Origin: Chitinophagaceae bacterium
GTDB taxonomy: Bacteria; Bacteroidota; Bacteroidia; Chitinophagales; Chitinophagaceae
DNA length: 64,000 nt
NCBI GenBank assembly: GCA_022843585.1
Contig: JALHNJ010000007.1
Span: 124,001-188,000 of the forward strand
Direction: 5' to 3'
Made by a program: the position numbers and the translations under genes. A model generated the notes under the pieces. That model was given only the letters and a program-made list of their open reading frames with translations. It had not been told where the DNA came from and did no database searches. Below, in pieces: positions 1-64,000 of this stretch; position 1 is the first letter of the stretch, and every line of letters starts with the position of its first letter.

Positions 1-1646
1 TTGGCCTACTTCCCGGTCTTGCCTCTTTCATCGTATTTATTGGGCTATTCATTTATTTTTTAAAACAAGACATCAATAACAACGAAGAAATTGAAAATAC
101 AGAACGACTAATCACAATCAACGAATCGGAGTTACAGGTGCTTAATCATCACTTTCTGCATTTACCAGAGGGAAACCATCACCAGGTGGCAACTCATCCT
201 TACACCAACGACCTGGATATTTTTGGAAGAGCTTCTCTTTATCAATACATCAACAGAGCTACCTCTCAACAAGGTAATGCTCTAGTTGCAGAATGGTTGA
301 TGCAGCCGGCTGCTGTATCTGTTATTCAAGAAAGACAGGAAGCTGCAAAAGAATTAGCAACTAAAACTAATTGGCGCCAACAACTACAAGCTTACGGAGT
401 TGCCGAACCCATTACCCTCGCCACAGAGCAAAAAATTACCAACTGGCTTACAGAAGAAAATAAATTCATTCATAAAACAGGTTGGAGAATTGTACGAGTT
501 CTTTTACCGGCAATAAGTCTTACTGTACTGGGTCTTTTTCTTACCAGTGTAATTGAAGCCAATCGATTTTTACCTGCTGCTGTGTTATTACTGATTATTG
601 CATCCGGCATTTCAAAATTAGTACTACCCGCACATTACAAACTGAGTAAGATTGCACCGGAACTGGAAACATTATTCAATAGTATTGGCTGGATAGAAGA
701 ACATGATGTCAAAAACTCCTACCTGCTTCGCTTACAAAAAATCTTTAATCAGCCCGAAGAAAAAGCTTCCCATAAAATAAAAGGTCTTACTCAGATATTA
801 GAAAGGTTAGACTTGCGCCTCAATTTCATTGTATTCATTCCATTAAACACTTTTCTTTTCTGGGATTTGCAACAGGTTTTTGCTCTAGAAAAATGGAAAG
901 AGAACAATAAACAAAGTATCGACCATTGGTTTGCCGGTCTCGCTGAAATGGAAGCTATCTCCACCATTGGTAATCTTACGTTCAATCATCCAGCATGGAC
1001 ATTTCCAGCTATCAGCAATGAAGATGCTGTATTCGAAAGTGTGGACTTAGGTCATCCATTAATTCCAATTGATAAAAGAATAAATAATTCTTTTTCTACA
1101 AAAGGCGATAATCAATTAAATCTTATTACAGGTTCTAACATGGCAGGGAAAAGCACTTTCCTTCGCAGCATTGGTGTAAATATGGTGTTGGCCATGATGG
1201 GCGCCCCGGTTTGTGCCGACAGTCTTATTCTCTCCCACATGAAAGTAATGAGCAGTATGCGCATCAGCGATAATCTTGAGGAAAGCACTTCTACTTTTTA
1301 TGTCGAATTAAAAAAACTAAAAGAAATTATTGAAGCCGTAAACAGAAATGAAAAAGTGTTCTTGTTATTAGATGAAATATTAAGAGGAACCAATTCAGCA
1401 GACAGGCATATCGGTTCTAAATCACTTATCAAACAACTCATTCATCATAATGCTGCCGGAGTACTGGCTACACATGATTTGGAATTAGCAAAACTTGCAA
1501 CAGATTATCCTGCTAATATTCAAAACTATCATTTTGATGTGCAGGTAGCCAACGATGAATTGTACTTCGATTATAAATTAAAAAGAGGCATCTGCCAAAG
1601 CATGAATGCCTCTATATTGATGAAGAAGATTGGAATAGAATTGTAA
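1..1646 (+). CDS. MutS-like DNA mismatch repair ATPase with membrane segments (5' end outside window)
   Basis: The reading frame is open from the first bases of the window (codons start at base 3), so the gene begins upstream; a GTG at 138 is internal. The visible part starts with a hydrophobic stretch ending in FIYFLKQD and has a second hydrophobic hairpin roughly at bases 490-630, so it is probably membrane-attached, unlike classical MutS. The C-terminal third is the MutS ATPase domain: Walker A TGSNMAGKST near bases 1130-1160, a Walker B LLLDEILRG near 1365-1390, and a final His-containing switch (ATHDLELA). No mismatch-recognition or connector domain is visible. Proteins of this build are common in Bacteroidota as MutS-related proteins of unknown substrate; a mismatch-repair role is not demonstrated. 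It converges on rseP with a 17-base gap. Confidence 0.85.
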   Translation, partial: GLLPGLASFIVFIGLFIYFLKQDINNNEEIENTERLITINESELQVLNHHFLHLPEGNHHQVATHPYTNDLDIFGRASLYQYINRATSQQGNALVAEWLMQPAAVSVIQERQEAAKELATKTNWRQQLQAYGVAEPITLATEQKITNWLTEENKFIHKTGWRIVRVLLPAISLTVLGLFLTSVIEANRFLPAAVLLLIIASGISKLVLPAHYKLSKIAPELETLFNSIGWIEEHDVKNSYLLRLQKIFNQPEEKASHKIKGLTQILERLDLRLNFIVFIPLNTFLFWDLQQVFALEKWKENNKQSIDHWFAGLAEMEAISTIGNLTFNHPAWTFPAISNEDAVFESVDLGHPLIPIDKRINNSFSTKGDNQLNLITGSNMAGKSTFLRSIGVNMVLAMMGAPVCADSLILSHMKVMSSMRISDNLEESTSTFYVELKKLKEIIEAVNRNEKVFLLLDEILRGTNSADRHIGSKSLIKQLIHHNAAGVLATHDLELAKLATDYPANIQNYHFDVQVANDELYFDYKLKRGICQSMNASILMKKIGIEL

Positions 1647-1663
1647 TTAAGAACTTCAAACTA

Positions 1664-3043
1664 TTACTTACCCCAACCAAACCAATCATTACCATTTGCA
1701 TACAACATCAAAGCAATTAGTATTACAAAGCCTGCGACTTGCGCATACTCCATAAACTTATCACTTGGTTTTCTGCCGGTAATCATTTCCCAAAGGGTAA
1801 ACATAACATGGCCGCCATCCAACCCTGGAATTGGCAATATGTTCATGAATGCAAGTATAACAGAAAGCATAGCTGTTAATCTCCAGAAAGATTCCCAATC
1901 CCAAACTGGTGAGAATATAGAGCCCATTGATTTAAATCCACCAACGGCTTTGTAACCTTCAGTCTTTGGATTTACGATTGCTTTGAACTGGGTTACATAA
2001 TCATTTAATTCCGTAAAAGTCATCTTAACACCGGCGGGGAAAGCTGGAAAGAAATTATATTTAGTCACTTCATATTTTAACCAGCCAAGACTATCTAATT
2101 GCTGCATCGAACCATATGGGTTAAACCCTATTTGTCCTTCTTCATTTATTTTGGAAACAAAACTGGTATCTCTTCCGTCTCTGTTCACCGTTATTAAAAC
2201 ATCCTTGTTCTTTTTTGTTTCAAGAATACTGGTCAGCTCATCAAAATAACCAAACCGTACCGAGTCGATACCAACTATCAGATCATTCTTGCGAAGGCCG
2301 GCCTTATATGCTCTCGAAGTGTCATTTACATTCAAAACCATTGCAGGATAACGAGGCTCAATAAATCCGCTTCTTTTTTTGTTCTTGTTATCTATTAATT
2401 GTCCAATAAATCTTTCCGATAATGTAAGCTCCATCGGCTTGCCGTCTCTTTCAATCTGCACTACAGAACCGGTAATTAATTTCTTTTTAAATCGGGTTAG
2501 GTCATATACTTCTTTTCCATCTACACCAATTATCTTATCGCCATTTCTAAATCCATTCTGAATTAATGTGCTGTCACCAATATGCACACCATACTTCATA
2601 GAACTGGATGGAACTTTCTTATCGCCCCATATCATTAATATAAAAGCATAAATAACAAAGGCTGTAAGAATATTCATGATAACACCTCCAAGCATCACAA
2701 TCAATCGTTGCCATGCCGGCTTGCTTCTGAACTCCCATGGTTGTGGTGGCAATTTCATTTGCTCTTTATCCATACTCTCATCGATCATTCCGGATATTTT
2801 TACGTATCCACCCAATGGCAACCATCCTATACCATACACAGTATCACCTACTTTCTTTTTCACCAATGCAAACCAAGGGTCAAAGAATAGAAAGAATTTT
2901 TCTACCCGGCACTTAAACCATCTTGCAGTAATATAATGTCCAAATTCATGCAGGATAACGAGTATGGATAAAGACAGGATCAACTGTCCTGCTTTAATCC
3001 CTACCACAGACCAGTTAATGGCTAAAAATTCAAATACACTCAT
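1664..3043 (-). CDS. rseP: RIP metalloprotease RseP (site-2 protease)
   Basis: Intramembrane zinc protease that in other bacteria cuts membrane-bound anti-sigma factors and remnant signal peptides. The 459-residue protein has the HEFGH zinc motif at residues 32-36 in the first membrane helix, a PDZ-like region in the middle (around residues 200-300, with GLRKNDLIVGID), and the second active-site motif NILPIPGLDGGH near residue 410 followed by a last membrane helix. The segment between the HEFGH helix and the GYVKISGM loop (about residues 40-85) is as expected for the family. It lies 58 bases downstream of dxr on the same strand, the usual Bacteroidota pairing, so the two are probably co-transcribed. 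The partner anti-sigma factor is not in this window. Confidence 0.95.
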   Translation of the reverse strand: MSVFEFLAINWSVVGIKAGQLILSLSILVILHEFGHYITARWFKCRVEKFFLFFDPWFALVKKKVGDTVYGIGWLPLGGYVKISGMIDESMDKEQMKLPPQPWEFRSKPAWQRLIVMLGGVIMNILTAFVIYAFILMIWGDKKVPSSSMKYGVHIGDSTLIQNGFRNGDKIIGVDGKEVYDLTRFKKKLITGSVVQIERDGKPMELTLSERFIGQLIDNKNKKRSGFIEPRYPAMVLNVNDTSRAYKAGLRKNDLIVGIDSVRFGYFDELTSILETKKNKDVLITVNRDGRDTSFVSKINEEGQIGFNPYGSMQQLDSLGWLKYEVTKYNFFPAFPAGVKMTFTELNDYVTQFKAIVNPKTEGYKAVGGFKSMGSIFSPVWDWESFWRLTAMLSVILAFMNILPIPGLDGGHVMFTLWEMITGRKPSDKFMEYAQVAGFVILIALMLYANGNDWFGWGK

Positions 3044-3101
3044 AGTTATATAATAAAATAAAAAATCCCAAACCTATAAAGCAGATTTAGAATTCCGGTT
3101 T

Positions 3102-4271
3102 TTACAGTTTGATTAAATCGGCAGCGAAGTTACGAGCCTCCCCATCGCTTTCAAAATATTCCTCCAGCGTAGGATTGGCGATAAAAGGGATTGATTGCAT
3201 GGCTTTTTCGATAACATCTGTCATATCCAGAAAGTTGATTCTATTGCGTAGAAAGGCATACACAGCAATTTCATTCGCTGCATTCATTACACAAGGCAGG
3301 TTACCACCCTTATTCAATGCATCCATCGCCAAACCTAAATTTCTGAATGTTTTAACATCAGGCTCCTCAAAACTCAGAGTATTTATCTTTTTAAAATCAT
3401 ACCGGGGAAAATCGTTCTTAATTCTTTTGGGAAACGCCAGTGCATATTGAATGGGCAATTTCATATCCGGCAAGCCCATTTGTGCTTTTATACTTCCATC
3501 TTCAAATTGCACCATACTGTGAATAATACTTTGTGGATGAATAACTACCTGCACTTGTTCAGGCTTTAAATTAAAAAGCCATTTGGCTTCGATCATTTCC
3601 AGTCCTTTATTCATTAAAGTAGCAGAGTCGATAGTAATCTTTGCACCCATAGTCCAGTTAGGATGTTGTAAAGCATGTTCTCTTTTTACATTCACCAAAT
3701 AATTGGGCTTGCGGCCAATGAACGGACCACCCGATGCTGTAAGAATTACTTTTTCAATTTTGTTCCTCGTTTCACCAACCAAACATTGAAATATAGCAGA
3801 GTGTTCAGAGTCTATTGGAATGATAGGAACCCTATGCTCAACTGCTTTGCGCATTACAATATCACCAGCTACAACTAATGTTTCTTTATTAGCAAGACCG
3901 ATGATCTTTCCGTTCTCAATAGCTTTTAACGTAGGTTTTAATCCGGCATAGCCAACAATAGCAGCCAGCATAAAATCGTAGCAATCCATTGAGGCTACTT
4001 CTTCTAATGCTTTTTCCCCGGCAAATACTTTTACATCGGTTGAAGCCAATGCTTCTTTTACTCTCGCATATTTTTTCTCATCACCAATCACCACTACATT
4101 CGGATTGAACTTAAGAGCTTGTTCAATTAGCAATTCATCATTATGATGTGCTGTTAAAACTTCGGCAGAAAATAAATCAGGATTAGCTTCAATAACATCT
4201 AAGGCCTGCGTGCCTATAGAACCAGTGGAACCAAATATAGCAATGCGTTTTATCGTTACTTCTGAACTCAT
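3102..4271 (-). CDS. dxr: 1-deoxy-D-xylulose-5-phosphate reductoisomerase
   Basis: Catalyses the NADPH-dependent conversion of DXP to 2-C-methyl-D-erythritol 4-phosphate, the committed step of the non-mevalonate isoprenoid pathway. The 389-residue length is normal. Visible signatures are the N-terminal NADPH-binding GSTGSIGTQALDVI (residues about 14-27), the metal and substrate segment IPIDSEHSAIFQ, the loop TASGGPF, and NWTMGAKITIDSATLMNKGLE. The start is the ATG giving MSSEVTIKRIAIFG. It follows the GH3-like gene by 15 bases and precedes rseP by 58, so a GH3-dxr-rseP transcript is likely. Confidence 0.97.
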   Translation of the reverse strand: MSSEVTIKRIAIFGSTGSIGTQALDVIEANPDLFSAEVLTAHHNDELLIEQALKFNPNVVVIGDEKKYARVKEALASTDVKVFAGEKALEEVASMDCYDFMLAAIVGYAGLKPTLKAIENGKIIGLANKETLVVAGDIVMRKAVEHRVPIIPIDSEHSAIFQCLVGETRNKIEKVILTASGGPFIGRKPNYLVNVKREHALQHPNWTMGAKITIDSATLMNKGLEMIEAKWLFNLKPEQVQVVIHPQSIIHSMVQFEDGSIKAQMGLPDMKLPIQYALAFPKRIKNDFPRYDFKKINTLSFEEPDVKTFRNLGLAMDALNKGGNLPCVMNAANEIAVYAFLRNRINFLDMTDVIEKAMQSIPFIANPTLEEYFESDGEARNFAADLIKL

Positions 4272-4286
4272 GTTTTTTTCGAATTA

Positions 4287-5783
4287 TTATTCTCCCTTCC
4301 ATTTTGCCAACTCATCTGCAATCTTCCTGTCATTACTAAGACGGGGCACTTTATTCTGTCCACCCAATTTACCAATTGATTTCATGTAATCAATAAAACC
4401 ATTTTTGCGAACGGCGGTTATTTTTAAAGGCGTAAGAATATTACCGCCTACCAGATCATCATAATATACATTTTTCTCCCGAAGCCTATGGTCTATTTTA
4501 GCAGCAAAGGCTTCCATATTCTCCGGCTTGTTTTCAAATTCCACAAACCATTCATGATAAGATTTTCCTTTATCACTACTTACATAAGGCGCTACGGTGA
4601 ATTCTGTTACCTGCACATTGTCTTCTGCAGCTGCTTTTAGTAAACTATATTCAACCTCTTCACCTATTACATGTTCGCCAAAAGCAGAAATAAAATGCTT
4701 GGTGCGTCCTGTAACAACTAAACGATAAGGATCTGTAGAAAGAAACTTCACCGTGTCTCCTAAATTGTATCCCCACAATCCGGCATTACTATTAATGATC
4801 AGCGCATAGTTCTCTCCTACCTTCACATCCTTCAATGAAAGCCTGGTTGGGTTTTCATTAAAAATTTCTCCCGCCGGTACAAATTCAAAAAAAATACCGC
4901 TATTAGTGTTCAATAATAATCCTTCTGTATCCTGTGAATCCTGAAAAGCAAAAAATCCTTCACTTGCCGGAAACAATTCTATCGTGTCAATTTTTCGGCC
5001 AATACTTTCCAGCAGTTTGGCTTTATAAGGTTCAAAGTTTACACCGCCCTGTACCATTACACTAAAGTTTGGAAACAGTTCGCCTACTTTTTTTCCGCTT
5101 CTTTTTATCAATTCATCAAAATACATCTGCATCCACGGTGGTATGCCGCTGATGAGTGACATATTTTGATTGATCGTTTCGTCAACGATCTTATTTAGCT
5201 TGGTTTCCCAATCTTCAATGCAGTTGGTTTCATACGAAGGCATTTGGTTAGTGCGGAGATATTTAGGCACATGGTGATTAACAATGCCACTTAATCTACC
5301 TGTTGGTATACCGCCCACTCTTTCCAATTCTGGCGAACCTGAAAGAAAGATCAATTTACCATCTGCAAATTTTGTGTTGCCCGTTTCAGCCATATAGCAA
5401 AGCAGTGCATTGCGGGCTGTATTGATATGATTGGGAATGGAATCTTTTGTAATCGGGATATATTTGGTACCACTGGTTGTGCCTGAAGTTTTGGCAAAAT
5501 AGATGGGCTTGCCTTTCCACAACACATTATGCTTACCCTCCTTGATCTTATCGACCCAGGGCCGCATTTGCTCATAGTCACGGATGGGGATGGCCTGCCG
5601 GAACTCTTCATAAGAACCCACTTTGTCCAAGCCAGATTCCTTGCCTATTTCTGTGATTCTGCCCACTTTGATAAGCCCTTTGAGGATATTTTCCTGGTCG
5701 GCCACCGCAGTGGTCATACCTTTACGGATACCTTTATATATATAAGAAGCGAAAGGCCGGGCTAAGAATGACTTGATTTTCAT
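4287..5783 (-). CDS. GH3-family adenylating/acyl-acid-amido synthetase-like protein
   Basis: The 498-residue protein matches the GH3 family, best known in plants where members join amino acids to jasmonate or auxin through an acyl-adenylate; bacterial members have no settled substrate. Signatures visible are the phosphate loop region YFAKTSGTTSGTKYIPIT (about residues 95-112), the central ELFPASEGFFAFQ segment, and the VVTGRTKHFISAFGEHV hinge leading to the C-terminal lid. It is the first gene of a minus-strand group with dxr and rseP, 15 bases upstream of dxr. A TATATTTG box on the minus strand at 5914-5921 would give a leader of about 130 bases. The link with isoprenoid synthesis is positional only. 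Confidence 0.88.
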   Translation of the reverse strand: MKIKSFLARPFASYIYKGIRKGMTTAVADQENILKGLIKVGRITEIGKESGLDKVGSYEEFRQAIPIRDYEQMRPWVDKIKEGKHNVLWKGKPIYFAKTSGTTSGTKYIPITKDSIPNHINTARNALLCYMAETGNTKFADGKLIFLSGSPELERVGGIPTGRLSGIVNHHVPKYLRTNQMPSYETNCIEDWETKLNKIVDETINQNMSLISGIPPWMQMYFDELIKRSGKKVGELFPNFSVMVQGGVNFEPYKAKLLESIGRKIDTIELFPASEGFFAFQDSQDTEGLLLNTNSGIFFEFVPAGEIFNENPTRLSLKDVKVGENYALIINSNAGLWGYNLGDTVKFLSTDPYRLVVTGRTKHFISAFGEHVIGEEVEYSLLKAAAEDNVQVTEFTVAPYVSSDKGKSYHEWFVEFENKPENMEAFAAKIDHRLREKNVYYDDLVGGNILTPLKITAVRKNGFIDYMKSIGKLGGQNKVPRLSNDRKIADELAKWKGE

Positions 5784-5913
5784 CCGAAATGGTTCATTTT
5801 TTATGTTGAGGACGGATGCTCATTTCCTGTCAAAATTTTCATTTTCTGCTAGTTATATGAAAATTCAAGCAGGGTTAATTTTGCGCTAAGTAACAGAAAA
5901 CCCAAAAGGGGTA

Positions 5914-5921
5914 CAAATATA
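5914..5921 (-). promoter_or_regulatory. Candidate -7 box for the GH3-dxr-rseP group
   Basis: The minus strand reads TATATTTG, an exact match to the Bacteroidota TAnnTTTG element, about 130 bases before the GH3-like start. No clear TTTG is found at the expected 19-21 bases upstream, so this is supported by the -7 box alone. Confidence 0.45.
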
Positions 5922-5977
5922 ACGGATGCCCCGGCAAAAAAGGGGGTATTTAATGTTCATAAATCTTTGATTTCCCG

Positions 5978-6008
5978 TTTGCGGGTACGATTTTTCCCCT
6001 TACCTTTG
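5978..6008 (+). promoter_or_regulatory. Promoter of rplU-rpmA
   Basis: TTTG at 5978-5981, 19 bases, then TACCTTTG at 6001-6008: a full match to the Bacteroidota sigma-70-type consensus. Transcription should start near 6012, leaving a leader of about 16 bases before the rplU ATG at 6028. Confidence 0.8.
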
Positions 6009-6027
6009 CCGTCCTAATTTTAATAGT

Positions 6028-6318
6028 ATGATAGCTGTAATAAAAGTAGCCGGACAACAGTTCAAAGTAGAAAAAGACCAGACTTTGTACGTACCTCGTT
6101 TAGAAGGTAAAGCCGGTGATAAGGTAGAAGGCATTGAAGTATTATTGGCATCTGCCGATGGTAAATTATCTGTAGGAACAACTGTTGCTGCTGAGATCAT
6201 TGACCAGGTAAAAGGTGATACGGTAATTGCTTACAAGCAAAAAAGAAGAAAAGGTTTTCACAAAAAGAAAGGACACCGTACAGCGTATACAAAAATTAAA
6301 GTAACAAGTATTGCTTAA
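6028..6318 (+). CDS. rplU: 50S ribosomal protein L21
   Basis: Large-subunit protein that binds 23S rRNA. The 96-residue product shows the family pattern: MIAVIKVAGQQFKVEKDQ at the start, GDKVEGIEVLL in the middle and the basic tail KQKRRKGFHKKKGHRTAYTKIKV. It is followed after 55 bases by rpmA, the universal L21-L27 pairing, and has a consensus promoter just upstream. Confidence 0.98.
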   Translation: MIAVIKVAGQQFKVEKDQTLYVPRLEGKAGDKVEGIEVLLASADGKLSVGTTVAAEIIDQVKGDTVIAYKQKRRKGFHKKKGHRTAYTKIKVTSIA

Positions 6319-6373
6319 TCAGTTTTCTTTTTGAACTGATAAACTAATTAACTCATCAATTTAATTTAATACA

Positions 6374-6634
6374 ATGGCACATAAGAAAGGTGAAGGTAGC
6401 GTAAAGAACGGCCGTGATTCACACAGCAAACGTCTTGGTGTAAAAATCTTTGGCGGTCAACCTGCAATCAATGGCAACATTATCGTTCGTCAACGTGGTA
6501 CCACTTATCATCCTGGAAAAAATGTTGGAGTTGGAAGAGACTTCACATTATTTGCATTAACTGATGGTCTTGTTGAATTCCGTAAAGGAAGAAATGACAA
6601 GACATTTGTTTCAATTGCACCAGTAGAAGCATAA
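6374..6634 (+). CDS. rpmA: 50S ribosomal protein L27
   Basis: Large-subunit protein whose N-terminal arm reaches the peptidyl-transferase centre. The 86 residues begin [16 protein letters not shown], then [21 protein letters not shown] and the FHPGKNVG-like segment [18 protein letters not shown]. There is no N-terminal extension before the AHKK arm, so it does not need the Prp cleavage found in Firmicutes. It is the second gene of the rplU-rpmA operon. Confidence 0.98.
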
Positions 6635-6674
6635 GCCGGTTTGTTAGCCCGTTTGGAATTTTGTGGAAAAAAAA

Positions 6675-6705
6675 TTTGGGTAGTATAAAATAATTGTTAT
6701 TTTTA
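6675..6705 (+). promoter_or_regulatory. Promoter of the histone-like small gene
   Basis: TTTG at 6675-6678, 19 bases, then TATTTTTA at 6698-6705, one base off TAnnTTTG. It would start transcription about 40 bases before the small gene at 6748 and gives that gene expression independent of rpmA. Confidence 0.55.
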
Positions 6706-6747
6706 CTATCGTTAACCCATTTATACTAACATTAAATTCTAAACAAA

Positions 6748-6846
6748 ATGGCTACTAAGAAAAAAGCTGCAAAAAAAGCGGTAAAGAAAGCGGCTCCTAA
6801 AAAGAAAGCTGCTCCTAAGAAGAAAGCTGCTAAGAAAAAGAAATAA
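6748..6846 (+). CDS. Very short histone H1-like Lys/Ala-rich protein (32 residues)
   Basis: A 99-base gene, ATG to TAA, encodes a protein made of only Lys, Ala, Pro, Val, Thr and the initial Met, with the repeated unit KKAAPKKKAAPKKKAAKKKK. Such tracts resemble the C-terminal tail of eukaryotic histone H1 and bacterial Hc1-like proteins, which bind DNA without sequence specificity; Bacteroidota carry short versions, but 32 residues is at the low end. It has its own near-consensus promoter (6675-6705), an A-rich upstream region, and a strong terminator starting 27 bases after the stop, so it is probably expressed as a single-gene transcript. Nucleoid binding is inferred from composition only. 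Confidence 0.8.
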   Translation: MATKKKAAKKAVKKAAPKKKAAPKKKAAKKKK

Positions 6847-6872
6847 GTTGAAAAACTTCTTCAACTAAACCT

Positions 6873-6900
6873 AAAGTCCTGATCACTCAGGACTTTTTTT
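6873..6900 (+). terminator. Rho-independent terminator after the histone-like gene
   Basis: A perfect 10-base inverted repeat (6873-6882 and 6887-6896) with loop TCAC is followed by an unbroken T tract to 6900. Confidence 0.9.
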
Positions 6901-7030
6901 ATGCCTTGTTTTCATAGGGAAAACAACATTTTCAATGTCTCAGTTTTTTCTATTAGGATACTCCGAAAATTTTATTGATAAGAAATTTTTGTCGCCTCAT
7001 CTGTGACTAAGTAATTCTTAAATTAGCAGC

Positions 7031-8710
7031 ATGGATAACTCCACCATTGCTGATAATTTTTCGTTGCTTTCCAAATTAATGGACATACATGGCGAAAATT
7101 CTTTCAAGTCGAAAACCTATGCCGCCGCCGCATTTAACATCGAAAAGCTCCCAAATCAGCTAAAAGACACCCCCCGGGAAAAAATATTTTTAATAAAAGG
7201 AATTGGAGAAAGCACCGGAAAAAAGGTGGTTGAATTATTAGAAACCGGAAAATTAGAAGTGTTGAGTGAGTTAATAAATACTACTCCACCCGGTGTCATT
7301 GAAATGCTGAACATAAAAGGAATTGGTCCAAAAAAAATAAATACCATCTGGAAAGAGATGGAAATAGAATCGTTGGGTGAATTATTATATGCCTGCAATG
7401 AAAACAGACTAACACTTTTTAAAGGCTTCGGAGAAAAAACACAAACAAACGTACAAGAAGGAATTGAATTCTATTTTCTTAACCAGGGAAACTTTTTATT
7501 CGCCCAGCTAGAAGAAATATACCCTCAGGTTGAAAATTATTTACGCAAATTATTTACGCCTGATAAAGTAAGAGCAACAGGTGCATACCGGCGGCAGGAA
7601 TTAACAATTGAAGAATTAGAATTCGTTGTTGCAGAAACAAACGATGCCATTAAACCTAAATTTCAAACAGCACAACCACCTGAATTACTGGAAGAAAATG
7701 AAGACAACTTATTGTACAAGTTGAAGAATGGATTAAAACTCCGCTTATACACAGGAAAAGAGAATATTACCAAAAGACAATTCCTAACCACCGGCAGCCC
7801 TGCATTTATTGAAGCATTTGAGAAGGCATTTCCTTCAATTTCCTACGGAGATGGCGAAAATGACGAGGCGGTATTCACTGAAGCCACAATTCCATACATC
7901 ACCCCCTGCCTCCGGGAAACGGCTGGCATCATTGAAAAAGCAAAAAATAACACCCTTCCTGAATTAATAGAGCCCGGCGACATCCGTTCCATCATCCACA
8001 GCCATAGTAAGTGGAGTGATGGAGCCAATACTTTGGAAGAAATGGCGGATGAATGTATCAAACGGGAATTGGAATATTTAGTTATCTCCGATCACTCTCA
8101 AACTGCATTCTATGCAAATGGGTTGAAAGTAGATCGAATAATAGCACAACAGCAACAAATTGATCAACTCAATAGTCAACTGGCCCCGTTTAAAATCTTT
8201 AAAAGTATTGAAAGTGATATTTTAAACGATGGAAGTTTAGATTACCCGGAAGAGATTCTAAAAACATTCGATCTTGTCATCGCATCTGTACACAGTAACC
8301 TGAAGATGAATGAGGAAAAAGCGATGAAGCGATTGCTGACTGCTATTGAAAACCCCTACACAACAATTCTGGGCCATATGACGGGTCGTTTATTGTTAAG
8401 CCGCAATGGTTACCCGGTTGATCATAAAAAAATAATTGAAGCCTGCGCTGCCAATCATGTGGTAATTGAATTAAATGCTCACCCACGTCGTTTAGATATT
8501 GATTGGAAATGGATTGAATATGCCATTGAGAAAGGCGTTCTGCTTTCTATAGACCCCGACGCCCATTCTTTGGAAGGATATGATGATGTAAAGTATGGAG
8601 TACTGGCTGCGCAGAAAGGTGGAATGACAAAGAAGTACAATTTGAGTAGCTATTCACTGAATGAGTTTGAAGAATTTTTATCCAACACTAAGAAGAAAAA
8701 AGGAATCTAA
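7031..8710 (+). CDS. polX: PolX-like protein: helix-hairpin-helix, degenerate polymerase palm, PHP domain
   Basis: The 559 residues follow the bacterial family X DNA polymerase layout: N-terminal 8-kDa-like HhH region (about 1-80, IKGIGESTGKKV), a second HhH (LNIKGIGPKKI, about 95-106), the palm, and a C-terminal PHP phosphoesterase domain from about residue 320 (IHSHSKWSDGANT, VISDHSQTAFY, ELNAHPRRLDIDW, SIDPDAHS). The palm motif that is normally GSxRR...GDxD reads GAYRR...EELE, and the segment holding the third aspartate reads NGLKLRLYTG. All three catalytic aspartates therefore seem replaced, while PHP metal ligands look intact. The protein may be a nuclease/phosphoesterase rather than a polymerase. 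The next gene starts 6 bases after its stop. Confidence 0.9.
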   Translation: MDNSTIADNFSLLSKLMDIHGENSFKSKTYAAAAFNIEKLPNQLKDTPREKIFLIKGIGESTGKKVVELLETGKLEVLSELINTTPPGVIEMLNIKGIGPKKINTIWKEMEIESLGELLYACNENRLTLFKGFGEKTQTNVQEGIEFYFLNQGNFLFAQLEEIYPQVENYLRKLFTPDKVRATGAYRRQELTIEELEFVVAETNDAIKPKFQTAQPPELLEENEDNLLYKLKNGLKLRLYTGKENITKRQFLTTGSPAFIEAFEKAFPSISYGDGENDEAVFTEATIPYITPCLRETAGIIEKAKNNTLPELIEPGDIRSIIHSHSKWSDGANTLEEMADECIKRELEYLVISDHSQTAFYANGLKVDRIIAQQQQIDQLNSQLAPFKIFKSIESDILNDGSLDYPEEILKTFDLVIASVHSNLKMNEEKAMKRLLTAIENPYTTILGHMTGRLLLSRNGYPVDHKKIIEACAANHVVIELNAHPRRLDIDWKWIEYAIEKGVLLSIDPDAHSLEGYDDVKYGVLAAQKGGMTKKYNLSSYSLNEFEEFLSNTKKKKGI

Positions 8711-8716
8711 CATTGC

Positions 8717-9262
8717 ATGAACAATCCTATTCTATCAGTAAGAGAAATGCAGAAGCAGGATATTGATTTAATAATTCAGTACTGGCTGGGAGCTGATGAT
8801 CAATTTTTACTTGGCATGGGTGTTGACACAGGTAAAATGCCCGGTAAAGAAGACATGAGAAAAGCACTTTCAGAACAATTGGGCCAGCCGTATGAAGAAA
8901 AGAAATCGTACTGCATTATCTGGCAGATGGACGGAAAAGCAATTGGTCATTCCAATATCAATAAAATAAAGTTTGGCGAAGAAGCTTATATGCACCTGCA
9001 TTTATGGACGCACAACTTAAGACAAAAAGGCGCTGGTGAGAACCTTGTAAAGTCGACGCTACCCTTCTTTTTCAAAAATATGAAACTAAAAAAAATATAT
9101 TGTGAACCCTATTCGCTAAACCCTGCTCCAAATAAAACTTTAGCAAAAATCGGTTTTCAATTTATTATAACACATAGGACAATTCCAGGCATTATCAATT
9201 TTGAACAACAGGTAAATTTGTGGGAATTAACATATGAAAGATTTGTAAAGGAAATCGTCTGA
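8717..9262 (+). CDS. GNAT-family N-acetyltransferase
   Basis: A 181-residue single-domain protein of the GCN5-related acetyltransferase fold. Visible are the N-terminal REMQKQDIDLII segment, the central strand with HLHLWTHNLRQKGAGENLV where the acetyl-CoA pyrophosphate loop normally sits (RQKGAG), and the C-terminal NKTLAKIGFQF typical of the alpha4-beta6 part of the fold. The acceptor is unknown; the RimJ/AAC(6')-like pattern does not settle whether it is a protein, small molecule or antibiotic. It starts 6 bases after the PolX-like gene and is probably co-transcribed. It converges on the histidine kinase gene with an 18-base gap. Confidence 0.8.
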   Translation: MNNPILSVREMQKQDIDLIIQYWLGADDQFLLGMGVDTGKMPGKEDMRKALSEQLGQPYEEKKSYCIIWQMDGKAIGHSNINKIKFGEEAYMHLHLWTHNLRQKGAGENLVKSTLPFFFKNMKLKKIYCEPYSLNPAPNKTLAKIGFQFIITHRTIPGIINFEQQVNLWELTYERFVKEIV

Positions 9263-9280
9263 ATAAAAATTTCAATCCGA

Positions 9281-12200
9281 TTATAGAACCGGCAGCTCTA
9301 CATGAAAAATAGTTCCTTTCCCTTGTGCCGTTTCGAACCATATATTTCCTTTGGCTTGCTCCACTATTCCTTTACACATAGCTAATCCTAAACCAGTGCC
9401 AGACGACTTGGTCGTAAAATTGGGAACAAAGATTCTTTCCTGCATTTCAACAGGGATACCCTCACCATTATCTTTTATACTGATGTGAATAGTATTCCCG
9501 TCACGACGTTCAGCAATTTCAATACTACACACTTCATCTTCCTTAGTAGCTTCTACAGCATTTGCAAATAGGTTGGTAAACAACCGGTTCATTTGTGTCT
9601 TATCTGCCTGCATCATTAACCTGTCATTAACCGGCCACCAGGTTATCCGCACATTTTCGTTGCGACTGAATAGATCTTTTAATGAACTAATCACATCATG
9701 CAAATCAAAATCTTCAACTTTTGCTGTGCCAATGTTGGCAAACTGAGAGAAGTCTGCTGCAATTTTAGAAAGATGGTCAATTTGTTCTACCAATGTATTG
9801 GCAACACTGCTTGACAACTCTTTTACGTTGGGCTGGTTACTATTAATCGCATTTTGCAAATACTGCATACTCAGTTTCATTGGCGTCAATGGGTTTTTAA
9901 TTTCATGCGCCACCTGTCTTGCCATTTCTCTCCATGCACCTTCTCTTTCGCTTTTGGCTAATGCAGTTGCACTATCACCCAATTTTGCCACCATCTTATT
10001 ATATTCCTTTACCAGCTCGCCAATTTCGTCATCCCTGTTCCACTCAATCTCATCATTATGTTTACCCAGGTTTACTTCCTTCATCTTGTCGCTGATCAGT
10101 GAGAATGACCGGGTGATACGATTGGTAATAAATAAAGCAATTAAGCCGGCAATTAAGAAAATAAAAGCATTAAGGTTGATAATTGTTACAAGGAAGTTAG
10201 ATATTTCCTGCCTCAGTTCTGGTTTGGAAGTAAAGTAGGGAATATTGATATACGCATACACATCTCCTTCTTCATCCCGTACGGGAGAATACATACTCAA
10301 AAATTCAAAATTGCCTATGGTTTCATCCTGAGAATATTGCACTAATCGCAGCCTGTCTAACCGATAGAATGCTGCCGGATCCATTTTCTTACTTAGTACC
10401 CCATGACTGTAAACGTTGGCCTCTGATGAAACCTGTAAATCACCCCTAAGGCTATACACATTTACATCCACCCCATGTATATCAGATACTTCATCCACCA
10501 ATAGTTGTAAATCATAGTTTGATACAGAGTCGTAAATCTTTACCACATCATCGAATGTGCTGTGATCAGCTAGTTTTTTTTCCATTTCATTCACCATGAT
10601 CTTCATGGTACGGCTCAGCTTGTCATTATTACTACGTTCATATCTACCAATGAAAAAAGAAATGGTAGCTACTCCTATTACAAGAAACGAAAAAACACTA
10701 ATGAAGATAATAGTAGTATGTACTTGAGAACGGATATTTAATTGCAACAATTTGCGAAATCCCTTCCAATTATAGCCTGTTTTAAATAATAATGAAAGTA
10801 ATTGCACAAAAGCAACCAGGAAAAGAAACGAACAAAAAATATACGAGAACAAAGTAATTGTTTCAATTGTAGTTTCCCTTTTACGGGCTATTACCACCAC
10901 CTTGTCATTACTGGCCTTGTACCACAGCTCTGTATAATCTCCATTCTCTTTTGTTTTAAACTCTTCCTTCGGTATTTCAGCTCCATTAAGCCAGGTAGCA
11001 AAAGGATAATTACCCGGGGGAGATACCAATCTATTTCTTATATAAACTGCATTAGAATAAATGGGGGAGTTTTCTAAATCAGTTTTTCTATTCTGGCGGA
11101 ATAATTCGGGAAATAAGGCATCACGGCTAAAATTTTTCAGGTTAGAAACAATAAAAAATGAGCCGAGTTTACTATTTGTTGTATCTATCACATCTCTGCG
11201 GATGATGTAATTAAACTTATCAAAAGATGTTTCATAATAATACAGGCCTTCAATTTCCGTTGGCTTCGACTGTACCGTAAAAATTACATTTAACGCTTCA
11301 AATGAGGTGGGGTCTTCATTGAACAATGGTCTGTCATACTCATCATACACATATAATCTTGTATCGTACTTGTTAAGATAACCACTGTAGTTTCCCGCAA
11401 TTATACTATCTCTAAATTGTCCACTACCTTGTTCATCTTTAAAACGGAAGAAATTATCACTCAAAAAATCATTGTCTAAATACTTAATAGCAATACTCAT
11501 TAACCGTTCGCTGGAAGGATCGGTTTGTATAGCTAATTTATCTGCAAGCCTTTTTCTTTTCTCCCATTCCACTTTTCCATTTTCAGAAAGCATAATAGCA
11601 GCAATAGAAACAGAAAAAACAAATATCCAGGAAAGTGTACCTGCAATATTGATTCGAACATGATTAATAACCAGTGAACGCCGATTGACAAACCATGTAT
11701 AAACCAATAACCAAAGCAATACCGGCAAATAAAACAATACCTCCGAATTACCAGAACGTATCGTCAGGTAAATCAATCCTGCCAATCCGATAGCAAAATA
11801 AATAAGAAAGCTTCTTCCTTTGAATAAGGGGAATATAAAACGAAAAAGTAATTGCGACAGATAATAATACGAAAGCGATAAACAGGCTAATGCAGCAAAG
11901 CCGGCAACCGTATAAAAATTAAGACTAAAGAAATCTGTTACATCAAACGATATAGTAGAATCTGATACAAGGCTTCTAATGACTGTTGCTAATACAAAAG
12001 TAGAAAATAACAACAGGCACAAAGAAAATATACCAGCTACCCATTTATAACGTACAGAAAAACTGGCCGCAGGATTTTCAAAATCCCGCAGCTTGGACCA
12101 GGCAAACAAAACCACCCAGCATAAAAAAAGCGAATTGATCAATAGATCACCCAGAGAACGTTGTATTGGATTAGAGCCATAAATACTGGGGTCAAAAAGT

Positions 12201-13036
12201 TCAAATTGCCGTAAGTTCAATAAAGAAGGGTAATAATAAGTAATAAGACGAACAGCCAGTAGTAGCAATACCAACATACCAATTCCTGTCCATGCGCCAT
12301 ACTTTCTTGCCACCGAATCAGCCAAAAGGTGCAGGAAAAGAAATAGAAATATCAATGCCCCAAAGCGAAGGAATATTGTTTGCTTATCATTATATGGAAC
12401 AGCAGCTGCGGTTTTCTTTTCGAGATAGAATAAAGGATTGCCGGAGATTGATTTTACCGGGAACTCAGTTACTTTTTTACTTATAAGCACTCTTTTATCT
12501 GCAGTGCTGCTGTACGCAAATTTTTTAGGTAAGTAATCAGTCTCAATAAAAAATTCAGACCGAACAGGTATCAAGGCACAAGAAATCACTTTGTCATTAA
12601 AACTAACAGCAGGTAACGTTTTTCTGATACAATAATACCAGCCGTTTGATAAATGAATAAAATAGTCGCCATCCGTTGAAGCAAGCAGGTCTGGCGGCGG
12701 TACATTTAATTGGTCGCTCCAAAACTTCATTTCTGTTTGCCCAAACTCATTCTCGCTATAAAGAAAGAAACCATATTGTTTTGCAGCAAGGCCTTCAAAC
12801 TCCTGCAGTGATTCTTCGCTTTTGAGTAATTTATTTATCAAAGTAGTATCACTGGTCAGGGCTGCAAAATCCTTTTCTTGTTTGTGCAAGTATTTTTCTG
12901 CCAGCCGCACCTCTTGTGCTACAGATGAGCGGTTGCTATAAAGTTTGTTGAAGAAAAATGAAAATGCAAATAGCACTGCTGAGAAAAACAGCAAGCTGTA
13001 CTTATTAAAAAAAATATTTTTTTTGAGTGGCTTCAC
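9281..13036 (-). CDS. Very large multi-pass NtrY-like sensor histidine kinase
   Basis: At 1251 residues this is far longer than a usual histidine kinase. The order visible is: a membrane helix near residues 12-30; an extracytoplasmic domain to about 225; a run of six or more membrane helices to about 480; a second extracytoplasmic region; further helices around 730-800; a sensor region to about 960; a last helix (NFLVTIINLNAFIFLIAGLI); HAMP (about 985-1035); the H box with phospho-accepting His near 1044 (VAHEIKNPLTPMK); and an ATPase domain with N box (NLFANAVEA), DNGEG, and GTGLGLAMCKGI. The start is a GTG that overlaps the last base of the mazG stop (TAGTG), showing translational coupling. 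No response regulator is next to it. The multi-TM N-terminal part suggests sensing of a membrane or envelope signal, which is inference. Confidence 0.9.
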   Translation of the reverse strand: MKPLKKNIFFNKYSLLFFSAVLFAFSFFFNKLYSNRSSVAQEVRLAEKYLHKQEKDFAALTSDTTLINKLLKSEESLQEFEGLAAKQYGFFLYSENEFGQTEMKFWSDQLNVPPPDLLASTDGDYFIHLSNGWYYCIRKTLPAVSFNDKVISCALIPVRSEFFIETDYLPKKFAYSSTADKRVLISKKVTEFPVKSISGNPLFYLEKKTAAAVPYNDKQTIFLRFGALIFLFLFLHLLADSVARKYGAWTGIGMLVLLLLAVRLITYYYPSLLNLRQFELFDPSIYGSNPIQRSLGDLLINSLFLCWVVLFAWSKLRDFENPAASFSVRYKWVAGIFSLCLLLFSTFVLATVIRSLVSDSTISFDVTDFFSLNFYTVAGFAALACLSLSYYYLSQLLFRFIFPLFKGRSFLIYFAIGLAGLIYLTIRSGNSEVLFYLPVLLWLLVYTWFVNRRSLVINHVRINIAGTLSWIFVFSVSIAAIMLSENGKVEWEKRKRLADKLAIQTDPSSERLMSIAIKYLDNDFLSDNFFRFKDEQGSGQFRDSIIAGNYSGYLNKYDTRLYVYDEYDRPLFNEDPTSFEALNVIFTVQSKPTEIEGLYYYETSFDKFNYIIRRDVIDTTNSKLGSFFIVSNLKNFSRDALFPELFRQNRKTDLENSPIYSNAVYIRNRLVSPPGNYPFATWLNGAEIPKEEFKTKENGDYTELWYKASNDKVVVIARKRETTIETITLFSYIFCSFLFLVAFVQLLSLLFKTGYNWKGFRKLLQLNIRSQVHTTIIFISVFSFLVIGVATISFFIGRYERSNNDKLSRTMKIMVNEMEKKLADHSTFDDVVKIYDSVSNYDLQLLVDEVSDIHGVDVNVYSLRGDLQVSSEANVYSHGVLSKKMDPAAFYRLDRLRLVQYSQDETIGNFEFLSMYSPVRDEEGDVYAYINIPYFTSKPELRQEISNFLVTIINLNAFIFLIAGLIALFITNRITRSFSLISDKMKEVNLGKHNDEIEWNRDDEIGELVKEYNKMVAKLGDSATALAKSEREGAWREMARQVAHEIKNPLTPMKLSMQYLQNAINSNQPNVKELSSSVANTLVEQIDHLSKIAADFSQFANIGTAKVEDFDLHDVISSLKDLFSRNENVRITWWPVNDRLMMQADKTQMNRLFTNLFANAVEATKEDEVCSIEIAERRDGNTIHISIKDNGEGIPVEMQERIFVPNFTTKSSGTGLGLAMCKGIVEQAKGNIWFETAQGKGTIFHVELPVL

Positions 13037-13836
13037 TAATCCTGTTGCCGTTGATGTTTGATGGTGTTCCAGATGGCATCCATTTCCTGCAAACTCATAT
13101 TTTGTAAAGCTTTTCCATTTTGCAAGGCTAATTGTTCCATCTGTGTAAACCGGTGGATGAATTTTTTATTAGTTCGCTCCAGGGCATTTTCGGCATCCAC
13201 TTGCAAAAACCGTGCATAATTAATTAAAGAAAAGACAACATCGCCAAACTCTTCCTCTGTTTTTAGCTTGCTACCCTCAGCTATTGCGGCTTTTAGTTCC
13301 GAAATCTCCTCCTCAACCTTATCCCAAACCTGCTCCTTATTATCCCATTCAAAGCCCACCTGTTTCGCTTTTTCCTGTAATCTCATCGCCTTTACTGTAG
13401 CGGGTAGTGATTTTGGAACTCCCTCAATCACCGATTTTTTACCTTCTTTTAGTTTGAGTTTCTCCCAATTGCGTTTTACATCGTCTGCATCATTTACTTC
13501 TATAACTTGTCCCGCATTTGCGGGATCGCTATAAATATGCGGATGACGGCTGATAAGCTTTTCACAAATTCCATTTATCACTTCATCCAACTCAAACTGC
13601 TTTTGCTCACTTCCAATTTTTGCATAAAAAACAATATGCAGTAACATATCCCCCAGTTCTTCTTTTATCCCTTTCCAATCTTCTTCTGTGATAGCATCCG
13701 CCAGTTCATACATTTCTTCAATCGTCATTTGCCGGAGCGACTGAATTGTTTGCTTTTTATCCCAGGGGCATTTTTCCCGCAGCTCATTCATTATGTCAAC
13801 TAACCGTATAAAAGCAGCACCCGATTTTGAATCCAT
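13036..13836 (-). CDS. mazG: Nucleoside triphosphate pyrophosphohydrolase MazG
   Basis: Hydrolyses non-canonical or excess NTPs to NMP and pyrophosphate. The 266 residues hold two MazG helical domains: the first has CPWDKKQTIQSLR, EEMYELADAI and the metal-binding EELGDMLLHIVF; the second has KVEEEISELKAAI and EEFGDVVFSLINYAR. This two-domain length is normal. Its TAG stop shares one base with the GTG start of the downstream histidine kinase. The DUF3667 gene lies 11 bases upstream, so the three minus-strand genes form a tight run. Confidence 0.96.
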   Translation of the reverse strand: MDSKSGAAFIRLVDIMNELREKCPWDKKQTIQSLRQMTIEEMYELADAITEEDWKGIKEELGDMLLHIVFYAKIGSEQKQFELDEVINGICEKLISRHPHIYSDPANAGQVIEVNDADDVKRNWEKLKLKEGKKSVIEGVPKSLPATVKAMRLQEKAKQVGFEWDNKEQVWDKVEEEISELKAAIAEGSKLKTEEEFGDVVFSLINYARFLQVDAENALERTNKKFIHRFTQMEQLALQNGKALQNMSLQEMDAIWNTIKHQRQQD

Positions 13837-13847
13837 ATTTTATAATA

Positions 13848-14930
13848 TTAAAAAGTAAATGCCGAAAAGAAAACAAAGAAAAGGAACAACACCGTCATCA
13901 TTACAACTGATAAAATAGTAACCAGCAGGAATTTAATGAGTGTTTTAGCTCTTCGCTGCTTGTAAAAATTACGCATTGCCTTGTATAGATAAAAGAACAA
14001 TAAAAAGAAGAGCAGCAAAACAAGCCATTCGAGCACTCCCGTATGAATAGCATTTTCCAATTCTGCCACTGCAAATACTACTAACAGTAATAAAAAACTA
14101 AATACATACAAATGAATGGTAAACACTCCATGATCTGCAAAGTAAAACTCTTTACGACGCCGGATGTAAACCAAGCGTAAAATAAGTGCAAACAGGGGCA
14201 GAGAAACAAATAACATATAAGGAAGCTTATGTAAAATATTATTTCCTAATTTCTTCCACGCCTCTTCCGGGTTATTACGATACTTATTATTAACCTCAAT
14301 TTGTTTTTTGGTTAGCCTGCGCATAAACCAACCATCTCTCTCAGCTGCTGGCAACAATGCTTCCAGTGAATCATACTCTTGCATTGTTTTATAATTTACA
14401 GAACCGAACTGTATAACGCCTCCTTCTTCTTCTATTGCTTTATACATGTCTTTCTGTGTAACAGGATTAACCGTGTCTTTTGCAATTCTCAAAGCCTCCT
14501 TTAGTATTATATTTCCCGTATCCTTTTTCAACCTGTCTTGCAACTTCTTAATATAACCAACCCTCTCTTTTGCTGACAATAACTGGTCTGGGTTCATGGT
14601 GAAATTTCCCCTAGGCGTAAAAAAAGTAAAGAAAAGAAGGAAGAAAATGGCTGATGTAAAAACATACATCTTAATAGGATGCAGATATCTGGCCCGCTTC
14701 CCTGCCAAATATTCCTTTGATAAAAAACCAGGTTTTAAAATCAGATGATGGATAGTGTGAAAAAAGTTGCTGTCGAAATGGGTGATATCATAAAAAAAAT
14801 GGGTAACCATGTGCCAGAATGTTTCTTTAGGAACTATGTTTTCCTGGCCGCAATTATGGCAAAAATCCCCCTGCACTATGGTGCCGCAGTTCAGGCAATC
14901 TTTCTCTTTTCGGTGGGGAATGTGAGACAC
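13848..14930 (-). CDS. DUF3667 membrane protein with N-terminal zinc ribbon
   Basis: The 360-residue protein begins with a four-cysteine ribbon (CLNCGTIVQGDFCHNCGQ, residues about 12-30), followed by the DUF3667 hallmark: a W-H-rich segment and KPGFLSKEYLAGKRARYLHP leading into the first of about five membrane helices. A soluble middle part of about 120 residues separates helix 1 from the C-terminal helices. The family is widespread in Bacteroidota and has no known function. The gene is the first of a run with mazG and the large kinase; the shared transcript does not reveal a role. Confidence 0.85.
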   Translation of the reverse strand: MSHIPHRKEKDCLNCGTIVQGDFCHNCGQENIVPKETFWHMVTHFFYDITHFDSNFFHTIHHLILKPGFLSKEYLAGKRARYLHPIKMYVFTSAIFFLLFFTFFTPRGNFTMNPDQLLSAKERVGYIKKLQDRLKKDTGNIILKEALRIAKDTVNPVTQKDMYKAIEEEGGVIQFGSVNYKTMQEYDSLEALLPAAERDGWFMRRLTKKQIEVNNKYRNNPEEAWKKLGNNILHKLPYMLFVSLPLFALILRLVYIRRRKEFYFADHGVFTIHLYVFSFLLLLVVFAVAELENAIHTGVLEWLVLLLFFLLFFYLYKAMRNFYKQRRAKTLIKFLLVTILSVVMMTVLFLFFVFFSAFTF

Positions 14931-15001
14931 AATAAAATTTTCTTAAAAATAAGTACAAAAAATACAAGCTGTCAATCTTTTTCGTTACTGAACAATTAAA
15001 C

Positions 15002-15009
15002 TACTTTTG
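15002..15009 (+). promoter_or_regulatory. -7 box before the YD-repeat-like secreted gene
   Basis: TACTTTTG matches TAnnTTTG, with a T-rich element about 20 bases upstream. It places the transcription start near 15013 and argues that the ATG at 15033, not the TTG at 15012, is the start codon. Confidence 0.6.
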
Positions 15010-15032
15010 ACTTGAAAAACAATATATCCAGT

Positions 15033-15881
15033 ATGAAAAGCATCCTTCTCTTATTTACTATTCTCACTTTTTCTACCCTGCAAGCACAATACTATTACAA
15101 CGACATTATCGGCACCCAGGAAACAAACCGCCAGATGAAAACTTACCAGGCCAATAAAGTAAGAACCGTTTCAGCAACCGGTTATGATAAGCAAGGAGCT
15201 AAATCAAACGACTTCTCAGAGTTTCATGAAGTAAAAGAAAATGGTACAGCGTTAAAATCATCCTCTTTTGCAGGCCTTAATAAAACAGTTGTGTATAGCC
15301 GCTTTGATAACCAGGGACGAGTTATAAATACTGTTGATTCTTCTACTGCTGTGCAAAGTACTACCAGTTATGAATATGATGCCAGTGGGAGAATAACAAA
15401 AATTCAAAACATTGTTACTGACCCAGAAAACAATTTTAATCAAATAGAAACTCATCTGTGGATTTACAATAGTTCCGGAAAGCCAGAAAAAATGTGGAGG
15501 ATAATCAGTGCAGGTAATACAGGCGGTGATAGCCTCGAAATTCGATTGGTAACCGACGACAATGGTAACCCCGGAGAAGAAAGAACGTTTCGCAGAGGAG
15601 TTGAAACAGGTTATCTCTACTACTATTATGATGATAAAAACCGGGTGACCGATATTGTACGTTACAATTCTAAATTGAAGAAACTATTACCTGATGTTAT
15701 GTTTGAGTATGATGATAATGACCGGGTGATTCAAAAAATTACTCCGACTTCAAGTATAAGTCTTGGTTATCTTATCTGGAGATATGTTTTTGATGCCAAA
15801 GGATTAAAAAGTAAAGAAGCACTTTTTAACGATGATAAACAAATGACTGGTAAGATTGAGTACAGTTATGTATTTAACTAA
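15033..15881 (+). CDS. Secreted protein with YD/RHS-like repeats
   Basis: The 282-residue product starts with a clear signal peptide (MKSILLLFTILTFSTLQAQ). After it come several copies of a beta-hairpin-type unit with Tyr-Glu-Tyr-Asp and Gly-Arg steps: SRFDNQGRVINTV, YEYDASGRITKIQNI, YYYDDKNRVTDIVRY, FEYDDNDRVIQKI. These resemble RHS/YD repeats, which form beta-sheet shells, but there is no toxin domain or large core, so an RHS toxin is unlikely. The start at 15033 is chosen because the -7 box at 15002-15009 would put the transcript start beyond the earlier TTG. It is followed by a strong two-way terminator. Function unknown. Confidence 0.75.
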   Translation: MKSILLLFTILTFSTLQAQYYYNDIIGTQETNRQMKTYQANKVRTVSATGYDKQGAKSNDFSEFHEVKENGTALKSSSFAGLNKTVVYSRFDNQGRVINTVDSSTAVQSTTSYEYDASGRITKIQNIVTDPENNFNQIETHLWIYNSSGKPEKMWRIISAGNTGGDSLEIRLVTDDNGNPGEERTFRRGVETGYLYYYYDDKNRVTDIVRYNSKLKKLLPDVMFEYDDNDRVIQKITPTSSISLGYLIWRYVFDAKGLKSKEALFNDDKQMTGKIEYSYVFN

Positions 15882-15896
15882 TGAAGAAATAACAAC

Positions 15897-15928
15897 AAAA
15901 AAAGGTTAGAAAATTCTAACCTTTTTTT
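15897..15928. terminator. Two-way terminator between the YD-like gene and tRNA-Leu(GAG)
   Basis: An A tract (15897-15903), stem GGTTAGAA (15904-15911), two-base centre, stem TTCTAACC (15914-15921) and T tract (15922-15928) form a symmetric hairpin. It can end the plus-strand gene and, on the other strand, the tRNA transcript that finishes 2 bases away. Confidence 0.9.
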
Positions 15929-15929
15929 G

Positions 15930-16013
15930 TGCCCAAGACTGGATTCGAACCAGCACGCCGTTTCCAGCGCCACCACCTCAAGGTGGTGCGTCTACCAATT
16001 TCGCCACCTGGGC
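15930..16013 (-). tRNA. tRNA-Leu (anticodon GAG)
   Basis: The minus strand folds as an 84-base class II tRNA: acceptor GCCCAGG paired with CTTGGGC, D arm GCG...CGC with GGTAGA, anticodon stem CCACC/GGTGG with loop TTGAGGT (anticodon GAG), a short variable arm and T arm CTGG TTCGAAT CCAG. Discriminator is A and no CCA is encoded. It decodes CUC and CUU. Confidence 0.95.
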
Positions 16014-16044
16014 AACCCATTCCCGATTTTCGCAAGAAAGACTG

Positions 16045-16075
16045 CAAATGTAAAGATTTTACTTTTTCAGCACAA
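16045..16075 (-). promoter_or_regulatory. Promoter of tRNA-Leu(GAG)
   Basis: On the minus strand TTG (16073-16075) is followed after 20 bases by TACATTTG (16045-16052), a full -7 match. The upstream half lies inside the last codons of the histidine kinase gene, whose stop is at 16059. Confidence 0.7.
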
Positions 16076-17207
16076 TTCTAAACGTAGTTCCTTTTCCGGC
16101 TTCTGATTTTTTTACAAAAATTTGTCCTTTATGATATTGTTGAATAATTCGGCGGGAAAGACTAAGTCCCAGCCCCCACCCTCTTTTCTTTGTTGTAAAT
16201 CCGGGTTTAAATACATTAGCAATATTTTGCTTGCTGATTCCTTTTCCGGTATCAGTTACATCTATTGTTAAATTCGCCTTCTCATCGTTAATATCCACCA
16301 CTATCCTGCCCTTTCCTTCCATGGCATCCAATGCATTCTTCAATAAATTTTCAATCACCCAATCAAATAAAGGTGGTGATACCATTGCCAGTATTTCATC
16401 CTGTCCGAATGAATTAACCGTGAACACAATTTTACCTGCTGCCCTTTTCCGCATGTAATCAACCATACTGTTGATCTGGTTCACTAAATTTATCTCTTCT
16501 AATTGTGGAGTGCTTCCAATTTTTCCAAAGCGGTCTGATACCAAACGCAACCTGTCAACATCCTTTTCCAATTCCGCTACAATTTTTTCATTGCCTTTTG
16601 TTTCTTTCAACATTTCTACCCATCCTTCTAATGATGATACAGGTGTTCCCAATTGGTGAGCTGTTTCTTTGGCCATACCTGCCCACACCTGGTTTTGTAC
16701 GGAACGATAATTACTGCGCAGCGAAAGAAAAACAATTATGATAAAAAGTGCGACAATAACAAGTTGTACGATTGGATAATATCGTACTTCATTCAATAGT
16801 TGAGTATGTCCATAATAATACCTGCTCTCCTTTCCGTTATTAATAGGGTCAGGATAAATTAAAGGACGATTAGCGGACTTCAATACTCTTAATTTTTTTT
16901 CTAAATAATTAGTATCGTCCGCAATCATCGCAGAATCAAGATTTCTTGAACCAGTGATACTATCGTTTTCATCCGTTTCAATAATTGGAATATCATAGTT
17001 AGCATCAATTATTTTCTTGGGAAGTTCAATATCGTCTGTATTCAGGCTAAGTAATGACCGGGCAGCAGCAGCCCATAGTTCCACCTTTTCCCTTTCCCTG
17101 GTTGCAATGTTTTTTGCGAGGTATTGAGAGTAAAAAACAGTGCCGGATACAATAAATATGGCAACAATTGCCAACACAGTTCTTAAATTAAGTAGTTGCC
17201 GAAACAT
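16059..17207 (-). CDS. Membrane sensor histidine kinase
   Basis: The 382 residues have an N-terminal membrane helix (about 8-28), a periplasmic sensor part of about 110 residues, a second helix (VQLVIVALFIIIVFLSL, near 145-165), then a kinase core. The H box is MAKETAHQLGTPVSSLEGW with the His near residue 184; note QLGTP in place of the usual EIRTP, a pattern seen in a Bacteroidota kinase subgroup. The ATPase domain has ENLLKNALDAM, DTGKGI and GWGLGLSLSRRI. No response regulator is adjacent, so it is an orphan kinase. Its gene ends 46 bases before the tRNA-Leu(GAG) gene and its last codons contain that tRNA's promoter. Confidence 0.9.
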   Translation of the reverse strand: MFRQLLNLRTVLAIVAIFIVSGTVFYSQYLAKNIATREREKVELWAAAARSLLSLNTDDIELPKKIIDANYDIPIIETDENDSITGSRNLDSAMIADDTNYLEKKLRVLKSANRPLIYPDPINNGKESRYYYGHTQLLNEVRYYPIVQLVIVALFIIIVFLSLRSNYRSVQNQVWAGMAKETAHQLGTPVSSLEGWVEMLKETKGNEKIVAELEKDVDRLRLVSDRFGKIGSTPQLEEINLVNQINSMVDYMRKRAAGKIVFTVNSFGQDEILAMVSPPLFDWVIENLLKNALDAMEGKGRIVVDINDEKANLTIDVTDTGKGISKQNIANVFKPGFTTKKRGWGLGLSLSRRIIQQYHKGQIFVKKSEAGKGTTFRIVLKK

Positions 17208-17241
17208 ATTTCGAATTTACCACGGATAAACCGGCTTCCCG

Positions 17242-17249
17242 TATTTTTG
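17242..17249 (+). promoter_or_regulatory. -7 box before the glycosyltransferase gene
   Basis: TATTTTTG fits TAnnTTTG and lies 19 bases before the TTG start at 17269. No clear upstream TTTG is visible. Confidence 0.5.
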
Positions 17250-17268
17250 AATAAATATTTTAACACCA

Positions 17269-18300
17269 TTGAACGCATCACCTAAGGTTGCTATTGTAAT
17301 ACTTAACTGGAACGGGAAACATTACCTCGAAAAATTTCTTCCTTCCGTATTAGCTACTTCCTATACAAATTTGGAAGTTATTGTTGCTGACAATGGCTCT
17401 ACAGACGATTCCATAAATTTTCTTACCGCTACTTATCCAACTATTCGATTGATCCGGCTCCACAAAAACTACGGTTTTGCCAAAGGATATAATGAAGCAC
17501 TGAAACAGGTTAGCTCCGATTATTATATGTTGCTTAATTCTGATGTAGAAGTTGAACCAAACTGGCTGCAACCAATGGCAACATTGTTAGAAAGCGACTC
17601 AACTATCGCAGCTTGCCAACCCAAACTACTCACTTATCACAATAGAAAATTATTTGAATATGCCGGTGGAGCCGGGGGTTGGTTAGATAAATTTGGCTAT
17701 CCATTTGCCAAAGGAAGAATTTTTGATGTGTTTGAAGAAGACCAAGGACAGTATGATAATTCGGAACCCATCTTCTGGGCAAGTGGCGCTGCATTATTTA
17801 TCAGGGCATCTGTATATCATGCTATGAAAGGTTTTGACGAATATTTTTTCGCACACCAGGAAGAAATTGATCTATGCTGGCGCATCCAATTGGCTGGACA
17901 TACAATTTATTCCTGCCCTGCATCTGTTGTATACCATGTTGGCGGTGGCACTTTACCAAAGGGCAATTCATTAAAAACATTTCTCAATTTCCGGAATAAC
18001 CGGATCATGCTATCCAAAAATCTTCCCTTCTCTAAAAAAATAATTGTAGTACCGGTAAGATTTTTTTTAGATGCTGTGTCTGCATGGAAAGGATTGCTAA
18101 ATGGTGATGGCGGATATTTTATAGCTATTTTCAAAGCACACCTGGCATTTATTAAATGGTGGTTATTTCATAAAAAGCAAAGTGTTTTTTCTATGAGCAA
18201 AAAAGCACCCCTTTCCGGATTGTTGCAAAAAAATGTGGCCTGGCTTCATTTTGTCAAAAAGAAGAAGTATTTCTCAGAAATTGTCGATACAACAAAGTGA
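17269..18300 (+). CDS. Family 2 glycosyltransferase (rhamnosyltransferase-like)
   Basis: The 343-residue protein has a GT-A fold: VAIVILNWNGKHYLEKFLPS at the start, the nucleotide-sugar site VIVADNGSTDDS (residues about 35-46), the DxD-like LLNSDVEVEPNW, and the acceptor region HQEEIDLCWRIQLAGHTIY. It most likely moves a sugar onto a cell-envelope glycan or lipid; donor and acceptor are unknown. The start is a TTG, chosen because no ATG occurs before the first core strand and the -7 box sits 19 bases upstream. It stands alone, not in a polysaccharide cluster. The downstream small membrane gene has its own -7 box. Confidence 0.88.
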   Translation: MNASPKVAIVILNWNGKHYLEKFLPSVLATSYTNLEVIVADNGSTDDSINFLTATYPTIRLIRLHKNYGFAKGYNEALKQVSSDYYMLLNSDVEVEPNWLQPMATLLESDSTIAACQPKLLTYHNRKLFEYAGGAGGWLDKFGYPFAKGRIFDVFEEDQGQYDNSEPIFWASGAALFIRASVYHAMKGFDEYFFAHQEEIDLCWRIQLAGHTIYSCPASVVYHVGGGTLPKGNSLKTFLNFRNNRIMLSKNLPFSKKIIVVPVRFFLDAVSAWKGLLNGDGGYFIAIFKAHLAFIKWWLFHKKQSVFSMSKKAPLSGLLQKNVAWLHFVKKKKYFSEIVDTTK

Positions 18301-18319
18301 TTTTATATTGCCGAACCCT

Positions 18320-18327
18320 TATTTTTG
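18320..18327 (+). promoter_or_regulatory. -7 box before the small membrane protein gene
   Basis: TATTTTTG, a full TAnnTTTG match, 17 bases before the ATG at 18345. It excludes the longer reading frame starting at 18297. Confidence 0.55.
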
Positions 18328-18344
18328 CACCACAAAGTTGCAAC

Positions 18345-18563
18345 ATGAATAACCAACACGAATACCAACAGGAATTACAAAAAGTACAGGACAGGGATTT
18401 CACTCATAACTGGGTATCCTCATCGGCCTTCCTTTTTTACCTGCAAGTAGCATGTATCGTTGCTTTTGTACTGGGTGGCTGCTATATGTTATCTACCAAA
18501 AGGTATAGCAAAATAGAAGCCCCCGTTCAGGAGAGTTCACAATACACTCCCAAGTACAAATAA
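18345..18563 (+). CDS. Small single-pass membrane protein, unknown function
   Basis: The 72-residue product starts MNNQHEYQQELQKVQDR, has one membrane helix (FLFYLQVACIVAFVLGGCYML, about residues 28-48) and a short basic tail. The acidic/polar N-terminus suggests the N-side faces the cytoplasm, which is a weak inference. The frame is open further upstream to 18297, but a TATTTTTG box at 18320-18327 puts the transcript start beyond that. No family recognised. Confidence 0.65.
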   Translation: MNNQHEYQQELQKVQDRDFTHNWVSSSAFLFYLQVACIVAFVLGGCYMLSTKRYSKIEAPVQESSQYTPKYK

Positions 18564-18598
18564 TCAGCTTAAAATTTTTTTAAAAAGGGTGCAAGCCT

Positions 18599-18606
18599 TA
18601 TTTTTG
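18599..18606 (+). promoter_or_regulatory. -7 box of tRNA-Gly(GCC)
   Basis: TATTTTTG fits TAnnTTTG; a T-rich stretch lies at the -33 position. The primary transcript would carry about 60 bases before the tRNA. Confidence 0.5.
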
Positions 18607-18671
18607 CATCCCGCCGATAAAAAGGCGGATAAGTTCTTTTAAGAGCTGGATAAAGAGTCCGGCAAACAATT

Positions 18672-18744
<73 letters not shown>

Positions 18745-18748
18745 CAGG

Positions 18749-18782
18749 AAATCCTTCCTCCTACGGTGGAGGGATTTTTTTT
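18749..18782 (+). terminator. Terminator after tRNA-Gly
   Basis: AAATCC-TTCC-CC pairs with GG-GGAGGGATTT around a TACGG-type loop (one mismatch, one G-T), followed by a run of T to 18782. Confidence 0.75.
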
Positions 18783-18809
18783 GATAGTACGATTATTGGC
18801 CCTGCTAAT

Positions 18810-18853
18810 TACTACTATCAACCCAGTTGCGTCGCACTCTTGTACTGCAGTAA
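18810..18853 (-). repeat. Dispersed intergenic repeat, copy A
   Basis: Read on the minus strand this 44-base stretch matches, with few differences, a stretch at 49937-49981 on the plus strand. The best conserved core is GTACAAGAGTGCGACGCAA here and GTACAAGTGTGCGACGCAA there, both followed by GATAGTAGTA about 8 bases later. It fills most of the 158-base gap between two tRNA genes; the rest of the gap shows no gene. Confidence 0.7.
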
Positions 18854-18902
18854 TTCTACTGAACAAGATTTCGACAAGGCTGAAAAAATTTTTAAAAGTG
18901 TC

Positions 18903-18988
18903 GCCCCGGTGGTGGAATTGGTAGACACGCAGGACTTAAAATCCTGTGACCCGCAACGGTCGTAACGGTTCAACTCCGTTCCGGGGCA
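18903..18988 (+). tRNA. tRNA-Leu (anticodon UAA)
   Basis: An 86-base class II tRNA: acceptor GCCCCGG/CCGGGGC, D arm with GGTAGACAC, anticodon stem CAGGA/TCCTG with loop CTTAAAA, long variable arm CCCGCAACGGTCG and T arm ACGG TTCAACT CCGT; discriminator A. No consensus promoter is visible in the gap after the tRNA-Gly terminator. Confidence 0.97.
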
Positions 18989-18995
18989 CTTTTTT

Positions 18996-19027
18996 AAAGC
19001 GATTCAATAAAATGAATCGCTTTTTTT
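18996..19027 (+). terminator. Terminator after tRNA-Leu(UAA)
   Basis: A perfect 11-base stem (18996-19006 with 19013-19023) around ATAAAA, running into a T tract to 19027. Confidence 0.88.
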
Positions 19028-19060
19028 ATTTGTAGATTTGAAACAAAGGAATAAATACCA

Positions 19061-20281
19061 ATGTCAACTGAAATAAAATGCCCCAACTGCGGAACTTTTT
19101 TTGAACCCAACGAAGCAATTCGGGAAGAGGTTGAAAAGGAATTGAGAAACAAAGCTGCGGACTGGCAAAAGAAAAAAGCAGAAGAGTTTCAGCAACAATT
19201 ACAAAAAAAAGAACTGGAACACCAGCAGCAGCTACAATCTGAAAAGCAAAAATTACAATCCCAGATTGAAGAAAGTCTAAGAAAAACAATTGCTGCTGAC
19301 TTTGAGAATCAGCTCCGATTATTACAGGAAAACAATAAAGACAACGAAGAAAAACTAAAATTAGCCCGCCAAAAAGAAGCCGATTTTCTACGCAAAGAAC
19401 AAGAACTAAAAAACAAAGAAGCTGAAATAGAATTAAACGTTCAACGGCAATTACAACAAGCCAGGGAAAAACTAACTGAAGACATTCGAAAAATTGAAGA
19501 ACAAAAAGTAGCTGCAAAAGATACTGAATACCAGATGCGGCTAAAAGAATTAGAAAAACAACTCGACGACCAGAAAAAACTGGCGGAAGAAATGCGCCGC
19601 AAAGCAGAACAAGGCTCTATGCAATTGCAAGGCGAAGTACAGGAATTGGCATTGGAAGAAATGCTGAGTGCTGCATTTCCATTTGATGTAATAAGCGAAG
19701 TAGGAAAGGGTGTTCGTGGTGCTGATTGTATACAAACGGTTCGCAACAATTTTGGACAAGAGTGTGGCAAGATTATTTTTGAAAGTAAACGAACAAAAGA
19801 TTTTGGTAACGACTGGATCGAAAAATTAAAAGCAGATATGCGCAGCCAGGGTGCCGATGTAGCAGTAATTGTTACACAAGCTTTGCCTAAAGAACTCGAC
19901 AGATTCGGAGAAAAGGATGGCGTGTGGATCTGCACATTTGCAGAAGTAAAACCAATCGTTCAAATGCTGCGTGATGGAATAATAAAAATTTCAACCGCGT
20001 TAAAAAGCCAGGAGAATCGTGGAGATAAAATGCATTTGTTATATGATTACCTCACTAGCCGAGAGTTTGCAGAACAATGGCAAGCCATCCGGGAAGGTTT
20101 TATGAGTATGCGACTATCCATACAGAAGGAAAGAGATGCTATGGAAAAACTTTGGAAGCAACGGGAAAAACAATTAGATAAAGTATTGCTAAGTGCCGCC
20201 CATGTTCGTGGTTCAATAGAAGGAATTTCTGGCAGCGATGTTGATTTGAATTTGTTGGAAGATGGATCAGAAGAAGAATAA
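19061..20281 (+). CDS. DUF2130 protein with zinc-ribbon start and long coiled coil
   Basis: The 406 residues begin with a ribbon-like CPNCGTFFEPNEAI, continue as a highly charged Gln/Glu/Lys-rich coiled coil over about residues 25-185, and end in the DUF2130 domain (GKGVRGADCIQTVRNN, GKIIFESKRTKDFGNDWI, GADVAVIVTQALP). The D...E.K arrangement (ADCIQ...ESKRTK) recalls the PD-(D/E)XK nuclease fold, which has been suggested for this domain family; nuclease activity is not shown. The gene stands alone between tRNA-Leu(UAA) and a convergent lipoprotein gene. Confidence 0.88.
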   Translation: MSTEIKCPNCGTFFEPNEAIREEVEKELRNKAADWQKKKAEEFQQQLQKKELEHQQQLQSEKQKLQSQIEESLRKTIAADFENQLRLLQENNKDNEEKLKLARQKEADFLRKEQELKNKEAEIELNVQRQLQQAREKLTEDIRKIEEQKVAAKDTEYQMRLKELEKQLDDQKKLAEEMRRKAEQGSMQLQGEVQELALEEMLSAAFPFDVISEVGKGVRGADCIQTVRNNFGQECGKIIFESKRTKDFGNDWIEKLKADMRSQGADVAVIVTQALPKELDRFGEKDGVWICTFAEVKPIVQMLRDGIIKISTALKSQENRGDKMHLLYDYLTSREFAEQWQAIREGFMSMRLSIQKERDAMEKLWKQREKQLDKVLLSAAHVRGSIEGISGSDVDLNLLEDGSEEE

Positions 20282-20285
20282 ATTA

Positions 20286-20323
20286 ATATCCCGCAAAGAA
20301 AAAAAAACTTCTTTGCGGGATAT
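20286..20323. terminator. Convergent intergenic hairpin
   Basis: A perfect 15-base inverted repeat (20286-20300 and 20309-20323) with an A-rich loop separates two convergent genes. There is no T tract after the stem on the plus strand, so it is a candidate two-way terminator or processing hairpin rather than a textbook one. Confidence 0.55.
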
Positions 20324-20331
20324 AGCCTCAC

Positions 20332-20970
20332 CTAATCCTTTGCACTATAAGGAAACTTCTTAGACGCATTTCTCATTAGAGCATTCACCAGATTAGTAGC
20401 CGATGAGCCAACTGAGCCGGAAGCCTGGTAATCATATTTCCACAATAAATTACCGGATTTGCCATCATGGATATTAATTGTTGTCTGCACATTATTGGTA
20501 TTACCCCATGCTCCAAATATTACTCCAACAGCAATAGCCGCACCATCAGACATTGGCTTTTCCATACTAGATCTGTTTTGAAGTACTGCATCTACACCTA
20601 ACAGTTTAGCTAATTCAGTTCTGTCTTTTGCTGCCAGGTCGTTATAGGAAATGCCAGCTTGCTTCAATAACGCATTGGTTCTTGTTACATCCTGGAAAGT
20701 AACGGTGTATGCAAATTTATCAGACCGGCGTAAAAACCAACTATACATTTTATCCTGTATGGCAAACCCAGTCTTTTCATTGATGTCTTGCAATTGTTCG
20801 GCAGTTACCTTCTTTGCTTCGTTAGGACGCAAGGTCGTTGTTACATCAGCCGGAAGTATAGCAACTGTTTTATGCTTTGCTAATGCAGCATCAAATTCAT
20901 TTGACTTGTAGATCCTGGGGCCGCAGCCCGCCAATGTGGCAATAAGGAGTAGTGAAAAAATTATTTTCAT
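20332..20970 (-). CDS. Lipoprotein, GNA1162/DUF799-like
   Basis: A 212-residue protein with a lipoprotein signal (MKIIFSLLLIATLAGC, Cys at residue 16). The mature part has TVAILPADVTTT, LAKLLGVDAVLQNRSSMEK, a small hydrophobic glycine stretch (GAAIAVGVIFGAWG) and KSGNLLWKYDYQASG. The pattern of an N-terminal nucleotide-hydrolase-like strand plus a LLGVDAV step fits outer-membrane lipoproteins of the GNA1162/DUF799 type, whose role is unknown. It is a single gene convergent with the DUF2130 gene. The family call is tentative. Confidence 0.65.
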   Translation of the reverse strand: MKIIFSLLLIATLAGCGPRIYKSNEFDAALAKHKTVAILPADVTTTLRPNEAKKVTAEQLQDINEKTGFAIQDKMYSWFLRRSDKFAYTVTFQDVTRTNALLKQAGISYNDLAAKDRTELAKLLGVDAVLQNRSSMEKPMSDGAAIAVGVIFGAWGNTNNVQTTINIHDGKSGNLLWKYDYQASGSVGSSATNLVNALMRNASKKFPYSAKD

Positions 20971-21023
20971 GATTTAAATATTTCTACAAAGAAATTTGAA
21001 AAAACAATATGTAGAAATAAAAT

Positions 21024-21659
21024 TTAGTTAACAATCCATGCTAATACCAATCCATCAAACAATTTGTAATGAATTGTTAGTGCCGTTTCATTTTTTGAAA
21101 AAAAGCAATCTATAACATTAGTTTCTTCATTTTGCTTTTGTAATTGTATTTCTCGGCGAAAGTCCACTCCTCCGCCCCCATACCATTTAAATACCGCTTC
21201 TTTTGCCGACCATAAAATAGTGGGCTCATTAAAACTCATTAAGGCAGTATTAGTTTTCAAACCTTGCACCAGGTTAAATATTTCATGTTCGGTACTACTT
21301 AAAAATTTGTACATGATCTTTCCAATTTTTTCTACCGGTATTTCAATATCAATACCTACACGTTGGTTTTTGCTGACTATCGCTGCAGCATAATCACCGC
21401 AATGCGAAATGGAAAAATGGTATTGGGTATCTGGCAAAAACGGTTTACGGGTATCAGCAATTTCTATCAATTGATAGGGAAAATCAGGAAAAAGGAATTG
21501 CAAAAGGAAACGACCAGCCAAATGTTGCAGCCGTTTGTGCGGATGGGTCACTTCCCGGTGTAATGGCACATTGCCTTTAAAGAATTCTTCGGTCTCTTCT
21601 ATCTTCCAAATACCCAAACGGGTGTTTTCGTTGATTTGTTGTTGAAAAAAAATCGGCAT
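21024..21659 (-). CDS. 4'-phosphopantetheinyl transferase (Sfp-like)
   Basis: Moves the 4'-phosphopantetheine arm from CoA to a serine of carrier proteins. The 211-residue length and motifs fit the Sfp branch: HFSISHCGDYAAAIVS (residues about 80-95), GIDIEIPVEKI with the metal-binding Asp and Glu (about 101-111), and WSAKEAVFKWYGGGGVDF (about 150-167). No polyketide or non-ribosomal cluster is in the window, and no second type is seen, so it may serve the primary acyl carrier protein. Confidence 0.92.
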   Translation of the reverse strand: MPIFFQQQINENTRLGIWKIEETEEFFKGNVPLHREVTHPHKRLQHLAGRFLLQFLFPDFPYQLIEIADTRKPFLPDTQYHFSISHCGDYAAAIVSKNQRVGIDIEIPVEKIGKIMYKFLSSTEHEIFNLVQGLKTNTALMSFNEPTILWSAKEAVFKWYGGGGVDFRREIQLQKQNEETNVIDCFFSKNETALTIHYKLFDGLVLAWIVN

Positions 21660-21792
21660 TAGTTACTGTTTCCTGTTTACTTTGGCAGTCCGTAAATGGC
21701 AAGTAAAGATATGCTGTAGAAGTGTCCAATGCAACGAAAGTTGATCTTTCGATAAACCCAGGACAGCAATGCAGCCGATTAAAAAATAAATT

Positions 21793-22329
21793 ATGATTTT
21801 ATCAGACACAAGAATATTAGAAGAAATAGAGAAAGGTACCATTAAAGTATTTCCGTATAACCGGGAATGCCTGGGCAGTAATTCATATGATGTGCATTTG
21901 GGAAAAACACTTGCTACTTATAAAGAACATATGATAGATGCAAAGAAGCACAATCAGATCGATTATTTTGAAATACCGGATGAGGGTATAGTGTTGTATC
22001 CCCATATTTTTTACTTGGGTGTAACTGAAGAATACACGGAGACCCATGCCCATGTTCCTTTTTTGGAAGGCAAATCATCAACGGGAAGATTGGGAATTGA
22101 TATTCATGCTACGGCTGGTAAAGGTGATGTTGGTTTTTGTGGCAACTGGACGTTGGAAATCTCAGTAAAACAACCGGTAAAAGTTTATAAAGGAATGCCG
22201 ATTGGCCAATTAATCTATTTTCCGGTGGAAGGACCCATTGAAGTGTCGTATGATAAAAAGAAAAATTCCAAATACAGTAATCAGCCAGACAGACCGGTGG
22301 AGAGTATGATGTGGAAGAATAAATTTTAA
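21793..22329 (+). CDS. dcd: dCTP deaminase
   Basis: Deaminates dCTP to dUTP, feeding thymidylate synthesis. The 178-residue trimeric-dUTPase-fold protein shows NSYDVHLGKTLATY near the start, the nucleotide-binding LEGKSSTGRLGI (residues about 92-103), and the segment GFCGNWTLEISV that holds the catalytic Glu. The end has YDKKKNSKYSNQPDRP. The 133-base gap upstream shows no gene; it contains only a short hairpin near 21734-21750. Confidence 0.95.
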   Translation: MILSDTRILEEIEKGTIKVFPYNRECLGSNSYDVHLGKTLATYKEHMIDAKKHNQIDYFEIPDEGIVLYPHIFYLGVTEEYTETHAHVPFLEGKSSTGRLGIDIHATAGKGDVGFCGNWTLEISVKQPVKVYKGMPIGQLIYFPVEGPIEVSYDKKKNSKYSNQPDRPVESMMWKNKF

Positions 22330-22330
22330 A

Positions 22331-22350
22331 CCCCTACCCCTAAAGGGGGA
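22331..22350 (+). repeat. Short C-tract/G-tract palindromic repeat, copy 1
   Basis: CCCCTACCCCTAAAGGGGGA sits directly after the dcd stop and ends 3 bases before the ATG of the next gene. A near copy lies on the minus strand at 42225-42246. Such CCCC..TAAAGGGG palindromes recur in Bacteroidota intergenic DNA. Here the G-rich arm may act as ribosome-binding sequence. Confidence 0.6.
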
Positions 22351-22353
22351 GTT

Positions 22354-22719
22354 ATGAAAAAGTTCAATGTATTACTTTACTGTTTACTATTACTTACAAC
22401 AGGATGCGGTGATATGTCTAGCCCAACAAAAAACATTCCTGGTCCCTATTTTTTAGAACAATCTGATTCAGATAAATGGAGATTGTATTATGATATGGGA
22501 AATGGAGATGGACATGGCAGAGGTGAGGTAGATGAAATTGGATGGACGGATAAACATATTTTTATAAAATTAAATAGTGAATTCTATTTGATCGACAAAA
22601 CAAAGGATGAGCAATTTCTAAATGCGAACGAAATAGTAGAGGGACCTTTCGATGAAACAAAATTTAAATCACTTTTAGACTCGCTGAATATTAGAAATCT
22701 CAATCTTCGAAAACCCTAA
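22354..22719 (+). CDS. Small lipoprotein, unknown function
   Basis: The 121-residue product has a lipoprotein signal (MKKFNVLLYCLLLLTTGC, Cys at 18), then an acidic, aromatic mature part (WRLYYDMGNGDGHGRGEVDEIGWTDKHI split over residues about 45-70). No family recognised. The purine-rich arm of a palindromic repeat lies 3 bases before the ATG. Its last 4 bases overlap the end of the convergent TspO gene. Confidence 0.7.
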   Translation: MKKFNVLLYCLLLLTTGCGDMSSPTKNIPGPYFLEQSDSDKWRLYYDMGNGDGHGRGEVDEIGWTDKHIFIKLNSEFYLIDKTKDEQFLNANEIVEGPFDETKFKSLLDSLNIRNLNLRKP

Positions 22720-23189
22720 CTGTTCAACTTCCAGAGTGTGAAATTAAGAACCGTTGCAAAACTTACCCAACTGATATATGGAACGAGTAGCCATGCCGCC
22801 GTTTTGCTAACATTGGCAAAAGCAAAAATGGTAAGAAGAATAAAAACCCACATTCCAATTATTTCTACTAATGCCCAACCCATTTCTTGCTGGTAAAAGA
22901 ATATAAATGACCAGAAAAAGTTCAATATAAATTGAATAGCAAATAAAGTTATAGCTGTTTTCTTTAGAATACTACTGGCTTCTGCTTTCCACACCAGGTA
23001 CAATGCAATTCCCATCATCACATAAAGTGTTGTCCACACCGGGCCAAAAATCCAGCTAGGCGGATTCCAGGACGGTTTATTGATTGTTTGATACCAACCA
23101 TCAATAGCTGTTACATTGAATAGTCCGCCTACTCCTCCTAATATTACAGGAACGCTGACTGATATGACAAATTTCCAAACATTGCTCAT
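22716..23189 (-). CDS. TspO/MBR family protein
   Basis: Five-helix membrane protein that binds porphyrins in other bacteria and cholesterol in mitochondria. The 157 residues contain the family's tryptophan-rich loop WYQTINKPSWNPPSWIFGPVW (about 32-52, split here as WYQTINKPSWNPP and SWIFGPVW) and the second motif FILNFFWSFIFF (about 87-98). The length is normal. It lies 30 bases downstream of the DUF3810 gene on the same strand and its stop overlaps the convergent lipoprotein gene by 4 bases. Confidence 0.93.
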   Translation of the reverse strand: MSNVWKFVISVSVPVILGGVGGLFNVTAIDGWYQTINKPSWNPPSWIFGPVWTTLYVMMGIALYLVWKAEASSILKKTAITLFAIQFILNFFWSFIFFYQQEMGWALVEIIGMWVFILLTIFAFANVSKTAAWLLVPYISWVSFATVLNFTLWKLNS

Positions 23190-23219
23190 AGCTCTATAAC
23201 AGTTTAAAAATGATTAGGT

Positions 23220-24332
23220 TTACAAAGCCCCAATACCAAATTTTTTATAATAAGCAATAAGCCAGGCTACAACTTCATTATAGCTTCTCTTTCCTGCTGG
23301 TTGATTATTGGCTTTTAAAAAATGTCCATAACCCCACATTACAACTGGTTCAACAGGATTTTTATACCGGCGATAAAATTTTATAAACTCTTGTTGATCT
23401 TTTTTTACCTGCGGATGTGCTGTTACCTGAAATGACTTCGCTAATGTTGTATCTCTTCTATATACCTCTCCTACTGCATAATTATACATGTCGTAATACA
23501 CCGAATAACGAAAGATAGCGGAGTTATAGGACTTACTAGCCAGGTATCCCACAAAATTGGCCTCATTCTCTTTTCCATACCCCAACTGGTGGGCAATTTC
23601 ATGTGTAGTAACAAATGGTTCCAGAAATCTCGGAACTGTTGTATTAACCTGTCCTTCTCCTGAAAACGGATTATAATATCCCTGGAAGCCTAAATAATTT
23701 CCGAGATAACTAAATAAAGATGGTTTGATTGATGTTGGATGATACTTCAAAAATGAATATTGCTTGGCTGCTTCATCATAAGCTTCCGCTGCATTATTAA
23801 ACAAGGTCTTCTTTTTATCAAATGAATCCCGCTGTGCTTCGGTTACAAATGCAGCATAGTAATTTACCTTTTCCTGCATGGCCGTTGTTAATGTATCAAG
23901 GTCGGCTAGACTATATTGCTTTACTTTCAAATCTAATTGGTAAGCAATGCCTTGTCGGTTATAATTTAAGCCCCATAAAAGATTAAAGAAGACATAGAGA
24001 AAAAGTAAAATAAAAATGCCTTGCTGCATAGCCAATACAAAATACCGGCGGGTGAGTTTCTTTTTAATCAATAATCTGAAAAATTTGATTACCCGGTAGC
24101 AAACAACCATTATAATAAATGCATAAAACAAGTCTCCGATACTAAACGGGATCCAGCCAAATAAAAACCGCTGTACTTTAGCTATTAAAGGATATACCCC
24201 CGTGCTATAGTTCCTTTCTACCCAGCCCGGATACCAGGAAACCCATTTTATAAGGATGGTGAGTACGATAAGTAGTACCCAGCTCCAGCTTTTCATAAGT
24301 CGGGAAAAAAGACGGGTTAAAAACTGTTGCAC
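23220..24332 (-). CDS. DUF3810 membrane metallopeptidase-like protein
   Basis: The 370 residues have three membrane helices in the first 120 (SWSWVLLIVLTILIKWV, SIGDLFYAFIIMVVC, GIFILLFLYVFFNLLWG) and a large C-terminal domain that carries a gluzincin-like zinc motif HEIAHQLGYGKENEANFVGY (about residues 240-260, HExxH plus a downstream Glu). The domain should lie outside the cytoplasm or in the periplasm. The family is common in Bacteroidota and Firmicutes and its substrate is unknown. Probably co-transcribed with tspO 30 bases downstream. Divergent from the DUF177-rpmF-plsX operon. Confidence 0.85.
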   Translation of the reverse strand: MQQFLTRLFSRLMKSWSWVLLIVLTILIKWVSWYPGWVERNYSTGVYPLIAKVQRFLFGWIPFSIGDLFYAFIIMVVCYRVIKFFRLLIKKKLTRRYFVLAMQQGIFILLFLYVFFNLLWGLNYNRQGIAYQLDLKVKQYSLADLDTLTTAMQEKVNYYAAFVTEAQRDSFDKKKTLFNNAAEAYDEAAKQYSFLKYHPTSIKPSLFSYLGNYLGFQGYYNPFSGEGQVNTTVPRFLEPFVTTHEIAHQLGYGKENEANFVGYLASKSYNSAIFRYSVYYDMYNYAVGEVYRRDTTLAKSFQVTAHPQVKKDQQEFIKFYRRYKNPVEPVVMWGYGHFLKANNQPAGKRSYNEVVAWLIAYYKKFGIGAL

Positions 24333-24430
24333 TCTTTATTTTTTTAAATATCTTCAAAATCAGGCTTTTAAACCCGGGAATAACTACGAAAATAATATAA
24401 AATCAGCCTTAATTTTTCCGTTTATTCCCT

Positions 24431-24438
24431 TACCTTTG
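24431..24438 (+). promoter_or_regulatory. -7 box of the DUF177-rpmF operon
   Basis: TACCTTTG, identical to the rplU -7 box, 24 bases before the ATG at 24463. The -33 element is not clear. Confidence 0.6.
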
Positions 24439-24462
24439 CACACTCTTTTAAAAAGTTGACAC

Positions 24463-25014
24463 ATGAGCCGCCGGCGAGAGTTTGAAATAGCTTTTGTAGG
24501 ATTAAAACCCGGTGTTCATGAATACAACTATTCAATTGATGACAAGTTCTTTGAGGCATTCCAGCAGCCCGATTTCAGAAACTGCAAAGCCAAGGTAAAA
24601 CTATTGCTTGACAAGAAAAGTTCTTTCATGCAAATGAAGTTTGAAATTGGCGGCGCTTTAGAAGTTACCTGCGACCGTTGCAATAATAATTTACCATTTG
24701 ACCTGTGGGATGAATTCAACATCACTGTAAAAATGGTAGAAGAGCCAGATTTGATGAATGAACAGGAAGAAGATCCTGATATGTACTACATCGCACAAAG
24801 CGATAGCCATGTGGATGTAGCTAATTGGATCTACGAATTTATTGTCCTGAGCATCCCTTTACAAAAGGCCTGTGAGTTTGAAAAGATGAACGGACCACAT
24901 TGCAATAGCGAAGCAATGGATATGCTAAAAAAAATGGAGCCCAAAGAAATAGAGAAGAAACCAGCAGAAAACCCGATCTGGAAGGGTTTAGAAAAGTTTA
25001 AAGATTTAGAGTAA
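24463..25014 (+). CDS. DUF177 (YceD-like) protein
   Basis: The 183-residue protein belongs to the DUF177/YceD family, which almost always precedes rpmF; plant and bacterial members have been linked to 23S rRNA processing. Visible are the conserved cysteine pair in VTCDRCNNNLPFDL (residues about 67-80), the acidic middle MNEQEEDPDMYYI, and a second cysteine pair in ACEFEKMNGPHCNS (about 143-156), so it may bind a metal. It starts the cluster DUF177-rpmF-plsX. Confidence 0.9.
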   Translation: MSRRREFEIAFVGLKPGVHEYNYSIDDKFFEAFQQPDFRNCKAKVKLLLDKKSSFMQMKFEIGGALEVTCDRCNNNLPFDLWDEFNITVKMVEEPDLMNEQEEDPDMYYIAQSDSHVDVANWIYEFIVLSIPLQKACEFEKMNGPHCNSEAMDMLKKMEPKEIEKKPAENPIWKGLEKFKDLE

Positions 25015-25048
25015 ATAATAATTGAATTGACATTTTAATATTTGAATT

Positions 25049-25246
25049 ATGCCAAATCCCAAACGCAGACACAGTCAGCAAAGAACTGCAAAACGCAGAA
25101 CACACTATAAAGCGACTGCTGCAACATTATCAACCGACAGCACAACTGGTGAGTTACATGTACGTCACCGTGCACATGTAAGTGAAGGTAAACTTTACTA
25201 CAAAGGAAAAGTGGTAGCTGAAAAAGCACCTTTAAGAGCTCAGTAA
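25049..25246 (+). CDS. rpmF: 50S ribosomal protein L32
   Basis: A 65-residue L32: MPNPKRRHSQQRTAKRRTHYK at the start, then VRHRAHVSEGKLYYKGKVV. The zinc-binding cysteines seen in some L32 proteins are absent, so this is the zinc-free form, with RHRAH in the position of the C+ motif. It lies 34 bases after the DUF177 gene. Confidence 0.97.
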   Translation: MPNPKRRHSQQRTAKRRTHYKATAATLSTDSTTGELHVRHRAHVSEGKLYYKGKVVAEKAPLRAQ

Positions 25247-25270
25247 GCTGTTGTTTAAGTACACATTCTT

Positions 25271-25314
25271 AATTCCAAATCCATTTGGCTAAATTGCTGA
25301 TGGAATTTGGAATT
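25271..25314 (+). terminator. Hairpin between rpmF and plsX
   Basis: AATTCCAAATCCAT (25271-25284) pairs with ATGGAATTTGGAATT (25300-25314) with one bulged base; the following TGTTGTTTTG is only weakly T-rich. It could reduce rather than stop transcription into plsX. Confidence 0.45.
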
Positions 25315-25364
25315 TGTTGTTTTGTTAAGTGTCACAGAATACATAAATCCTGTAATCAAGTAGC

Positions 25365-26303
25365 ATGAATATTGGAATAGATATGATGGGTGGTGACTTT
25401 GCCCCGCTGGAAGCAGTGAAAGGGGTAAAAGAATATTTATCCGGTCATAACATTCCTGCTACTCTATTTCTAATAGGCGATGAAGCTCAGATAAAAGAAT
25501 TACTGAAGCAGCATGAAGTTTCTTTGGAGAACATTAAAATTATTCCTTCCGAGGAAGTGATTGGCATGCAGGAACATCCTACTAAAGCTCTAAAGGAAAA
25601 GAAAAAATCGTCTATTGCTATTGGCTTTCATTTACTGGCCTCCGGTAAAATGGATGCCTTCATCAGTGCTGGTAATACTGGCGCAATGCTGGTAGGCGCC
25701 CTATTTAGTATCAAAGCCCTTGAAGGTGTAATTCGTCCCACTATTTCCAGCATTGTTCCAAAAGCAGATGGTGGAACAGGCTTGTTGCTTGATGTAGGAT
25801 TGAATGCAGATTGCAAACCAGAGCAGCTTAACCAATTTGCTATTATGGGTTCTGTGTATGCGCAACTAGTATTGGGCATTGATAATCCCAAAGTAGGATT
25901 GGTAAATGTGGGAGAAGAAGAAGGCAAAGGCAATTTATTATTGCAAGCCACCTATCCCCTGCTAAAAGAAAATAAACATATCAATTTTATTGGCAACATT
26001 GAAGGCAGAGATGTGTTACAGCCAAAAGCTGATGTAATGGTTTGCGAAGGCTTTACCGGCAATATCATTTTGAAAATGGCCGAATCGCTTTATGAAATAA
26101 GCCAGCAGCGAAAAGTAAAAGATGATTTTTTTGAACGCTTCAATTTTGAAATATATGGCGGCACTCCTGTATTAGGTGTAGCCAAACCTGTCATCATAGG
26201 GCACGGCATTTCTGGTGCCCGTGCATTTATGAATATGATACATCTTGCCCAGATAATGTTAGAAAAAGATGTAATGCAAAAGATGAAGGAAGAACTTTCC
26301 TGA
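25365..26303 (+). CDS. plsX: Phosphate acyltransferase PlsX
   Basis: Makes acyl-phosphate from acyl-ACP for phospholipid synthesis. The 312-residue protein starts MNIGIDMMGGDFAPLEAVKG and shows AFISAGNTGAMLVGAL, DVGLNADCKPEQL, GLVNVGEEEGKGN and CEGFTGNIILK, all family signatures. It follows rpmF by 118 bases that contain a hairpin, so it may be partly uncoupled from the ribosomal gene. A plsC-like acyltransferase lies at 42.2 kb. Confidence 0.97.
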   Translation: MNIGIDMMGGDFAPLEAVKGVKEYLSGHNIPATLFLIGDEAQIKELLKQHEVSLENIKIIPSEEVIGMQEHPTKALKEKKKSSIAIGFHLLASGKMDAFISAGNTGAMLVGALFSIKALEGVIRPTISSIVPKADGGTGLLLDVGLNADCKPEQLNQFAIMGSVYAQLVLGIDNPKVGLVNVGEEEGKGNLLLQATYPLLKENKHINFIGNIEGRDVLQPKADVMVCEGFTGNIILKMAESLYEISQQRKVKDDFFERFNFEIYGGTPVLGVAKPVIIGHGISGARAFMNMIHLAQIMLEKDVMQKMKEELS

Positions 26304-26323
26304 CCTTTTAATTTATTTTTGAT

Positions 26324-26331
26324 CCAATTTA
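26324..26331 (+). promoter_or_regulatory. -7 box before the secreted gene at 26399
   Basis: TATTTTTG fits TAnnTTTG and would give a leader of about 60 bases. No matching upstream element is clear. Confidence 0.4.
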
Positions 26332-26398
26332 ATAAATACCGTTTTCCGGGTATAAAGAAGTTCCGGTGGTTGAGTATCTTTAATTCAAACATTGAACC

Positions 26399-27247
26399 TT
26401 GAAATTTCTCTTTACCACCTATTTCACCCTGCTAATTTGGATAGCTGCGTTAACCCAAACCTCCGATAATAATATTTTGGTGAGTAAAGCTGTTTATCTA
26501 CCGGTAGAAAAAACTGTATCCTATAAAATTGGCAACAAAAGTATCCCCATAAAAATCATTCAATATGGCACGGTGAAAGATATTGTTTACATCAATATGC
26601 ATGACAATGAAGATGCAGCAGTAGAAGCAGCTCTTCAAGTATTGGAAGTACAAGGTGGCACACTGATCAAGGTTGAAAATAACGGGCAGCGGGTTATACG
26701 TTTCAAACTAGGCAATATTATTTACGGTTTTGACCCCAATCGCATTTATGCAAGAATTGGTATTCAACAAACATTGCGGGATAATAAAAGAACCAGCCAA
26801 CAAGCGGTTGTAGAAATTGAAAAGTTTGCGAAATACTTGTTATCATTCATACCCGACAGTACATCCTGTATAGTTGCTCTGCACAATAACACCGAAGGTT
26901 TATTTTCTATTAAAAGTTATACGGCAGGCGGCAACCGGCAACGGGATGCAAAAGCAGTGTATGAAAATCCTGAAAAAGATATTGATGATATAGCGTTAAC
27001 TACCGATAGTCTGCTTTACCAAAAAATGGCGGATGCAGGATATAATTCTATCTGGCAGGATAATGAAAAAGCAAAAAAAGACGGATCGCTCAGTATTTAT
27101 TGCGGCGAAAGAAACCTGCGGTATATTAATATAGAAACGCAGCATGGAAAAGTAGCGGAGTATATTGAGATGCTGGAAAGGTTATTAGAGATATTGGCAA
27201 CCGAAAACAAAAAATCCCCTTCGAAGAGTGAAGGGGATTCTCAGTGA
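26399..27247 (+). CDS. Secreted protein, unknown function
   Basis: The 282 residues begin at a TTG with a signal peptide (MKFLFTTYFTLLIWIAALTQ). No ATG precedes the signal, so the TTG is preferred. The mature part has an alpha/beta character (YINMHDNEDAAVEAALQVL, ALHNNTEGLFSIKSY, NIETQHGKVAEYIEML) and HDNE/HNN steps, but I recognise no family. The C-terminal dozen residues (NKKSPSKSEGDSQ) are coded by DNA that, on the other strand, is the terminator of tRNA-Lys, and the stop codon overlaps the tRNA 3' end by 3 bases. Confidence 0.75.
   Translation: MKFLFTTYFTLLIWIAALTQTSDNNILVSKAVYLPVEKTVSYKIGNKSIPIKIIQYGTVKDIVYINMHDNEDAAVEAALQVLEVQGGTLIKVENNGQRVIRFKLGNIIYGFDPNRIYARIGIQQTLRDNKRTSQQAVVEIEKFAKYLLSFIPDSTSCIVALHNNTEGLFSIKSYTAGGNRQRDAKAVYENPEKDIDDIALTTDSLLYQKMADAGYNSIWQDNEKAKKDGSLSIYCGERNLRYINIETQHGKVAEYIEMLERLLEILATENKKSPSKSEGDSQ
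27209..27240 (-). terminator. Terminator of tRNA-Lys(UUU)
   Basis: On the minus strand a perfect 10-base stem (27230-27239 with 27213-27222) is followed by a T tract (27214-27209). It lies inside the 3' end of the plus-strand gene 26399-27247. Confidence 0.85.
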
Positions 27248-27317
27248 TTCCGCTGGGACTCGAACCCAGGGCCCATACATTAAAAGTGTATTGCTCTACC
27301 AACTGAGCTACGAAATC
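27245..27317 (-). tRNA. tRNA-Lys (anticodon UUU)
   Basis: A 73-base tRNA on the minus strand: acceptor GATTTCG/CGGAATC (one G-T pair), D arm GCTC...GAGC, anticodon stem ATACA/TGTAT with loop CTTTTAA, T arm CTGGG TTCGAGT CCCAG, discriminator A. No CCA is encoded. Confidence 0.97.
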
Positions 27318-27339
27318 AACCTTTCCCGTTTTGGGAGTG

Positions 27340-27371
27340 CAAAAATACATGCTAAGCTCTATCATACCAAA
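27340..27371 (-). promoter_or_regulatory. Promoter of tRNA-Lys(UUU)
   Basis: Minus-strand TTTG (27368-27371), 20 bases, then TATTTTTG (27340-27347). The transcript would start about 20 bases before the tRNA. The rest of the 179-base gap up to 27496 shows no gene. Confidence 0.75.
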
Positions 27372-27496
27372 ACTTTTTCAAACAGTTATTAACAGCATTT
27401 CCTGATATTTTCATGACCTTATGGCTTGCAAACCATTTACCTAAGTTTTCTACTTGTTCATTTTAGAGTAGGTTTGTAGGTAATAACTAAATTTCC

Positions 27497-28306
27497 ATGT
27501 CAGCATATTTTAAAGATAAAGTAGTAGTAGTTACTGGCGGCACCGAAGGCATTGGTAAAGCTCTTGTTGAAGCACTGATAAATGAAGGTGCGAAAGTAGC
27601 CACCTGTGGCCGCAATCATGATAAACTATATATGTTGCAATCAGCTTTTCCCTCCGCTTATCTTCATACGATGGTGGCGGATGTAAGCAGCGAAAATGAT
27701 TGCCGCCGTTTTATGGAAACAACCATCAAAAACTTTGGCGGTATAGATATTCTCATAAACAATGCGGGTATTTCCATGCGGGCAATATTAAAAGAAGCCG
27801 ACACCGAGGTTATACGCAAAGTGATGGATATAAATTTTTATGGCACTGTTTACTGCACTAAATATGCATTAAACTCCATCATTGAAAGAAAGGGAACCAT
27901 CGTTGGCGTTTCGTCCATTGCAGGATATAGAGGATTGCCCGGAAGAAGTGGATACTCTGCCAGCAAATTTGCAGTGCAGGGTTGGTTGGAAGCTATCAAA
28001 ACCGAATTGATGGCTGATGAAGTGCATGTAATGTGGGTATGCCCTGGTTTTACCACTTCAAACATTCGTAGTGCTGCATTAAATAAAGAGGCTACTTCGC
28101 ATGGGGAAACACCAATGGATGAAAGCAAAATGATGTCAGCTGAAGAATGTGCAGAACATATTTTAAGAGCAGTTCGCAAAAAGAAAAGAACGTTGGTGCT
28201 TACTTTTACAGGTAAACGAACCGTCTTCATGCAAAAATTCTTTCCGAAGTTGGCCGATAAACTGGCTTACAAATTTTTCTTTAAGGATGGTAAGCTCGTA
28301 AAATAA
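27497..28306 (+). CDS. SDR-family oxidoreductase
   Basis: The 269-residue classical short-chain dehydrogenase has the cofactor motif VVVTGGTEGIGKAL (residues about 9-22), NNAGIS (about 88-93), the catalytic Ser in VSSIAGYRG (about 137-145), and YSASKFAVQG (Tyr and Lys, about 152-161). The CGRN after strand 2 favours NADP. The C-terminal basic tail FMQKFFPKLADKLAYKFFF looks amphipathic and could touch membranes, as in DHRS7-like enzymes. Substrate unknown. Confidence 0.9.
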   Translation: MSAYFKDKVVVVTGGTEGIGKALVEALINEGAKVATCGRNHDKLYMLQSAFPSAYLHTMVADVSSENDCRRFMETTIKNFGGIDILINNAGISMRAILKEADTEVIRKVMDINFYGTVYCTKYALNSIIERKGTIVGVSSIAGYRGLPGRSGYSASKFAVQGWLEAIKTELMADEVHVMWVCPGFTTSNIRSAALNKEATSHGETPMDESKMMSAEECAEHILRAVRKKKRTLVLTFTGKRTVFMQKFFPKLADKLAYKFFFKDGKLVK

Positions 28307-28346
28307 TTACGCCAACAAAACAACAAACCATAAACTAAAAACTGTT

Positions 28347-29156
28347 TTGCCTTTACTAACCCTTACATCTGATATAGGAAGCCCCGATTACCTTGTGGGT
28401 GCAGTAAAAGCACAGCTATTACAATTAAATCCCGAGTTTCAGATTGTAGATATTTCTCATAATATTCCACCGTTCAACTATCCTCAGGCGGCCTATGTAT
28501 GCCAGAGTGCTATTAAAAATTTTCCCGACTATTCTTACCACCTGATATTAGTTAACCTCTTCGAAAAAAAACCTGAGCAATTACTACTGGCTTTTCACAA
28601 AAAACAATATCTTATTTGTGCAGACAATGGATTGCTTACAATGATATTGGAAGAAACTCCGGAAATAGTAATTGGGATTCCGCTTGAGAAAACTGCTATT
28701 AAGAATACCATTCATCTTACCACTGTAATGGGAAGAGTAGTAAATCAAATAGTAAATGGCGAATCCATTCAAAATATAGGATATTCCGATGTAAAGTATG
28801 TGGAGAAAAGACATTTACGTCCATTACTAGATACAAATTCAATGGAAGGGCAGATCATTTTCATTGATAGTTTTGAAAATGTAATTGTAAATATTACCCG
28901 TGAGCAATTTGAAGAACAACGCAAAGGCCGCAGCTTCCGCATTGTTTTTAAAAGGGACGAAATGATTGACCGTATCAGCGAAAGTTATGCAGACGTTATC
29001 GAAGGTGAAAAATTAGCCTTGTTCAATAGTGCCGGTTATCTCGAAATTGCCATCAATAAAGGAAATGCCGCCGGGCTTTTTGGCTTGAAAGGATTTTCCG
29101 AAAAACTCCGACAAGGACAACTTTCCTACCAAACGGTTAAGGTTTATTTTGAATAA
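28347..29156 (+). CDS. SAM hydroxide adenosyltransferase (DUF62 family)
   Basis: This family, related to SAM-dependent fluorinase and chlorinase, uses water/hydroxide to split S-adenosylmethionine into adenosine and methionine. The 269 residues show TLTSDIGSPDYLVGAVKAQL (substrate Asp), VDISHNIPPFNYPQAAY, the CADNGLLT loop, and IIFIDSFENVIVNIT in the C-terminal domain. The hydroxide-type members carry an Asp-Arg-His triad; the His is in DISHN here. The start is a TTG because no ATG precedes LTLTSDIG. It lies 40 bases after the SDR gene. Confidence 0.87.
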   Translation: MPLLTLTSDIGSPDYLVGAVKAQLLQLNPEFQIVDISHNIPPFNYPQAAYVCQSAIKNFPDYSYHLILVNLFEKKPEQLLLAFHKKQYLICADNGLLTMILEETPEIVIGIPLEKTAIKNTIHLTTVMGRVVNQIVNGESIQNIGYSDVKYVEKRHLRPLLDTNSMEGQIIFIDSFENVIVNITREQFEEQRKGRSFRIVFKRDEMIDRISESYADVIEGEKLALFNSAGYLEIAINKGNAAGLFGLKGFSEKLRQGQLSYQTVKVYFE

Positions 29157-29232
29157 TTGGACCAGTCTTTCTGCCTCTACGATTAAATTCCTAAATATAG
29201 ACCGGTGGAACTGAAATCTACCTCTGAAACCC

Positions 29233-29240
29233 TATTTTTG
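29233..29240 (+). promoter_or_regulatory. -7 box before the DUF2723 gene
   Basis: TATTTTTG fits TAnnTTTG and would give a leader of about 80 bases before the ATG at 29323. Confidence 0.45.
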
Positions 29241-29322
29241 CTTTCCTTCAATTCTTGGGTAAATAACACTTCTTTACCTGTACATACAAGATTGCAAAGG
29301 AATTAAACCAATAGTTTAGTTT

Positions 29323-32300
29323 ATGAACTTCAGAAAAGTCAATAACATTACAGGTTGGGCAGTTTTCTTCATTGCCCTGATAGTTTATTTCGTTACCCGT
29401 GAAGCCAGAGGCAGCTTATGGGATACCGGCGAATTTATCGCCAGTGCTAAAGGGGTTCAGTTACCCCATCCTCCCGGTGCACCGTTGTTTGTATTACTCG
29501 GTCGTTTTTTTATCATCTTGTTTGGCGATAATGGAAACACTGCCGCCAGTGCGGTGAACTTTATGAGTGCATTAGCCAGCGCTGCTACTATTTTATTTCT
29601 TTTCTGGAGTGTAACTCACTTTGCCCGTAAAATGTTTGTAGGTGTAGGCGAAGAATTAAACGCATCACAAACTTTTACTACCATGGCAGCCGGAGCCGTT
29701 GGTGCATTAGCTTATACATTTAGTGATTCTTTTTGGTACAGTGCGGTGGAAGGCGAGGTATATGCATTGTCTTCTTTCTTTACGGCTTTAGTATTCTGGA
29801 TCATGTTGAAATGGGAACATGCAGATGAAAAAGCAGGCAATGATCAATTTGCAAAAGCAAGAAGCGATCGCTGGATTGTATTGTTCTTCTTCATGATGGG
29901 TTTATCAATTGGTGTTCACTTATTGAACCTATTGTGTATTCCCGCTGTAGGAATGATTTACTATTATCGTCGTTATACTGTTACTACCAAAGGTGCAATT
30001 ATTGCATTTCTTATAACCTGTCTTATTACTGGAATTGTACAGGTAGGTATCATTCAATATTCAATGAAGGCTGCCGGGCAGTTTGATGTATTCTTTGTAA
30101 ACTCCTTAGGAATGCCATTCTTCTCTGGCTTTGCTATTTATTTTATAGCCTTAGCGGCATTAACAATATGGGCATTACGTTTCAAAGAAAATAAGGTATC
30201 GCATGTTACTTTGATCATATGGTTTGCATTATTTCTGTTTTTATCAGCCCTTCCGTTTATTATTCAACCAGGATCGGGTGTTAATATAGGAAAACTGCTA
30301 TTAGTATTAGCAGCCGCAGGTGCCATTGGCTATTTCTTAAAAGCATCGGCATTAAAAATTGTAAAGCTTTCTCTCTGGTGCTATGTATTTATCATGCTGG
30401 GATATTTCGTTTACTTCACTGCATTGATAAGAGCGAACGCCAACCCGGCTATTGATATGAACAATGTTGACAATCCCATCAACCTTGTTTACTACCTGAG
30501 CCGTGAGCAGTATGGAACACAACCATTGCTAACTGGTCCGCATTTTTCTGCTGATTATAAATACGGTAGTGATGGAAATGTTGAGTTTGAAGATGGCGAT
30601 ATGAAATATGTAAAGGGAAAAGATAAATACATTCCAATCGGAAAAGCAAGAGAACCATTATACGAAAGTGATGACATACAATTATTTCCCCGTGTGTGGG
30701 ACTCCAGTAACGATCAGTATCATGCTGATTTTTATGCGGACTGGCTGAACTTAGGGAAGGAACCAAGCCCAATTACCGGAAGGGAGAGATATACTCCACC
30801 AACCTTTGGCGATAATTTAAATTGGTTCTTTACTTACCAATTAGGCCATATGTACTGGCGATATTTTATGTGGAATTTTGCCGGTAAACAAAATGATGTA
30901 CAAGGTCTCGGTAATACAAGAGATGGAAACTGGATAAGCGGCTTTTCTTTTATTGACAATAAACGCCTTGGCGACCAGGATAAATTACCTGATTCGTTAA
31001 AAGAAAATCAGGCTCACAACAAGCTATATTTATTGCCATTTATATTAGGTATAATAGGTTGTGTATATCAATTTATCAGAAATAAAAAGGACTGGGTAGT
31101 CAACTTCCTGCTGTTCTTTATGACAGGTATTGCCGTTGTTCTTTATCTTAATCAGCCGGGTAACCAACCCCGTGAAAGGGACTATGCTTATGTAGGATCT
31201 TTCTATGCGTTTGCTATTTGGATTGGTCTTGCGGTAGTTGCTTTTGTAAAAATGGCCCGTGAAAAAGCGGATAAAATCACATTCCAAAACACCATTTTAT
31301 TTGGAAGTGTTCTAACATTCTTTATTGCATTAATGAGTGGCGCCAGCAATGGACCTGGTGACAACCTCATGAGTGCTATTTTTATTACTGTTATTTATGC
31401 CGCCATTGTTGCAGCCATTACTTTTCTTGTCAGGGCCATATCATCTGATGGAAAAAATGACAGAATACTCAATCTCTCCACCACTATTATTTGCTTAGCT
31501 GTTCCATTATTAATGGCACAGCAGGAATGGGATGACCATGACCGTAGCGGAAAAACGACTGCACCAGATTTGGCAAGAGATTATTTAGAAAGTTGTGCAC
31601 CCAATGCCATCATCTTTACATTTGGTGATAATGATACTTACCCATTATGGTATGCACAGGAAGTGGAAGGTGTTCGTCCGGATATCCGAGTAATCAATAA
31701 CAGCTTATTGGGGATTGATTGGTATATCAACCAGCTAAGAACAAAAGTTAATGATGCTGATTCTATTGATGTGCTTTGGTCGCCAGAACAAATTGAAGGA
31801 CATAACAGGGAGTTTTTACGCTACAGAGCACAAGGCGATCCCAATGAATACTATGATCTGTATGATGTAATGAAAAATGTTCTAGGCAAACCAAATATTG
31901 ATCCTGATACAAAAAGAGATGTAGGTTTCGGTAGTTTCCCGGTTTCAAAATTCAGAGTGCCGGTGGATATAAACCTGGTACGTAAAAACGGAACGGTAAA
32001 TGCGACTGACAGTGTACTTTCTGAATTACGATTTGAAATTCCGAAAAGTAAATTAGATGGCGGGCTTGTCAGAAGTGATTTCATGATTTTAAATATCATC
32101 GCATCGAATGCATGGAAACGTCCAATTTATTTTACCTCACCCATGGGTGAATTAGGATTTGGCCAATACCTGCGTAAGGATGGTTTATCTTATCGCTTAA
32201 TACCCGTTGAAAATAAATATCCGCAACAAAACTGGGTAGTTGATACCCGTTTCCGCCAGGTTGGATTGGGTGGCTCCCAAATAAGAGACAATAACACAGA

Positions 32301-32865
32301 TACAATGTTCAATAACCTGATGACCAAATACAGGTTTGCCGGTGCGGATAAAAAAGGAATGTATTATGACGAAGAGAACCGTCGTCATTTACTAAACATC
32401 CGTGCATTGTATGGCGAAGCTGCCGGTAATCTTGCAGATATAGGCCGCCAGGAAGATGCCAAGAAGTTGCTTGATAAGGTTGAACAAGGAATATTAGCGG
32501 AGAATTTCCCTTATGCTATGACGGGCCGTTACAACAGCCATAACCAAACCGGACTTATTTACCTGGAAGCTTGTTATAAAGCTGGAAAAGCTGATCTGGC
32601 AGAAAAAGTCAGGTTAGCCCTACGCAAAGATCTCGAACAACAAAAAGCATATTATACCTATCTCAAAACCAGCAGACCCGAATTGTATGGAGCTTTTGAA
32701 CGTTCAGAAGATCCGATTAATGAAGCGCTGCTGATGGTGTTGGATGCTATTGAGAAACAATATGCGCCACAAGTGCAACCTAAAACAAATGTAGAAGGTA
32801 ACAACCCTAGTATTATTAATACCGCACCGAAAGATTCGGGATCAAAAGCAGATTCGCAACGATAA
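29323..32865 (+). CDS. DUF2723 polytopic membrane protein (glycosyltransferase-like)
   Basis: The 1180-residue protein begins with a membrane helix and the DUF2723 signature EARGSLWDTGEFIASAKGVQ (about residues 28-47) followed by HPPGAPLFVLLGRFF. There are about 12 membrane helices over the first 750 residues, with a large loop around 380-560, then a soluble C-terminal domain (FTFGDNDTYPLWYAQEVEGVR) and a helical, TPR-like end. DUF2723 proteins resemble GT-C glycosyltransferases such as protein O-mannosyltransferases; the DTGE acidic pair in the first loop fits that. Activity and acceptor are unproven. A strong terminator follows. Confidence 0.9.
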   Translation: MNFRKVNNITGWAVFFIALIVYFVTREARGSLWDTGEFIASAKGVQLPHPPGAPLFVLLGRFFIILFGDNGNTAASAVNFMSALASAATILFLFWSVTHFARKMFVGVGEELNASQTFTTMAAGAVGALAYTFSDSFWYSAVEGEVYALSSFFTALVFWIMLKWEHADEKAGNDQFAKARSDRWIVLFFFMMGLSIGVHLLNLLCIPAVGMIYYYRRYTVTTKGAIIAFLITCLITGIVQVGIIQYSMKAAGQFDVFFVNSLGMPFFSGFAIYFIALAALTIWALRFKENKVSHVTLIIWFALFLFLSALPFIIQPGSGVNIGKLLLVLAAAGAIGYFLKASALKIVKLSLWCYVFIMLGYFVYFTALIRANANPAIDMNNVDNPINLVYYLSREQYGTQPLLTGPHFSADYKYGSDGNVEFEDGDMKYVKGKDKYIPIGKAREPLYESDDIQLFPRVWDSSNDQYHADFYADWLNLGKEPSPITGRERYTPPTFGDNLNWFFTYQLGHMYWRYFMWNFAGKQNDVQGLGNTRDGNWISGFSFIDNKRLGDQDKLPDSLKENQAHNKLYLLPFILGIIGCVYQFIRNKKDWVVNFLLFFMTGIAVVLYLNQPGNQPRERDYAYVGSFYAFAIWIGLAVVAFVKMAREKADKITFQNTILFGSVLTFFIALMSGASNGPGDNLMSAIFITVIYAAIVAAITFLVRAISSDGKNDRILNLSTTIICLAVPLLMAQQEWDDHDRSGKTTAPDLARDYLESCAPNAIIFTFGDNDTYPLWYAQEVEGVRPDIRVINNSLLGIDWYINQLRTKVNDADSIDVLWSPEQIEGHNREFLRYRAQGDPNEYYDLYDVMKNVLGKPNIDPDTKRDVGFGSFPVSKFRVPVDINLVRKNGTVNATDSVLSELRFEIPKSKLDGGLVRSDFMILNIIASNAWKRPIYFTSPMGELGFGQYLRKDGLSYRLIPVENKYPQQNWVVDTRFRQVGLGGSQIRDNNTDTMFNNLMTKYRFAGADKKGMYYDEENRRHLLNIRALYGEAAGNLADIGRQEDAKKLLDKVEQGILAENFPYAMTGRYNSHNQTGLIYLEACYKAGKADLAEKVRLALRKDLEQQKAYYTYLKTSRPELYGAFERSEDPINEALLMVLDAIEKQYAPQVQPKTNVEGNNPSIINTAPKDSGSKADSQR

Positions 32866-32890
32866 TTTTAAACGCTTGATAATTTCCCAA

Positions 32891-32920
32891 AAACCTCCTG
32901 CTTAAACAGGAGGTTTTTTT
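32891..32920 (+). terminator. Terminator after the DUF2723 gene
   Basis: A perfect 10-base stem (32891-32900 with 32907-32916), loop CTTAAA, and T tract to 32920. Confidence 0.92.
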
Positions 32921-32993
32921 ATAAACTTCTTTGCCATTAAGTTGTTGTTAAGATGAAACGAAGGCAAGGTATTTGTTGTAAATTGTACATCTG

Positions 32994-34091
32994 ATGAAAG
33001 GTTTCCATTTCACAAAATTTGATGCGGACAGCGATGGTAAAAGCAAGTTTCAGCAACTGCTAGACCTCTTTATGCAATTACTAACTTATACAAGTGGTGA
33101 TGTGGGAGAAGCTATGCAATGGATGAATGAATTAGACAAACAATACAAATTAACCGATGACGAATATGGCATGGGTGATTTTATTGATGAACTAAAAGAA
33201 AAAGGATACCTGACAGATAATAATGAGCAAGGCGAGATAAGAATTACACCAAAAACTGAACAAGGCATACGAAGAAGCAGCCTGGAAGAAATATTCGGTA
33301 AGCTTAAAAAAACAAAACAAGGCGATCATAAAACATTCAAACCGGGACAAGGTGATGAAATAAATCCGGAAACGAGACAGTTTCAGTTTGGCGATATGCT
33401 GGAACAAATCGATTTTACAGAGAGCATCCGCAATGCGCAAATTAATCATGGTATAGATAGTTTCCGGATGCAAGAAGAAGATCTAAGTATCCGGGAAACA
33501 GATTTCAAAGCACAAACATCTACGGTGCTGATGATCGATATTTCTCACTCCATGATCTTGTATGGAGAAGATAGAATTACTCCTGCCAAAAAAGTAGCCA
33601 TGGCATTAAGTGAACTCATTAAAACAAGATACCCGAAAGACACATTGGATATTGTAGTGTTTGGGAATGATGCCTGGCCGATTGAAGTAAAAGACTTACC
33701 CTATTTACAGGTTGGGCCTTATCATACCAATACCGTTGCCGGATTAGAATTAGCCATGGATATTTTGCGCAGAAGAAAAAATCCGAACAAGCAAATATTT
33801 ATGATCACTGACGGCAAGCCAACTTGCTTAAAAATTGGAAAGCGGTATTATAAAAACAGCTTTGGATTAGATAGAAAAGTGGTGAACCGCTGTATCAATT
33901 TGGCAGCGCAATGTAAAAAATTAAAAATACCGATTACCACTTTTATGATTGCAACAGATCCTTACTTACAAAAATTTGTTCAGGAGTTTACTGAAATGAA
34001 TAATGGCAAAGCATTTTTTGCTTCATTGGATAAGTTGGGAGCATTTATATTTAAAGACTTTGAATCAGGGAAAAGAAAAACGGTTTATTAA
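32994..34091 (+). CDS. VWA-domain protein, partner of a MoxR-like ATPase
   Basis: The 365-residue protein has a helical N-terminal half (about 1-165) and a von Willebrand A domain in the C-terminal half with the metal-site motif DISHS in LMIDISHSMILYGEDR (about residues 180-195) and ITDGKPT (about 268-274). It belongs with the AAA ATPase at 34549: VWA plus MoxR-type pairs resemble the ChlI/ChlD and RavA/ViaA systems, where the VWA protein selects substrates and the ATPase remodels them. A small lipoprotein gene lies between the pair, 7 bases after this stop. Confidence 0.87.
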   Translation: MKGFHFTKFDADSDGKSKFQQLLDLFMQLLTYTSGDVGEAMQWMNELDKQYKLTDDEYGMGDFIDELKEKGYLTDNNEQGEIRITPKTEQGIRRSSLEEIFGKLKKTKQGDHKTFKPGQGDEINPETRQFQFGDMLEQIDFTESIRNAQINHGIDSFRMQEEDLSIRETDFKAQTSTVLMIDISHSMILYGEDRITPAKKVAMALSELIKTRYPKDTLDIVVFGNDAWPIEVKDLPYLQVGPYHTNTVAGLELAMDILRRRKNPNKQIFMITDGKPTCLKIGKRYYKNSFGLDRKVVNRCINLAAQCKKLKIPITTFMIATDPYLQKFVQEFTEMNNGKAFFASLDKLGAFIFKDFESGKRKTVY

Positions 34092-34098
34092 GCAAGTC

Positions 34099-34548
34099 AT
34101 GAAATTATTCCTTCTCCTTACAGTTGTAGTTATATCTTGTAATCCAAAAAAAGTTGTTGAAATCGAAACAAGTGTTCCACTGCCTGTAGAAGTAACCAAA
34201 ATAAGTTCAACTACAGTGGGATTATTGATGAGTTCGGCTAGTATTGGAAATGCAATGAAGATAAAACATAATAAAATCTTTTATGATGTAGTATTAAATA
34301 ATGAAGAAAAGGTTAGATATGTTTCAACTCATGATAATAGATTCAAAACATCAGATGGAATAAAAATTGGTCAAAGCTATAAACAAATTAAGAAAAAAAT
34401 GACATCGGAATGGCCTGAGCCGGGATTTGCATATTGTGGAGTTGGAGGATCAGCCTGGACAGTTGCCTTCACTGATGACAATTTTTTAAAAACAAGAAAT
34501 ATATCTGATACAAGTAAGGTGAAATTTTTCTTTAAAAGAATGAACTAA
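34099..34548 (+). CDS. Small lipoprotein between VWA and ATPase genes
   Basis: The 149-residue product starts MKLFLLLTVVVISC with a lipoprotein Cys at residue 14. The frame is open upstream to 34003, inside the VWA gene, but the ATG at 34099 directly precedes the signal peptide and lies 7 bases after the VWA stop. The mature part has IKIGQSYKQIKKKM and FAYCGVGGSAWTVAF; no family recognised. Its stop TAA is followed at once by the ATG of the ATPase gene (no spacer base), so the three genes are almost certainly translated from one mRNA. Confidence 0.72.
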   Translation: MKLFLLLTVVVISCNPKKVVEIETSVPLPVEVTKISSTTVGLLMSSASIGNAMKIKHNKIFYDVVLNNEEKVRYVSTHDNRFKTSDGIKIGQSYKQIKKKMTSEWPEPGFAYCGVGGSAWTVAFTDDNFLKTRNISDTSKVKFFFKRMN

Positions 34549-36078
34549 ATGATGAATACCAAAAAAATAAAAACACTCGGCGAACTAAAAGCAAGTGGCT
34601 ACAAGCCTAAAAGTATTAAAGAAGAAATACGCCAAAACTTAATTTCCAAATTAAAAAAGAGCCAACCTACCTTCTCTGGTATTATTGGTTATGAAGACAC
34701 GGTAATACCTGATGTAGAAAGAGCTTTACTGAGCAAACACAATATTTTGTTTCTTGGATTAAGGGGGCAAGCAAAAACAAGGATGGCGAGGCAAATGGTG
34801 GAATTGCTGGATGAATATATTCCCGTAATAAGTGGTAGTGAGATAAGCGATGATCCGTTAAATCCTATTTCCAAATTTTCTGTTGATTTGGTTGTAGAAA
34901 AAGGAGATGCCACGCCTATTGAATGGATACATAGGAGCCAGCGGTATGGAGAAAAGTTAGCCACACCCGACGTGAGTGTAGCTGATCTAATTGGTGATAT
35001 TGACCCGATAAAAGCGGCGAATTTAAAATTAAGTTTTGCAGATGAACGGGTATTGCATTATGGCATCATACCAAGAAGTAACCGGGGAATATTTGTAATA
35101 AATGAATTACCGGATTTGCAGGCAAGAATACAGGTAGCTTTATTTAATATTCTGGAAGAAGGTGATGTGCAGATCCGTGGATTTAAATTGCGGTTGCCGT
35201 TGGATATTTTATTTGTATTTACGGCTAACCCGGAAGATTATACGAACCGTGGTTCAATTGTAACTCCATTAAAAGATAGAATTGAAAGTCAGATTCTCAC
35301 ACACTATCCAAAATCATTGGAAAATGCGTTGGAAATTACCGAGCAGGAAGCTGAAATAAGTGACGAACAAAATGCAAGGGTTAAAATAAGCGACCTCTTA
35401 AAAAGATTGATCGAGCAAATTGCTTTTGAAGCAAGAGCCAGTGAGTTTGTAGATAAAAAAAGCGGCGTAAGTGCAAGGCTTACTATTTCTGCATTCGAAA
35501 ATGCGGTGAGCTCTGCTGAAAGAAGAGCAATAATCAACAATGAAAAACAAACACAGGTTTGGATGAGTGATTTAGTTGGCATCATCCCATCTATTACCGG
35601 GAAAGTAGAATTAGTATACGAAGGCGAACAAGAAGGGCCTTACCAGGTAGCTATGAATTTGGTTGACAAAGCAATTCGTACACAGTTTGCCCTCTACTTC
35701 CCTAATCCAGACACCTTGAAGAAGAGAAGAAATACAGGTAAGCCATCCCAGGAAGAACAAAAAGATGATAATCCTTATCGCCCCATTACCCAGTGGTTCG
35801 ATAAAGGCAACAACCTTAATATTTCATTCAATACAACAGATAAAGACAAAATACTATTGCTTTATAAAGTGGATGGTCTTCATTCATTAGTAAAAAAATA
35901 TTTTCCCCAACTAAATGAAGAGCAGACTGCTTTGATGATGGAATTTGTATTGCATGGCCTTTCTTCTTATTCTCTCATTAGCAAAAAAATATTTGAAAAT
36001 AAGGTTGAATTCAAAGACCTGATGGGCAGTATGATGAATTTTACAGAGAAGGATTTTGAATTTGATGAAGAAGCGTAA
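34549..36078 (+). CDS. MoxR/magnesium-chelatase-like AAA+ ATPase
   Basis: The 509 residues hold an AAA+ core with Walker A GLRGQAKTRMAR (about residues 68-79; Ala before the Lys as in other MoxR proteins), the insert LLGD-like VADLIGDIDPIKA, Walker B region GIFVINELPDL (about 180-190), sensor 1 FVFTANPEDYTNRG (about 222-235) and a lid. About 130 C-terminal residues beyond the lid are unique. In the family such ATPases work with VWA proteins as chaperone-like remodelers; the matching VWA gene is two genes upstream. It abuts the lipoprotein stop codon directly. Confidence 0.88.
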   Translation: MMNTKKIKTLGELKASGYKPKSIKEEIRQNLISKLKKSQPTFSGIIGYEDTVIPDVERALLSKHNILFLGLRGQAKTRMARQMVELLDEYIPVISGSEISDDPLNPISKFSVDLVVEKGDATPIEWIHRSQRYGEKLATPDVSVADLIGDIDPIKAANLKLSFADERVLHYGIIPRSNRGIFVINELPDLQARIQVALFNILEEGDVQIRGFKLRLPLDILFVFTANPEDYTNRGSIVTPLKDRIESQILTHYPKSLENALEITEQEAEISDEQNARVKISDLLKRLIEQIAFEARASEFVDKKSGVSARLTISAFENAVSSAERRAIINNEKQTQVWMSDLVGIIPSITGKVELVYEGEQEGPYQVAMNLVDKAIRTQFALYFPNPDTLKKRRNTGKPSQEEQKDDNPYRPITQWFDKGNNLNISFNTTDKDKILLLYKVDGLHSLVKKYFPQLNEEQTALMMEFVLHGLSSYSLISKKIFENKVEFKDLMGSMMNFTEKDFEFDEEA

Positions 36079-36159
36079 TTTTTTGTGGAAAGAAAAAGCG
36101 GAGATATTTTTAAGGCCAATTTTTTCAGAGATTATTTAAAACAATACATGTATAGATTT

Positions 36160-36693
36160 TCACAATCTTAGCCCGATACTTCCTCCACCCCAAAATTTCA
36201 CGGGAAAATTATTTTGTATTAGTGGCGAAATAAATAAACGATAAGTAATACCTTTTTTTCGAATGGGCTGGTATCGATACCCTGCGAGTAAATACCAATA
36301 AGAAGTCATCTCCTCACTAAAAAAATCGGGCTTGCTTCCTGGCTCCGGCAAACAAAACACTTTTGTTCCACCACTAATTGTTGGAACATACCCTGTACCC
36401 AATTCTAGAAGGTGATTTTGCCTTCCTACCAGATAATTCAACCCAAATGGAATGGCTAGCTGAAACCCGGCATTACAACTTTCGCCAAACGTTCCTAATG
36501 GTGCACCTCCAATACCAATATTAAACCCTAACCCATTTTCCCTTTTTGCAAATCGGGAGTCTAATTTAATACTGAAGAGACTTGCGGGTCCTAATGCCTC
36601 AATTTGAAATTGAGAAGCCTTTTTGGAAACAGCAGACTGGGAATAGCCAGTAAAAAAATTGATAGATAATAGAAATAGCCATACAAATCTCAT
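36160..36693 (-). CDS. Secreted protein, probably small outer-membrane beta barrel
   Basis: The 177-residue product starts with a signal peptide MRFVWLFLLSINFFTGYSQ. The frame continues upstream to a TTG at 36720, but the ATG at 36693 fits the signal better. The mature part alternates hydrophobic and polar residues with Gly-rich turns (GLGFNIGIGGAPLG, LLELGTGYVPTISGG, YLLAGYRYQPI) and ends GGGSIGLRL, as in small beta barrels of the OmpW/outer-membrane type. No family identified. It follows murB on the same strand by about 50 bases. Confidence 0.65.
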   Translation of the reverse strand: MRFVWLFLLSINFFTGYSQSAVSKKASQFQIEALGPASLFSIKLDSRFAKRENGLGFNIGIGGAPLGTFGESCNAGFQLAIPFGLNYLVGRQNHLLELGTGYVPTISGGTKVFCLPEPGSKPDFFSEEMTSYWYLLAGYRYQPIRKKGITYRLFISPLIQNNFPVKFWGGGSIGLRL

Positions 36694-36742
36694 GTTCACT
36701 TTAATTTTGTTACTTGACAATAACCTTTAAAGTTTCGTTGCC

Positions 36743-37753
36743 CTAAATAATATTTACTTCTCGTTCTAATATAACTGCAAATTTTTCTTTTACACTTTGT
36801 AATATTTCTTCACTAAGATTATAAATCTCCTCTCCCTTTGCATTTCCATAATTCACTAATACTAAAGCCTGCATTGCATGGCAGCCAGCATCGCCTTTTC
36901 TATACCCTTTCCAACCGCATTGTTCTATTAACCAACCTGCAGCTAACTTCATATTTCCATTCGACAAAACATATCCAACAATAGAGGGAAACTCCTTTTG
37001 AAGAATAGAAAATTGTTCATTACTTACTTCCGGGTTTTTAAAAAAACTTCCTGCATTGCCTATTTCATTCGGATTAGGTAATTTGGAAGAACGAATATTA
37101 ATTACTGCATCAGAAATAGATTTTATGGAAAGTTCTTTTACTTCCATTTTTTCTAACTCCTGTTCCAGAGCCCCATAACTGGTATTAAAAACTGGCTGTT
37201 TTCTTAACCTGAATGTAACGTTCGTAATTACAAATTCATCTTTGTATTTTCTTTTGAACACACTTTCCCGGTAGCCAAAATCACAAGCCTTCAAATCAAA
37301 TGCATAATTCGTTTTTTCCTTTTTATGAAATGCTTTTAATTCATGAAATACATCTTTTATTTCTACGCCATAAGCACCAATGTTCTGCATTGGCGATGCC
37401 CCTACGCAACCTGGAATTAAAGAAAGATTTTCTACACCGGCCCATTCGTTTTCTATGCAGTATAAAACAAATTGATGCCAGTTCTCTCCTGCCCCGGCTT
37501 GTATGTATACAAACTCATCGTCTTCTTTAATCTTTACTATACCCTTAATCTCATTTTTAAGAACAAGCCCATTAAAATCTTGTGTGAATAAAATATTACT
37601 TCCACCTCCAAGTATTAGAGTGGGGAGTTTTGAGTTAGGAGTTATAAGTTCGCTTAGTTCCTCAATATCACCAAAGCTGGCAAAACTTCTGGCTTTTATA
37701 TCGATAGCAAAGCTGTTATAAGGCTTTAATGAGATATTTTCCTGAATTTGCAT
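36743..37753 (-). CDS. murB: UDP-N-acetylenolpyruvoylglucosamine reductase
   Basis: FAD enzyme for the second committed step of peptidoglycan precursor synthesis. The 336 residues show LKPYNSFAIDIKAR, the FAD loop LPTLILGGGSNILF (about 43-56), IPGCVGASPMQNIGAYGVEI (about 110-129), YRESVFK and the catalytic-Ser segment GNAGSFFKNPEVS (about 226-238). This is the longer E. coli-type (type I) form. The start ATG at 37753 lies 21 bases from the ATG of a divergent gene, so promoters must overlap coding DNA. Confidence 0.96.
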   Translation of the reverse strand: MQIQENISLKPYNSFAIDIKARSFASFGDIEELSELITPNSKLPTLILGGGSNILFTQDFNGLVLKNEIKGIVKIKEDDEFVYIQAGAGENWHQFVLYCIENEWAGVENLSLIPGCVGASPMQNIGAYGVEIKDVFHELKAFHKKEKTNYAFDLKACDFGYRESVFKRKYKDEFVITNVTFRLRKQPVFNTSYGALEQELEKMEVKELSIKSISDAVINIRSSKLPNPNEIGNAGSFFKNPEVSNEQFSILQKEFPSIVGYVLSNGNMKLAAGWLIEQCGWKGYRKGDAGCHAMQALVLVNYGNAKGEEIYNLSEEILQSVKEKFAVILEREVNII

Positions 37754-37774
37754 GCTGCAAACATCCTGAATTTT

Positions 37775-38428
37775 ATGACAGCAACCATCATTGGCGCCAC
37801 AGGACTTATAGGCCGGTATTTACTTAATGATTTATTACAAGATAGAAATTACGATACAATTCGAATATTAATCCGCCGCCCATTTGACCTTACTCATCCT
37901 AAATTGGAAAAGAAACTCGTAGACTTTGCTGACGCCGAAAGTTTTCGACTGGCATTGGAAGGTACAGATGTGGTATTTTGTGCTATAGGTACTACACAGA
38001 AAAAAGTAAAAGGTGATAAAACTGCCTATCGAAAAATAGATTTTGATATACCTGTAAATGCAGCCCGATTCTGTAAAATGAATGGTTGCGAAACATTTAT
38101 CCTTGTCTCATCTGTAGGTGCTGCTAGCAAAAACAATAATTTTTACTTGAAACTAAAAGGCGAAGTGGAAGATGCGGTGAGGGATGTGGAATTGAAATCA
38201 GTACATATTATGCGGCCTTCTATTTTATTGGGTGAAAGAAAAGAATTTCGCTTGGGAGAAAAGATATCAAAAGGCATTATGTCTGTGTTTTCATTTTTGA
38301 TTCCTGCAAAGTATAAGCCCATTCATGGAAAACAGGTAGCGATAGCCATGTTGGCTGCAGCAAAAAAGCGAAATAAAGGTTTTTACATATATCATTATCC
38401 TGAAATAAAAGCCACACTTATTTCTTAA
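37775..38428 (+). CDS. NAD(P)-binding Rossmann protein (atypical SDR, HTATIP2-like)
   Basis: The 217-residue protein starts MTATIIGATGLIGRYLLNDL with the dinucleotide motif GATGLIG. Then come LIRRPF after strand 2, VVFCAIGTT, ETFILVSSVGAASKNNNFYLKLKGEVE with the Tyr/Lys pair near residues 126-130, and HIMRPSILLGERKE. This is the pattern of HTATIP2/YwnB-like atypical SDRs. The frame is open back to a TTG at 37748, but the ATG directly precedes the first strand. It diverges from murB. Substrate unknown. Confidence 0.85.
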   Translation: MTATIIGATGLIGRYLLNDLLQDRNYDTIRILIRRPFDLTHPKLEKKLVDFADAESFRLALEGTDVVFCAIGTTQKKVKGDKTAYRKIDFDIPVNAARFCKMNGCETFILVSSVGAASKNNNFYLKLKGEVEDAVRDVELKSVHIMRPSILLGERKEFRLGEKISKGIMSVFSFLIPAKYKPIHGKQVAIAMLAAAKKRNKGFYIYHYPEIKATLIS

Positions 38429-38449
38429 CTTCATCGGATAAATTTTTGT

Positions 38450-39682
38450 ATGAAAAGATTCCAGCTTCTTGTCGCTATATTGATTGTTGCAGTTCAACTA
38501 TCTTACTCTCAAACTGCAGAATCCTTTTATAAAAAAGGAGATTCGCTAAATAAATTAAAGGAGTATACCAATGCTGCAGCCGCATATGCTGCAGGTATAA
38601 GATATGAAGGCAAAGATGCAGATTTAAATCGCCATTGGATGGCTGCCAAAGCATGGTCGCTGGCAAACATTCCGGATAGTGCGTTTTCGTTGCTTAATAT
38701 AATGGCCAAGTCTGACAGGATTTCACCATCGGATGCTACCGGGCTTGAAAACGACAAAGATTTCTCTAATCTACAGTCTGATAAAAGATGGAGCGACTTA
38801 CTAAACAAAGCAAAAGAGAAGGCAAGTAAAAATTATAACGTAGAAGAATTAATATATGGTAGAAAAGATGGAGTTGCATTAACAATGCTTCACCTGAAAC
38901 CCACCTCAAAACCAAATGGGAAAACAGTATTATGGGTGATGGCCGGCTCCTGGTATTCTTCTTACCAGCAAGCCGAAAGATCTGTTCGTCCTTCCTCTAT
39001 GTATTTAGATAAAGGATTTACTGTTTTTCTTGTGATACTCGGTTCTCAACCCCGCTACGCTATTCCTGATGAAATTGAAGATGTAAAAAGAGCAGTTCGT
39101 TATATCCGGTATAATGCAGCCAAATTAAAAGTAGAACCCAACATGATTGGCATTTACGGTGGCTCTGCCGGAGGACATCTTTCCCTGGCAGTGGCAATGG
39201 CAGATGAAAAAATTGATTCCACAGCACAAGATCCTGTTAACCGTATGTCATCAAGAGTACAGGCAGCTGCAGTACTGTATCCTCCAACTGATTGTTTAAA
39301 CTGGGGTTTCACTGGTGCTAATATGGTTAATATGGGAGATTTGCTAAAAGGCTCCGGTGTGTATGGTGCATTTGATTTCCGGGTTTGGAATAATAAAACA
39401 AGAACATACGACCATGTAACTGATACAAGTTCAAGAAATAAAATTGGGCGGGAATCGTCGCCTATTTACGCAATTTCTTCTGACGACCCTCCTGTTTTTA
39501 TTATACACGGTGATGCAGACAAAACTGTACCCTTGCAGCAATCAACATCTTTTGTTGCCAAACTAAATGAAGCAGGGGTTGTAAATAAATTGATCATCAA
39601 AAAAGGAGGCGATCATAATCCGATGGATATGATGCCGGAGTTATATCAATTTGTAGATTGGTTTGAAATGCATTTGAAATAA
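38450..39682 (+). CDS. Secreted alpha/beta hydrolase (esterase/lipase-like) with N-terminal TPR-like region
   Basis: The 410 residues have a signal peptide (MKRFQLLVAILIVAVQLSYSQ), a helical region of TPR type (about 25-115; AESFYKKGDSLNKLKEY), and an alpha/beta hydrolase domain from about 130. The nucleophile elbow reads GIYGGSAGGHLSLA (Ser about 230), and the acid/His part reads FIIHGDADKTVP (about 348-359) and KKGGDHNPM (about 386-394), completing Ser-Asp-His. The shape is like BD-FAE/carboxylesterase proteins acting on esters in the periplasm. Its ATG is 21 bases after the previous stop. Confidence 0.82.
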   Translation: MKRFQLLVAILIVAVQLSYSQTAESFYKKGDSLNKLKEYTNAAAAYAAGIRYEGKDADLNRHWMAAKAWSLANIPDSAFSLLNIMAKSDRISPSDATGLENDKDFSNLQSDKRWSDLLNKAKEKASKNYNVEELIYGRKDGVALTMLHLKPTSKPNGKTVLWVMAGSWYSSYQQAERSVRPSSMYLDKGFTVFLVILGSQPRYAIPDEIEDVKRAVRYIRYNAAKLKVEPNMIGIYGGSAGGHLSLAVAMADEKIDSTAQDPVNRMSSRVQAAAVLYPPTDCLNWGFTGANMVNMGDLLKGSGVYGAFDFRVWNNKTRTYDHVTDTSSRNKIGRESSPIYAISSDDPPVFIIHGDADKTVPLQQSTSFVAKLNEAGVVNKLIIKKGGDHNPMDMMPELYQFVDWFEMHLK

Positions 39683-39684
39683 AC

Positions 39685-42183
39685 TCACACCGCATCCACA
39701 TCTGTCACAATCGTTACACTTCTGAAACTTTTGTTTTGATGAAGGATTGCCACTTGTTCCAATAGATCTTTTTTACACTGATTAATGGTTTTGCCATCCC
39801 TTGGTAGCTTAATAAGCAATTCCATTAAAAACTGATTTCGTATGCGGCCAACAACAGGTTCTGCCGGGCCTACCAAATAAGGTCCATATTTACTTTTCAA
39901 TGCATCCGTATAAGTATGTGCAGCCCTTTCCACTACTTCTTTAATCTTATGTTTGAAAGTGAGATGAATAAGTCTTGAGAATGGCGGATAAGAAAACTCT
40001 TTCCGCTTTTTTAATTCCTCAGCAAACATCGATTTGTAATCGTGTTGCTGAACAACTTGCAATAATGGATGTTGGGGTTGAGAAGTTTGTACCAACACTT
40101 TTCCGCTTTCTTCTTTTCTTCCGGCACGGCCACTTACCTGTTCTATTAATTGAAAAGCCCTTTCATTTACTCTAAAATCAGCAAAATGTAAAAGTCCGTC
40201 CGCATCAAGTATTCCAACCAAATCAACATTATCAAAATCCAACCCTTTAACTACCATTTGCGTTCCAACTAAAATATCAATCCGTTTTTGTTCAAATTGT
40301 TGGATTAACACATCATGGGCATTTTTCCCTTTCACGGTATCAATATCCATTCTCGCCACTTTTGCATCGGGGAAAGTTTCCTGTAATTGTTCTTCTATTT
40401 TTTCGGTACCAAAATTTCGTTGTAAAAATTTATCGCTGCCACAGGCTGCGCAGGTATGCACCGGCGGATACGTAGTACCGCAATAATGACAAACTAATTT
40501 ATTGCTGAGCTTGTGAAAGGTCAACGATACATCACAGTATTTGCATTGCGGAATCCAACTGCAAACACTGCAAATCTGGTAGGGTGAATAGCCTCTCCTG
40601 TTTTGAAACAAAATAATTTGCCGGTTTCTCGCTATTACTTCATTCACTGCTTCAACTAATTGAGGCGATAACATGATTTTCGATTTATCCTTCTGCATGA
40701 TCTTTCGCAGGTCGATCATTTCAATTGGCGGCAGTTTTAAATCCCCGTAGCGCTGCATTAATTCTACCAAACCATATTTACCTGATGTGGCATTATAATA
40801 GCTTTCTACAGAAGGTGTTCCGCTGCCCAGCAATGTTTTGGCATTGAACAATGATGCAAAATAAATTGCCGCATCCCTTCCATTATATCTCGGAGCAGGT
40901 TCTTGTTGTTTAAAGGATGAATCATGTTCTTCATCACAAATTATCAATCCAAGATTTTGGTACGGAAGAAACACAGACGACCTTGCTCCCAGTATCACTC
41001 TTAATTCTCCGTTTTTTACTTTGTTCCATATCTCCACTCTCTCATTTTGGGAAAATTTAGAATGATAAATACCAATATATCCTCCAAAGTGTTTTTGTAA
41101 TCTTCTGATAACTTGTGAAGTCAATGCAATCTCCGGCAGCATGTATAAAACCTGCTTACCTTGTTTGATGTGTTCTTCAATTAACTTAATATAGATATTC
41201 GTTTTACCACTTGAGGTTACACCATGCAACAAACAAACAGCTTTGCTTTGCAATTGCTCTTTTACTTCTGCAAATGCTTTTTGTTGTGCTTCGCTTAATT
41301 CAAAATCAATCTGTACATTCTTAGGCAAGTATTTTATTCTATCAATAATTCTCTTCTCTATCCAAAGAATTTTCTTTTCTACCAATCCTTTTAATTGTGC
41401 TTCTGATGCACCGGATTTTTTTAAAAGAGAAGATTTAACTACTTCTCCTTCTGTTTTTACTAAATGAAGATAGCTGAGGAGCAGCTCCATTTGCTTGGGA
41501 GCTTTTGTCCAGTTATTCAGCAGGTCAGATAATTTTTCCTCACTGTCATATTCGGGATTCAGCAATACATAGGTTTCCTTTTTCGGCGTATAGGTTTGTT
41601 TCAATGATTCCCATACAAAACAAACTTTCTTTTGAATAAGCCGGTTAATAACAGGATATACATGCGATGAATCTAATACCTGCTGTACTTCGGAAAGATT
41701 TAATTCCTTTTTTATCAATAATGCTTCGGCTACAATATATTCATCATGATCGAGTGCAGAAAATTCATCGCCATATTCTTCATTATACACCAATATAGTC
41801 TCGCTGGATAATTTAAAGTGAGCAGGTAAGGCAGCAGCCATTACTTCGCCTTCACTGCACATATAATAAGAGGCGATCCATTCCCACAATTTGAGTTGTT
41901 CTTCAAATATTACAGGCTCCACATCGAGTACATTGAGAATATCTTTTGTTTCAAAAAATTCTGGTTTCTCATTATGCAATTCCTTTACGATACCTGCATA
42001 TTTTTTACTCTTTCCTAAATTCACTTCTACCCTGCAGCCGGGTTTTACAATTTCCAGTAAATGGGCTGGCACAGACCATGTGTAGTTTTTGGGTAATGCG
42101 GCGGGTATGATAACTTCTGCAAAAACACCCCCATCCTCTAAAGAAGGGCTAACGTTTCTTATATGTAAATTTTCCTCCTGCAT
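39685..42183 (-). CDS. priA: Primosomal helicase PriA
   Basis: Restarts stalled replication forks. The 832 residues show the N-terminal DNA-binding domain (AEVIIPAALPKNYTWSVP), Walker A LLHGVTSSGKTNIY (about 318-331), DEEH box ICDEEHDSS (about 411-419), the zinc-binding cysteine cluster (CSVCSWIPQCKYC and CHYCGTTYPPVHTCAACGS, about 535-585), and the C-terminal helicase motif VSGRAGR. Length is normal for Bacteroidota. Its first codons (SLEDGGVF) match a sequence type often seen in dispersed repeats of this phylum. Converges on the esterase gene with 2 bases between. Confidence 0.97.
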   Translation of the reverse strand: MQEENLHIRNVSPSLEDGGVFAEVIIPAALPKNYTWSVPAHLLEIVKPGCRVEVNLGKSKKYAGIVKELHNEKPEFFETKDILNVLDVEPVIFEEQLKLWEWIASYYMCSEGEVMAAALPAHFKLSSETILVYNEEYGDEFSALDHDEYIVAEALLIKKELNLSEVQQVLDSSHVYPVINRLIQKKVCFVWESLKQTYTPKKETYVLLNPEYDSEEKLSDLLNNWTKAPKQMELLLSYLHLVKTEGEVVKSSLLKKSGASEAQLKGLVEKKILWIEKRIIDRIKYLPKNVQIDFELSEAQQKAFAEVKEQLQSKAVCLLHGVTSSGKTNIYIKLIEEHIKQGKQVLYMLPEIALTSQVIRRLQKHFGGYIGIYHSKFSQNERVEIWNKVKNGELRVILGARSSVFLPYQNLGLIICDEEHDSSFKQQEPAPRYNGRDAAIYFASLFNAKTLLGSGTPSVESYYNATSGKYGLVELMQRYGDLKLPPIEMIDLRKIMQKDKSKIMLSPQLVEAVNEVIARNRQIILFQNRRGYSPYQICSVCSWIPQCKYCDVSLTFHKLSNKLVCHYCGTTYPPVHTCAACGSDKFLQRNFGTEKIEEQLQETFPDAKVARMDIDTVKGKNAHDVLIQQFEQKRIDILVGTQMVVKGLDFDNVDLVGILDADGLLHFADFRVNERAFQLIEQVSGRAGRKEESGKVLVQTSQPQHPLLQVVQQHDYKSMFAEELKKRKEFSYPPFSRLIHLTFKHKIKEVVERAAHTYTDALKSKYGPYLVGPAEPVVGRIRNQFLMELLIKLPRDGKTINQCKKDLLEQVAILHQNKSFRSVTIVTDVDAV

Positions 42184-42220
42184 TAATAAATTGAGTTAGC
42201 TATTAATTAAAGGTACTTTA

Positions 42221-42985
42221 TCATTCCCCTTTAGGGGTTGGGGGTCTCCAGGCACCATTATATTCAATTAATTTCTCTTCCATAATATTATATACTTGCT
42301 GCTTGAGCTTTTCTACATCAGCAGCAACATATCCAGTTACTGATATTTCATCCAGATAAAGAATCCTGTTTTCACCGGGTGTCATTAAGAATAAACTTTC
42401 ATACGGCATCCTGCGATAGGCATCTAAAAACAATACGGGTTTAAGGGGTGTTTGTGTTTCTATGGCCAACTTGAATGCACCATCGTAAAATTTTTTTAAT
42501 GGCTCCGTGCCCATATTAAAAGTGCCTTCTGGAAAAACTAACACAGAAATTCCTTTTTTAATTAATGATTTTAATATGAGTACACTCTTTGCCCTGTTAG
42601 CGGGACTGCTGCGATCTACGGTTACAATAGCATTTCTATAAATAAATCCGAACACCGGTACTTTACTCATCTCTACTTTTCCTAATGGTCGTATTGGCTG
42701 ACGATAGGCTTTGGGAATCATTGCTGAATCCAGGTAAGAAATATGATTGGTGACAAAAATATAAGCCTTCCTTTTATTATGCGGAGCTTCGTATATTTTT
42801 TTATGCCAGATAAAAATTAAGAAGAACCAGCTATCAGCCCATAGAGTACACAAACGCATTACCATGTTGCCACCTTTTATTCGCCCAAAGAAACTGGCGA
42901 TGATAACAAATGGAAATATCAACAGCATGACTGCCACAAAAGTGATGAAGGCGTAGAGACTGTATATGGCTTTTAGAAATTTCAA
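42221..42985 (-). CDS. 1-acyl-sn-glycerol-3-phosphate acyltransferase (PlsC-like)
   Basis: Adds an acyl chain to lysophosphatidate or a related lysolipid. Motifs: two membrane helices at the start (YSLYAFITFVAVMLLIFPFVIIA), the catalytic FVTNHISYLDSAMIP (NHxxxxD), VFPEGTFNMG (glycerol-phosphate site) and KPVLFLDAYR. The frame is open to 43177, but that would overlap the next gene and would translate a heptamer repeat; a TTG at 42985 gives MKFLKAIYSLYAF, a natural beginning, so 254 residues are preferred. The last codons (RPPTPKGE) are coded by a palindromic repeat (42225-42246). Confidence 0.85.
   Translation of the reverse strand: MKFLKAIYSLYAFITFVAVMLLIFPFVIIASFFGRIKGGNMVMRLCTLWADSWFFLIFIWHKKIYEAPHNKRKAYIFVTNHISYLDSAMIPKAYRQPIRPLGKVEMSKVPVFGFIYRNAIVTVDRSSPANRAKSVLILKSLIKKGISVLVFPEGTFNMGTEPLKKFYDGAFKLAIETQTPLKPVLFLDAYRRMPYESLFLMTPGENRILYLDEISVTGYVAADVEKLKQQVYNIMEEKLIEYNGAWRPPTPKGE
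42225..42246 (-). repeat. Short C-tract/G-tract palindromic repeat, copy 2
   Basis: On the minus strand ACCCCCAACCCCTAAAGGGGA, a near copy of 22331-22350. It supplies the last codons of the acyltransferase gene, suggesting the repeat moved into, or grew from, the gene end. Confidence 0.6.
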
Positions 42986-42993
42986 ATGGGAAT

Positions 42994-43028
42994 AGTGAAT
43001 GGTGAATGGTGAATGGTGAATAGCGAAC
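42994..43028. repeat. Heptamer tandem repeat (GGTGAAT)
   Basis: Five 7-base units: AGTGAAT, three perfect GGTGAAT, and a degenerate AGCGAAC. It lies just upstream of the preferred acyltransferase start. About 20 bases further on, the stretch GCTTCGCCTTCGCTCAGCAC resembles another dispersed intergenic motif of this phylum. Confidence 0.75.
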
Positions 43029-43109
43029 AGAATGTACAAGAGTGCGATGCTTCGCCTTCGCTCAGCACAGGCTCCACAAAGGATGGTAGTAGCAATGCAG
43101 CTGGGTTCA

Positions 43110-43586
43110 TTATTTTTTATTTTTGTATTTATTATCGTCGCCGGGGCAACTGCATTGAAAATCGGTTTCCAGATCAATAACGGTAACTACAGTTGTTGAT
43201 TCATTGCATTGGGCATATACAATTCGTACCCGTTGGTCATCTTTGGTAACACCTTCCAGCGCATAGCGGGGACAACGGGCATTTTGCAGATCGCTTTTGT
43301 TGTAATTTATTTTTCCATCTTGCATAATCTCTTCTACTTCTGCCTGCGAAATTTTGCGGCATTGCATTCTGCATTTTGCATGGTTGCTGTATTCGAGATA
43401 GGATATGCGGCGGTCGAAACCTCTGTCCCGGTCAGTTTTATTGCTTGCCGGATCTTTTGGCTTTGTAGTAGTGGTTTTGGGTTTTGGTTGAGGATCATCA
43501 CTTTTCCGCAATTGATTAATTACAATAACAGCGATCAGCAGCACGGCAATGAGGATATAGGGAGCCCATTTCTTATTCAAAGTCAA
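43110..43586 (-). CDS. DUF4258-like membrane-anchored protein
   Basis: The 158 residues have one N-terminal membrane helix (PYILIAVLLIAVIVINQL, about 9-26), a Lys/Thr/Pro linker and a DUF4258-type domain: YLEYSNHAKCRMQCRKISQ, AEVEEIMQDGKI, RVRIVYAQCNESTTVVTVID. DUF4258 is related to RelE-type folds found in toxins, but the anchor and an absence of an antitoxin partner argue against a toxin-antitoxin pair. Five or more cysteines, ending in QCSCPGDD, suggest metal or disulfide chemistry. Starts are TTG (43586 or 43580); the choice is uncertain. Confidence 0.7.
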   Translation of the reverse strand: MTLNKKWAPYILIAVLLIAVIVINQLRKSDDPQPKPKTTTTKPKDPASNKTDRDRGFDRRISYLEYSNHAKCRMQCRKISQAEVEEIMQDGKINYNKSDLQNARCPRYALEGVTKDDQRVRIVYAQCNESTTVVTVIDLETDFQCSCPGDDNKYKNKK

Positions 43587-43654
43587 ACATTTGGATAAAA
43601 ATACCTGAATTTAAAAAATCAGCGAAATCAAACTTAATCCTCCTAACAGTGGTT

Positions 43655-43662
43655 TATCTTTG
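43655..43662 (+). promoter_or_regulatory. -7 box of mtaB, 7 bases before the ATG
   Basis: TATCTTTG fits TAnnTTTG. Transcription would start around 43666-43668, so the mRNA has almost no leader before the ATG at 43670. Confidence 0.65.
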
Positions 43663-43669
43663 CCGCCTT

Positions 43670-44962
43670 ATGCCGGAATCGAAAACAGTGGCTTTTCACA
43701 CCCTTGGTTGTAAACTGAATTTTTCAGAAACATCTTCCCTTTCCCGTTTGCTGGAGAATGAAGGGTTTGAAAAAAAAGAGTTTGATGATGTTGCCGATGT
43801 GTATGTGATCAACACTTGTTCGGTTACGGACAATGCCGATAAAGAATGTCGCCAGATCGTTCGGAGGATACAACGAAAAGCACCGGAAAGTTTGGTAGTG
43901 ATAACCGGTTGCTACGCACAATTAAAACCAAAAGAAATTTCCGAAATACCGGGTGTAAACCTGGTTTTGGGGGCTGCAGAGAAATTCAACATCGCCCAAC
44001 ATATCCGTGAATTAGCCAAAGGCGACTCTGCGAAAATTTGCAGTTGTGATATTGAAGAGGTATCGGGTTTTCATGCCTCCTGGTCGGTGAATGACCGTAC
44101 AAGAACTTTTTTGAAAGTACAGGATGGCTGCGATTATAATTGCTCTTTCTGCACCATTCCTATGGCAAGAGGAAAAAGCAGGAGCGATAGTATTGCCAAT
44201 GTGGTGAAGCAGGCCAATGAATTAGCGAAGAACGGCGTAAAGGAAATTGTTCTGACAGGAATTAACCTCGGTGATTTTGGCAAAGGACCTGATGGAGCCG
44301 GAGAAACAATTGCCATCAGCAACCGGGACGAAAACTTCTTTGAGCTCGTTAAAGAATTAGACAAGGTAGAAGGCATTCAGCGTTATCGCATCTCCTCTAT
44401 TGAACCGAATTTATTGACGAATGAAATAATTGAATTTGTTGCCAACAGCGACAAGTTTATGCCGCACTTTCATATCCCATTGCAAAGTGGAAGTAATAGA
44501 ACGTTGGGTGCTATGCGCCGCCGCTACAAGAGAGAATTGTATTCAGAAAGGGTAGCGTTGATAAAAACATTGATGCCGCATTGTGCAATTGGAGTTGATG
44601 TGATTGTTGGTTTTCCCGGGGAAACAGAAGAAGATTTTAAAGAAACATTTGACTTTTTGCATTCGCTGGATATTTCTTACCTGCATGTATTTACTTATTC
44701 GGAAAGGGATAATACATATGCATTGACATTAGGCCCTGTTGTTCCTGTCAATATCCGCAACGAACGAAATAAAACCCTCCGCAATCTTTCTTATATGAAG
44801 ATGCAATACTTTACTGAGCAACATGCCGGACAAACCCGAAAAGTATTGTTCGAAAAGAATGGCAAGAACGACATAATGGATGGCTACACGGATAATTATA
44901 TTAAAATTTCTACTCCATATAGAAATGAATGGGCGAACAAGATTGTGGAGTGGGAAATATAA
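43670..44962 (+). CDS. mtaB: tRNA t6A37 methylthiotransferase MtaB
   Basis: Radical-SAM enzyme that converts t6A to ms2t6A at position 37 of ANN-decoding tRNAs. The 430 residues begin MPESKTVAFHTLGCKLNFSE with the first cluster-binding Cys, have NTCSVTDNADKECR and ITGCYAQLKP for the N-terminal 4Fe-4S cluster, and the radical-SAM CxxxCxxC in QDGCDYNCSFCTIPMARG (about residues 145-162). The HTLGC and CTIPMARGKSRS patterns favour MtaB over MiaB or RimO. A GTG at 43649 is in frame but overlaps the -7 box, so the ATG is chosen. The stop codon is followed immediately by tRNA-Val(GAC). Confidence 0.94.
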   Translation: MPESKTVAFHTLGCKLNFSETSSLSRLLENEGFEKKEFDDVADVYVINTCSVTDNADKECRQIVRRIQRKAPESLVVITGCYAQLKPKEISEIPGVNLVLGAAEKFNIAQHIRELAKGDSAKICSCDIEEVSGFHASWSVNDRTRTFLKVQDGCDYNCSFCTIPMARGKSRSDSIANVVKQANELAKNGVKEIVLTGINLGDFGKGPDGAGETIAISNRDENFFELVKELDKVEGIQRYRISSIEPNLLTNEIIEFVANSDKFMPHFHIPLQSGSNRTLGAMRRRYKRELYSERVALIKTLMPHCAIGVDVIVGFPGETEEDFKETFDFLHSLDISYLHVFTYSERDNTYALTLGPVVPVNIRNERNKTLRNLSYMKMQYFTEQHAGQTRKVLFEKNGKNDIMDGYTDNYIKISTPYRNEWANKIVEWEI

Positions 44963-45037
44963 GGAATGTTAGCTCAGTTGGTTTAGAGCATCACGTCGAC
45001 AACGTGAGGGTCACTGGTTCGAGCCCAGTACGTTCCA
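44963..45037 (+). tRNA. tRNA-Val (anticodon GAC), abutting mtaB
   Basis: A 75-base tRNA: acceptor GGAATGT/ACGTTCC (one G-T pair), D arm GCTC...GAGC, anticodon stem TCACG/CGTGA with loop TCGACAA, T arm ACTGG TTCGAGC CCAGT, discriminator A. The anticodon by position is GAC. Base 33 reads C where nearly all tRNAs have T. The first base follows the mtaB stop codon with no spacer, so it is probably cut from the mtaB transcript; no separate promoter is seen. Confidence 0.9.
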
Positions 45038-45108
45038 CACTACCGTCTAATAACTTTCTTTTTACTCCCGGTGCAACTTTCCTACATTTAGATTGTCATT
45101 TATTAGAG

Positions 45109-45399
45109 ATGCAGAAATACCAGGTAACGATACAGTTTGAAATAACCGACGATTTTATGGACTTAGTGCCGGAACATCGTACGTATATCAACCTACTTAT
45201 CAATAACACCACTATTGATCATTATGCGGTAAGCATGGAAACACAACGTTCGTGGATCACTTTAAATGCAGCAAGTAAAAAAGAAGTAGAAAAGATTTTA
45301 AAAAAATCTCCGCTGTTTAAATTCTGGACTTTTGAAATTGATGAGTTGTTTGTTTTAGACGGACAGCATTATCGTTTGCCGGAAGTAAATCCCAATTAA
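45109..45399 (+). CDS. Small protein, unknown function (ferredoxin-like fold pattern)
   Basis: The 96-residue product starts MQKYQVTIQFEITDDFM. The frame is open back to 44929, but that would run across the tRNA-Val gene, and a TACATTTA box at 45083-45090 sits just before this ATG. The beta-alpha-beta order (KYQVTIQFEI, VPEHRTYINLLI, HYAVSMETQRSWITL, KKEVEKILKKSP, FWTFEIDELFVL) is like the muconolactone-isomerase/dimeric alpha-beta barrel fold. No family assigned. Confidence 0.72.
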   Translation: MQKYQVTIQFEITDDFMDLVPEHRTYINLLINNTTIDHYAVSMETQRSWITLNAASKKEVEKILKKSPLFKFWTFEIDELFVLDGQHYRLPEVNPN

Positions 45400-45444
45400 T
45401 TATTGAATCGTCACTGTATTGACTACAAACTCCCGACTAACGAC

Positions 45445-45993
45445 TCATCTCTCCGCCCACTTCGGTTTCTTCTTCATCACCTTCTTATACACCGGACAAG
45501 TTTCCGAATGAGCACCGGGCAAATAACCAGCACTCATTAAAAATTCATTTACAATTTCGCCGCCCGTAAAACGAAAAGTTTGTTTAAATAGTTTTACCCA
45601 TTCTTCTTTTGATTTGGGATGATGTTTATCTAACCAATTTTTAAAAGAGTCGTTTTCTTTTTGAATTGTTTTTATTGTCTTTGCATTATGAATGGCGGCC
45701 TCAATTTTTAATCGATTGCGGATGATGCCTGCATCCTGCATCAGCTTTTCTTTTTTCTTGTCGGTGTAACGTGCCACTTTATCAATATTAAAATTATCAA
45801 AGGCTTTGAAAAAGTTATCTTTCTTTTTCAATATCGTTTCCCAACTCAGGCCGGCCTGGTTTATTTCCAGTACTAATCTTGCGAACAGCAAATTATCATC
45901 ATCAATCGGAAAGCCATATTCCTTGTCGTGGTAATCCCGGTGAACGGTATCTTTTCCCTTATTTAAAACAAACTCACAATAAGTAGTTGCCAT
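45445..45993 (-). CDS. tag: DNA-3-methyladenine glycosylase I
   Basis: Removes 3-methyladenine from alkylated DNA. The 182 residues show the Tag pattern: YCEFVLNKG at the start, YHDKEYGFP (residues about 20-28), LEINQAGLSWETILKKK (about 42-58) and NEFLMSAGYLPGAHSETCPVY near the end. Zinc ligands expected in Tag (Cys near 6, His near 21, His and Cys near the C-terminus in AHSETC) are all present. It is divergent from tRNA-Val(UAC); a TATTTTCG box on the minus strand at 46009-46016 may serve it. Confidence 0.95.
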   Translation of the reverse strand: MATTYCEFVLNKGKDTVHRDYHDKEYGFPIDDDNLLFARLVLEINQAGLSWETILKKKDNFFKAFDNFNIDKVARYTDKKKEKLMQDAGIIRNRLKIEAAIHNAKTIKTIQKENDSFKNWLDKHHPKSKEEWVKLFKQTFRFTGGEIVNEFLMSAGYLPGAHSETCPVYKKVMKKKPKWAER

Positions 45994-46028
45994 ACAATCA
46001 ATTTGAGCCGAAAATAGATGAAAAATAT

Positions 46029-46060
46029 TTTGTCTGAAAACTGCTACACCCCTATCTTTG
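46029..46060 (+). promoter_or_regulatory. Promoter of tRNA-Val(UAC)
   Basis: TTTG at 46029-46032, 20 bases, TATCTTTG at 46053-46060. The transcript starts about 10 bases before the tRNA. Confidence 0.75.
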
Positions 46061-46073
46061 CCGTCCTGAAAAA

Positions 46074-46148
46074 GGGAGTTTAGCTCAGCTGGTTCAGAGC
46101 ATCTGCCTTACAAGCAGAGGGTCGGCGGTTCGAACCCGTCAACTCCCA
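46074..46148 (+). tRNA. tRNA-Val (anticodon UAC)
   Basis: A 75-base tRNA: acceptor GGGAGTT/AACTCCC, D arm GCTC...GAGC, anticodon stem TCTGC/GCAGA with loop CTTACAA, T arm GGCGG TTCGAAC CCGTC, discriminator A. Here base 33 is the normal T, unlike the tRNA-Val(GAC) 1.1 kb upstream. Confidence 0.97.
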
Positions 46149-46150
46149 CT

Positions 46151-46177
46151 AAAGACCTCAAATTGAGGTCTTTTTTT
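46151..46177 (+). terminator. Terminator after tRNA-Val(UAC)
   Basis: AAAGACCTCAA pairs with TTGAGGTCTTT, leading into a T tract to 46177. Confidence 0.9.
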
Positions 46178-46266
46178 ATTTATAAGGGTGGCAATCCTTT
46201 TATAAAAGCCCCCCAAAGGCCAATCCCTCTTTCCTTAAAATTGATTTGAATTAAGGGAAAACTGCT

Positions 46267-46299
46267 TTTGTAAGGTATTGCAAATAATTTTTACTTTTG
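46267..46299 (+). promoter_or_regulatory. Promoter of clpS, 7 bases before the ATG
   Basis: TTTG at 46267-46270, 21 bases, TACTTTTG at 46292-46299. Transcription near 46303-46304 would leave about 3 bases before the ATG. Confidence 0.65.
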
Positions 46300-46306
46300 C
46301 TGTCAG

Positions 46307-46609
46307 ATGCCTTTTACCCAAAACGATACACTAACTAACACCAGCGAAGAAACAGATGTTCTTACTGCCGAAGATGAAGGCTGTAATCTCATTGTGTGGA
46401 ATGATGATGTAAATACTTTTGAATGGGTTATAGATACCCTGATGGAAGTTTGCGGTCATTCGCATGAACAGGCAGAACAATGCTCCTACTTTATCCATTA
46501 TAAAGGTAAGTATGCGGTAAAAAATGGCTCCTACGACGACCTGAAGCCACAATGCGATGCTATTACTGACCGAGGCATTAATGCTACCGTTGAAGTTGTT
46601 GCCGGCTAA
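46307..46609 (+). CDS. clpS: ATP-dependent Clp protease adaptor ClpS
   Basis: Delivers proteins with N-degron residues to ClpAP/ClpCP. The 100 residues have a disordered N-terminal 25-30 residues and a ClpS core with LIVWNDDVNTFEWVIDTLMEVC (the NDD/T segment that grips the N-terminal residue) and AEQCSYFIHYKGKYAVKNG. An unknown lipoprotein gene on the other strand and aat follow. ClpS together with aat makes a Leu/Phe N-degron pathway. The tail ends in INATVEVVAG as usual. Confidence 0.95.
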   Translation: MPFTQNDTLTNTSEETDVLTAEDEGCNLIVWNDDVNTFEWVIDTLMEVCGHSHEQAEQCSYFIHYKGKYAVKNGSYDDLKPQCDAITDRGINATVEVVAG

Positions 46610-46755
46610 TAATTACTTCCTTCTCTATCACTTTAAAGAATGGTAAATCAAATGGGCTTTGCTAAGCAATGTCATAGCTTGAAAAATAAAATTCTTTCAG
46701 GCTTTATACCCGGTTTAAAAATAATACTAGTAAAGAGATTAAAAGCTGTAAAAAA

Positions 46756-46905
46756 TTATCCCCCTGTTGGACCAGCAGGACCCGTTGGGCCGGGATTTAC
46801 AGGACCAGTTGGCACCTCCCCTGGTTCAGGAACATCCTTGCCGCAACTGATTGATAAAATGGAAAGAGTAAGCAACAAGCATAAAACGATTCCAATCTTT
46901 TTCAT
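46756..46905 (-). CDS. Tiny Gly/Pro-rich (collagen-like) lipoprotein, 49 residues
   Basis: On the minus strand an ATG at 46905 opens a 50-codon gene ending TAA at 46756. The product has a classic lipoprotein signal (MKKIGIVLCLLLTLSILSIS, then Cys 21) and a 29-residue mature part starting CGKDVPEPGEVPTGP and ending in GPTGPAGPTGG. The tail is Gly-Pro-x-rich like collagen repeats and lacks bulky hydrophobic residues. It sits between clpS and aat, facing the opposite way. An overlapping plus-strand frame (46640-46933) mirrors the repeats and is rejected. No -7 box of full consensus is seen; TACTTTTA lies about 40 bases upstream. Function unknown; the signal peptide makes it likely real. Confidence 0.65.
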   Translation of the reverse strand: MKKIGIVLCLLLTLSILSISCGKDVPEPGEVPTGPVNPGPTGPAGPTGG

Positions 46906-47044
46906 ACAATTACGTTTGATTCGATGTAAGTGAAATATTATAGCCCCCTAAAAGTAATTTTTTTTCTGAAGTTTAGAAAATATTAATCCTATCACTTATT
47001 TATAAGCCAGCAAATCATTAAGTTGGGCACATCCTTTACGACCA

Positions 47045-47695
47045 ATGCCACTTTTTGCACTTGATAAAGAATTAGTATTTCCCCCGGTTCAGTTGGCTGA
47101 ACCGGACGGCCTATTGGCCATGGGTGGCGACCTTTCGACCGAACGACTGCTGCTTGCTTACAGGCAAGGAATTTTTCCCTGGTACGAAGGAGATACCATT
47201 TTATGGTGGTGTCCCGATCCCCGCTTTGTTTTATTTCCCGGTGAACTGAAAATAAATAAAACAACAAAAGCTTTGTTGAAAAGAAATGAAAATGGCTTTG
47301 AGTTCACCACCAACAAAGCATTTACACAAGTAATTAATAATTGTAAAGAATCAAAACGACCCGGACAAGAAGGCACCTGGATTACGGATGAAGTAGAAAA
47401 AGCATATACCCGTTTACATCAATTGGGCCATGCACATAGTGCGGAAGTTTGGAGCAATGGTGAATTAGTTGGTGGGCTATATGGCATCATTCTCGGTAAA
47501 GTATTTTTTGGAGAAAGTATGTTTAGCAAAGTAAGCAATGCCTCCCGCTATGCATTTATAAAATTTGTTCATCAATTAAAAGAAGAAGGAATTGAATTAA
47601 TAGATTGTCAGGTGTACACGGAATATTTAGAAAGTATGGGAGCCAGAATGATTGAAAGAAAAGAGTTTATCAGCCTCTTAAAAAAATTAATTTAA
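47045..47695 (+). CDS. aat: Leucyl/phenylalanyl-tRNA-protein transferase
   Basis: Adds Leu or Phe from tRNA to proteins starting with Lys or Arg, marking them for ClpS. The 216 residues have FPPVQLAEPDGLLAMGGDLS near the start, AYRQGIFPWYEGDTILWWCPDPRFVL (about residues 39-64), EGTWITDEVEKAY, AHSAEVW and GGLYGIILGKVFFGESMFS (about 145-163). All core motifs are present. It lies downstream of clpS, separated by the opposite-strand lipoprotein gene, so it has its own promoter, not identified. Confidence 0.96.
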   Translation: MPLFALDKELVFPPVQLAEPDGLLAMGGDLSTERLLLAYRQGIFPWYEGDTILWWCPDPRFVLFPGELKINKTTKALLKRNENGFEFTTNKAFTQVINNCKESKRPGQEGTWITDEVEKAYTRLHQLGHAHSAEVWSNGELVGGLYGIILGKVFFGESMFSKVSNASRYAFIKFVHQLKEEGIELIDCQVYTEYLESMGARMIERKEFISLLKKLI

Positions 47696-47703
47696 TTATT
47701 TTA

Positions 47704-48189
47704 TCATTTTTTCCTTTCCCGTATATAAAATGTCTCCCGGAAATGACAAACATTCCTGTGGCAACTATCACTCTCTTGCTCATGTTCACAATAAGCAAAA
47801 CATTGTGCACAGGCAGCATATAGTATCAAATCATTTTTTGAAAAATCAATGGCAGGCAACGAATCAATAAGGTGTTCTTTCATCCATTTGTACTGCCATT
47901 GAAAATAATCGCCGGGCAAATCATATTTTTTCAAAGAATCCTGTGTATAAACATACCGCCAAAAAAGTTTTCGATAGATAGAATCGGATGATATAATATA
48001 TACCCTGCTTTTCTGTCTGTAGTTGTAGGTTTCCTCCCACTCAAAATTCGGATTGTAATCTCTTTCGGGCATATGAATTGGCTTACCCAATCCTTGTGGA
48101 ATACTTTTATAGTAAGCTATATCCCATTCTCTACGTTGCGCTTCTGAAAATAATGGCGCCAACAGCAAAAGAAAAAGCACCTGCTTCAT
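47704..48189 (-). CDS. Secreted cysteine-rich protein, unknown function
   Basis: The 161 residues begin with a signal peptide (MKQVLFLLLLAPLFSEAQ). The mature part is rich in Tyr, Trp and charged residues (WDIAYYKSIPQGLGKP, YRKLFWRYVYTQDSLKKY), and the C-terminal third has five cysteines (ILYAACAQCFAYCEHEQE, SDSCHRNVCHF), possibly two disulfides or a metal site. No family recognised. It converges on aat with an 8-base gap and follows the esterase gene by 47 bases on the same strand. Confidence 0.65.
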   Translation of the reverse strand: MKQVLFLLLLAPLFSEAQRREWDIAYYKSIPQGLGKPIHMPERDYNPNFEWEETYNYRQKSRVYIISSDSIYRKLFWRYVYTQDSLKKYDLPGDYFQWQYKWMKEHLIDSLPAIDFSKNDLILYAACAQCFAYCEHEQESDSCHRNVCHFRETFYIRERKK

Positions 48190-48236
48190 AAATGGTTTTA
48201 GAAACAGATGCTTATAATTAAAAAATTACATATTAG

Positions 48237-48968
48237 TTAGAATCTTGTTCCAAGATAATGCGGCAACATTGCTCGCCAGGTATTCCAGTCATGCGGCCAA
48301 TCCTGTCCCCACACATCTAACTCATACCAAATGCCTTTATCGTATAAAACTTTAGCAAATTTTCCACTTGCATCAGGATCTTCATAATTGCCACTTCCGG
48401 TAAGTATATGAATGTGTTTGCTTTGGCGTATTTGTTCAAGTATGTTGTGGTCGGTAAGGTTTTGCATATAATGCCAGGGACTGTTGAAGTAAGCATCGTC
48501 ATCAAAATAACCTTTAGTGTATTCTGACAGATCGTACACTCCGCTCATGGCTATTACTCCATTTATCAGATCGGGACGTTTTAAGAATAAATTCATACTA
48601 TGTAAAGCACCAAAGGATGCGCCGCAGGTAATAATGGGAGTTTCATGGCTGGTATTCGTTTTAATAAAAGGGATTACTTCATTAAAAACATAACTATTCC
48701 ATTGTTGCTGTCGCATAGATTTATGTTTCGGCTCCATTTCATTATTCAACCAGCTTTCATTATTAATGCTGTCGATAGAAAACACCCGTACTTTTCCTGC
48801 ATCAATAAAAGGTGCCAGATGATCCATTAGCTGAAACCGTTCATACTCTAAATAATCGGCGGCAGCGGTAGGAATTAGCAATAATGCGAACCCATAATCC
48901 CCATAGGCTGCTATTGGCATTTCTTTGCCAAGCGAGGGGCTATACCAGGAGGCCAGTTCTTTTTTCAT
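48237..48968 (-). CDS. Esterase-D-like alpha/beta hydrolase
   Basis: The 243-residue cytoplasmic protein is a putative-esterase (Esterase D/Fes-like) hydrolase: SWYSPSLGKEMPIAAYGDYG at the start, the nucleophile elbow ITCGASFGALHSMN (Ser about 125), GVYDLSEYTKGYFDD, and the terminal His region WGQDWPHDWNTW (about 222-233). The Asp of the triad is probably in the ILTGSGNYEDPDA loop. Substrate unknown. It has no signal peptide. Confidence 0.82.
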   Translation of the reverse strand: MKKELASWYSPSLGKEMPIAAYGDYGFALLLIPTAAADYLEYERFQLMDHLAPFIDAGKVRVFSIDSINNESWLNNEMEPKHKSMRQQQWNSYVFNEVIPFIKTNTSHETPIITCGASFGALHSMNLFLKRPDLINGVIAMSGVYDLSEYTKGYFDDDAYFNSPWHYMQNLTDHNILEQIRQSKHIHILTGSGNYEDPDASGKFAKVLYDKGIWYELDVWGQDWPHDWNTWRAMLPHYLGTRF

Positions 48969-49353
48969 CAGTCAGTTTTGATTTTGTAAACCCAGAAGGG
49001 CAATTTTTTACGAATATAATTGTAAAAACGTAGCCAGAAACTCCTTTCTAATCAAGCCAACTTTGCCCATTTAAATTAGTGGGTAAATAAATTAGTAAAA
49101 ATCCTTGGTACTTTGACTAGGTAATACTACTTTAGTTTTTCAGTATTTTTACTGTTAATCGGTTTTGCTACTGAATTAAAAGCACTGTTTCAAATTGCTC
49201 TATATATAAAAACTTGTTTATTTCTCAATTTGTGGTTGCATTCCCATCCTGTTTAAACCAAAATATCGTAAATCCTTTTTCCGTTGCAAACCTTTCTAAC
49301 AATAATTAGTTGTTGCGGTATATAAAACTTGGTTAAGTCAAATTAGTAAAGCT
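48969..49353. other. 385-base intergenic stretch without a visible gene
   Basis: This AT-rich gap separates the divergent esterase and receiver genes. I find no open frame of note, no tRNA and no hairpin with a T tract. It must hold promoters for both sides; partial elements (TTTG at 49112-49115 and T-rich TAGTTTTT about 17 bases on) are not convincing. Confidence 0.5.
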
Positions 49354-49359
49354 GTGGAA

Positions 49360-49785
49360 ATGAGAAAAGAGCAGATCCGTATTATCCTTGTGGATGATCA
49401 TAAGTTAGTGCGCCAGTCCTGGAAAATGTTGCTGGAAAACAACCCCCGCATGGAGGTGGTGGCTGACTGTGAAAATGGTTCTACTGCCATAGAACAGGCA
49501 CAAAAACTTTCTCCTGACATTATTCTTGTTGATATTAATATGTCGCCAGATAATGGTTTTGTAATTACAGAAAAACTAGTGCAGATGATGCCATCCTTGA
49601 AAATTATTGGACTATCTGCTAATAACCAGCCCAAATATGCATCCCGGATGATGGAGCTCGGAGCAAAAGGATATTTAACTAAAACGTCTTCACTGGAAGA
49701 AATCAATCACGGCATTAATGAAGTGCATGAAGGCCGCTTTTATATTTGTAATGAGATTAAAAGACATTTACCTCCTTCTGAATAA
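49360..49785 (+). CDS. Receiver-only response regulator
   Basis: The 141-residue product is a CheY-like receiver: IRIILVDDHKLVRQSWKMLL (acid pair Asp-Asp), phospho-acceptor Asp in IILVDINMSPDNGF (about residue 54), LSANNQPKYA (Thr/Ser site) and KGYLTKTSS (Lys). The VDDHKLVR start and GLSANN pattern are those of NarL/FixJ-type regulators, but the protein stops soon after the receiver (EGRFYICNEIKRHLPPSE) with no HTH. No HTH-coding sequence is found in any frame downstream, so this is a natural single-domain regulator or an old truncation. A GTG at 49354 could also start it. Confidence 0.85.
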   Translation: MRKEQIRIILVDDHKLVRQSWKMLLENNPRMEVVADCENGSTAIEQAQKLSPDIILVDINMSPDNGFVITEKLVQMMPSLKIIGLSANNQPKYASRMMELGAKGYLTKTSSLEEINHGINEVHEGRFYICNEIKRHLPPSE

Positions 49786-49848
49786 TTACCAAATTCGAAT
49801 AAAATTCTCCTCTACCACCCTGCTTTTCGCCGTCTACTCAAAACAAGG

Positions 49849-49856
49849 TAAATTTG
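49849..49856 (+). promoter_or_regulatory. -7 box upstream of valS
   Basis: TAAATTTG fits TAnnTTTG. It would give valS a leader of about 150 bases that contains a hairpin-prone CCCC...GGGG stretch (near 49898-49915) and dispersed repeat copy B. Confidence 0.5.
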
Positions 49857-49936
49857 CCGCCCTAACGGGTTCTTATAAACATTGTTCGGCTTTCGCCCCC
49901 AATAACTCGGGGTCTGCGACAAAATGCTCATCTGTG

Positions 49937-49981
49937 TTACTACAGTACAAGTGTGCGACGCAAGGGACGATGATAGTAGTA
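49937..49981 (+). repeat. Dispersed intergenic repeat, copy B
   Basis: The same element as 18810-18853 (there on the minus strand), with the core GTACAAGTGTGCGACGCAA. It lies in the valS leader, 32 bases before the ATG, and is open in the valS frame, which makes a spurious longer N-terminus possible in automatic annotation. Confidence 0.7.
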
Positions 49982-50013
49982 CTGTCGTTGGCAACATAAA
50001 TTTATTACCTGCA

Positions 50014-52638
50014 ATGGAATTATCGAAAAACTTTGAACATAGCGCTGCGGAAAAGAAATGGTATCAGCACTGGCTTGATAAAAATTATTTTCATAGTGAA
50101 CCTGATGGCCGTGAACCTTACACCATCGTTATTCCACCTCCAAATGTAACGGGTGTGTTGCACATGGGGCATTGCCTTAACAATACTATCCAGGATATTT
50201 TGATCCGCCGTGCAAGAATGCAGGGTAAAAATGCTTGTTGGGTTCCGGGAACCGATCATGCTTCTATTGCTACTGAAGCAAAAGTGGTGCAGATGCTGCG
50301 TGAAAAAGGTATTGCAAAATCATCCCTCAGTCGTGAAGATTTTTTGAAATATGCCTGGGAGTGGAAAGAAAAATATGGCGGCATTATTTTGCAACAGTTG
50401 AAAAAGATGGGTTGCAGTTTGGATTGGGAACGTACCAGTTTTACGATGGACCCTGATTATTATAAATCAGTGATCAATGTGTTTATTGATTTGTACAATA
50501 AAGGATTTATCTATAGGGGTAAGCGAATGATTAACTGGGATGTAAAAGCCAAGACCGCTTTAAGTGATGAAGAAGTAATACGGAAAGAAACACAGCAGAA
50601 ACTTTTTCATTTACAATACAAATTAGATGTACCCGGTGAGCAACACATTGTTATTGCGACTGTTCGTCCGGAAACGATAATGGGTGATACAGCTATTTGT
50701 GTACATCCTGATGATGAACGCTACAAACACCTGCATGGACAATTTGCTTTTGTTCCGTTAATTAATCGCCGTATTCCAATTATTACTGATGATTATGTTA
50801 CAATGGATTTTGGAACGGGTGCTTTGAAAGTAACTCCTGCACATGATATGAATGACAACCAGCTTGGACAAAAACATAACCTGGAAGTGGTTGATATTTT
50901 TAATGAAGACGGAACACTGAATGCAGAAGCGCAGATATATATTGGTGAAGACCGCTTTGAGGCCAGAAAGAAAATTGCCAAAGAGTTAGAGGAAAAAGGC
51001 TTTTTGTTAAAAACAGAAGATTATACCAGTGAGGTTGGTTATAGTGAAAGAACAGATGCAGTAGTAGAACCACGACTCTCATTGCAATGGTGGGTAGATA
51101 TGAAAAAAATATCCGGGCCCGCATTAACTGCAGTAATGGATGATGATATAGAATTCTATCCTGCAAAATTCAAAAATCTCTACCGACATTGGATGGAGAA
51201 TATAAAAGACTGGTGCATTAGCCGACAGCTTTGGTGGGGACATAGGATACCTGCATGGTACACTCCTGATGGTGCATATGCAGTAGCAGCAACAAAGGAA
51301 GAAGCGTTTGAGAAATTGAGAGTTAATAATTCAGAATTAATAATTAATAATATCTCACAGGACGAAGATTGTCTTGATACATGGTTCTCCTCATGGCTAT
51401 GGCCATTTGAAGTATTTAAAGGTTATAGTGATCCGGGTAATAAAGAAGTAAACTACTACTACCCTACTAATACATTAGTTACAGCACCAGAAATTATTTT
51501 CTTTTGGGTAGCGAGAATGATAATGGCCGGGTTTGAATACAAAGGAGAAAAACCTTTTAATGAAGTTTATTTAACAGGCATTGTACGGGATAAACAAGGC
51601 AGAAAAATGAGTAAAAGCCTCGGTAACTCTCCTGACTTATTAGAAATGATTGAGAAGGATGGAGCGGATGCAGTTCGCTTTGGCATTATGATTTCATCAC
51701 CTGCAGGGAATGATTTAATGTGGGATCCAGCTGGCAATGAACAAGGAAAATTCTTCATTAATAAAATGTGGAATGCACTGAAGCTCGTTAAAATGTGGGA
51801 TGGAAGGCAGACCGAAAGTCAGAAAGACCGAAAGACCGAAAGCAACTTTGCTACGGGTTGGTTTGAGAATCGTTTAGCGCAGGTAAGATTAGAATTGGAT
51901 GAACAGTTTAAAGATTTTCGCCTAAGCGAATCATTGAAAACTATTTACTCATTAATATGGGATGATTTCTGTAGCTGGTATCTGGAATGGGTGAAGCCCG
52001 GCTTTGAACAGCCTATTGATAAAGCGGTCTTTGAAAAAACTGTAGGTTTCTTTGAAGAACTGATGCAATTGCTGCATCCGTTTATGCCATTTATTACAGA
52101 AGATATTTATCACCATCTGAAAGAAAGGAATGATGATTTGACTGTGAAACAATTTTCTTCAACCAAAGCTGTTGATGCTTCTATAATTGCCAATGCAGGT
52201 TTATTAAAAGAAGTTATTACTGCCATCCGTGATGCAAGAGTTAAAAATCAATTGAAGCCAAAGGATGCAATTAAACTACATGTACTTACTGATAGCAACG
52301 AAACGTATAAATTAATTGAAAACATTTTGCTGAAACAGGTTAATGCTGAATCTTGTTCTTATACAGCAACAACCGTTGCAAATAGCATTACAGTTGTTGT
52401 GCAAAAAGATAAATTCTTTATTGAAACAACAACTGTATTAAACACTACTTCACAAAAGGAACAATTGCAAAAAGACCTCGACTACCTGAAAGGCTTTTTA
52501 GTTTCCGTAGAAAAGAAACTCGGCAACGAGAAATTTGTACAAAACGCAAAACCAGAAGTAATAGAAATTGAAAGAAAGAAAAAGGCTGATGCTGAGGAAA
52601 AGATTAAGGTGATTGAAGAAAGTCTGGCTGCTTTATAA
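50014..52638 (+). CDS. valS: Valyl-tRNA synthetase
   Basis: Class I synthetase charging tRNA-Val. From the ATG at 50014 it has 874 residues: PPPNVTGVLHMGHCLNNT (HIGH motif), VPGTDHASIATEAKV, the editing domain (about 190-340), LDTWFSSWLWPF, and GRKMSKSLGNSPD (KMSKS motif), then the anticodon domain and a C-terminal coiled coil (KAEEKIKVIE-type). The frame is open to 49924 but only through the repeat, so the ATG is chosen. Two loops are coded by low-complexity repeats: residues about 435-447 (VNNSELIINN) and 597-610 (GRQTESQKDRKTES). Both tRNA-Val genes lie 4-5 kb upstream. Confidence 0.97.
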   Translation: MELSKNFEHSAAEKKWYQHWLDKNYFHSEPDGREPYTIVIPPPNVTGVLHMGHCLNNTIQDILIRRARMQGKNACWVPGTDHASIATEAKVVQMLREKGIAKSSLSREDFLKYAWEWKEKYGGIILQQLKKMGCSLDWERTSFTMDPDYYKSVINVFIDLYNKGFIYRGKRMINWDVKAKTALSDEEVIRKETQQKLFHLQYKLDVPGEQHIVIATVRPETIMGDTAICVHPDDERYKHLHGQFAFVPLINRRIPIITDDYVTMDFGTGALKVTPAHDMNDNQLGQKHNLEVVDIFNEDGTLNAEAQIYIGEDRFEARKKIAKELEEKGFLLKTEDYTSEVGYSERTDAVVEPRLSLQWWVDMKKISGPALTAVMDDDIEFYPAKFKNLYRHWMENIKDWCISRQLWWGHRIPAWYTPDGAYAVAATKEEAFEKLRVNNSELIINNISQDEDCLDTWFSSWLWPFEVFKGYSDPGNKEVNYYYPTNTLVTAPEIIFFWVARMIMAGFEYKGEKPFNEVYLTGIVRDKQGRKMSKSLGNSPDLLEMIEKDGADAVRFGIMISSPAGNDLMWDPAGNEQGKFFINKMWNALKLVKMWDGRQTESQKDRKTESNFATGWFENRLAQVRLELDEQFKDFRLSESLKTIYSLIWDDFCSWYLEWVKPGFEQPIDKAVFEKTVGFFEELMQLLHPFMPFITEDIYHHLKERNDDLTVKQFSSTKAVDASIIANAGLLKEVITAIRDARVKNQLKPKDAIKLHVLTDSNETYKLIENILLKQVNAESCSYTATTVANSITVVVQKDKFFIETTTVLNTTSQKEQLQKDLDYLKGFLVSVEKKLGNEKFVQNAKPEVIEIERKKKADAEEKIKVIEESLAAL
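51316..51351 (+). repeat. AT-rich micro-repeat within valS
   Basis: The in-frame run of AATTAATAAT-type units (with TCAGAATTAATAATTAATAA) codes VNNSELIINN before the conserved QDEDCLDTWFSS. Similar sequence is typical of intergenic micro-repeats rather than of a synthetase core. Confidence 0.55.
51808..51842 (+). repeat. GACCGAAAG micro-repeat within valS
   Basis: Three imperfect units built on AGACCGAAAG code QTESQKDRKTES in a loop after KLVKMWDG. The unit is in frame and the enzyme continues normally after it. Confidence 0.6.
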
Positions 52639-52727
52639 AATAAGCTGCCAGCTATGAGTTTCGAGCTGCGAGACTTAAAGTCACATCTTTCTGGTGGCTT
52701 ATTTGAAGCTATTAGTTTAAACGACCC

Positions 52728-52753
52728 AACTCAGAACTCCAAACTCAGAACTC
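52728..52753. repeat. Two-unit tandem AACTCAGAACTC
   Basis: Two identical 12-base units with a 14-base period in the 119-base gap between convergent valS and the next gene. The gap also holds AGCTGC/AGCTATGAGTTTCGAGCTGC-like quasi repeats. No terminator is visible. Confidence 0.6.
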
Positions 52754-52757
52754 TAAA

Positions 52758-55592
52758 CTATCTCGGTATAATATTCACCGGTACAATAAACTCAAAAATG
52801 CTTGATCCTTTAGGATTTCCGCTTAACGGGTCTCTGTCCTGTAAAACACTAAACCGGAAACCAAAGGTTAATGGGTATTGGTTCCACCATTTTGTATCTA
52901 CAAAGAATTCTGCCCCAACACTGCGAAAATCCAATGTATTTTTTTTGTCGTTTGAATACAATCGTTGAAAATCATAAAACAGGTTGGCACGGAGACGCTG
53001 CAGGTATAAAATATTTCCAAAGCCCCAATCGGGGTATAGTAACGGTAAATGATAATTTACAGACAAGCCCAGCATTCTCGAGCCTGCATTGGTGCGATAA
53101 AAATCATTAAAGCCTCTTGCATTAGGGAAACGACTGCTGAATAAAGCAAGGCTGGTATCCCGTTGTTGTAATGCTCCTGTTACAATTATATTATGCGTTG
53201 ATAAAAATCCTGGAACATAGACAGAAGCGGTTCCAATAAACTGGTAACCTTCGTAAAAACTAATAGCATGACGATGATTGGCAGCAACAGAATAGGCCAA
53301 TCTTGGATAAATATGTTGTTCAGCTCTTTGTACCTGCTGGGTGTATGAAAAAAGATGTAACAAATAACTGAAAGAGGTAGTGCCTAATGAGTCTTTATAA
53401 AAATCTTTATTGAATTCATTTCGCAGCACATAAAAACTGCCTGCATTAAAACTTCTAAACGTTTGGCCTTTTGTTTTGGCCAGTGGAACAGTGAGTCCTA
53501 TACGACTATCTAGTTGGTTAAATTGTCGGATCTTATTACCGATCGTTGTTTCCCTGTTAAATGTCATTTCGGTTCCAAAATTCAAATACGGAAACCACCC
53601 GGCGTAAACAGCGTTCAATCCCACACTGCTTAATTTTTCATTTTGATTATAAGAATAGAATAATTCTGTTTCTAATGTGTTGAGCACATTCTGGCCATAC
53701 AAAGAATAAGTCAGTATTGGATCAGAATAGTATGGCCTCCAGCTATGGAAGTTTAATAGCCTGCTGGCTTTACTATAATTACTCACCTGAAAATTTCGTT
53801 CAGGCAAATTAACCGGCAACATCTCACTACTTTTTCCGGATTGAAACACCGGAAATTTTTCCGTTAACTGTTCTGTCGTTGCAGTGCTTATCTCATTCCA
53901 AATAATATCATTTTCATTTATTTGCTTAAGTTGATAACCTTCTGCGGTGAATACCGACCAGGCCACTTTTCCATTTCCTGCATTTACGTAATAATTCCCC
54001 AAAGGTCCATTGCTGATCTTATATATTTTCTTATCGCTTAGCCGCAAAGCAAATACATCATCATTGCCTCCATAACTTGCCGTAAAATAAACAACTCCGT
54101 TACTTACACAAGGATACCCCACTATATTAAAAGAAGGATTGGTAAGACGAACTGTATTGCCCGTTTCAATTTCGGCGGTAGCCAACGCAGTCGTTCCATC
54201 TTTTAAACGTACAGCAGTCACCAGATTTTTATCATCAATAAATTTAGGGTCTGTAAATAAATTGATTTCTGCGGAGCGAATAGATTGCAACACCTGCCCG
54301 TTTGATGCATCCAAAATATGCAACTCACTTTTTCCATCAGCCGCTACTTGCACTGCTGCTACTTTGGAACCGTCTGCAGAAATATCCGGAGTAAAGTATT
54401 TTGATTTCTTTGTTAATGTTTTTTGCTGACCAGTAGTTATATCCAGCATTTTAATTACACTGTAATCTCTCCAACCCCACCTTGCATCATTTTCATATGC
54501 CGCATAAACAATCATTCCATTCCTGTAAGAAAATTGTTCATCGATAGAAAAATCTCTCATTTTCAATTTATGTTCGCCTGTTTTATCCTTCAAATAAAAT
54601 GCAGGACGATGCCGGTAGCTTGTTTTTAAATAGACCAATGAATCTTCTCCGGCATTGTATGGAAAATAATAGTTAGTGATATAACTTTTTTTAACGGGGA
54701 AAACATACTCATCTCGGGAAACAGAAACCCGTTCTGTTTTTTTCTGGTAAAATTCAAATGCTTCTTTCAAAAATGTTTTGTACTCAATACCTGCATGTGC
54801 TTTTATTGCCGCTTGAAAGGGGTAGATCAATCCTTTATAAGCACTTGCATCTTTTGTTACTTTCGTCCAGAAATCAGCACCATACTTTTCTCTTCCGTAA
54901 TTAACTAATAAATAGCCGAGCTTATAGTGATCAGGAACATAATCTTTCAGTGAACCGTTTCGCAACTTCATCCAGGAATATTTTTTACCAGCTTGCCAAA
55001 TAGAAGGATAAGCATTTAAAAATAATGGCAGCCTTCCTCTGCCCTGCTTACTCATTATGGTTTCATTATACACTGCATCGCCTTCATAAAACCAATCAGG
55101 AATGGCCGCATTGATTGCCAACGCATATCCATCTTCACCAAAAAGCACTTTCATCGCTTTGCTCAACCCATTATTAAAATTATTGAACTGCTGTACATGG
55201 CGATACTCATGCAATGCTAATTGGTCGCCCCACGATACAGTTCCCTGGTCAAAATTATTGAGTGCCGGTGTCAGGTAAAATTCACTTCGATAAGGGCCTA
55301 AACCTACATAGCCATTGGCAACAACGGTTTGATGTTGCAATACAATATTTACTTTTTTTAATTGACTACCCAGCGAAGACGAACCAACACCCGGTTTGGA
55401 TTGAGAAGCGAGATAATGTACAATTGAAGCCACCCGGTTAGCCTGGCTATCTAACCCTGCAGGAAAAATTATTCTTGCTGAATCTGTATTGATCTGTTTC
55501 CATTTTTGTGCAGGTGGTGTTCCTCCAAATTGTTGTGACCTTATACTGATACTAATAACCAATAATGAACCAATTAAAACAAGCCTTAGCAT
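52758..55592 (-). CDS. Outer-membrane protein with peptidase-MA-like and beta-propeller regions
   Basis: From the ATG at 55592 (MLRLVLIGSLLVISISIRSQ, a signal peptide) the protein has 944 residues. The N-terminal part has a gluzincin-like zinc motif LALHEYRHVQQFN (about residues 123-135) and IPDWFYEGDAVYNETIM, the pattern of peptidase MA/M48-like secreted enzymes. The middle (about 310-620) has WD40-like PD40 blades (FTPDISADGSKVAAVQVAADGKSELHILDA). The end, from about 640, alternates residues like a 10-12 strand barrel and finishes with the aromatic tail FEFIVPVNIIPR. The frame is open 24 codons upstream to a non-ATG start; the ATG is preferred. Substrate unknown. Confidence 0.78.
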   Translation of the reverse strand: MLRLVLIGSLLVISISIRSQQFGGTPPAQKWKQINTDSARIIFPAGLDSQANRVASIVHYLASQSKPGVGSSSLGSQLKKVNIVLQHQTVVANGYVGLGPYRSEFYLTPALNNFDQGTVSWGDQLALHEYRHVQQFNNFNNGLSKAMKVLFGEDGYALAINAAIPDWFYEGDAVYNETIMSKQGRGRLPLFLNAYPSIWQAGKKYSWMKLRNGSLKDYVPDHYKLGYLLVNYGREKYGADFWTKVTKDASAYKGLIYPFQAAIKAHAGIEYKTFLKEAFEFYQKKTERVSVSRDEYVFPVKKSYITNYYFPYNAGEDSLVYLKTSYRHRPAFYLKDKTGEHKLKMRDFSIDEQFSYRNGMIVYAAYENDARWGWRDYSVIKMLDITTGQQKTLTKKSKYFTPDISADGSKVAAVQVAADGKSELHILDASNGQVLQSIRSAEINLFTDPKFIDDKNLVTAVRLKDGTTALATAEIETGNTVRLTNPSFNIVGYPCVSNGVVYFTASYGGNDDVFALRLSDKKIYKISNGPLGNYYVNAGNGKVAWSVFTAEGYQLKQINENDIIWNEISTATTEQLTEKFPVFQSGKSSEMLPVNLPERNFQVSNYSKASRLLNFHSWRPYYSDPILTYSLYGQNVLNTLETELFYSYNQNEKLSSVGLNAVYAGWFPYLNFGTEMTFNRETTIGNKIRQFNQLDSRIGLTVPLAKTKGQTFRSFNAGSFYVLRNEFNKDFYKDSLGTTSFSYLLHLFSYTQQVQRAEQHIYPRLAYSVAANHRHAISFYEGYQFIGTASVYVPGFLSTHNIIVTGALQQRDTSLALFSSRFPNARGFNDFYRTNAGSRMLGLSVNYHLPLLYPDWGFGNILYLQRLRANLFYDFQRLYSNDKKNTLDFRSVGAEFFVDTKWWNQYPLTFGFRFSVLQDRDPLSGNPKGSSIFEFIVPVNIIPR

Positions 55593-55671
55593 GGTGGATG
55601 GTATTTTAATGGAAGTTACGCAGGAATGTGAAATAATGGATTGCTTAACCGGCGTCTTTTGCAATAACTAT

Positions 55672-55679
55672 TAACTTTG
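55672..55679 (+). promoter_or_regulatory. -7 box 4 bases before the fRMsr ATG
   Basis: TAACTTTG fits TAnnTTTG. The ATG at 55684 lies at or within a base or two of the expected transcript start. No upstream TTTG at the right distance is seen. Confidence 0.55.
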
Positions 55680-55683
55680 CTGC

Positions 55684-56175
55684 ATGGCAGAAGACTTACA
55701 AATTATCGTGGGCAATAAAGCCGACCAGTATCAATCATTAATTCCGCAAATAAAAGGGTTACTGGAAGGCGAGCCAGATCTAATTGCAAACCTGGCTAAT
55801 GTAGTAGCTGCTTTAAAGGAACAGTTTGGATGGTTTTGGGTAGGCTTTTATCTTGTTAAACCCTCCGTTGCTGATAGTAGCAGCGAATTAGTATTAGCTC
55901 CGTTTCAAGGACCAGTTGCATGCACCCGTATAAAAAAAGGAAGAGGTGTTTGTGGAAGCAGTTGGGCCGAAGCAAAAACAATCGTTGTTCCAGATGTAGA
56001 AAAATTTCCAGGACATATTGCGTGTAGTAGTTTATCCAAATCAGAAATTGTTGTGCCTGTTATCAGAAATAATGAAGTGGTAGCGGTTCTGGATGTTGAT
56101 AGCGATGAGTATGACCAGTTTGACAGTACTGATCAAAAATATCTTGAAGAGATTGTGAACCTGATTGCCTTTTAA
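55684..56175 (+). CDS. GAF-domain free methionine-(R)-sulfoxide reductase
   Basis: Reduces free methionine-R-sulfoxide. The 163-residue GAF protein has GWFWVGFYLVKP (residues about 50-61), FQGPVACTRIKKGRGVCGSSW (about 78-98) with two of the catalytic cysteines, GHIACSSLSKSEIVVPV (about 118-134) with the third, and LDVDSDEYDQF. All three cysteines of the fRMsr site are present. The promoter box ends 4 bases before the ATG, so its mRNA may be leaderless. The acylphosphatase gene follows after 1 base. Confidence 0.92.
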   Translation: MAEDLQIIVGNKADQYQSLIPQIKGLLEGEPDLIANLANVVAALKEQFGWFWVGFYLVKPSVADSSSELVLAPFQGPVACTRIKKGRGVCGSSWAEAKTIVVPDVEKFPGHIACSSLSKSEIVVPVIRNNEVVAVLDVDSDEYDQFDSTDQKYLEEIVNLIAF

Positions 56176-56176
56176 G

Positions 56177-56452
56177 ATGCAGCAAACCATTTCTATTCTT
56201 GTAACAGGAAAAGTACAGGGTGTGTTTTATCGCCAAAGCACTAAAGAAAAAGCAGTGGCATTAGGCTTAACGGGCAAAGTTATGAACCTGCATGATGGAA
56301 CCGTACAAATAATTGCCACCGGCAGTTCGGAGTCCTTAGATTTACTAATCGCCTGGTGCAAACAAGGCCCGCCAAAAGCAATCGTAAAATTGGCTGCTGT
56401 TAAAACAGTTCCCTTACAGGTTTTTGAAAAGTTCACTATTGAACGACTTTAG
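56177..56452 (+). CDS. Acylphosphatase
   Basis: Hydrolyses acyl-phosphate bonds. The 91 residues begin MQQTISILVTGKVQGVFYRQST with the catalytic Arg in VFYR, and have GLTGKVMNLHDGTVQIIATG with the catalytic Asn. The ATG at 56177 follows the fRMsr stop by 1 base, so the pair is translationally coupled; a TTG-type start at 56165 inside the upstream gene is less likely. Normal length for the family. Confidence 0.95.
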   Translation: MQQTISILVTGKVQGVFYRQSTKEKAVALGLTGKVMNLHDGTVQIIATGSSESLDLLIAWCKQGPPKAIVKLAAVKTVPLQVFEKFTIERL

Positions 56453-56469
56453 AATTTTACTCTCAACGT

Positions 56470-56844
56470 TTAGTGAGTCGCATGCAGGTAAGCTATTACT
56501 AATAATGCCAGATGGCATAAAACCAGCAGCACTTTACTAAGCATCCATAATTTTGAATGATGCTTTTTTAATTTCTTCACTCTCTCCTTATGAAAGCGAT
56601 GGATATGTGCTGTCTCATCCATAGTGGGTGTATGTGATTTTCCTGCGGCACCATGCGGTTTTTTATCTTGGTGAATGGGTGCTGCTTTCATGGGAGTTTC
56701 TGTGCTGCTTTTAGCTGGCTTATCAGTAGCATTATTATCACTTATGGCTGCGGCTTTCACAGCATTTTCTTTTGCCATCATACTTACAGGTCTTGCTAAA
56801 AAGAAGGCCAGGAATGTTGCAGTTAAGATGAAATATCGTGTCAT
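56470..56844 (-). CDS. Small membrane protein, His/Lys-rich, unknown function
   Basis: From the ATG at 56844 the product has 124 residues: a signal-like start (MTRYFILTATFLAFFLARPVSM), a polar Ala/Lys/Thr-rich middle with HQDKKPHGAAGKSH, a basic helix (HRFHKERVKKLKKHHSKLW) and a C-terminal membrane helix (MLSKVLLVLCHLALLVIAYL). The many histidines (about ten) hint at metal binding, which is speculative. The frame is open to 56952 but has no earlier good start. No family recognised. Confidence 0.6.
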   Translation of the reverse strand: MTRYFILTATFLAFFLARPVSMMAKENAVKAAAISDNNATDKPAKSSTETPMKAAPIHQDKKPHGAAGKSHTPTMDETAHIHRFHKERVKKLKKHHSKLWMLSKVLLVLCHLALLVIAYLHATH

Positions 56845-56953
56845 AACTAATTGTTTTATGACCCAAATTTTCATCCATCGATGCCCCGAAAACAAGGTAG
56901 TAAATGCGTAAAAATCAAGTGCCGTATTTAAACTGGTAAAACGCCTTAACAAC

Positions 56954-57017
56954 TGCGTATGAATGCCTTATTAGCGACAATGCGTACAACTACGTATTCT
57001 GCAGGAGTATCTACGTA
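56954..57017 (+). promoter_or_regulatory. Candidate operator: phased TGCGTA/TACGTA hexamers
   Basis: Four related hexamers lie in the gap before the lipoprotein operon: TGCGTA 56954-56959 and 56981-56986, TACGTA 56991-56996 and 57012-57017. Distances between the last three are 10 and 21 bases, one and two helical turns. The operon's LuxR-type regulator (59904-60554) is the natural candidate binder. This is inference from spacing. Confidence 0.4.
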
Positions 57018-57129
57018 ATCTGGCCGGCGGGCTTTGAAAGTTCATAATAGGAGATTACTTTAGGGATAGAATTAATCCCGCCTGGTTGAGACTCCCTGCC
57101 GCTATTTTTAACCACCAAAAATTAAAATC

Positions 57130-57804
57130 ATGAGAAAGAACAAGATCATCGGCTTAATGCGTAAGCAAATTCCATTACTATTTCTGATAACCGTTTCAAA
57201 TTTATTATTTATCGGATGTAATAATGGAGGAAGTGAAAACAAAAGCGAATTGGCTGATACAACAAAAGTCTTAGTAGGCGATTCAGCAGAAGTAGCAGGT
57301 GAGCAAACTGATTTAAATAGTTTGCTAATGACTGCTGATGATCAGGTAAGAATCTTCAATCAAAGCAATGACGTTAAACAAATCTATTTTCAATTCAAAT
57401 TTGTGAGAGGGAAAGGGATGACATTGATAGCGACTGGGGTTGATAAAAAAGGAAATGTAATTGCCGGATCAAACCCCATTGAACTTCAAATAATACCTAA
57501 AACCAGGATTAATCTTCCCCAAAATGGCTTGTTTACAACCCAGATAGTAACCAGAGGGAACGTTAAAGAATTGTATGGATTACCCAGTTTAGGTAAAGAT
57601 GAGGTAATAGATGATACCGTCTTCAGGAATATACGCTTTACTCCACTTCCGGTATTAGGCGGAGGCAATGCAGTTTTTTATGCTATTACAATCGATCCTC
57701 AAACTGCAACAGAACCTTATAAAATGAATATGACAGGACAAATTCTTACTAATCCAAGTCCACCTGCCAAGCCATGTGAAGAATCATGCGATGCAGATAA
57801 TTAA
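57130..57804 (+). CDS. Lipoprotein, first gene of a signalling module
   Basis: The 224 residues have a lipoprotein signal (MRKNKIIGLMRKQIPLLFLITVSNLLFIGC in two parts, Cys about 30), an acidic linker, and a domain with several beta strands (QVRIFNQSNDVKQIYFQF, GMTLIATGVDKKGN, INLPQNGLFTTQIVTRGN, AVFYAITIDPQT). The C-terminus reads LTNPSPPAKPCEES. The same tail (NPCPPAKPAES) ends the next protein. No known family. It is the first gene of five same-strand genes ending with a kinase and a regulator; the upstream 177-base gap holds the phased hexamers. Confidence 0.75.
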   Translation: MRKNKIIGLMRKQIPLLFLITVSNLLFIGCNNGGSENKSELADTTKVLVGDSAEVAGEQTDLNSLLMTADDQVRIFNQSNDVKQIYFQFKFVRGKGMTLIATGVDKKGNVIAGSNPIELQIIPKTRINLPQNGLFTTQIVTRGNVKELYGLPSLGKDEVIDDTVFRNIRFTPLPVLGGGNAVFYAITIDPQTATEPYKMNMTGQILTNPSPPAKPCEESCDADN

Positions 57805-57871
57805 AAGAATAGAAATCAGTCAGGGATGTTATTTATTTTACATCCCTAACTGATTAATTAAAAAAAATTAT

Positions 57872-58420
57872 ATGACAAATCAAATCACCCTCCTCTCTCA
57901 GAAATTCAGTTTCGACAAACTGACAAGTCAGTTCCCCTCATCGGGCAGTCCCTTTAAGAAAATATTTTTTCAAAATGAGCTGCGATCTTTAGAAGGCGGC
58001 TCTGCTACCTTTGCTGTTATCGCCTATCCTGCCTGGAAAGGGACTATCGGCAAATGGGTCGTAGGCACCAAGATAAATGGAGATGATTTGGGCGGAGGTA
58101 GTCCTATTCCATTTGAAGCTCCACTTGCTTTTGCAAATAATGAATTACTATTTGCTGCCAAGTCTGATAAGAAAGTAAAAAAGAAAAGTAAAAAAAAGAA
58201 AGGCTGCAAAAAAGATAATCCCGGTGCTGACTTTCGAAAATTAGTAAGAGAGGTTTTCCGTGACCCCGATCTGGCCAAGAAAAGTTTTTTCACTTTTACA
58301 CCCACTATTTCTGAAAATCCACATATTGGATTTGATGTAACATTAGATGCAGGTGGTACTATTGCCAATGCAATGGCCAACCCTTGCCCTCCTGCCAAAC
58401 CAGCTGAATCTGAAGCATAG
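57872..58420 (+). CDS. Unknown protein sharing the PPAKP tail of the upstream lipoprotein
   Basis: The 182-residue product starts MTNQITLLSQKFSFDKLTSQ with no signal peptide. It has a Gly-rich strand region (RSLEGGSATFAVIAYPAWKG, GKWVVGTKINGDDLGGGS), a strongly basic run around residues 96-107 (KKVKKKSKKKKGCKKD), a helix (ADFRKLVREVFRD) and a last beta region (FFTFTPTISENPHIGFDVTL). It ends MANPCPPAKPAESEA, matching the tail of the preceding lipoprotein. 67 bases separate the two genes. No family recognised; whether it is exported is unclear. Confidence 0.72.
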   Translation: MTNQITLLSQKFSFDKLTSQFPSSGSPFKKIFFQNELRSLEGGSATFAVIAYPAWKGTIGKWVVGTKINGDDLGGGSPIPFEAPLAFANNELLFAAKSDKKVKKKSKKKKGCKKDNPGADFRKLVREVFRDPDLAKKSFFTFTPTISENPHIGFDVTLDAGGTIANAMANPCPPAKPAESEA

Positions 58421-58430
58421 AAATAATTCT

Positions 58431-59117
58431 ATGAACCACACCTTACAGCAAATTCTTGATTGCTCCGAAATCTGGGCTTTATTTATACCCCTTATACTTA
58501 TAGTAAGCGGTAAAGAAAATACAGCTTACCTAAAACCCGTTCGTATCTATGTTTGGGTAGCATTAATAATAAGCGTCTTAATTGTATTGATTGCAAAAAG
58601 GAACCAATGGTTTGGACTACCAAAGGAAACATCTCCGGAATGGATCGGAAGTAATAACTTTCTTTATAATCTTCTTTCTACAGTAAGGTTCTTACTTTTT
58701 AGTTGGTTTTTTATTTTATTGAATCAAAAAACGTTATCTACATTTAAAAAAGTAATTCCCCTGGTATTTATCTTTTGTTTCGTTATTAATTTTATTTTTT
58801 TTGAAGACTTCTTTAGCTACTGGAGTTTTAGTGGTCGATTGTTATCAATAGAAGCGACAATACTATTATTTTATTGCCTGCTTTATTATATGCACATGTT
58901 GAATGACGATGAAAGCTCTTTCAGAAAATCACCTTCATTCTGGATTGTTACCGGATTAAGCATATATGTTGTAGTAAACGTTCCGATTTTTCTTTTTTAC
59001 ATAGCATTGTACAAGCAATTTGAAGAATTTACTGTTGGCATCTGGGATATACACAACATATCCTATATAATTTTTTGTATTTTCTTAGCTAAATCATTTT
59101 ATGAATCCAGGAAGTGA
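58431..59117 (+). CDS. Polytopic membrane protein, probable sensor partner of the kinase
   Basis: From the ATG at 58431 (MNHTLQQILDCSEIWALFIP) the product has 228 residues and about seven membrane helices with short loops; a longer frame from 58347 overlaps the previous gene and is rejected. Helices include IWALFIPLILIVS, IYVWVALIISVLIVLIA, VIPLVFIFCFVINFIFF and YVVVNVPIFLFYIALY. It overlaps the start of the kinase gene by 17 bases, so the two are translationally coupled. The kinase has only one helix and no sensor, so this protein is likely its sensor subunit (inference). Confidence 0.78.
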   Translation: MNHTLQQILDCSEIWALFIPLILIVSGKENTAYLKPVRIYVWVALIISVLIVLIAKRNQWFGLPKETSPEWIGSNNFLYNLLSTVRFLLFSWFFILLNQKTLSTFKKVIPLVFIFCFVINFIFFEDFFSYWSFSGRLLSIEATILLFYCLLYYMHMLNDDESSFRKSPSFWIVTGLSIYVVVNVPIFLFYIALYKQFEEFTVGIWDIHNISYIIFCIFLAKSFYESRK

Positions 59118-59907
59118 TATACGATTTATAGTTATAATAGCAATTGCACTAATGCTTTTGCTTTTTGCCAGCTTCCTGGTGGCATTGATCTTTAACCAAC
59201 GGAAAAAATTAAAGTATCAACGTTCCATGGAAAAACTCCGGGAGCAACAACAAAACCAACTCATCGAAGCCGCTGTACGCAGTGAAGAAACAGAAAGACA
59301 CCGCATTGCCGAAACGCTACATGATGAAGTAGGTGCTATCCTGTCTTCTGCCAAATTACATTTATTGGGAATTAAAACAGTTACTCTGGACGACCGGGAT
59401 AAAGGATTACATGATAAGGGCAGCGAATTACTAAATGATGTAATTCAAAAAGTAAGAGGTATTTCACATAACCTTCACTCTAATATTTTAAAAGAGTTTG
59501 GATTGAACGAAGCTATCCGGCATTTTATTAAAAAAATTACACAGGGCACTATCATTAATGCTACCACGGCGCTGGATGATAATTATCAAACGATAAATGC
59601 CGATAATGATATCAGCATATACCGGATGGTACAGGAATTAATAAACAATATCCTGAAATATGCCGATGCCACAGAGGTAATTATTAGTTCCACTTATAAA
59701 AACAATGAATTGGATCTTGTTATTTTTCATAATGGAGAGGGGCTTACCCAGGAACAGTTTGAAAAACTTCGCTATGATAAAGAAGGATTAGGACTAAAAA
59801 ATATACAGAACCGTGTTATCTTGCTGAAGGGAAAGATATATTTCACTCATGGTGCTGAAGGTTACCGGATCAATATTCATGTACCAGTAAAACCCACCGA
59901 AGAATGA
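59101..59907 (+). CDS. NarL-type sensor histidine kinase (HisKA_3)
   Basis: The 268 residues have one membrane helix (FIVIIAIALMLLLFASFLVALIF, about 9-31), a short coiled linker, a HisKA_3 dimerisation domain with ERHRIAETLHDEVGAILSSAK (His about residue 75), and an ATPase domain with MVQELINNILKYA (N box), HNGEG, and GLGLKNIQNRV. It lacks an extracytoplasmic sensor, so the signal probably enters through the coupled membrane protein. Its stop overlaps the regulator start by 4 bases (ATGA). Confidence 0.93.
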   Translation: MNPGSDIRFIVIIAIALMLLLFASFLVALIFNQRKKLKYQRSMEKLREQQQNQLIEAAVRSEETERHRIAETLHDEVGAILSSAKLHLLGIKTVTLDDRDKGLHDKGSELLNDVIQKVRGISHNLHSNILKEFGLNEAIRHFIKKITQGTIINATTALDDNYQTINADNDISIYRMVQELINNILKYADATEVIISSTYKNNELDLVIFHNGEGLTQEQFEKLRYDKEGLGLKNIQNRVILLKGKIYFTHGAEGYRINIHVPVKPTEE

Positions 59908-60554
59908 GCATTATTAAAATAGCCATAGCGGATGATTATAAGATCTTTCGGGACGGACTGAAAGTTGGTCTTTCTGCTGATGAGAATCTTACGGTGATGC
60001 TGGAAGCCGACAATGGAGAAGACTTACTAAAGGCATTGGAAACAAATACTCCTGATGTTATATTAATGGATTTGAAAATGCCTATCATGGATGGCATGGA
60101 AGCAACGAAAGCGGTTAGAAAAAAATATCCTGCTATAAAAGTATTAGTAGTTACAATGTATGAGGATGATAAATTTATTATTCACATGATGGAGAACGGA
60201 GCCAATGGTTATTTATTAAAAAATGCAGAGCCGGACGAAATAATAAAATCTATTTATGCGGTGCATGAAAACGGATATTATTTTAACGACCTGGTGAATA
60301 AAGCACTGCTGAAAAAACTGGTACTAAAGAACAACCTGAAACCTTCCTTTAATCAAAATGTGGAATTAACCGAAAGAGAACTGGAAGTACTTAAATTGAT
60401 TTGTGAAGAAAAAACGGCCGCTGAAATTGGCAAAGAAATTTTCTTAAGCCCCCGCTCGGTTGAAGGCATCCGCCAACGTTTGATAGAAAAAGTAGGTGTT
60501 CGTAATTCAGCAGGATTGGTAATGTTTGCCGTAAAAGGTGGCCTGGTAGATTGA
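59904..60554 (+). CDS. LuxR/NarL-family response regulator
   Basis: Partner of the preceding kinase, overlapping it by 4 bases. The 216 residues have a receiver domain with IKIAIADDYKIFRDGLK, phospho-acceptor Asp in VILMDLKMPIMDGM (about residue 55), VVTMYEDDK and GYLLKNAEP, and a C-terminal HTH (ELTERELEVLKLICEEKTAAEIGKE, about 150-175, then SPRSVEGIRQRLIEKV). It probably controls this operon through the TGCGTA/TACGTA hexamers at 56954-57017 (inference). Converges on the epimerase-like gene with a 2-base gap. Confidence 0.95.
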   Translation: MSIIKIAIADDYKIFRDGLKVGLSADENLTVMLEADNGEDLLKALETNTPDVILMDLKMPIMDGMEATKAVRKKYPAIKVLVVTMYEDDKFIIHMMENGANGYLLKNAEPDEIIKSIYAVHENGYYFNDLVNKALLKKLVLKNNLKPSFNQNVELTERELEVLKLICEEKTAAEIGKEIFLSPRSVEGIRQRLIEKVGVRNSAGLVMFAVKGGLVD

Positions 60555-60556
60555 TC

Positions 60557-61501
60557 CTATTTTTTTAGATTATCCAGCATATCCTTCGTCATAGCCGCCA
60601 AATCATAATCTTCTTTCCAGCCCCAATCATTTCTTGCTACCGTATCATCAATACTTTGTGGCCAGCCATCTGCAATAGCTTGCCGGTAATCGGGTTTATA
60701 GGAAATAGTGAAATCTGGAATATGTTGTTGAATGGCAGCCGCAATTTCTTTGGGGGAAAAACTCATACCTGATACATTATATGATGTACGGATCTTTATT
60801 TTTTCCGCCGGTGCTTCCATTAATTCAATGGTAGCTTTAATGGCATCCGGCATATACATCATCGGCAAATAAGTATCTTCTTTTAAAAAGCATTCGTATT
60901 TTTTTTCTTCCAGTGCTTCATGAAAAATTTCTACTGCATAGTCGGTCGTTCCACCACCCGGTGCTGATTTATAAGAGATCAAGCCGGGATAACGAAGACT
61001 TCTTACATCAACTCCAAAACGTTGATTGTAGTAATTACACCAAAACTCACCGGCATATTTACTTATACCGTACACAGTCGCTGGCTCTATAACTGTTTGT
61101 TGCGGGCAATTCTGCTTGGGTGATGTGGGACCAAACACGGCAATGGACGACGGCCAATATACTTTATGTAACTTTTCTTCTCTTGCAATGTCCAGCACAT
61201 TCAGCAAGCCTGTCATATTTAAGTTCCAGGCAAGGCTGGGATTCTTTTCTCCGGTAGCCGAAAGAATCGCCGCCAATAAATAAATCTGTGTAATGTTTTG
61301 CCGAATCACCTGCACATGCAACATTTCTTTATTCATCACATCCAAACTAACATAAGGACCAGTTCCTTCCAATAAGGGATTTTGTTCTCGTAAGTCGGAA
61401 GCTATTACATTGGCATTGCCATATATCTGGCGCAACGCCATTGTAAGCTCCACTCCTATTTGCCCAGAGGCTCCTATTACAAGAATCTTTTCCTTCATCA
61501 T
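60557..61501 (-). CDS. SDR-type L-threonine 3-dehydrogenase
   Basis: Oxidises L-threonine to 2-amino-3-ketobutyrate with NAD, first step to glycine and acetyl-CoA. The 314 residues are an extended SDR: KILVIGASGQIGVELTMAL at the start, HKVYWPSSIAVFGPTSP, VYGISKYAGEFWCNYY (Tyr-x3-Lys), and the family hallmark LRYPGLISYKSAPGGGTTDYA (about residues 173-193 in parts LRYPGLISYK and APGGGTTDYAV). That last motif distinguishes short-chain ThrDH from nucleotide-sugar epimerases. Start either of two adjacent Met. It diverges from kdsA; no partner 2-amino-3-ketobutyrate ligase is in the window. Confidence 0.88.
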   Translation of the reverse strand: MMKEKILVIGASGQIGVELTMALRQIYGNANVIASDLREQNPLLEGTGPYVSLDVMNKEMLHVQVIRQNITQIYLLAAILSATGEKNPSLAWNLNMTGLLNVLDIAREEKLHKVYWPSSIAVFGPTSPKQNCPQQTVIEPATVYGISKYAGEFWCNYYNQRFGVDVRSLRYPGLISYKSAPGGGTTDYAVEIFHEALEEKKYECFLKEDTYLPMMYMPDAIKATIELMEAPAEKIKIRTSYNVSGMSFSPKEIAAAIQQHIPDFTISYKPDYRQAIADGWPQSIDDTVARNDWGWKEDYDLAAMTKDMLDNLKK

Positions 61502-61563
61502 GATGTGTTATTGAATTACAAATGTAAGGGCTTAAACTATTTCTACAGCTTACTGACTGTAAC

Positions 61564-61593
61564 TTGTGGCTTGCTCCTTCCATCTTATCTTTG
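61564..61593 (+). promoter_or_regulatory. Promoter of kdsA, 4 bases before the ATG
   Basis: TTG at 61564-61566, 19 bases, TATCTTTG at 61586-61593, a consensus promoter. The ATG at 61598 lies at the expected transcript start. Confidence 0.75.
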
Positions 61594-61597
61594 CCGG

Positions 61598-62419
61598 ATG
61601 GAAAAATATTTGAAAGATCTATTCGCCAATCAGACGTATGATGAGAATAATTTCTTCCTGATGGCTGGTCCCTGTGTAGTAGAAAGTGAAGAAATGATTA
61701 TGAGCATAGCGGAAAAAGTTTCAGGCATTTGTAAAAATCTTGGCATCCCGTATATTTTTAAAGCGTCGTATAGAAAAGCAAACCGTACCAGTGGTACATC
61801 TTTCACTGGCTTGGGAGACGATGTAGCTATGAAAATGCTGCAAAACACTGGTAAGAAATTTTCTCTTCCAATTGTTACTGATATTCATTCTCCCGAGGAG
61901 GCCGCCAAAGCTGCTGAGTTTGTAGATGTGTTGCAGATACCGGCTTTTCTATGTCGCCAGACCGATTTATTAGTTGCCGCCGCCGCCACAGGAAAAATTG
62001 TGAATATAAAAAAAGGCCAGTTTGTAAGTGGCGAAGCAATGAAATTTGCAGTGGATAAAATCCGCAAAGCCGGTAACGATAAAGTGATGCTGACCGAAAG
62101 AGGAACCACTTTTGGCTACCAGGATCTGGTAGTTGATTATAGAAATATTCCTGCGATGAAGGCGCATGATGTGCCGGTAGTAATGGATGTTACACATGCA
62201 TTGCAACAACCCAATCAAACAAGTGGTGTTACTGGCGGCAATCCACAACTCATCGGAACTATTGCCAAAGCTGCTATTGCTACGGGTGTAGATGGATTGT
62301 TTATTGAAACACATCCAAATCCATCTAAGGCCTTGAGTGACGGGGCGAATATGTTGCAGCTGGATTTGCTGGAAGAATTGTTAGAGCAATTAATAAAAAT
62401 AAGAAAGGCGGTTATCTGA
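61598..62419 (+). CDS. kdsA: 3-deoxy-8-phosphooctulonate synthase
   Basis: Condenses phosphoenolpyruvate and arabinose 5-phosphate to KDO-8-phosphate for lipopolysaccharide. The 273 residues show FLMAGPCVVESEEM, IFKASYRKANRTSGTSF (about 51-67), PIVTDIH, DVLQIPAFLCRQTDLL, NIKKGQFVSGEAMK, and VMDVTHALQQPNQTSG. The Cys in AGPC is as in metal-dependent or independent variants; not decided here. A frame open to 61460 is rejected because the promoter ends 4 bases before this ATG. Confidence 0.97.
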   Translation: MEKYLKDLFANQTYDENNFFLMAGPCVVESEEMIMSIAEKVSGICKNLGIPYIFKASYRKANRTSGTSFTGLGDDVAMKMLQNTGKKFSLPIVTDIHSPEEAAKAAEFVDVLQIPAFLCRQTDLLVAAAATGKIVNIKKGQFVSGEAMKFAVDKIRKAGNDKVMLTERGTTFGYQDLVVDYRNIPAMKAHDVPVVMDVTHALQQPNQTSGVTGGNPQLIGTIAKAAIATGVDGLFIETHPNPSKALSDGANMLQLDLLEELLEQLIKIRKAVI

Positions 62420-62502
62420 TTTATTTTTAGAACAGGTTTGGGTTGATTGTTAAAGTATTTTATACAAGAAGTGGCGTATATTCAAGTATTGTAGCAATAC
62501 TA

Positions 62503-63399
62503 ATGCGACCCTTTCTAACCATATTAAGTTTTTTTGCGACGACTTTTGGGTTCGGTCAATCACTTTCACACAAATACTTGCATTTCCGAACCGACTATTA
62601 TTGGGACACAACACTTTTTAAATCCGAACAGGATTATTATTACGACCTATCCAATGGAAAAATCACCCGGAAAGAATATCCAGTGATAAAATATATGTTC
62701 ACTGAAATTGTAAGTGACACGCCACTAGTCACAAAAGACACATTTGAAAGACGTGGTTGGTCTGAATATCCATATAAATACATTAGGAAAGGAAACAGCA
62801 TTTATCTCCAATATTTCGATTTAAGAAAAAGAAAGCTGCAATTAAACAAAGAGTATTCTTTTGACCGAAGAGACACTGTAAAGTGGTTAGCAAACAAAAA
62901 TTCCCTCGATAGTAAAGATGGAATTTCGGTAGGTGGCTTTTCTACATATTTAGGTGAAGAAATTATTCAAATCGATGGAAAGCAGTATAAGACTTTCCAT
63001 TTTTTTGAAGATCATGACGAATTAAGTTCCCACCCGAGTTATTATACCAAAGATATTTTTTTAGAACAAACAACACTAATACCTATCAAATACATTACGA
63101 CACATTACAATTATAAAACACATCAAAAACTTTTGTATAGTTCAACAACTATTTTGGCTTCATCAAGTGACACATTGCCTGACTATACGAACAAGAAAAT
63201 TGAAGACCTAGTTACTTATGAGAACAAAAGTACTATCTGGACAGAAAGGCAAAAGCAAGAGTTTTTTAAAATGTTTCCGGGCAACATGACACAATATATT
63301 GACTGCCTTATAAGTAAGTTGGACAGACATATCAGCTTCTTTCACTTTGAACAAAACATGTACTTCAAAAGACTTGTAGTCAGCAAAGAATGCGAGTGA
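62503..63399 (+). CDS. Secreted protein, unknown function
   Basis: From the ATG at 62503 the product has 298 residues with a signal peptide (MRPFLTILSFFATTFGFGQS). The mature part is rich in Tyr, Lys and Asp (HFRTDYYWDTTLFKSEQDYY, KYIRKGNSIYLQYFDLRKRK, YLGEEIIQIDGKQYKTFHFF) and mostly beta. A GTG-like earlier start at 62443 would put residues before the signal and is rejected. No family recognised. Codon use and lower GC look slightly different from neighbours, so recent acquisition is possible but not shown. A short hairpin follows. Confidence 0.7.
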   Translation: MRPFLTILSFFATTFGFGQSLSHKYLHFRTDYYWDTTLFKSEQDYYYDLSNGKITRKEYPVIKYMFTEIVSDTPLVTKDTFERRGWSEYPYKYIRKGNSIYLQYFDLRKRKLQLNKEYSFDRRDTVKWLANKNSLDSKDGISVGGFSTYLGEEIIQIDGKQYKTFHFFEDHDELSSHPSYYTKDIFLEQTTLIPIKYITTHYNYKTHQKLLYSSTTILASSSDTLPDYTNKKIEDLVTYENKSTIWTERQKQEFFKMFPGNMTQYIDCLISKLDRHISFFHFEQNMYFKRLVVSKECE

Positions 63400-63404
63400 G
63401 AAGT

Positions 63405-63426
63405 ACTGCCTACAACAGGCAGTTTT
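63405..63426 (+). terminator. Short hairpin after the secreted gene
   Basis: ACTGCCT (63405-63411) and AGGCAGT (63417-63423) around ACAAC, followed by only TTT; a weak terminator. Confidence 0.5.
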
Positions 63427-63500
63427 GCGTCAGCAGGGGCGACGAATAAATCCTCATCTAAACACTGTCTTTCACAAACATAGGTAGATAGTAAATCAAC

Positions 63501-63533
63501 AAAAAATGGATTCCCTTTTCCAGAAATCCATTT
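63501..63533 (-). terminator. Terminator of the LolA-like gene
   Basis: On the minus strand AAATGGATT (63525-63533) pairs with AATCCATTT (63504-63512), leading into a T tract (63506-63501). Outer arms GATAGTAAAT/ATTTACTATC lengthen the stem. Confidence 0.8.
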
Positions 63534-63556
63534 ACTATCTTAAATAAAATTCTTAC

Positions 63557-64000
63557 TTATCTTAAATCTATCTCTTCAACTCCAGGATATTTTGCTTTAT
63601 CAAATGTGAATTGTGTATCTGCTAAAGGCGTATTAGTTTTCATTGTACTTACGGTATAAGTATAACGGTTGCCTGCATTCTCCAGCACTTTGGTGCTGTA
63701 AATTGTTTTAGCGGTTTTATCTACTTGTACATATACTTTATGGAAAGGTTTGCTTTTATCAAGCGGAGTCATTTCTATTTCCTGAACTGTTTTAGTTCCA
63801 ACTTTCTTTTCGCCATTTAAGATGTAACGAAAATCTTTATCGTAGAAATTGGTAAATAATTTTTGTGGGGTAATCATCCCACTTGAAGCATCCAATTTAC
63901 TAATGGTTACTTCATTGGCGGCCTTATCATAATTCCAGATGGTGGTACCATTGCAGAAAATTTCCTGACCGCTAAAACTTACCCGGTATTTCGTTCCCTT
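63557..64000 (-). CDS. LolA-like outer-membrane lipoprotein carrier protein (5' end outside window)
   Basis: The frame is open to the window edge on the minus strand; a TTG at 63895 is internal. The visible 147 residues read from GTKYRVSFSGQEIFCNGTTIW through SKLDASSGMITPQKLF to the end VEEIDLR. The convex-sheet pattern with GQEIFCNGTTIWNYD (as in LolA W-x-Y steps) and FDKAKYPGVEE fits the LolA/LolB-like fold that carries lipoproteins across the periplasm. The signal peptide is not visible. A strong terminator lies downstream. Confidence 0.82.
   Translation of the reverse strand, partial: KGTKYRVSFSGQEIFCNGTTIWNYDKAANEVTISKLDASSGMITPQKLFTNFYDKDFRYILNGEKKVGTKTVQEIEMTPLDKSKPFHKVYVQVDKTAKTIYSTKVLENAGNRYTYTVSTMKTNTPLADTQFTFDKAKYPGVEEIDLR

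Follow-up and report, generated by a model that had tools for sequence, protein, structure and literature searches.

A five-gene Bacteroidota module combining tail-bearing proteins, a seven-helix membrane protein and a two-component pair looks like a sensing device

Microbial communities of gut, soil and water count Bacteroidota among their major members. Several described systems resemble parts of the locus analysed here. Agr-type quorum sensing unites a signal gene, a polytopic receptor, a kinase and a regulator with a box before the signal gene. LiaFSR is a three-component system, in which a membrane protein, a NarL-type kinase and a LuxR-type regulator are encoded in one operon. In PEP-CTERM/exosortase sorting, a motif is followed by a membrane helix and basic residues, and each genome has many dispersed substrates. 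7TMR-DISM proteins are seven-transmembrane (7TM) receptors. In 7TM receptor kinases of the LytS type, such as BtsS, seven membrane helices stand upstream of the kinase (PMC10653868).

In this study, we analysed a stretch of 64,000 nucleotides of Chitinophagaceae DNA (the window). An earlier note had described a five-gene signalling module there. All five ORFs were present on the + strand (57130-60554), and the overlaps of 17 and 4 bases among the 7TM, kinase and regulator genes were as described. The gaps were 67 bases between A and B and 10 bases between B and the 7TM gene, whose start was taken at 58431 although the mechanical ORF begins at 58347. The features are listed in Table 1. The arrangement is unnamed; versions of it recur in many Bacteroidota genomes, and from its genes it looks like a sensing device. 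A literature search with a few specific terms found no description of the module or of a similar system in Bacteroidota.

Table 1. Coordinates of the module and its upstream region in the window
Feature	Position	Strand	Remarks
Small membrane protein, divergent from module	56470..56844	-	124 aa from inner ATG; listed ORF extends to 56952
Half site TGCGTA of putative regulator box	56954..56959	+	unchanged across three orthologous upstream regions
Putative regulator box, inverted repeat TGCGTA-CAAC-TACGTA	56981..56996	+	precedes first tail gene
Third half site TACGTA (GAGTATCTACGTAATC)	57012..57017	+	TACGYA in window, L095, L096, L115, L105, L109, L110
Possible promoter	57033..57063	+	TTTGAAAG at 57033 (invariant), TACTTTAG at 57056 (partly invariant)
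Tail protein A	57130..57804	+	224 aa; lipoprotein by sequence, lipobox LLFIGC; fast-evolving
Tail of A, NPSPPAKP	57751..57774	+	C-terminal sequence NPSPPAKPCEES
Tail protein B	57872..58420	+	182 aa; signal peptide not evident; paralogue of A
Tail of B, NPCPPAKP	58379..58402	+	C-terminal sequence NPCPPAKPAESE
Seven-helix membrane protein (7TM), putative receptor	58431..59117	+	228 aa; predicted N-out/C-in
Histidine kinase (HK)	59101..59907	+	268 aa; one N-terminal membrane helix + HisKA_3 + HATPase_c
NarL/LuxR-type response regulator (RR)	59904..60554	+	216 aa; Response_reg + GerE

The kinase and regulator are of the NarL/LuxR two-component type, with HisKA_3, HATPase_c, Response_reg and GerE all above the Pfam cut-offs. 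Unlike those systems, the module kinase has one membrane helix only and no sensor domain, which bears out its description as a kinase without its own sensor, and the sensing role appears to lie with other proteins, a 7TM protein and the tail proteins, that fall into no Pfam family. As in 7TM receptor kinases, seven membrane helices are encoded upstream of the kinase, but in the module they have a gene of their own; neither the LytS type nor the 7TMR-DISM membrane domain (E 0.01) was among the Pfam matches of 71 7TM members. The logic of signal gene, receptor, kinase, regulator and box is shared with Agr-type quorum sensing, whereas no processing gene is seen in the operon in the neighbourhoods read, receptor and kinase are separate proteins, and in the window subfamily the partner is a whole protein about 90-260 aa long. 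As in LiaFSR, a membrane protein, a NarL-type kinase and a LuxR-type regulator share one operon, and the kinase matched the LiaS model far below the cut-off; however, the tail proteins have no counterpart there, and P0001-P0003 gave no match to LiaF in Pfam and NCBIfam at E 1. A short C-terminal motif next to a polytopic membrane protein recalls PEP-CTERM/exosortase, but in most tail proteins the motif lies too near the end to be followed by a membrane helix, and tail genes neighbour a receptor gene, with 0-3 matches per genome as a lower bound.

The seven helices claimed for the 7TM protein were recovered, all of them long, in its AlphaFold2 model, and the number of Lys and Arg residues per loop favoured an N-out/C-in orientation. 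The outer half-helices were more conserved on average (permutation p 0.023); helix by helix, TM5 and TM6 were even and TM7 was reversed. The conserved face is predicted to be periplasmic. Pfam gave no family common to the 71 members scanned, PDB fold searches gave no match at E 0.001, and profile searches of PDB sequences gave nothing convincing. The top Foldseek matches of the model were mostly GPCRs, but the best E was 0.3, and TM-scores (query) were at most 0.58 among the matches listed.

The near-identical tails of A and B were confirmed, as was the lipoprotein nature of A, which has a lipobox. The two proteins had been called otherwise different, with duplication as one idea. When the tails were cut and a profile was built without A and B, it matched P0001 at 5.6e-10 and P0002 only at 0.0044. 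A and B are thus diverged paralogues, members of one family, and the duplication idea is supported. Round 1 of this search gave no match (E 1.3 for P0001, 0.09 for P0002), and both appeared only after the widening in round 2, in which 7 of 1365 decoys scored below 1e-3. Five of these (L223_12, L262_3, L153_12, L134_0 and L154_6) are taken, by their numbers and listings, to be genes upstream of 7TM loci; the other two are L161_25 and L223_2. In protein clustering, L154_6 was omitted, and the single-linkage links perhaps rest partly on signal peptides. No Pfam family fitted A or B. By a simple hydropathy rule, a signal peptide or lipobox is present in 46 of the 125 nearest tail proteins. The other 79, the B type included, show no signal peptide by this rule, although the conserved side of the 7TM is the one predicted to be periplasmic.

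When A and B themselves served as protein queries, the own genome alone was matched among 195 family genomes, and relatives were therefore sought by a tail DNA pattern and a 7TM profile. The tail occurs more often than expected by chance: the degenerate DNA pattern gave 43 matches in 37 of 394 family genomes, and a reversed-pattern control gave 14 matches in 12. Besides the own genome, only G289 (same genus), G195 (another genus) and G251 had paired matches at most 1 kb apart. The complete five-gene module was present in G289 and G195; the G251 pair, known from the pattern match alone, has identical letters 122 bases apart. Two other matches were inspected: in L035 the motif lies inside a 1961-aa repeat protein, and in L036 no such tail was found among the listed ORFs.

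The earlier note had proposed a check of whether the tail recurs at protein ends next to kinase-regulator pairs. Neither of the outcomes that the note had named as refuting was observed: the tail was present in homologues, and where A and B both have clear orthologues, in the three relatives L095, L096 = G289 and L115 = G195, these genes remain with the kinase pair. A strict motif, [NDEKWYTS]P[SCATV]PP, composed after the first tails had been seen, ended the nearest same-strand upstream ORF in 54/57 set-2 loci versus 3/399 controls. A broad regular expression, composed after sets 3 and 4 and hence post hoc for them, matched 15/23 loci in set 3 (drawn from the weaker matches of the 7TM profile) and 30/40 in set 4 (regions picked from 77 7TM-profile matches). 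It was then applied unchanged to fresh loci, with the test fixed in writing after the regions had been retrieved but before the sequences were read. This fresh set held the single best match of each of 40 of 46 new matching genomes; G769, G681, G765, G732, G779 and G720, near contig ends, weak or broken, were omitted. Counted per locus, the tail motif was found in 58/66 (set 2) and 30/40 (fresh; one of these positives, L289, is dubious). Since the per-locus fresh count and the Fisher tests set loci against single ORFs, the nearest upstream ORF was also compared with other ORFs (31/38 versus 4/83 in the fresh loci). Loci without a nearest upstream ORF were dropped from the denominators (9/66, 1/23, 4/40 and 2/40 in sets 2, 3, 4 and fresh), and the loci are not independent because many stem from related species. 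In the frozen test, ten fresh loci out of 40 were negative: L269 runs into a contig end, the ORF choice passed over the tail genes of L264 and L288, L278, L282 and L298 have near-miss tails, and L279, L291, L293 and L296 have no clear tail.

The tail gene and the 7TM gene come back together as a unit. Tail-7TM-tail order stands at the window's syntenic place in L105, L134 (its first tail the variant TPPCP) and L153, and continues as 7TM-HK-RR in L105 and L134. One tail gene accompanies two or three 7TM genes in L224, L229, L244, L245 and L259, and a second 7TM-HK-RR set of the own genome lacks a tail gene altogether. The kinase core differs among loci that retain the tail gene and the 7TM, being HisKA_3 or HisKA (Pfam, one tested); both types have a similar N-terminal helix and QRKK linker. 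A strict regular expression labelled 36 of 60 kinases as HisKA_3, the 24 unlabelled being about 16 HisKA-type and 8 HisKA_3-like by eye. In distant relatives the tails are PCPxxC-like. In more distant loci, tail genes also stand alongside another kinase type or a cyclase, and in three loci tail proteins are divergent from a TPR plus class III cyclase gene. The earlier note had noticed neither that the module is much wider than the pair described there nor the conserved sixth gene on the opposite strand.

Genome-wide, the tail profile (A9) matched at least 0-3 proteins per genome; these counts are lower bounds because, of 29 genomes with known tail genes, it matched 26 and missed 3. PCP-type matches numbered 33, in 23 of 149 genomes, and 19 of the 33 adjoin 7TM-profile matches (paired by hand). 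Three of the remaining 14 have a 7TM or 7TM-like gene, an HK and an RR on inspection (L308, L309 and L313; the 7TM profile matched L308 only, at 6e-5). Seven lie within three cyclase-gene loci, L310 is at a contig end, a fragment in G721:C8 has an internal stop, and L314 and L315 stand alone. An expectation that PCP-type proteins would come from dispersed, multi-copy genes was not borne out: 29/33 stand at a 7TM, 7TM-like or cyclase gene. That figure and the few matches per genome do not favour the general sorting or processing tag that had been proposed, and the motif lies too close to the protein end (median 10 residues, quartiles 8 and 14) for a membrane anchor behind it. Of the earlier interpretation, sensor, duplication and sensorless kinase are supported, and the general tag is not.

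Third codon positions of NPSPP vary freely (56 tails counted), so selection acts on the protein. A cis-acting RNA or DNA role of the tail was rejected for the same reason and because the tail gene and the 7TM gene are divergently oriented in some loci. Since Cys and Ser interchange among orthologues, the tail Cys is unlikely to bind metal or form disulfides in the window subfamily. Among three close genomes, identity was 96-98% for the RR, 96-97% for the HK, 86-88% for B, 78-88% for the 7TM and 17-41% for A; divergence was thus lowest in the regulator and kinase and highest in A, and every A retained NP[SC]PPAKP.

The repeat TGCGTA-N4-TACGYA has a single exact match in the own genome, before gene A. 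In G289, G418, G195 and G318 it stands at the module and at no other place, and none was found in the G366 genome, which has a related module. It thus precedes tail genes in five genomes, in G318 before both tail-7TM units. In set 2 it was found in 11/42 NarL-type loci (shuffles, 0.003), and the exact repeat was absent from 31/42; L147 is probably misplaced among these 42. A rule tying the repeat to NarL-type loci (11/42 versus 0/10) is weak. The earlier proposal that the sensor output controls the first two genes is probably right, given this conserved repeat, whose only exact match in the genome lies before A. Downstream of it, TTTGAAAG and TACTTTAG resemble the Bacteroidota TTG / TAnnTTTG promoter elements and may form a promoter.

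We consider it an even chance that the module forms a self-contained sensor that regulates itself and in which the 7TM recognises the tail. In this model, A (a lipoprotein) and B (no signal peptide) would be paralogous partners bearing the same tail, which would act as part of the whole protein. The 7TM would recognise the tail of proteins encoded next to it, presumably on the periplasmic side, and relay the contact state to the HK via the single membrane helix of the HK. The HK would phosphorylate the LuxR-type regulator, which may bind the putative TGCGTA-N4-TACGYA box and control transcription of A and B, by activation or by repression, closing a feedback loop. The divergent small membrane gene is perhaps under the same regulator. 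The recurrence of tail and 7TM with differing kinase cores, the placing of the repeat and the gradient of divergence speak for this model. Against it speak the 79 tail proteins that show no signal peptide, the helices in which the outer half is not the more conserved, the negative fresh loci, the loci with several 7TM genes and one tail gene, the second 7TM-HK-RR set of the own genome, and the absence of the exact repeat from 31/42 NarL-type loci and from G366.

Alternatively, the tail may be cleaved from a pheromone precursor as an intercellular peptide signal, the body being a leader or carrier and the 7TM a peptide receptor, a logic resembling Gram-positive peptide quorum sensing. The fast divergence of A around a constant tail, the repeat before the tail genes, the closeness of the tail to the very end and the mostly GPCR, though insignificant, fold matches agree with this. 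However, the neighbourhoods read show no additional recurring gene from the tail gene to the regulator, and hence no sign of a protease or exporter within the operon; 79 of the 125 tail proteins show no signal peptide; and their bodies are conserved domains, apparently folded. We regard this explanation as unlikely. Cytoplasmic docking, in which the kinase or some other partner in the cytoplasm is bound by the tail while the 7TM senses a lipid, membrane state or small molecule, would suit those 79 apparently cytoplasmic proteins and the lack of a signal peptide in B and in the Pedobacter type. It fits poorly with the signal peptides or lipoboxes of the other 46, with the lipobox of A, with the exchange of the kinase core while tail and 7TM are retained, and with the recurrence of tail and 7TM paired without a second kinase, and seems less likely still. 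It is improbable that the tail is simply the structural end of a fold conserved for stability: A and B are homologous, but in a family that has otherwise diverged strongly the tail is conserved best; it is modelled mostly as coil and has related motifs on larger upstream proteins of different build. A sorting or processing tag read by the 7TM as an exosortase-like enzyme has a short conserved C-terminal motif adjoining a polytopic membrane protein in its favour, but is very improbable given the few (lower-bound) matches per genome, a motif so close to the end that no membrane helix could follow and no enzyme family match common to the 7TM members.

Returning to the self-regulating sensor, a broader reading is tentative and on balance doubtful: an unrecognised, phylum-wide class of genetically encoded protein or peptide signalling in Bacteroidota, in which the short Pro/Cys tail at the C-terminus of a dedicated protein would act as ligand on a GPCR-like 7TM (in some lineages a TPR ectodomain) and then a two-component system or class III cyclase, feeding back on the ligand gene. 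Judged from the loci, two unnamed protein families usually occur side by side, and with them come a likely regulator box and a clear motif at the C-terminus, a combination that makes the system testable at the bench. If true, it would give a function to hypothetical proteins ending PCPxxC or NPxPP.

The small protein encoded divergently from the module is His/Lys-rich, with a single C-terminal hydrophobic segment ending YLHATH, and had only a sub-threshold match in Pfam. Its homologues were found in 21 of 196 scanned loci, representing 17 distinct modules and adjoining the first tail gene in each; by these occurrences the gene is a conserved neighbour of the window subfamily.

The earlier note described a lipoprotein gene (A), a second gene (B), a seven-helix protein gene (7TM), a kinase gene (HK) and a regulator gene (RR) on one strand. 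All five ORFs, their strand, the 17- and 4-base overlaps and the C-terminal tails of A (NPSPPAKP) and B (NPCPPAKP) were as described, and the claimed kinase and regulator are a HisKA_3/GerE pair. A, B and 7TM had no Pfam or NCBIfam match above cut-off. The original observation is real and larger than first reported, and a module of two unnamed families and a two-component pair is well supported. As to mechanism, reading of the tail by 7TM is the best explanation, to which we give about an even chance. A literature search with specific terms, which left most subscription papers and preprints uncovered, found no description of the module. Elsewhere in the window, a 318-aa ORF had no Pfam match at E 1.

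Coordinates of the module genes and of other features
Feature	Sequence	Coordinates	Strand
Small His/Lys-rich membrane protein gene, divergent from A	window	56470-56844	minus
Putative box, TGCGTA-N4-TACGYA	window	56981-56996	
A (P0001), predicted lipoprotein	window	57130-57804	plus
B (P0002)	window	57872-58420	plus
7TM (P0003)	window	58431-59117	plus
HK	window	59101-59907	plus
RR	window	59904-60554	plus
318-aa ORF	window	62443-63399	
Second 7TM-HK-RR set	own genome	G000:C1:951699-952319 (= L222 3140-3784)	
Three consecutive tail-protein genes	L085	4294-6079	
PCP-type tail and cyclase locus	L311	369-3770	
PCP-type tail and cyclase locus	L312	3106-6510	
PCP-type tail and cyclase locus	L316	642-3963	

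As direct queries against 195 family genomes, A and B matched their own genome alone. A DNA pattern for the tail gave 43 matches in 37 of 394 family genomes (reversed pattern, 14 matches in 12 genomes). Only four genomes had two matches less than 1 kb apart: the own genome, G289 (same genus), G195 (another genus) and G251 (pattern match only). G289 and G195 contain complete five-gene modules, with both tails NPCPPAKP in the former and NPSPPAKP in the latter. Recurrence of the tail at protein ends beside kinase-regulator pairs, the check proposed in the earlier note, was seen in both. When six tail proteins were aligned, the first Met and N-P-x-P-P-A-K-P were the only invariant columns. Three consecutive tail proteins at one locus (L085) end in DPSPPATA, DPSPPATA and DPSPPARA.

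The 7TM protein is a better probe for relatives than A or B. Its profile matched 68/394 family genomes at 1e-5, and a scan of named genomes yielded 67 loci from Chitinophagaceae, Mucilaginibacter, Pedobacter, Segetibacter, Niastella, Terrimonas, Spirosoma and others. We counted genes ending within 1300 nt upstream of 7TM with the motif in the last 25 residues, taking ORFs of at least 80 aa as controls. With [NDEKWYTS]P[SCATV]PP, a strict expression composed after the tails were already known, the upstream protein matched at 58/66 loci with a 7TM ORF, and 4/400 other ORFs of these loci matched; restricting the count to the nearest upstream ORF on the same strand gave 54/57 versus 3/399. Among the eight misses, L145 and L157 are truncated by the contig start, L105 reflects a 7TM ORF called with too early a start, L134 and L155 have variant tails, and L154 is Pro-rich; no tail-like upstream end was found in L127 and L150. 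The tail gene is divergent from 7TM in L139, L141, L142, L147, L148 and L151.

Among 23 more distant 7TM relatives, drawn from the weaker matches of the 394-genome search, 15 had a PCP- or PP-type upstream tail by a broad, post hoc expression (controls, 2/93). A broader 7TM profile matched 40/198 Bacteroidota genomes at 1e-5 and 71/247 genomes of the class at 1e-8. In 40 regions selected from the 77 matches of the 198-genome search, the same kind of post hoc count gave tails in 30 (controls, 2/131). With the broad expression unchanged, 30/40 fresh regions from previously unseen genomes also had a tail, against 5/85 control ORFs, one of which is probably a real tail gene. Compared ORF with ORF, the motif was present in 31/38 nearest upstream ORFs versus 4/83 others (p 7e-18, the loci being partly non-independent). 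Kinase ORFs were present in 39/40 of these regions and regulators in 37/40. The own genome has a second 7TM-HK-RR set with no upstream tail gene, as do L225 and L240; in L179, L180 and L186 the upstream protein ends in WTWF, DWWA or DWWS.

A PCP-type tail profile gave 33 matches in 23 of 149 class genomes. Nineteen were beside matches of the broader 7TM profile, three more were accompanied by HK, RR and a 7TM or 7TM-like gene, seven were in three cyclase loci, and four had neither a 7TM nor a cyclase gene. In the cyclase loci, two PCP-type tail proteins are divergent from a gene for TPR repeats plus a class III adenylate/guanylate cyclase. Since TPR domains often bind peptide ends, these loci may be suggestive. 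A window-type tail profile had one to three matches in 26/29 genomes and missed three genomes with a known tail gene. Among 125 nearest tail proteins, a simple hydropathy rule assigned a signal peptide or lipobox to 46 and neither to 79, so tail recognition may not be confined to one compartment. Either the signal-less proteins exit the cell by some route, or a cytoplasmic tail can also act.

Judged by sequence, window-type tail proteins form a single, strongly diverged family: with tails cut, all-against-all BLAST joined 70/87 of them by single linkage. In round 1, a profile that excluded the window groups found neither P0001 nor P0002. Round 2 found P0001 (5.6e-10), a relative of A (L115_16, 8e-21) and relatives of B (L115_17, 1e-14; L095_20, 4e-5), with P0002 itself at only 0.0044. 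We regard A and B as paralogues, and this tail-less profile supports the duplication that the earlier note had raised. In L105, L134 and L153, from three other genomes, the place syntenic to the window's module holds tail-7TM-tail, the first tail of L134 being a variant; 7TM-HK-RR follows in two, and the third is cut by the contig end. Each 7TM there has its own upstream gene. Either the window lost the first 7TM or these genomes gained one. In L224, L229, L244, L245 and L259, two or three 7TM genes of one module share a single tail gene, so tail and 7TM genes are not always paired one to one. The kinase core varies by locus: it is either HisKA_3 or a longer core, of which the one example run against Pfam was HisKA. 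The N-terminal helix and QRKK linker ahead of it are similar in both cases. L174 and L177 have two kinase genes downstream of 7TM.

Among the orthologous modules of the window, L096 and L095, identity was highest for the regulator (96-98%) and the kinase (96-97%), intermediate for B (86-88%) and 7TM (78-88%) and lowest for A (17-41%), with NP[SC]PPAKP retained in 3/3 A proteins. A conserved output, a looser receptor and a fastest-changing partner fit a ligand or recognition role of A; alternatively, A may have been replaced by transfer. The AlphaFold2 model of P0003 has seven long helices (mean pLDDT 92.6), and that of P0002 a mixed alpha/beta domain (82.9) with a mostly coil tail. Neither model had a Foldseek match in the PDB at E 0.001 or better; the top matches of P0003 were mostly GPCRs, at E 0.3 and above. 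Lys plus Arg per 7TM loop was 6.95 versus 4.17, which favours a predicted N-out/C-in topology. Mean helix conservation was higher in outer halves (0.525) than in inner halves (0.468; permutation p 0.023), except in TM5-TM7.

A block containing TGCGTA/TACGYA half sites is common to the regions upstream of A in the window, L095 and L096; the half sites are also present in L115, L105, L109 and L110. The inverted repeat TGCGTA-N4-TACGYA has a single copy in the own genome and one each in G289, G418 and G195, upstream of the module's gene A. G318 has two copies (each also read on the opposite strand), one upstream of each tail-7TM unit. The repeat is absent from G155, which had no 7TM match in the 394-genome profile search, and from G366, although G366 has a related module. 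A reversed control pattern occurred 0-2 times per genome; thus the number of repeats is chance-like and their place is not. Among 7TM loci of the named-genome scan, the repeat was found in 11/42 NarL-type loci (block-shuffle mean 0.003) and in 0/10 others. From these sequences we infer a putative box of the module's own regulator. It lies between A and the small membrane gene, homologues of which were found in 21/196 scanned loci, representing 17 distinct modules. This gene adjoins the first tail gene in 17/17 modules, with flanks otherwise different in several, and is possibly a sixth module component.
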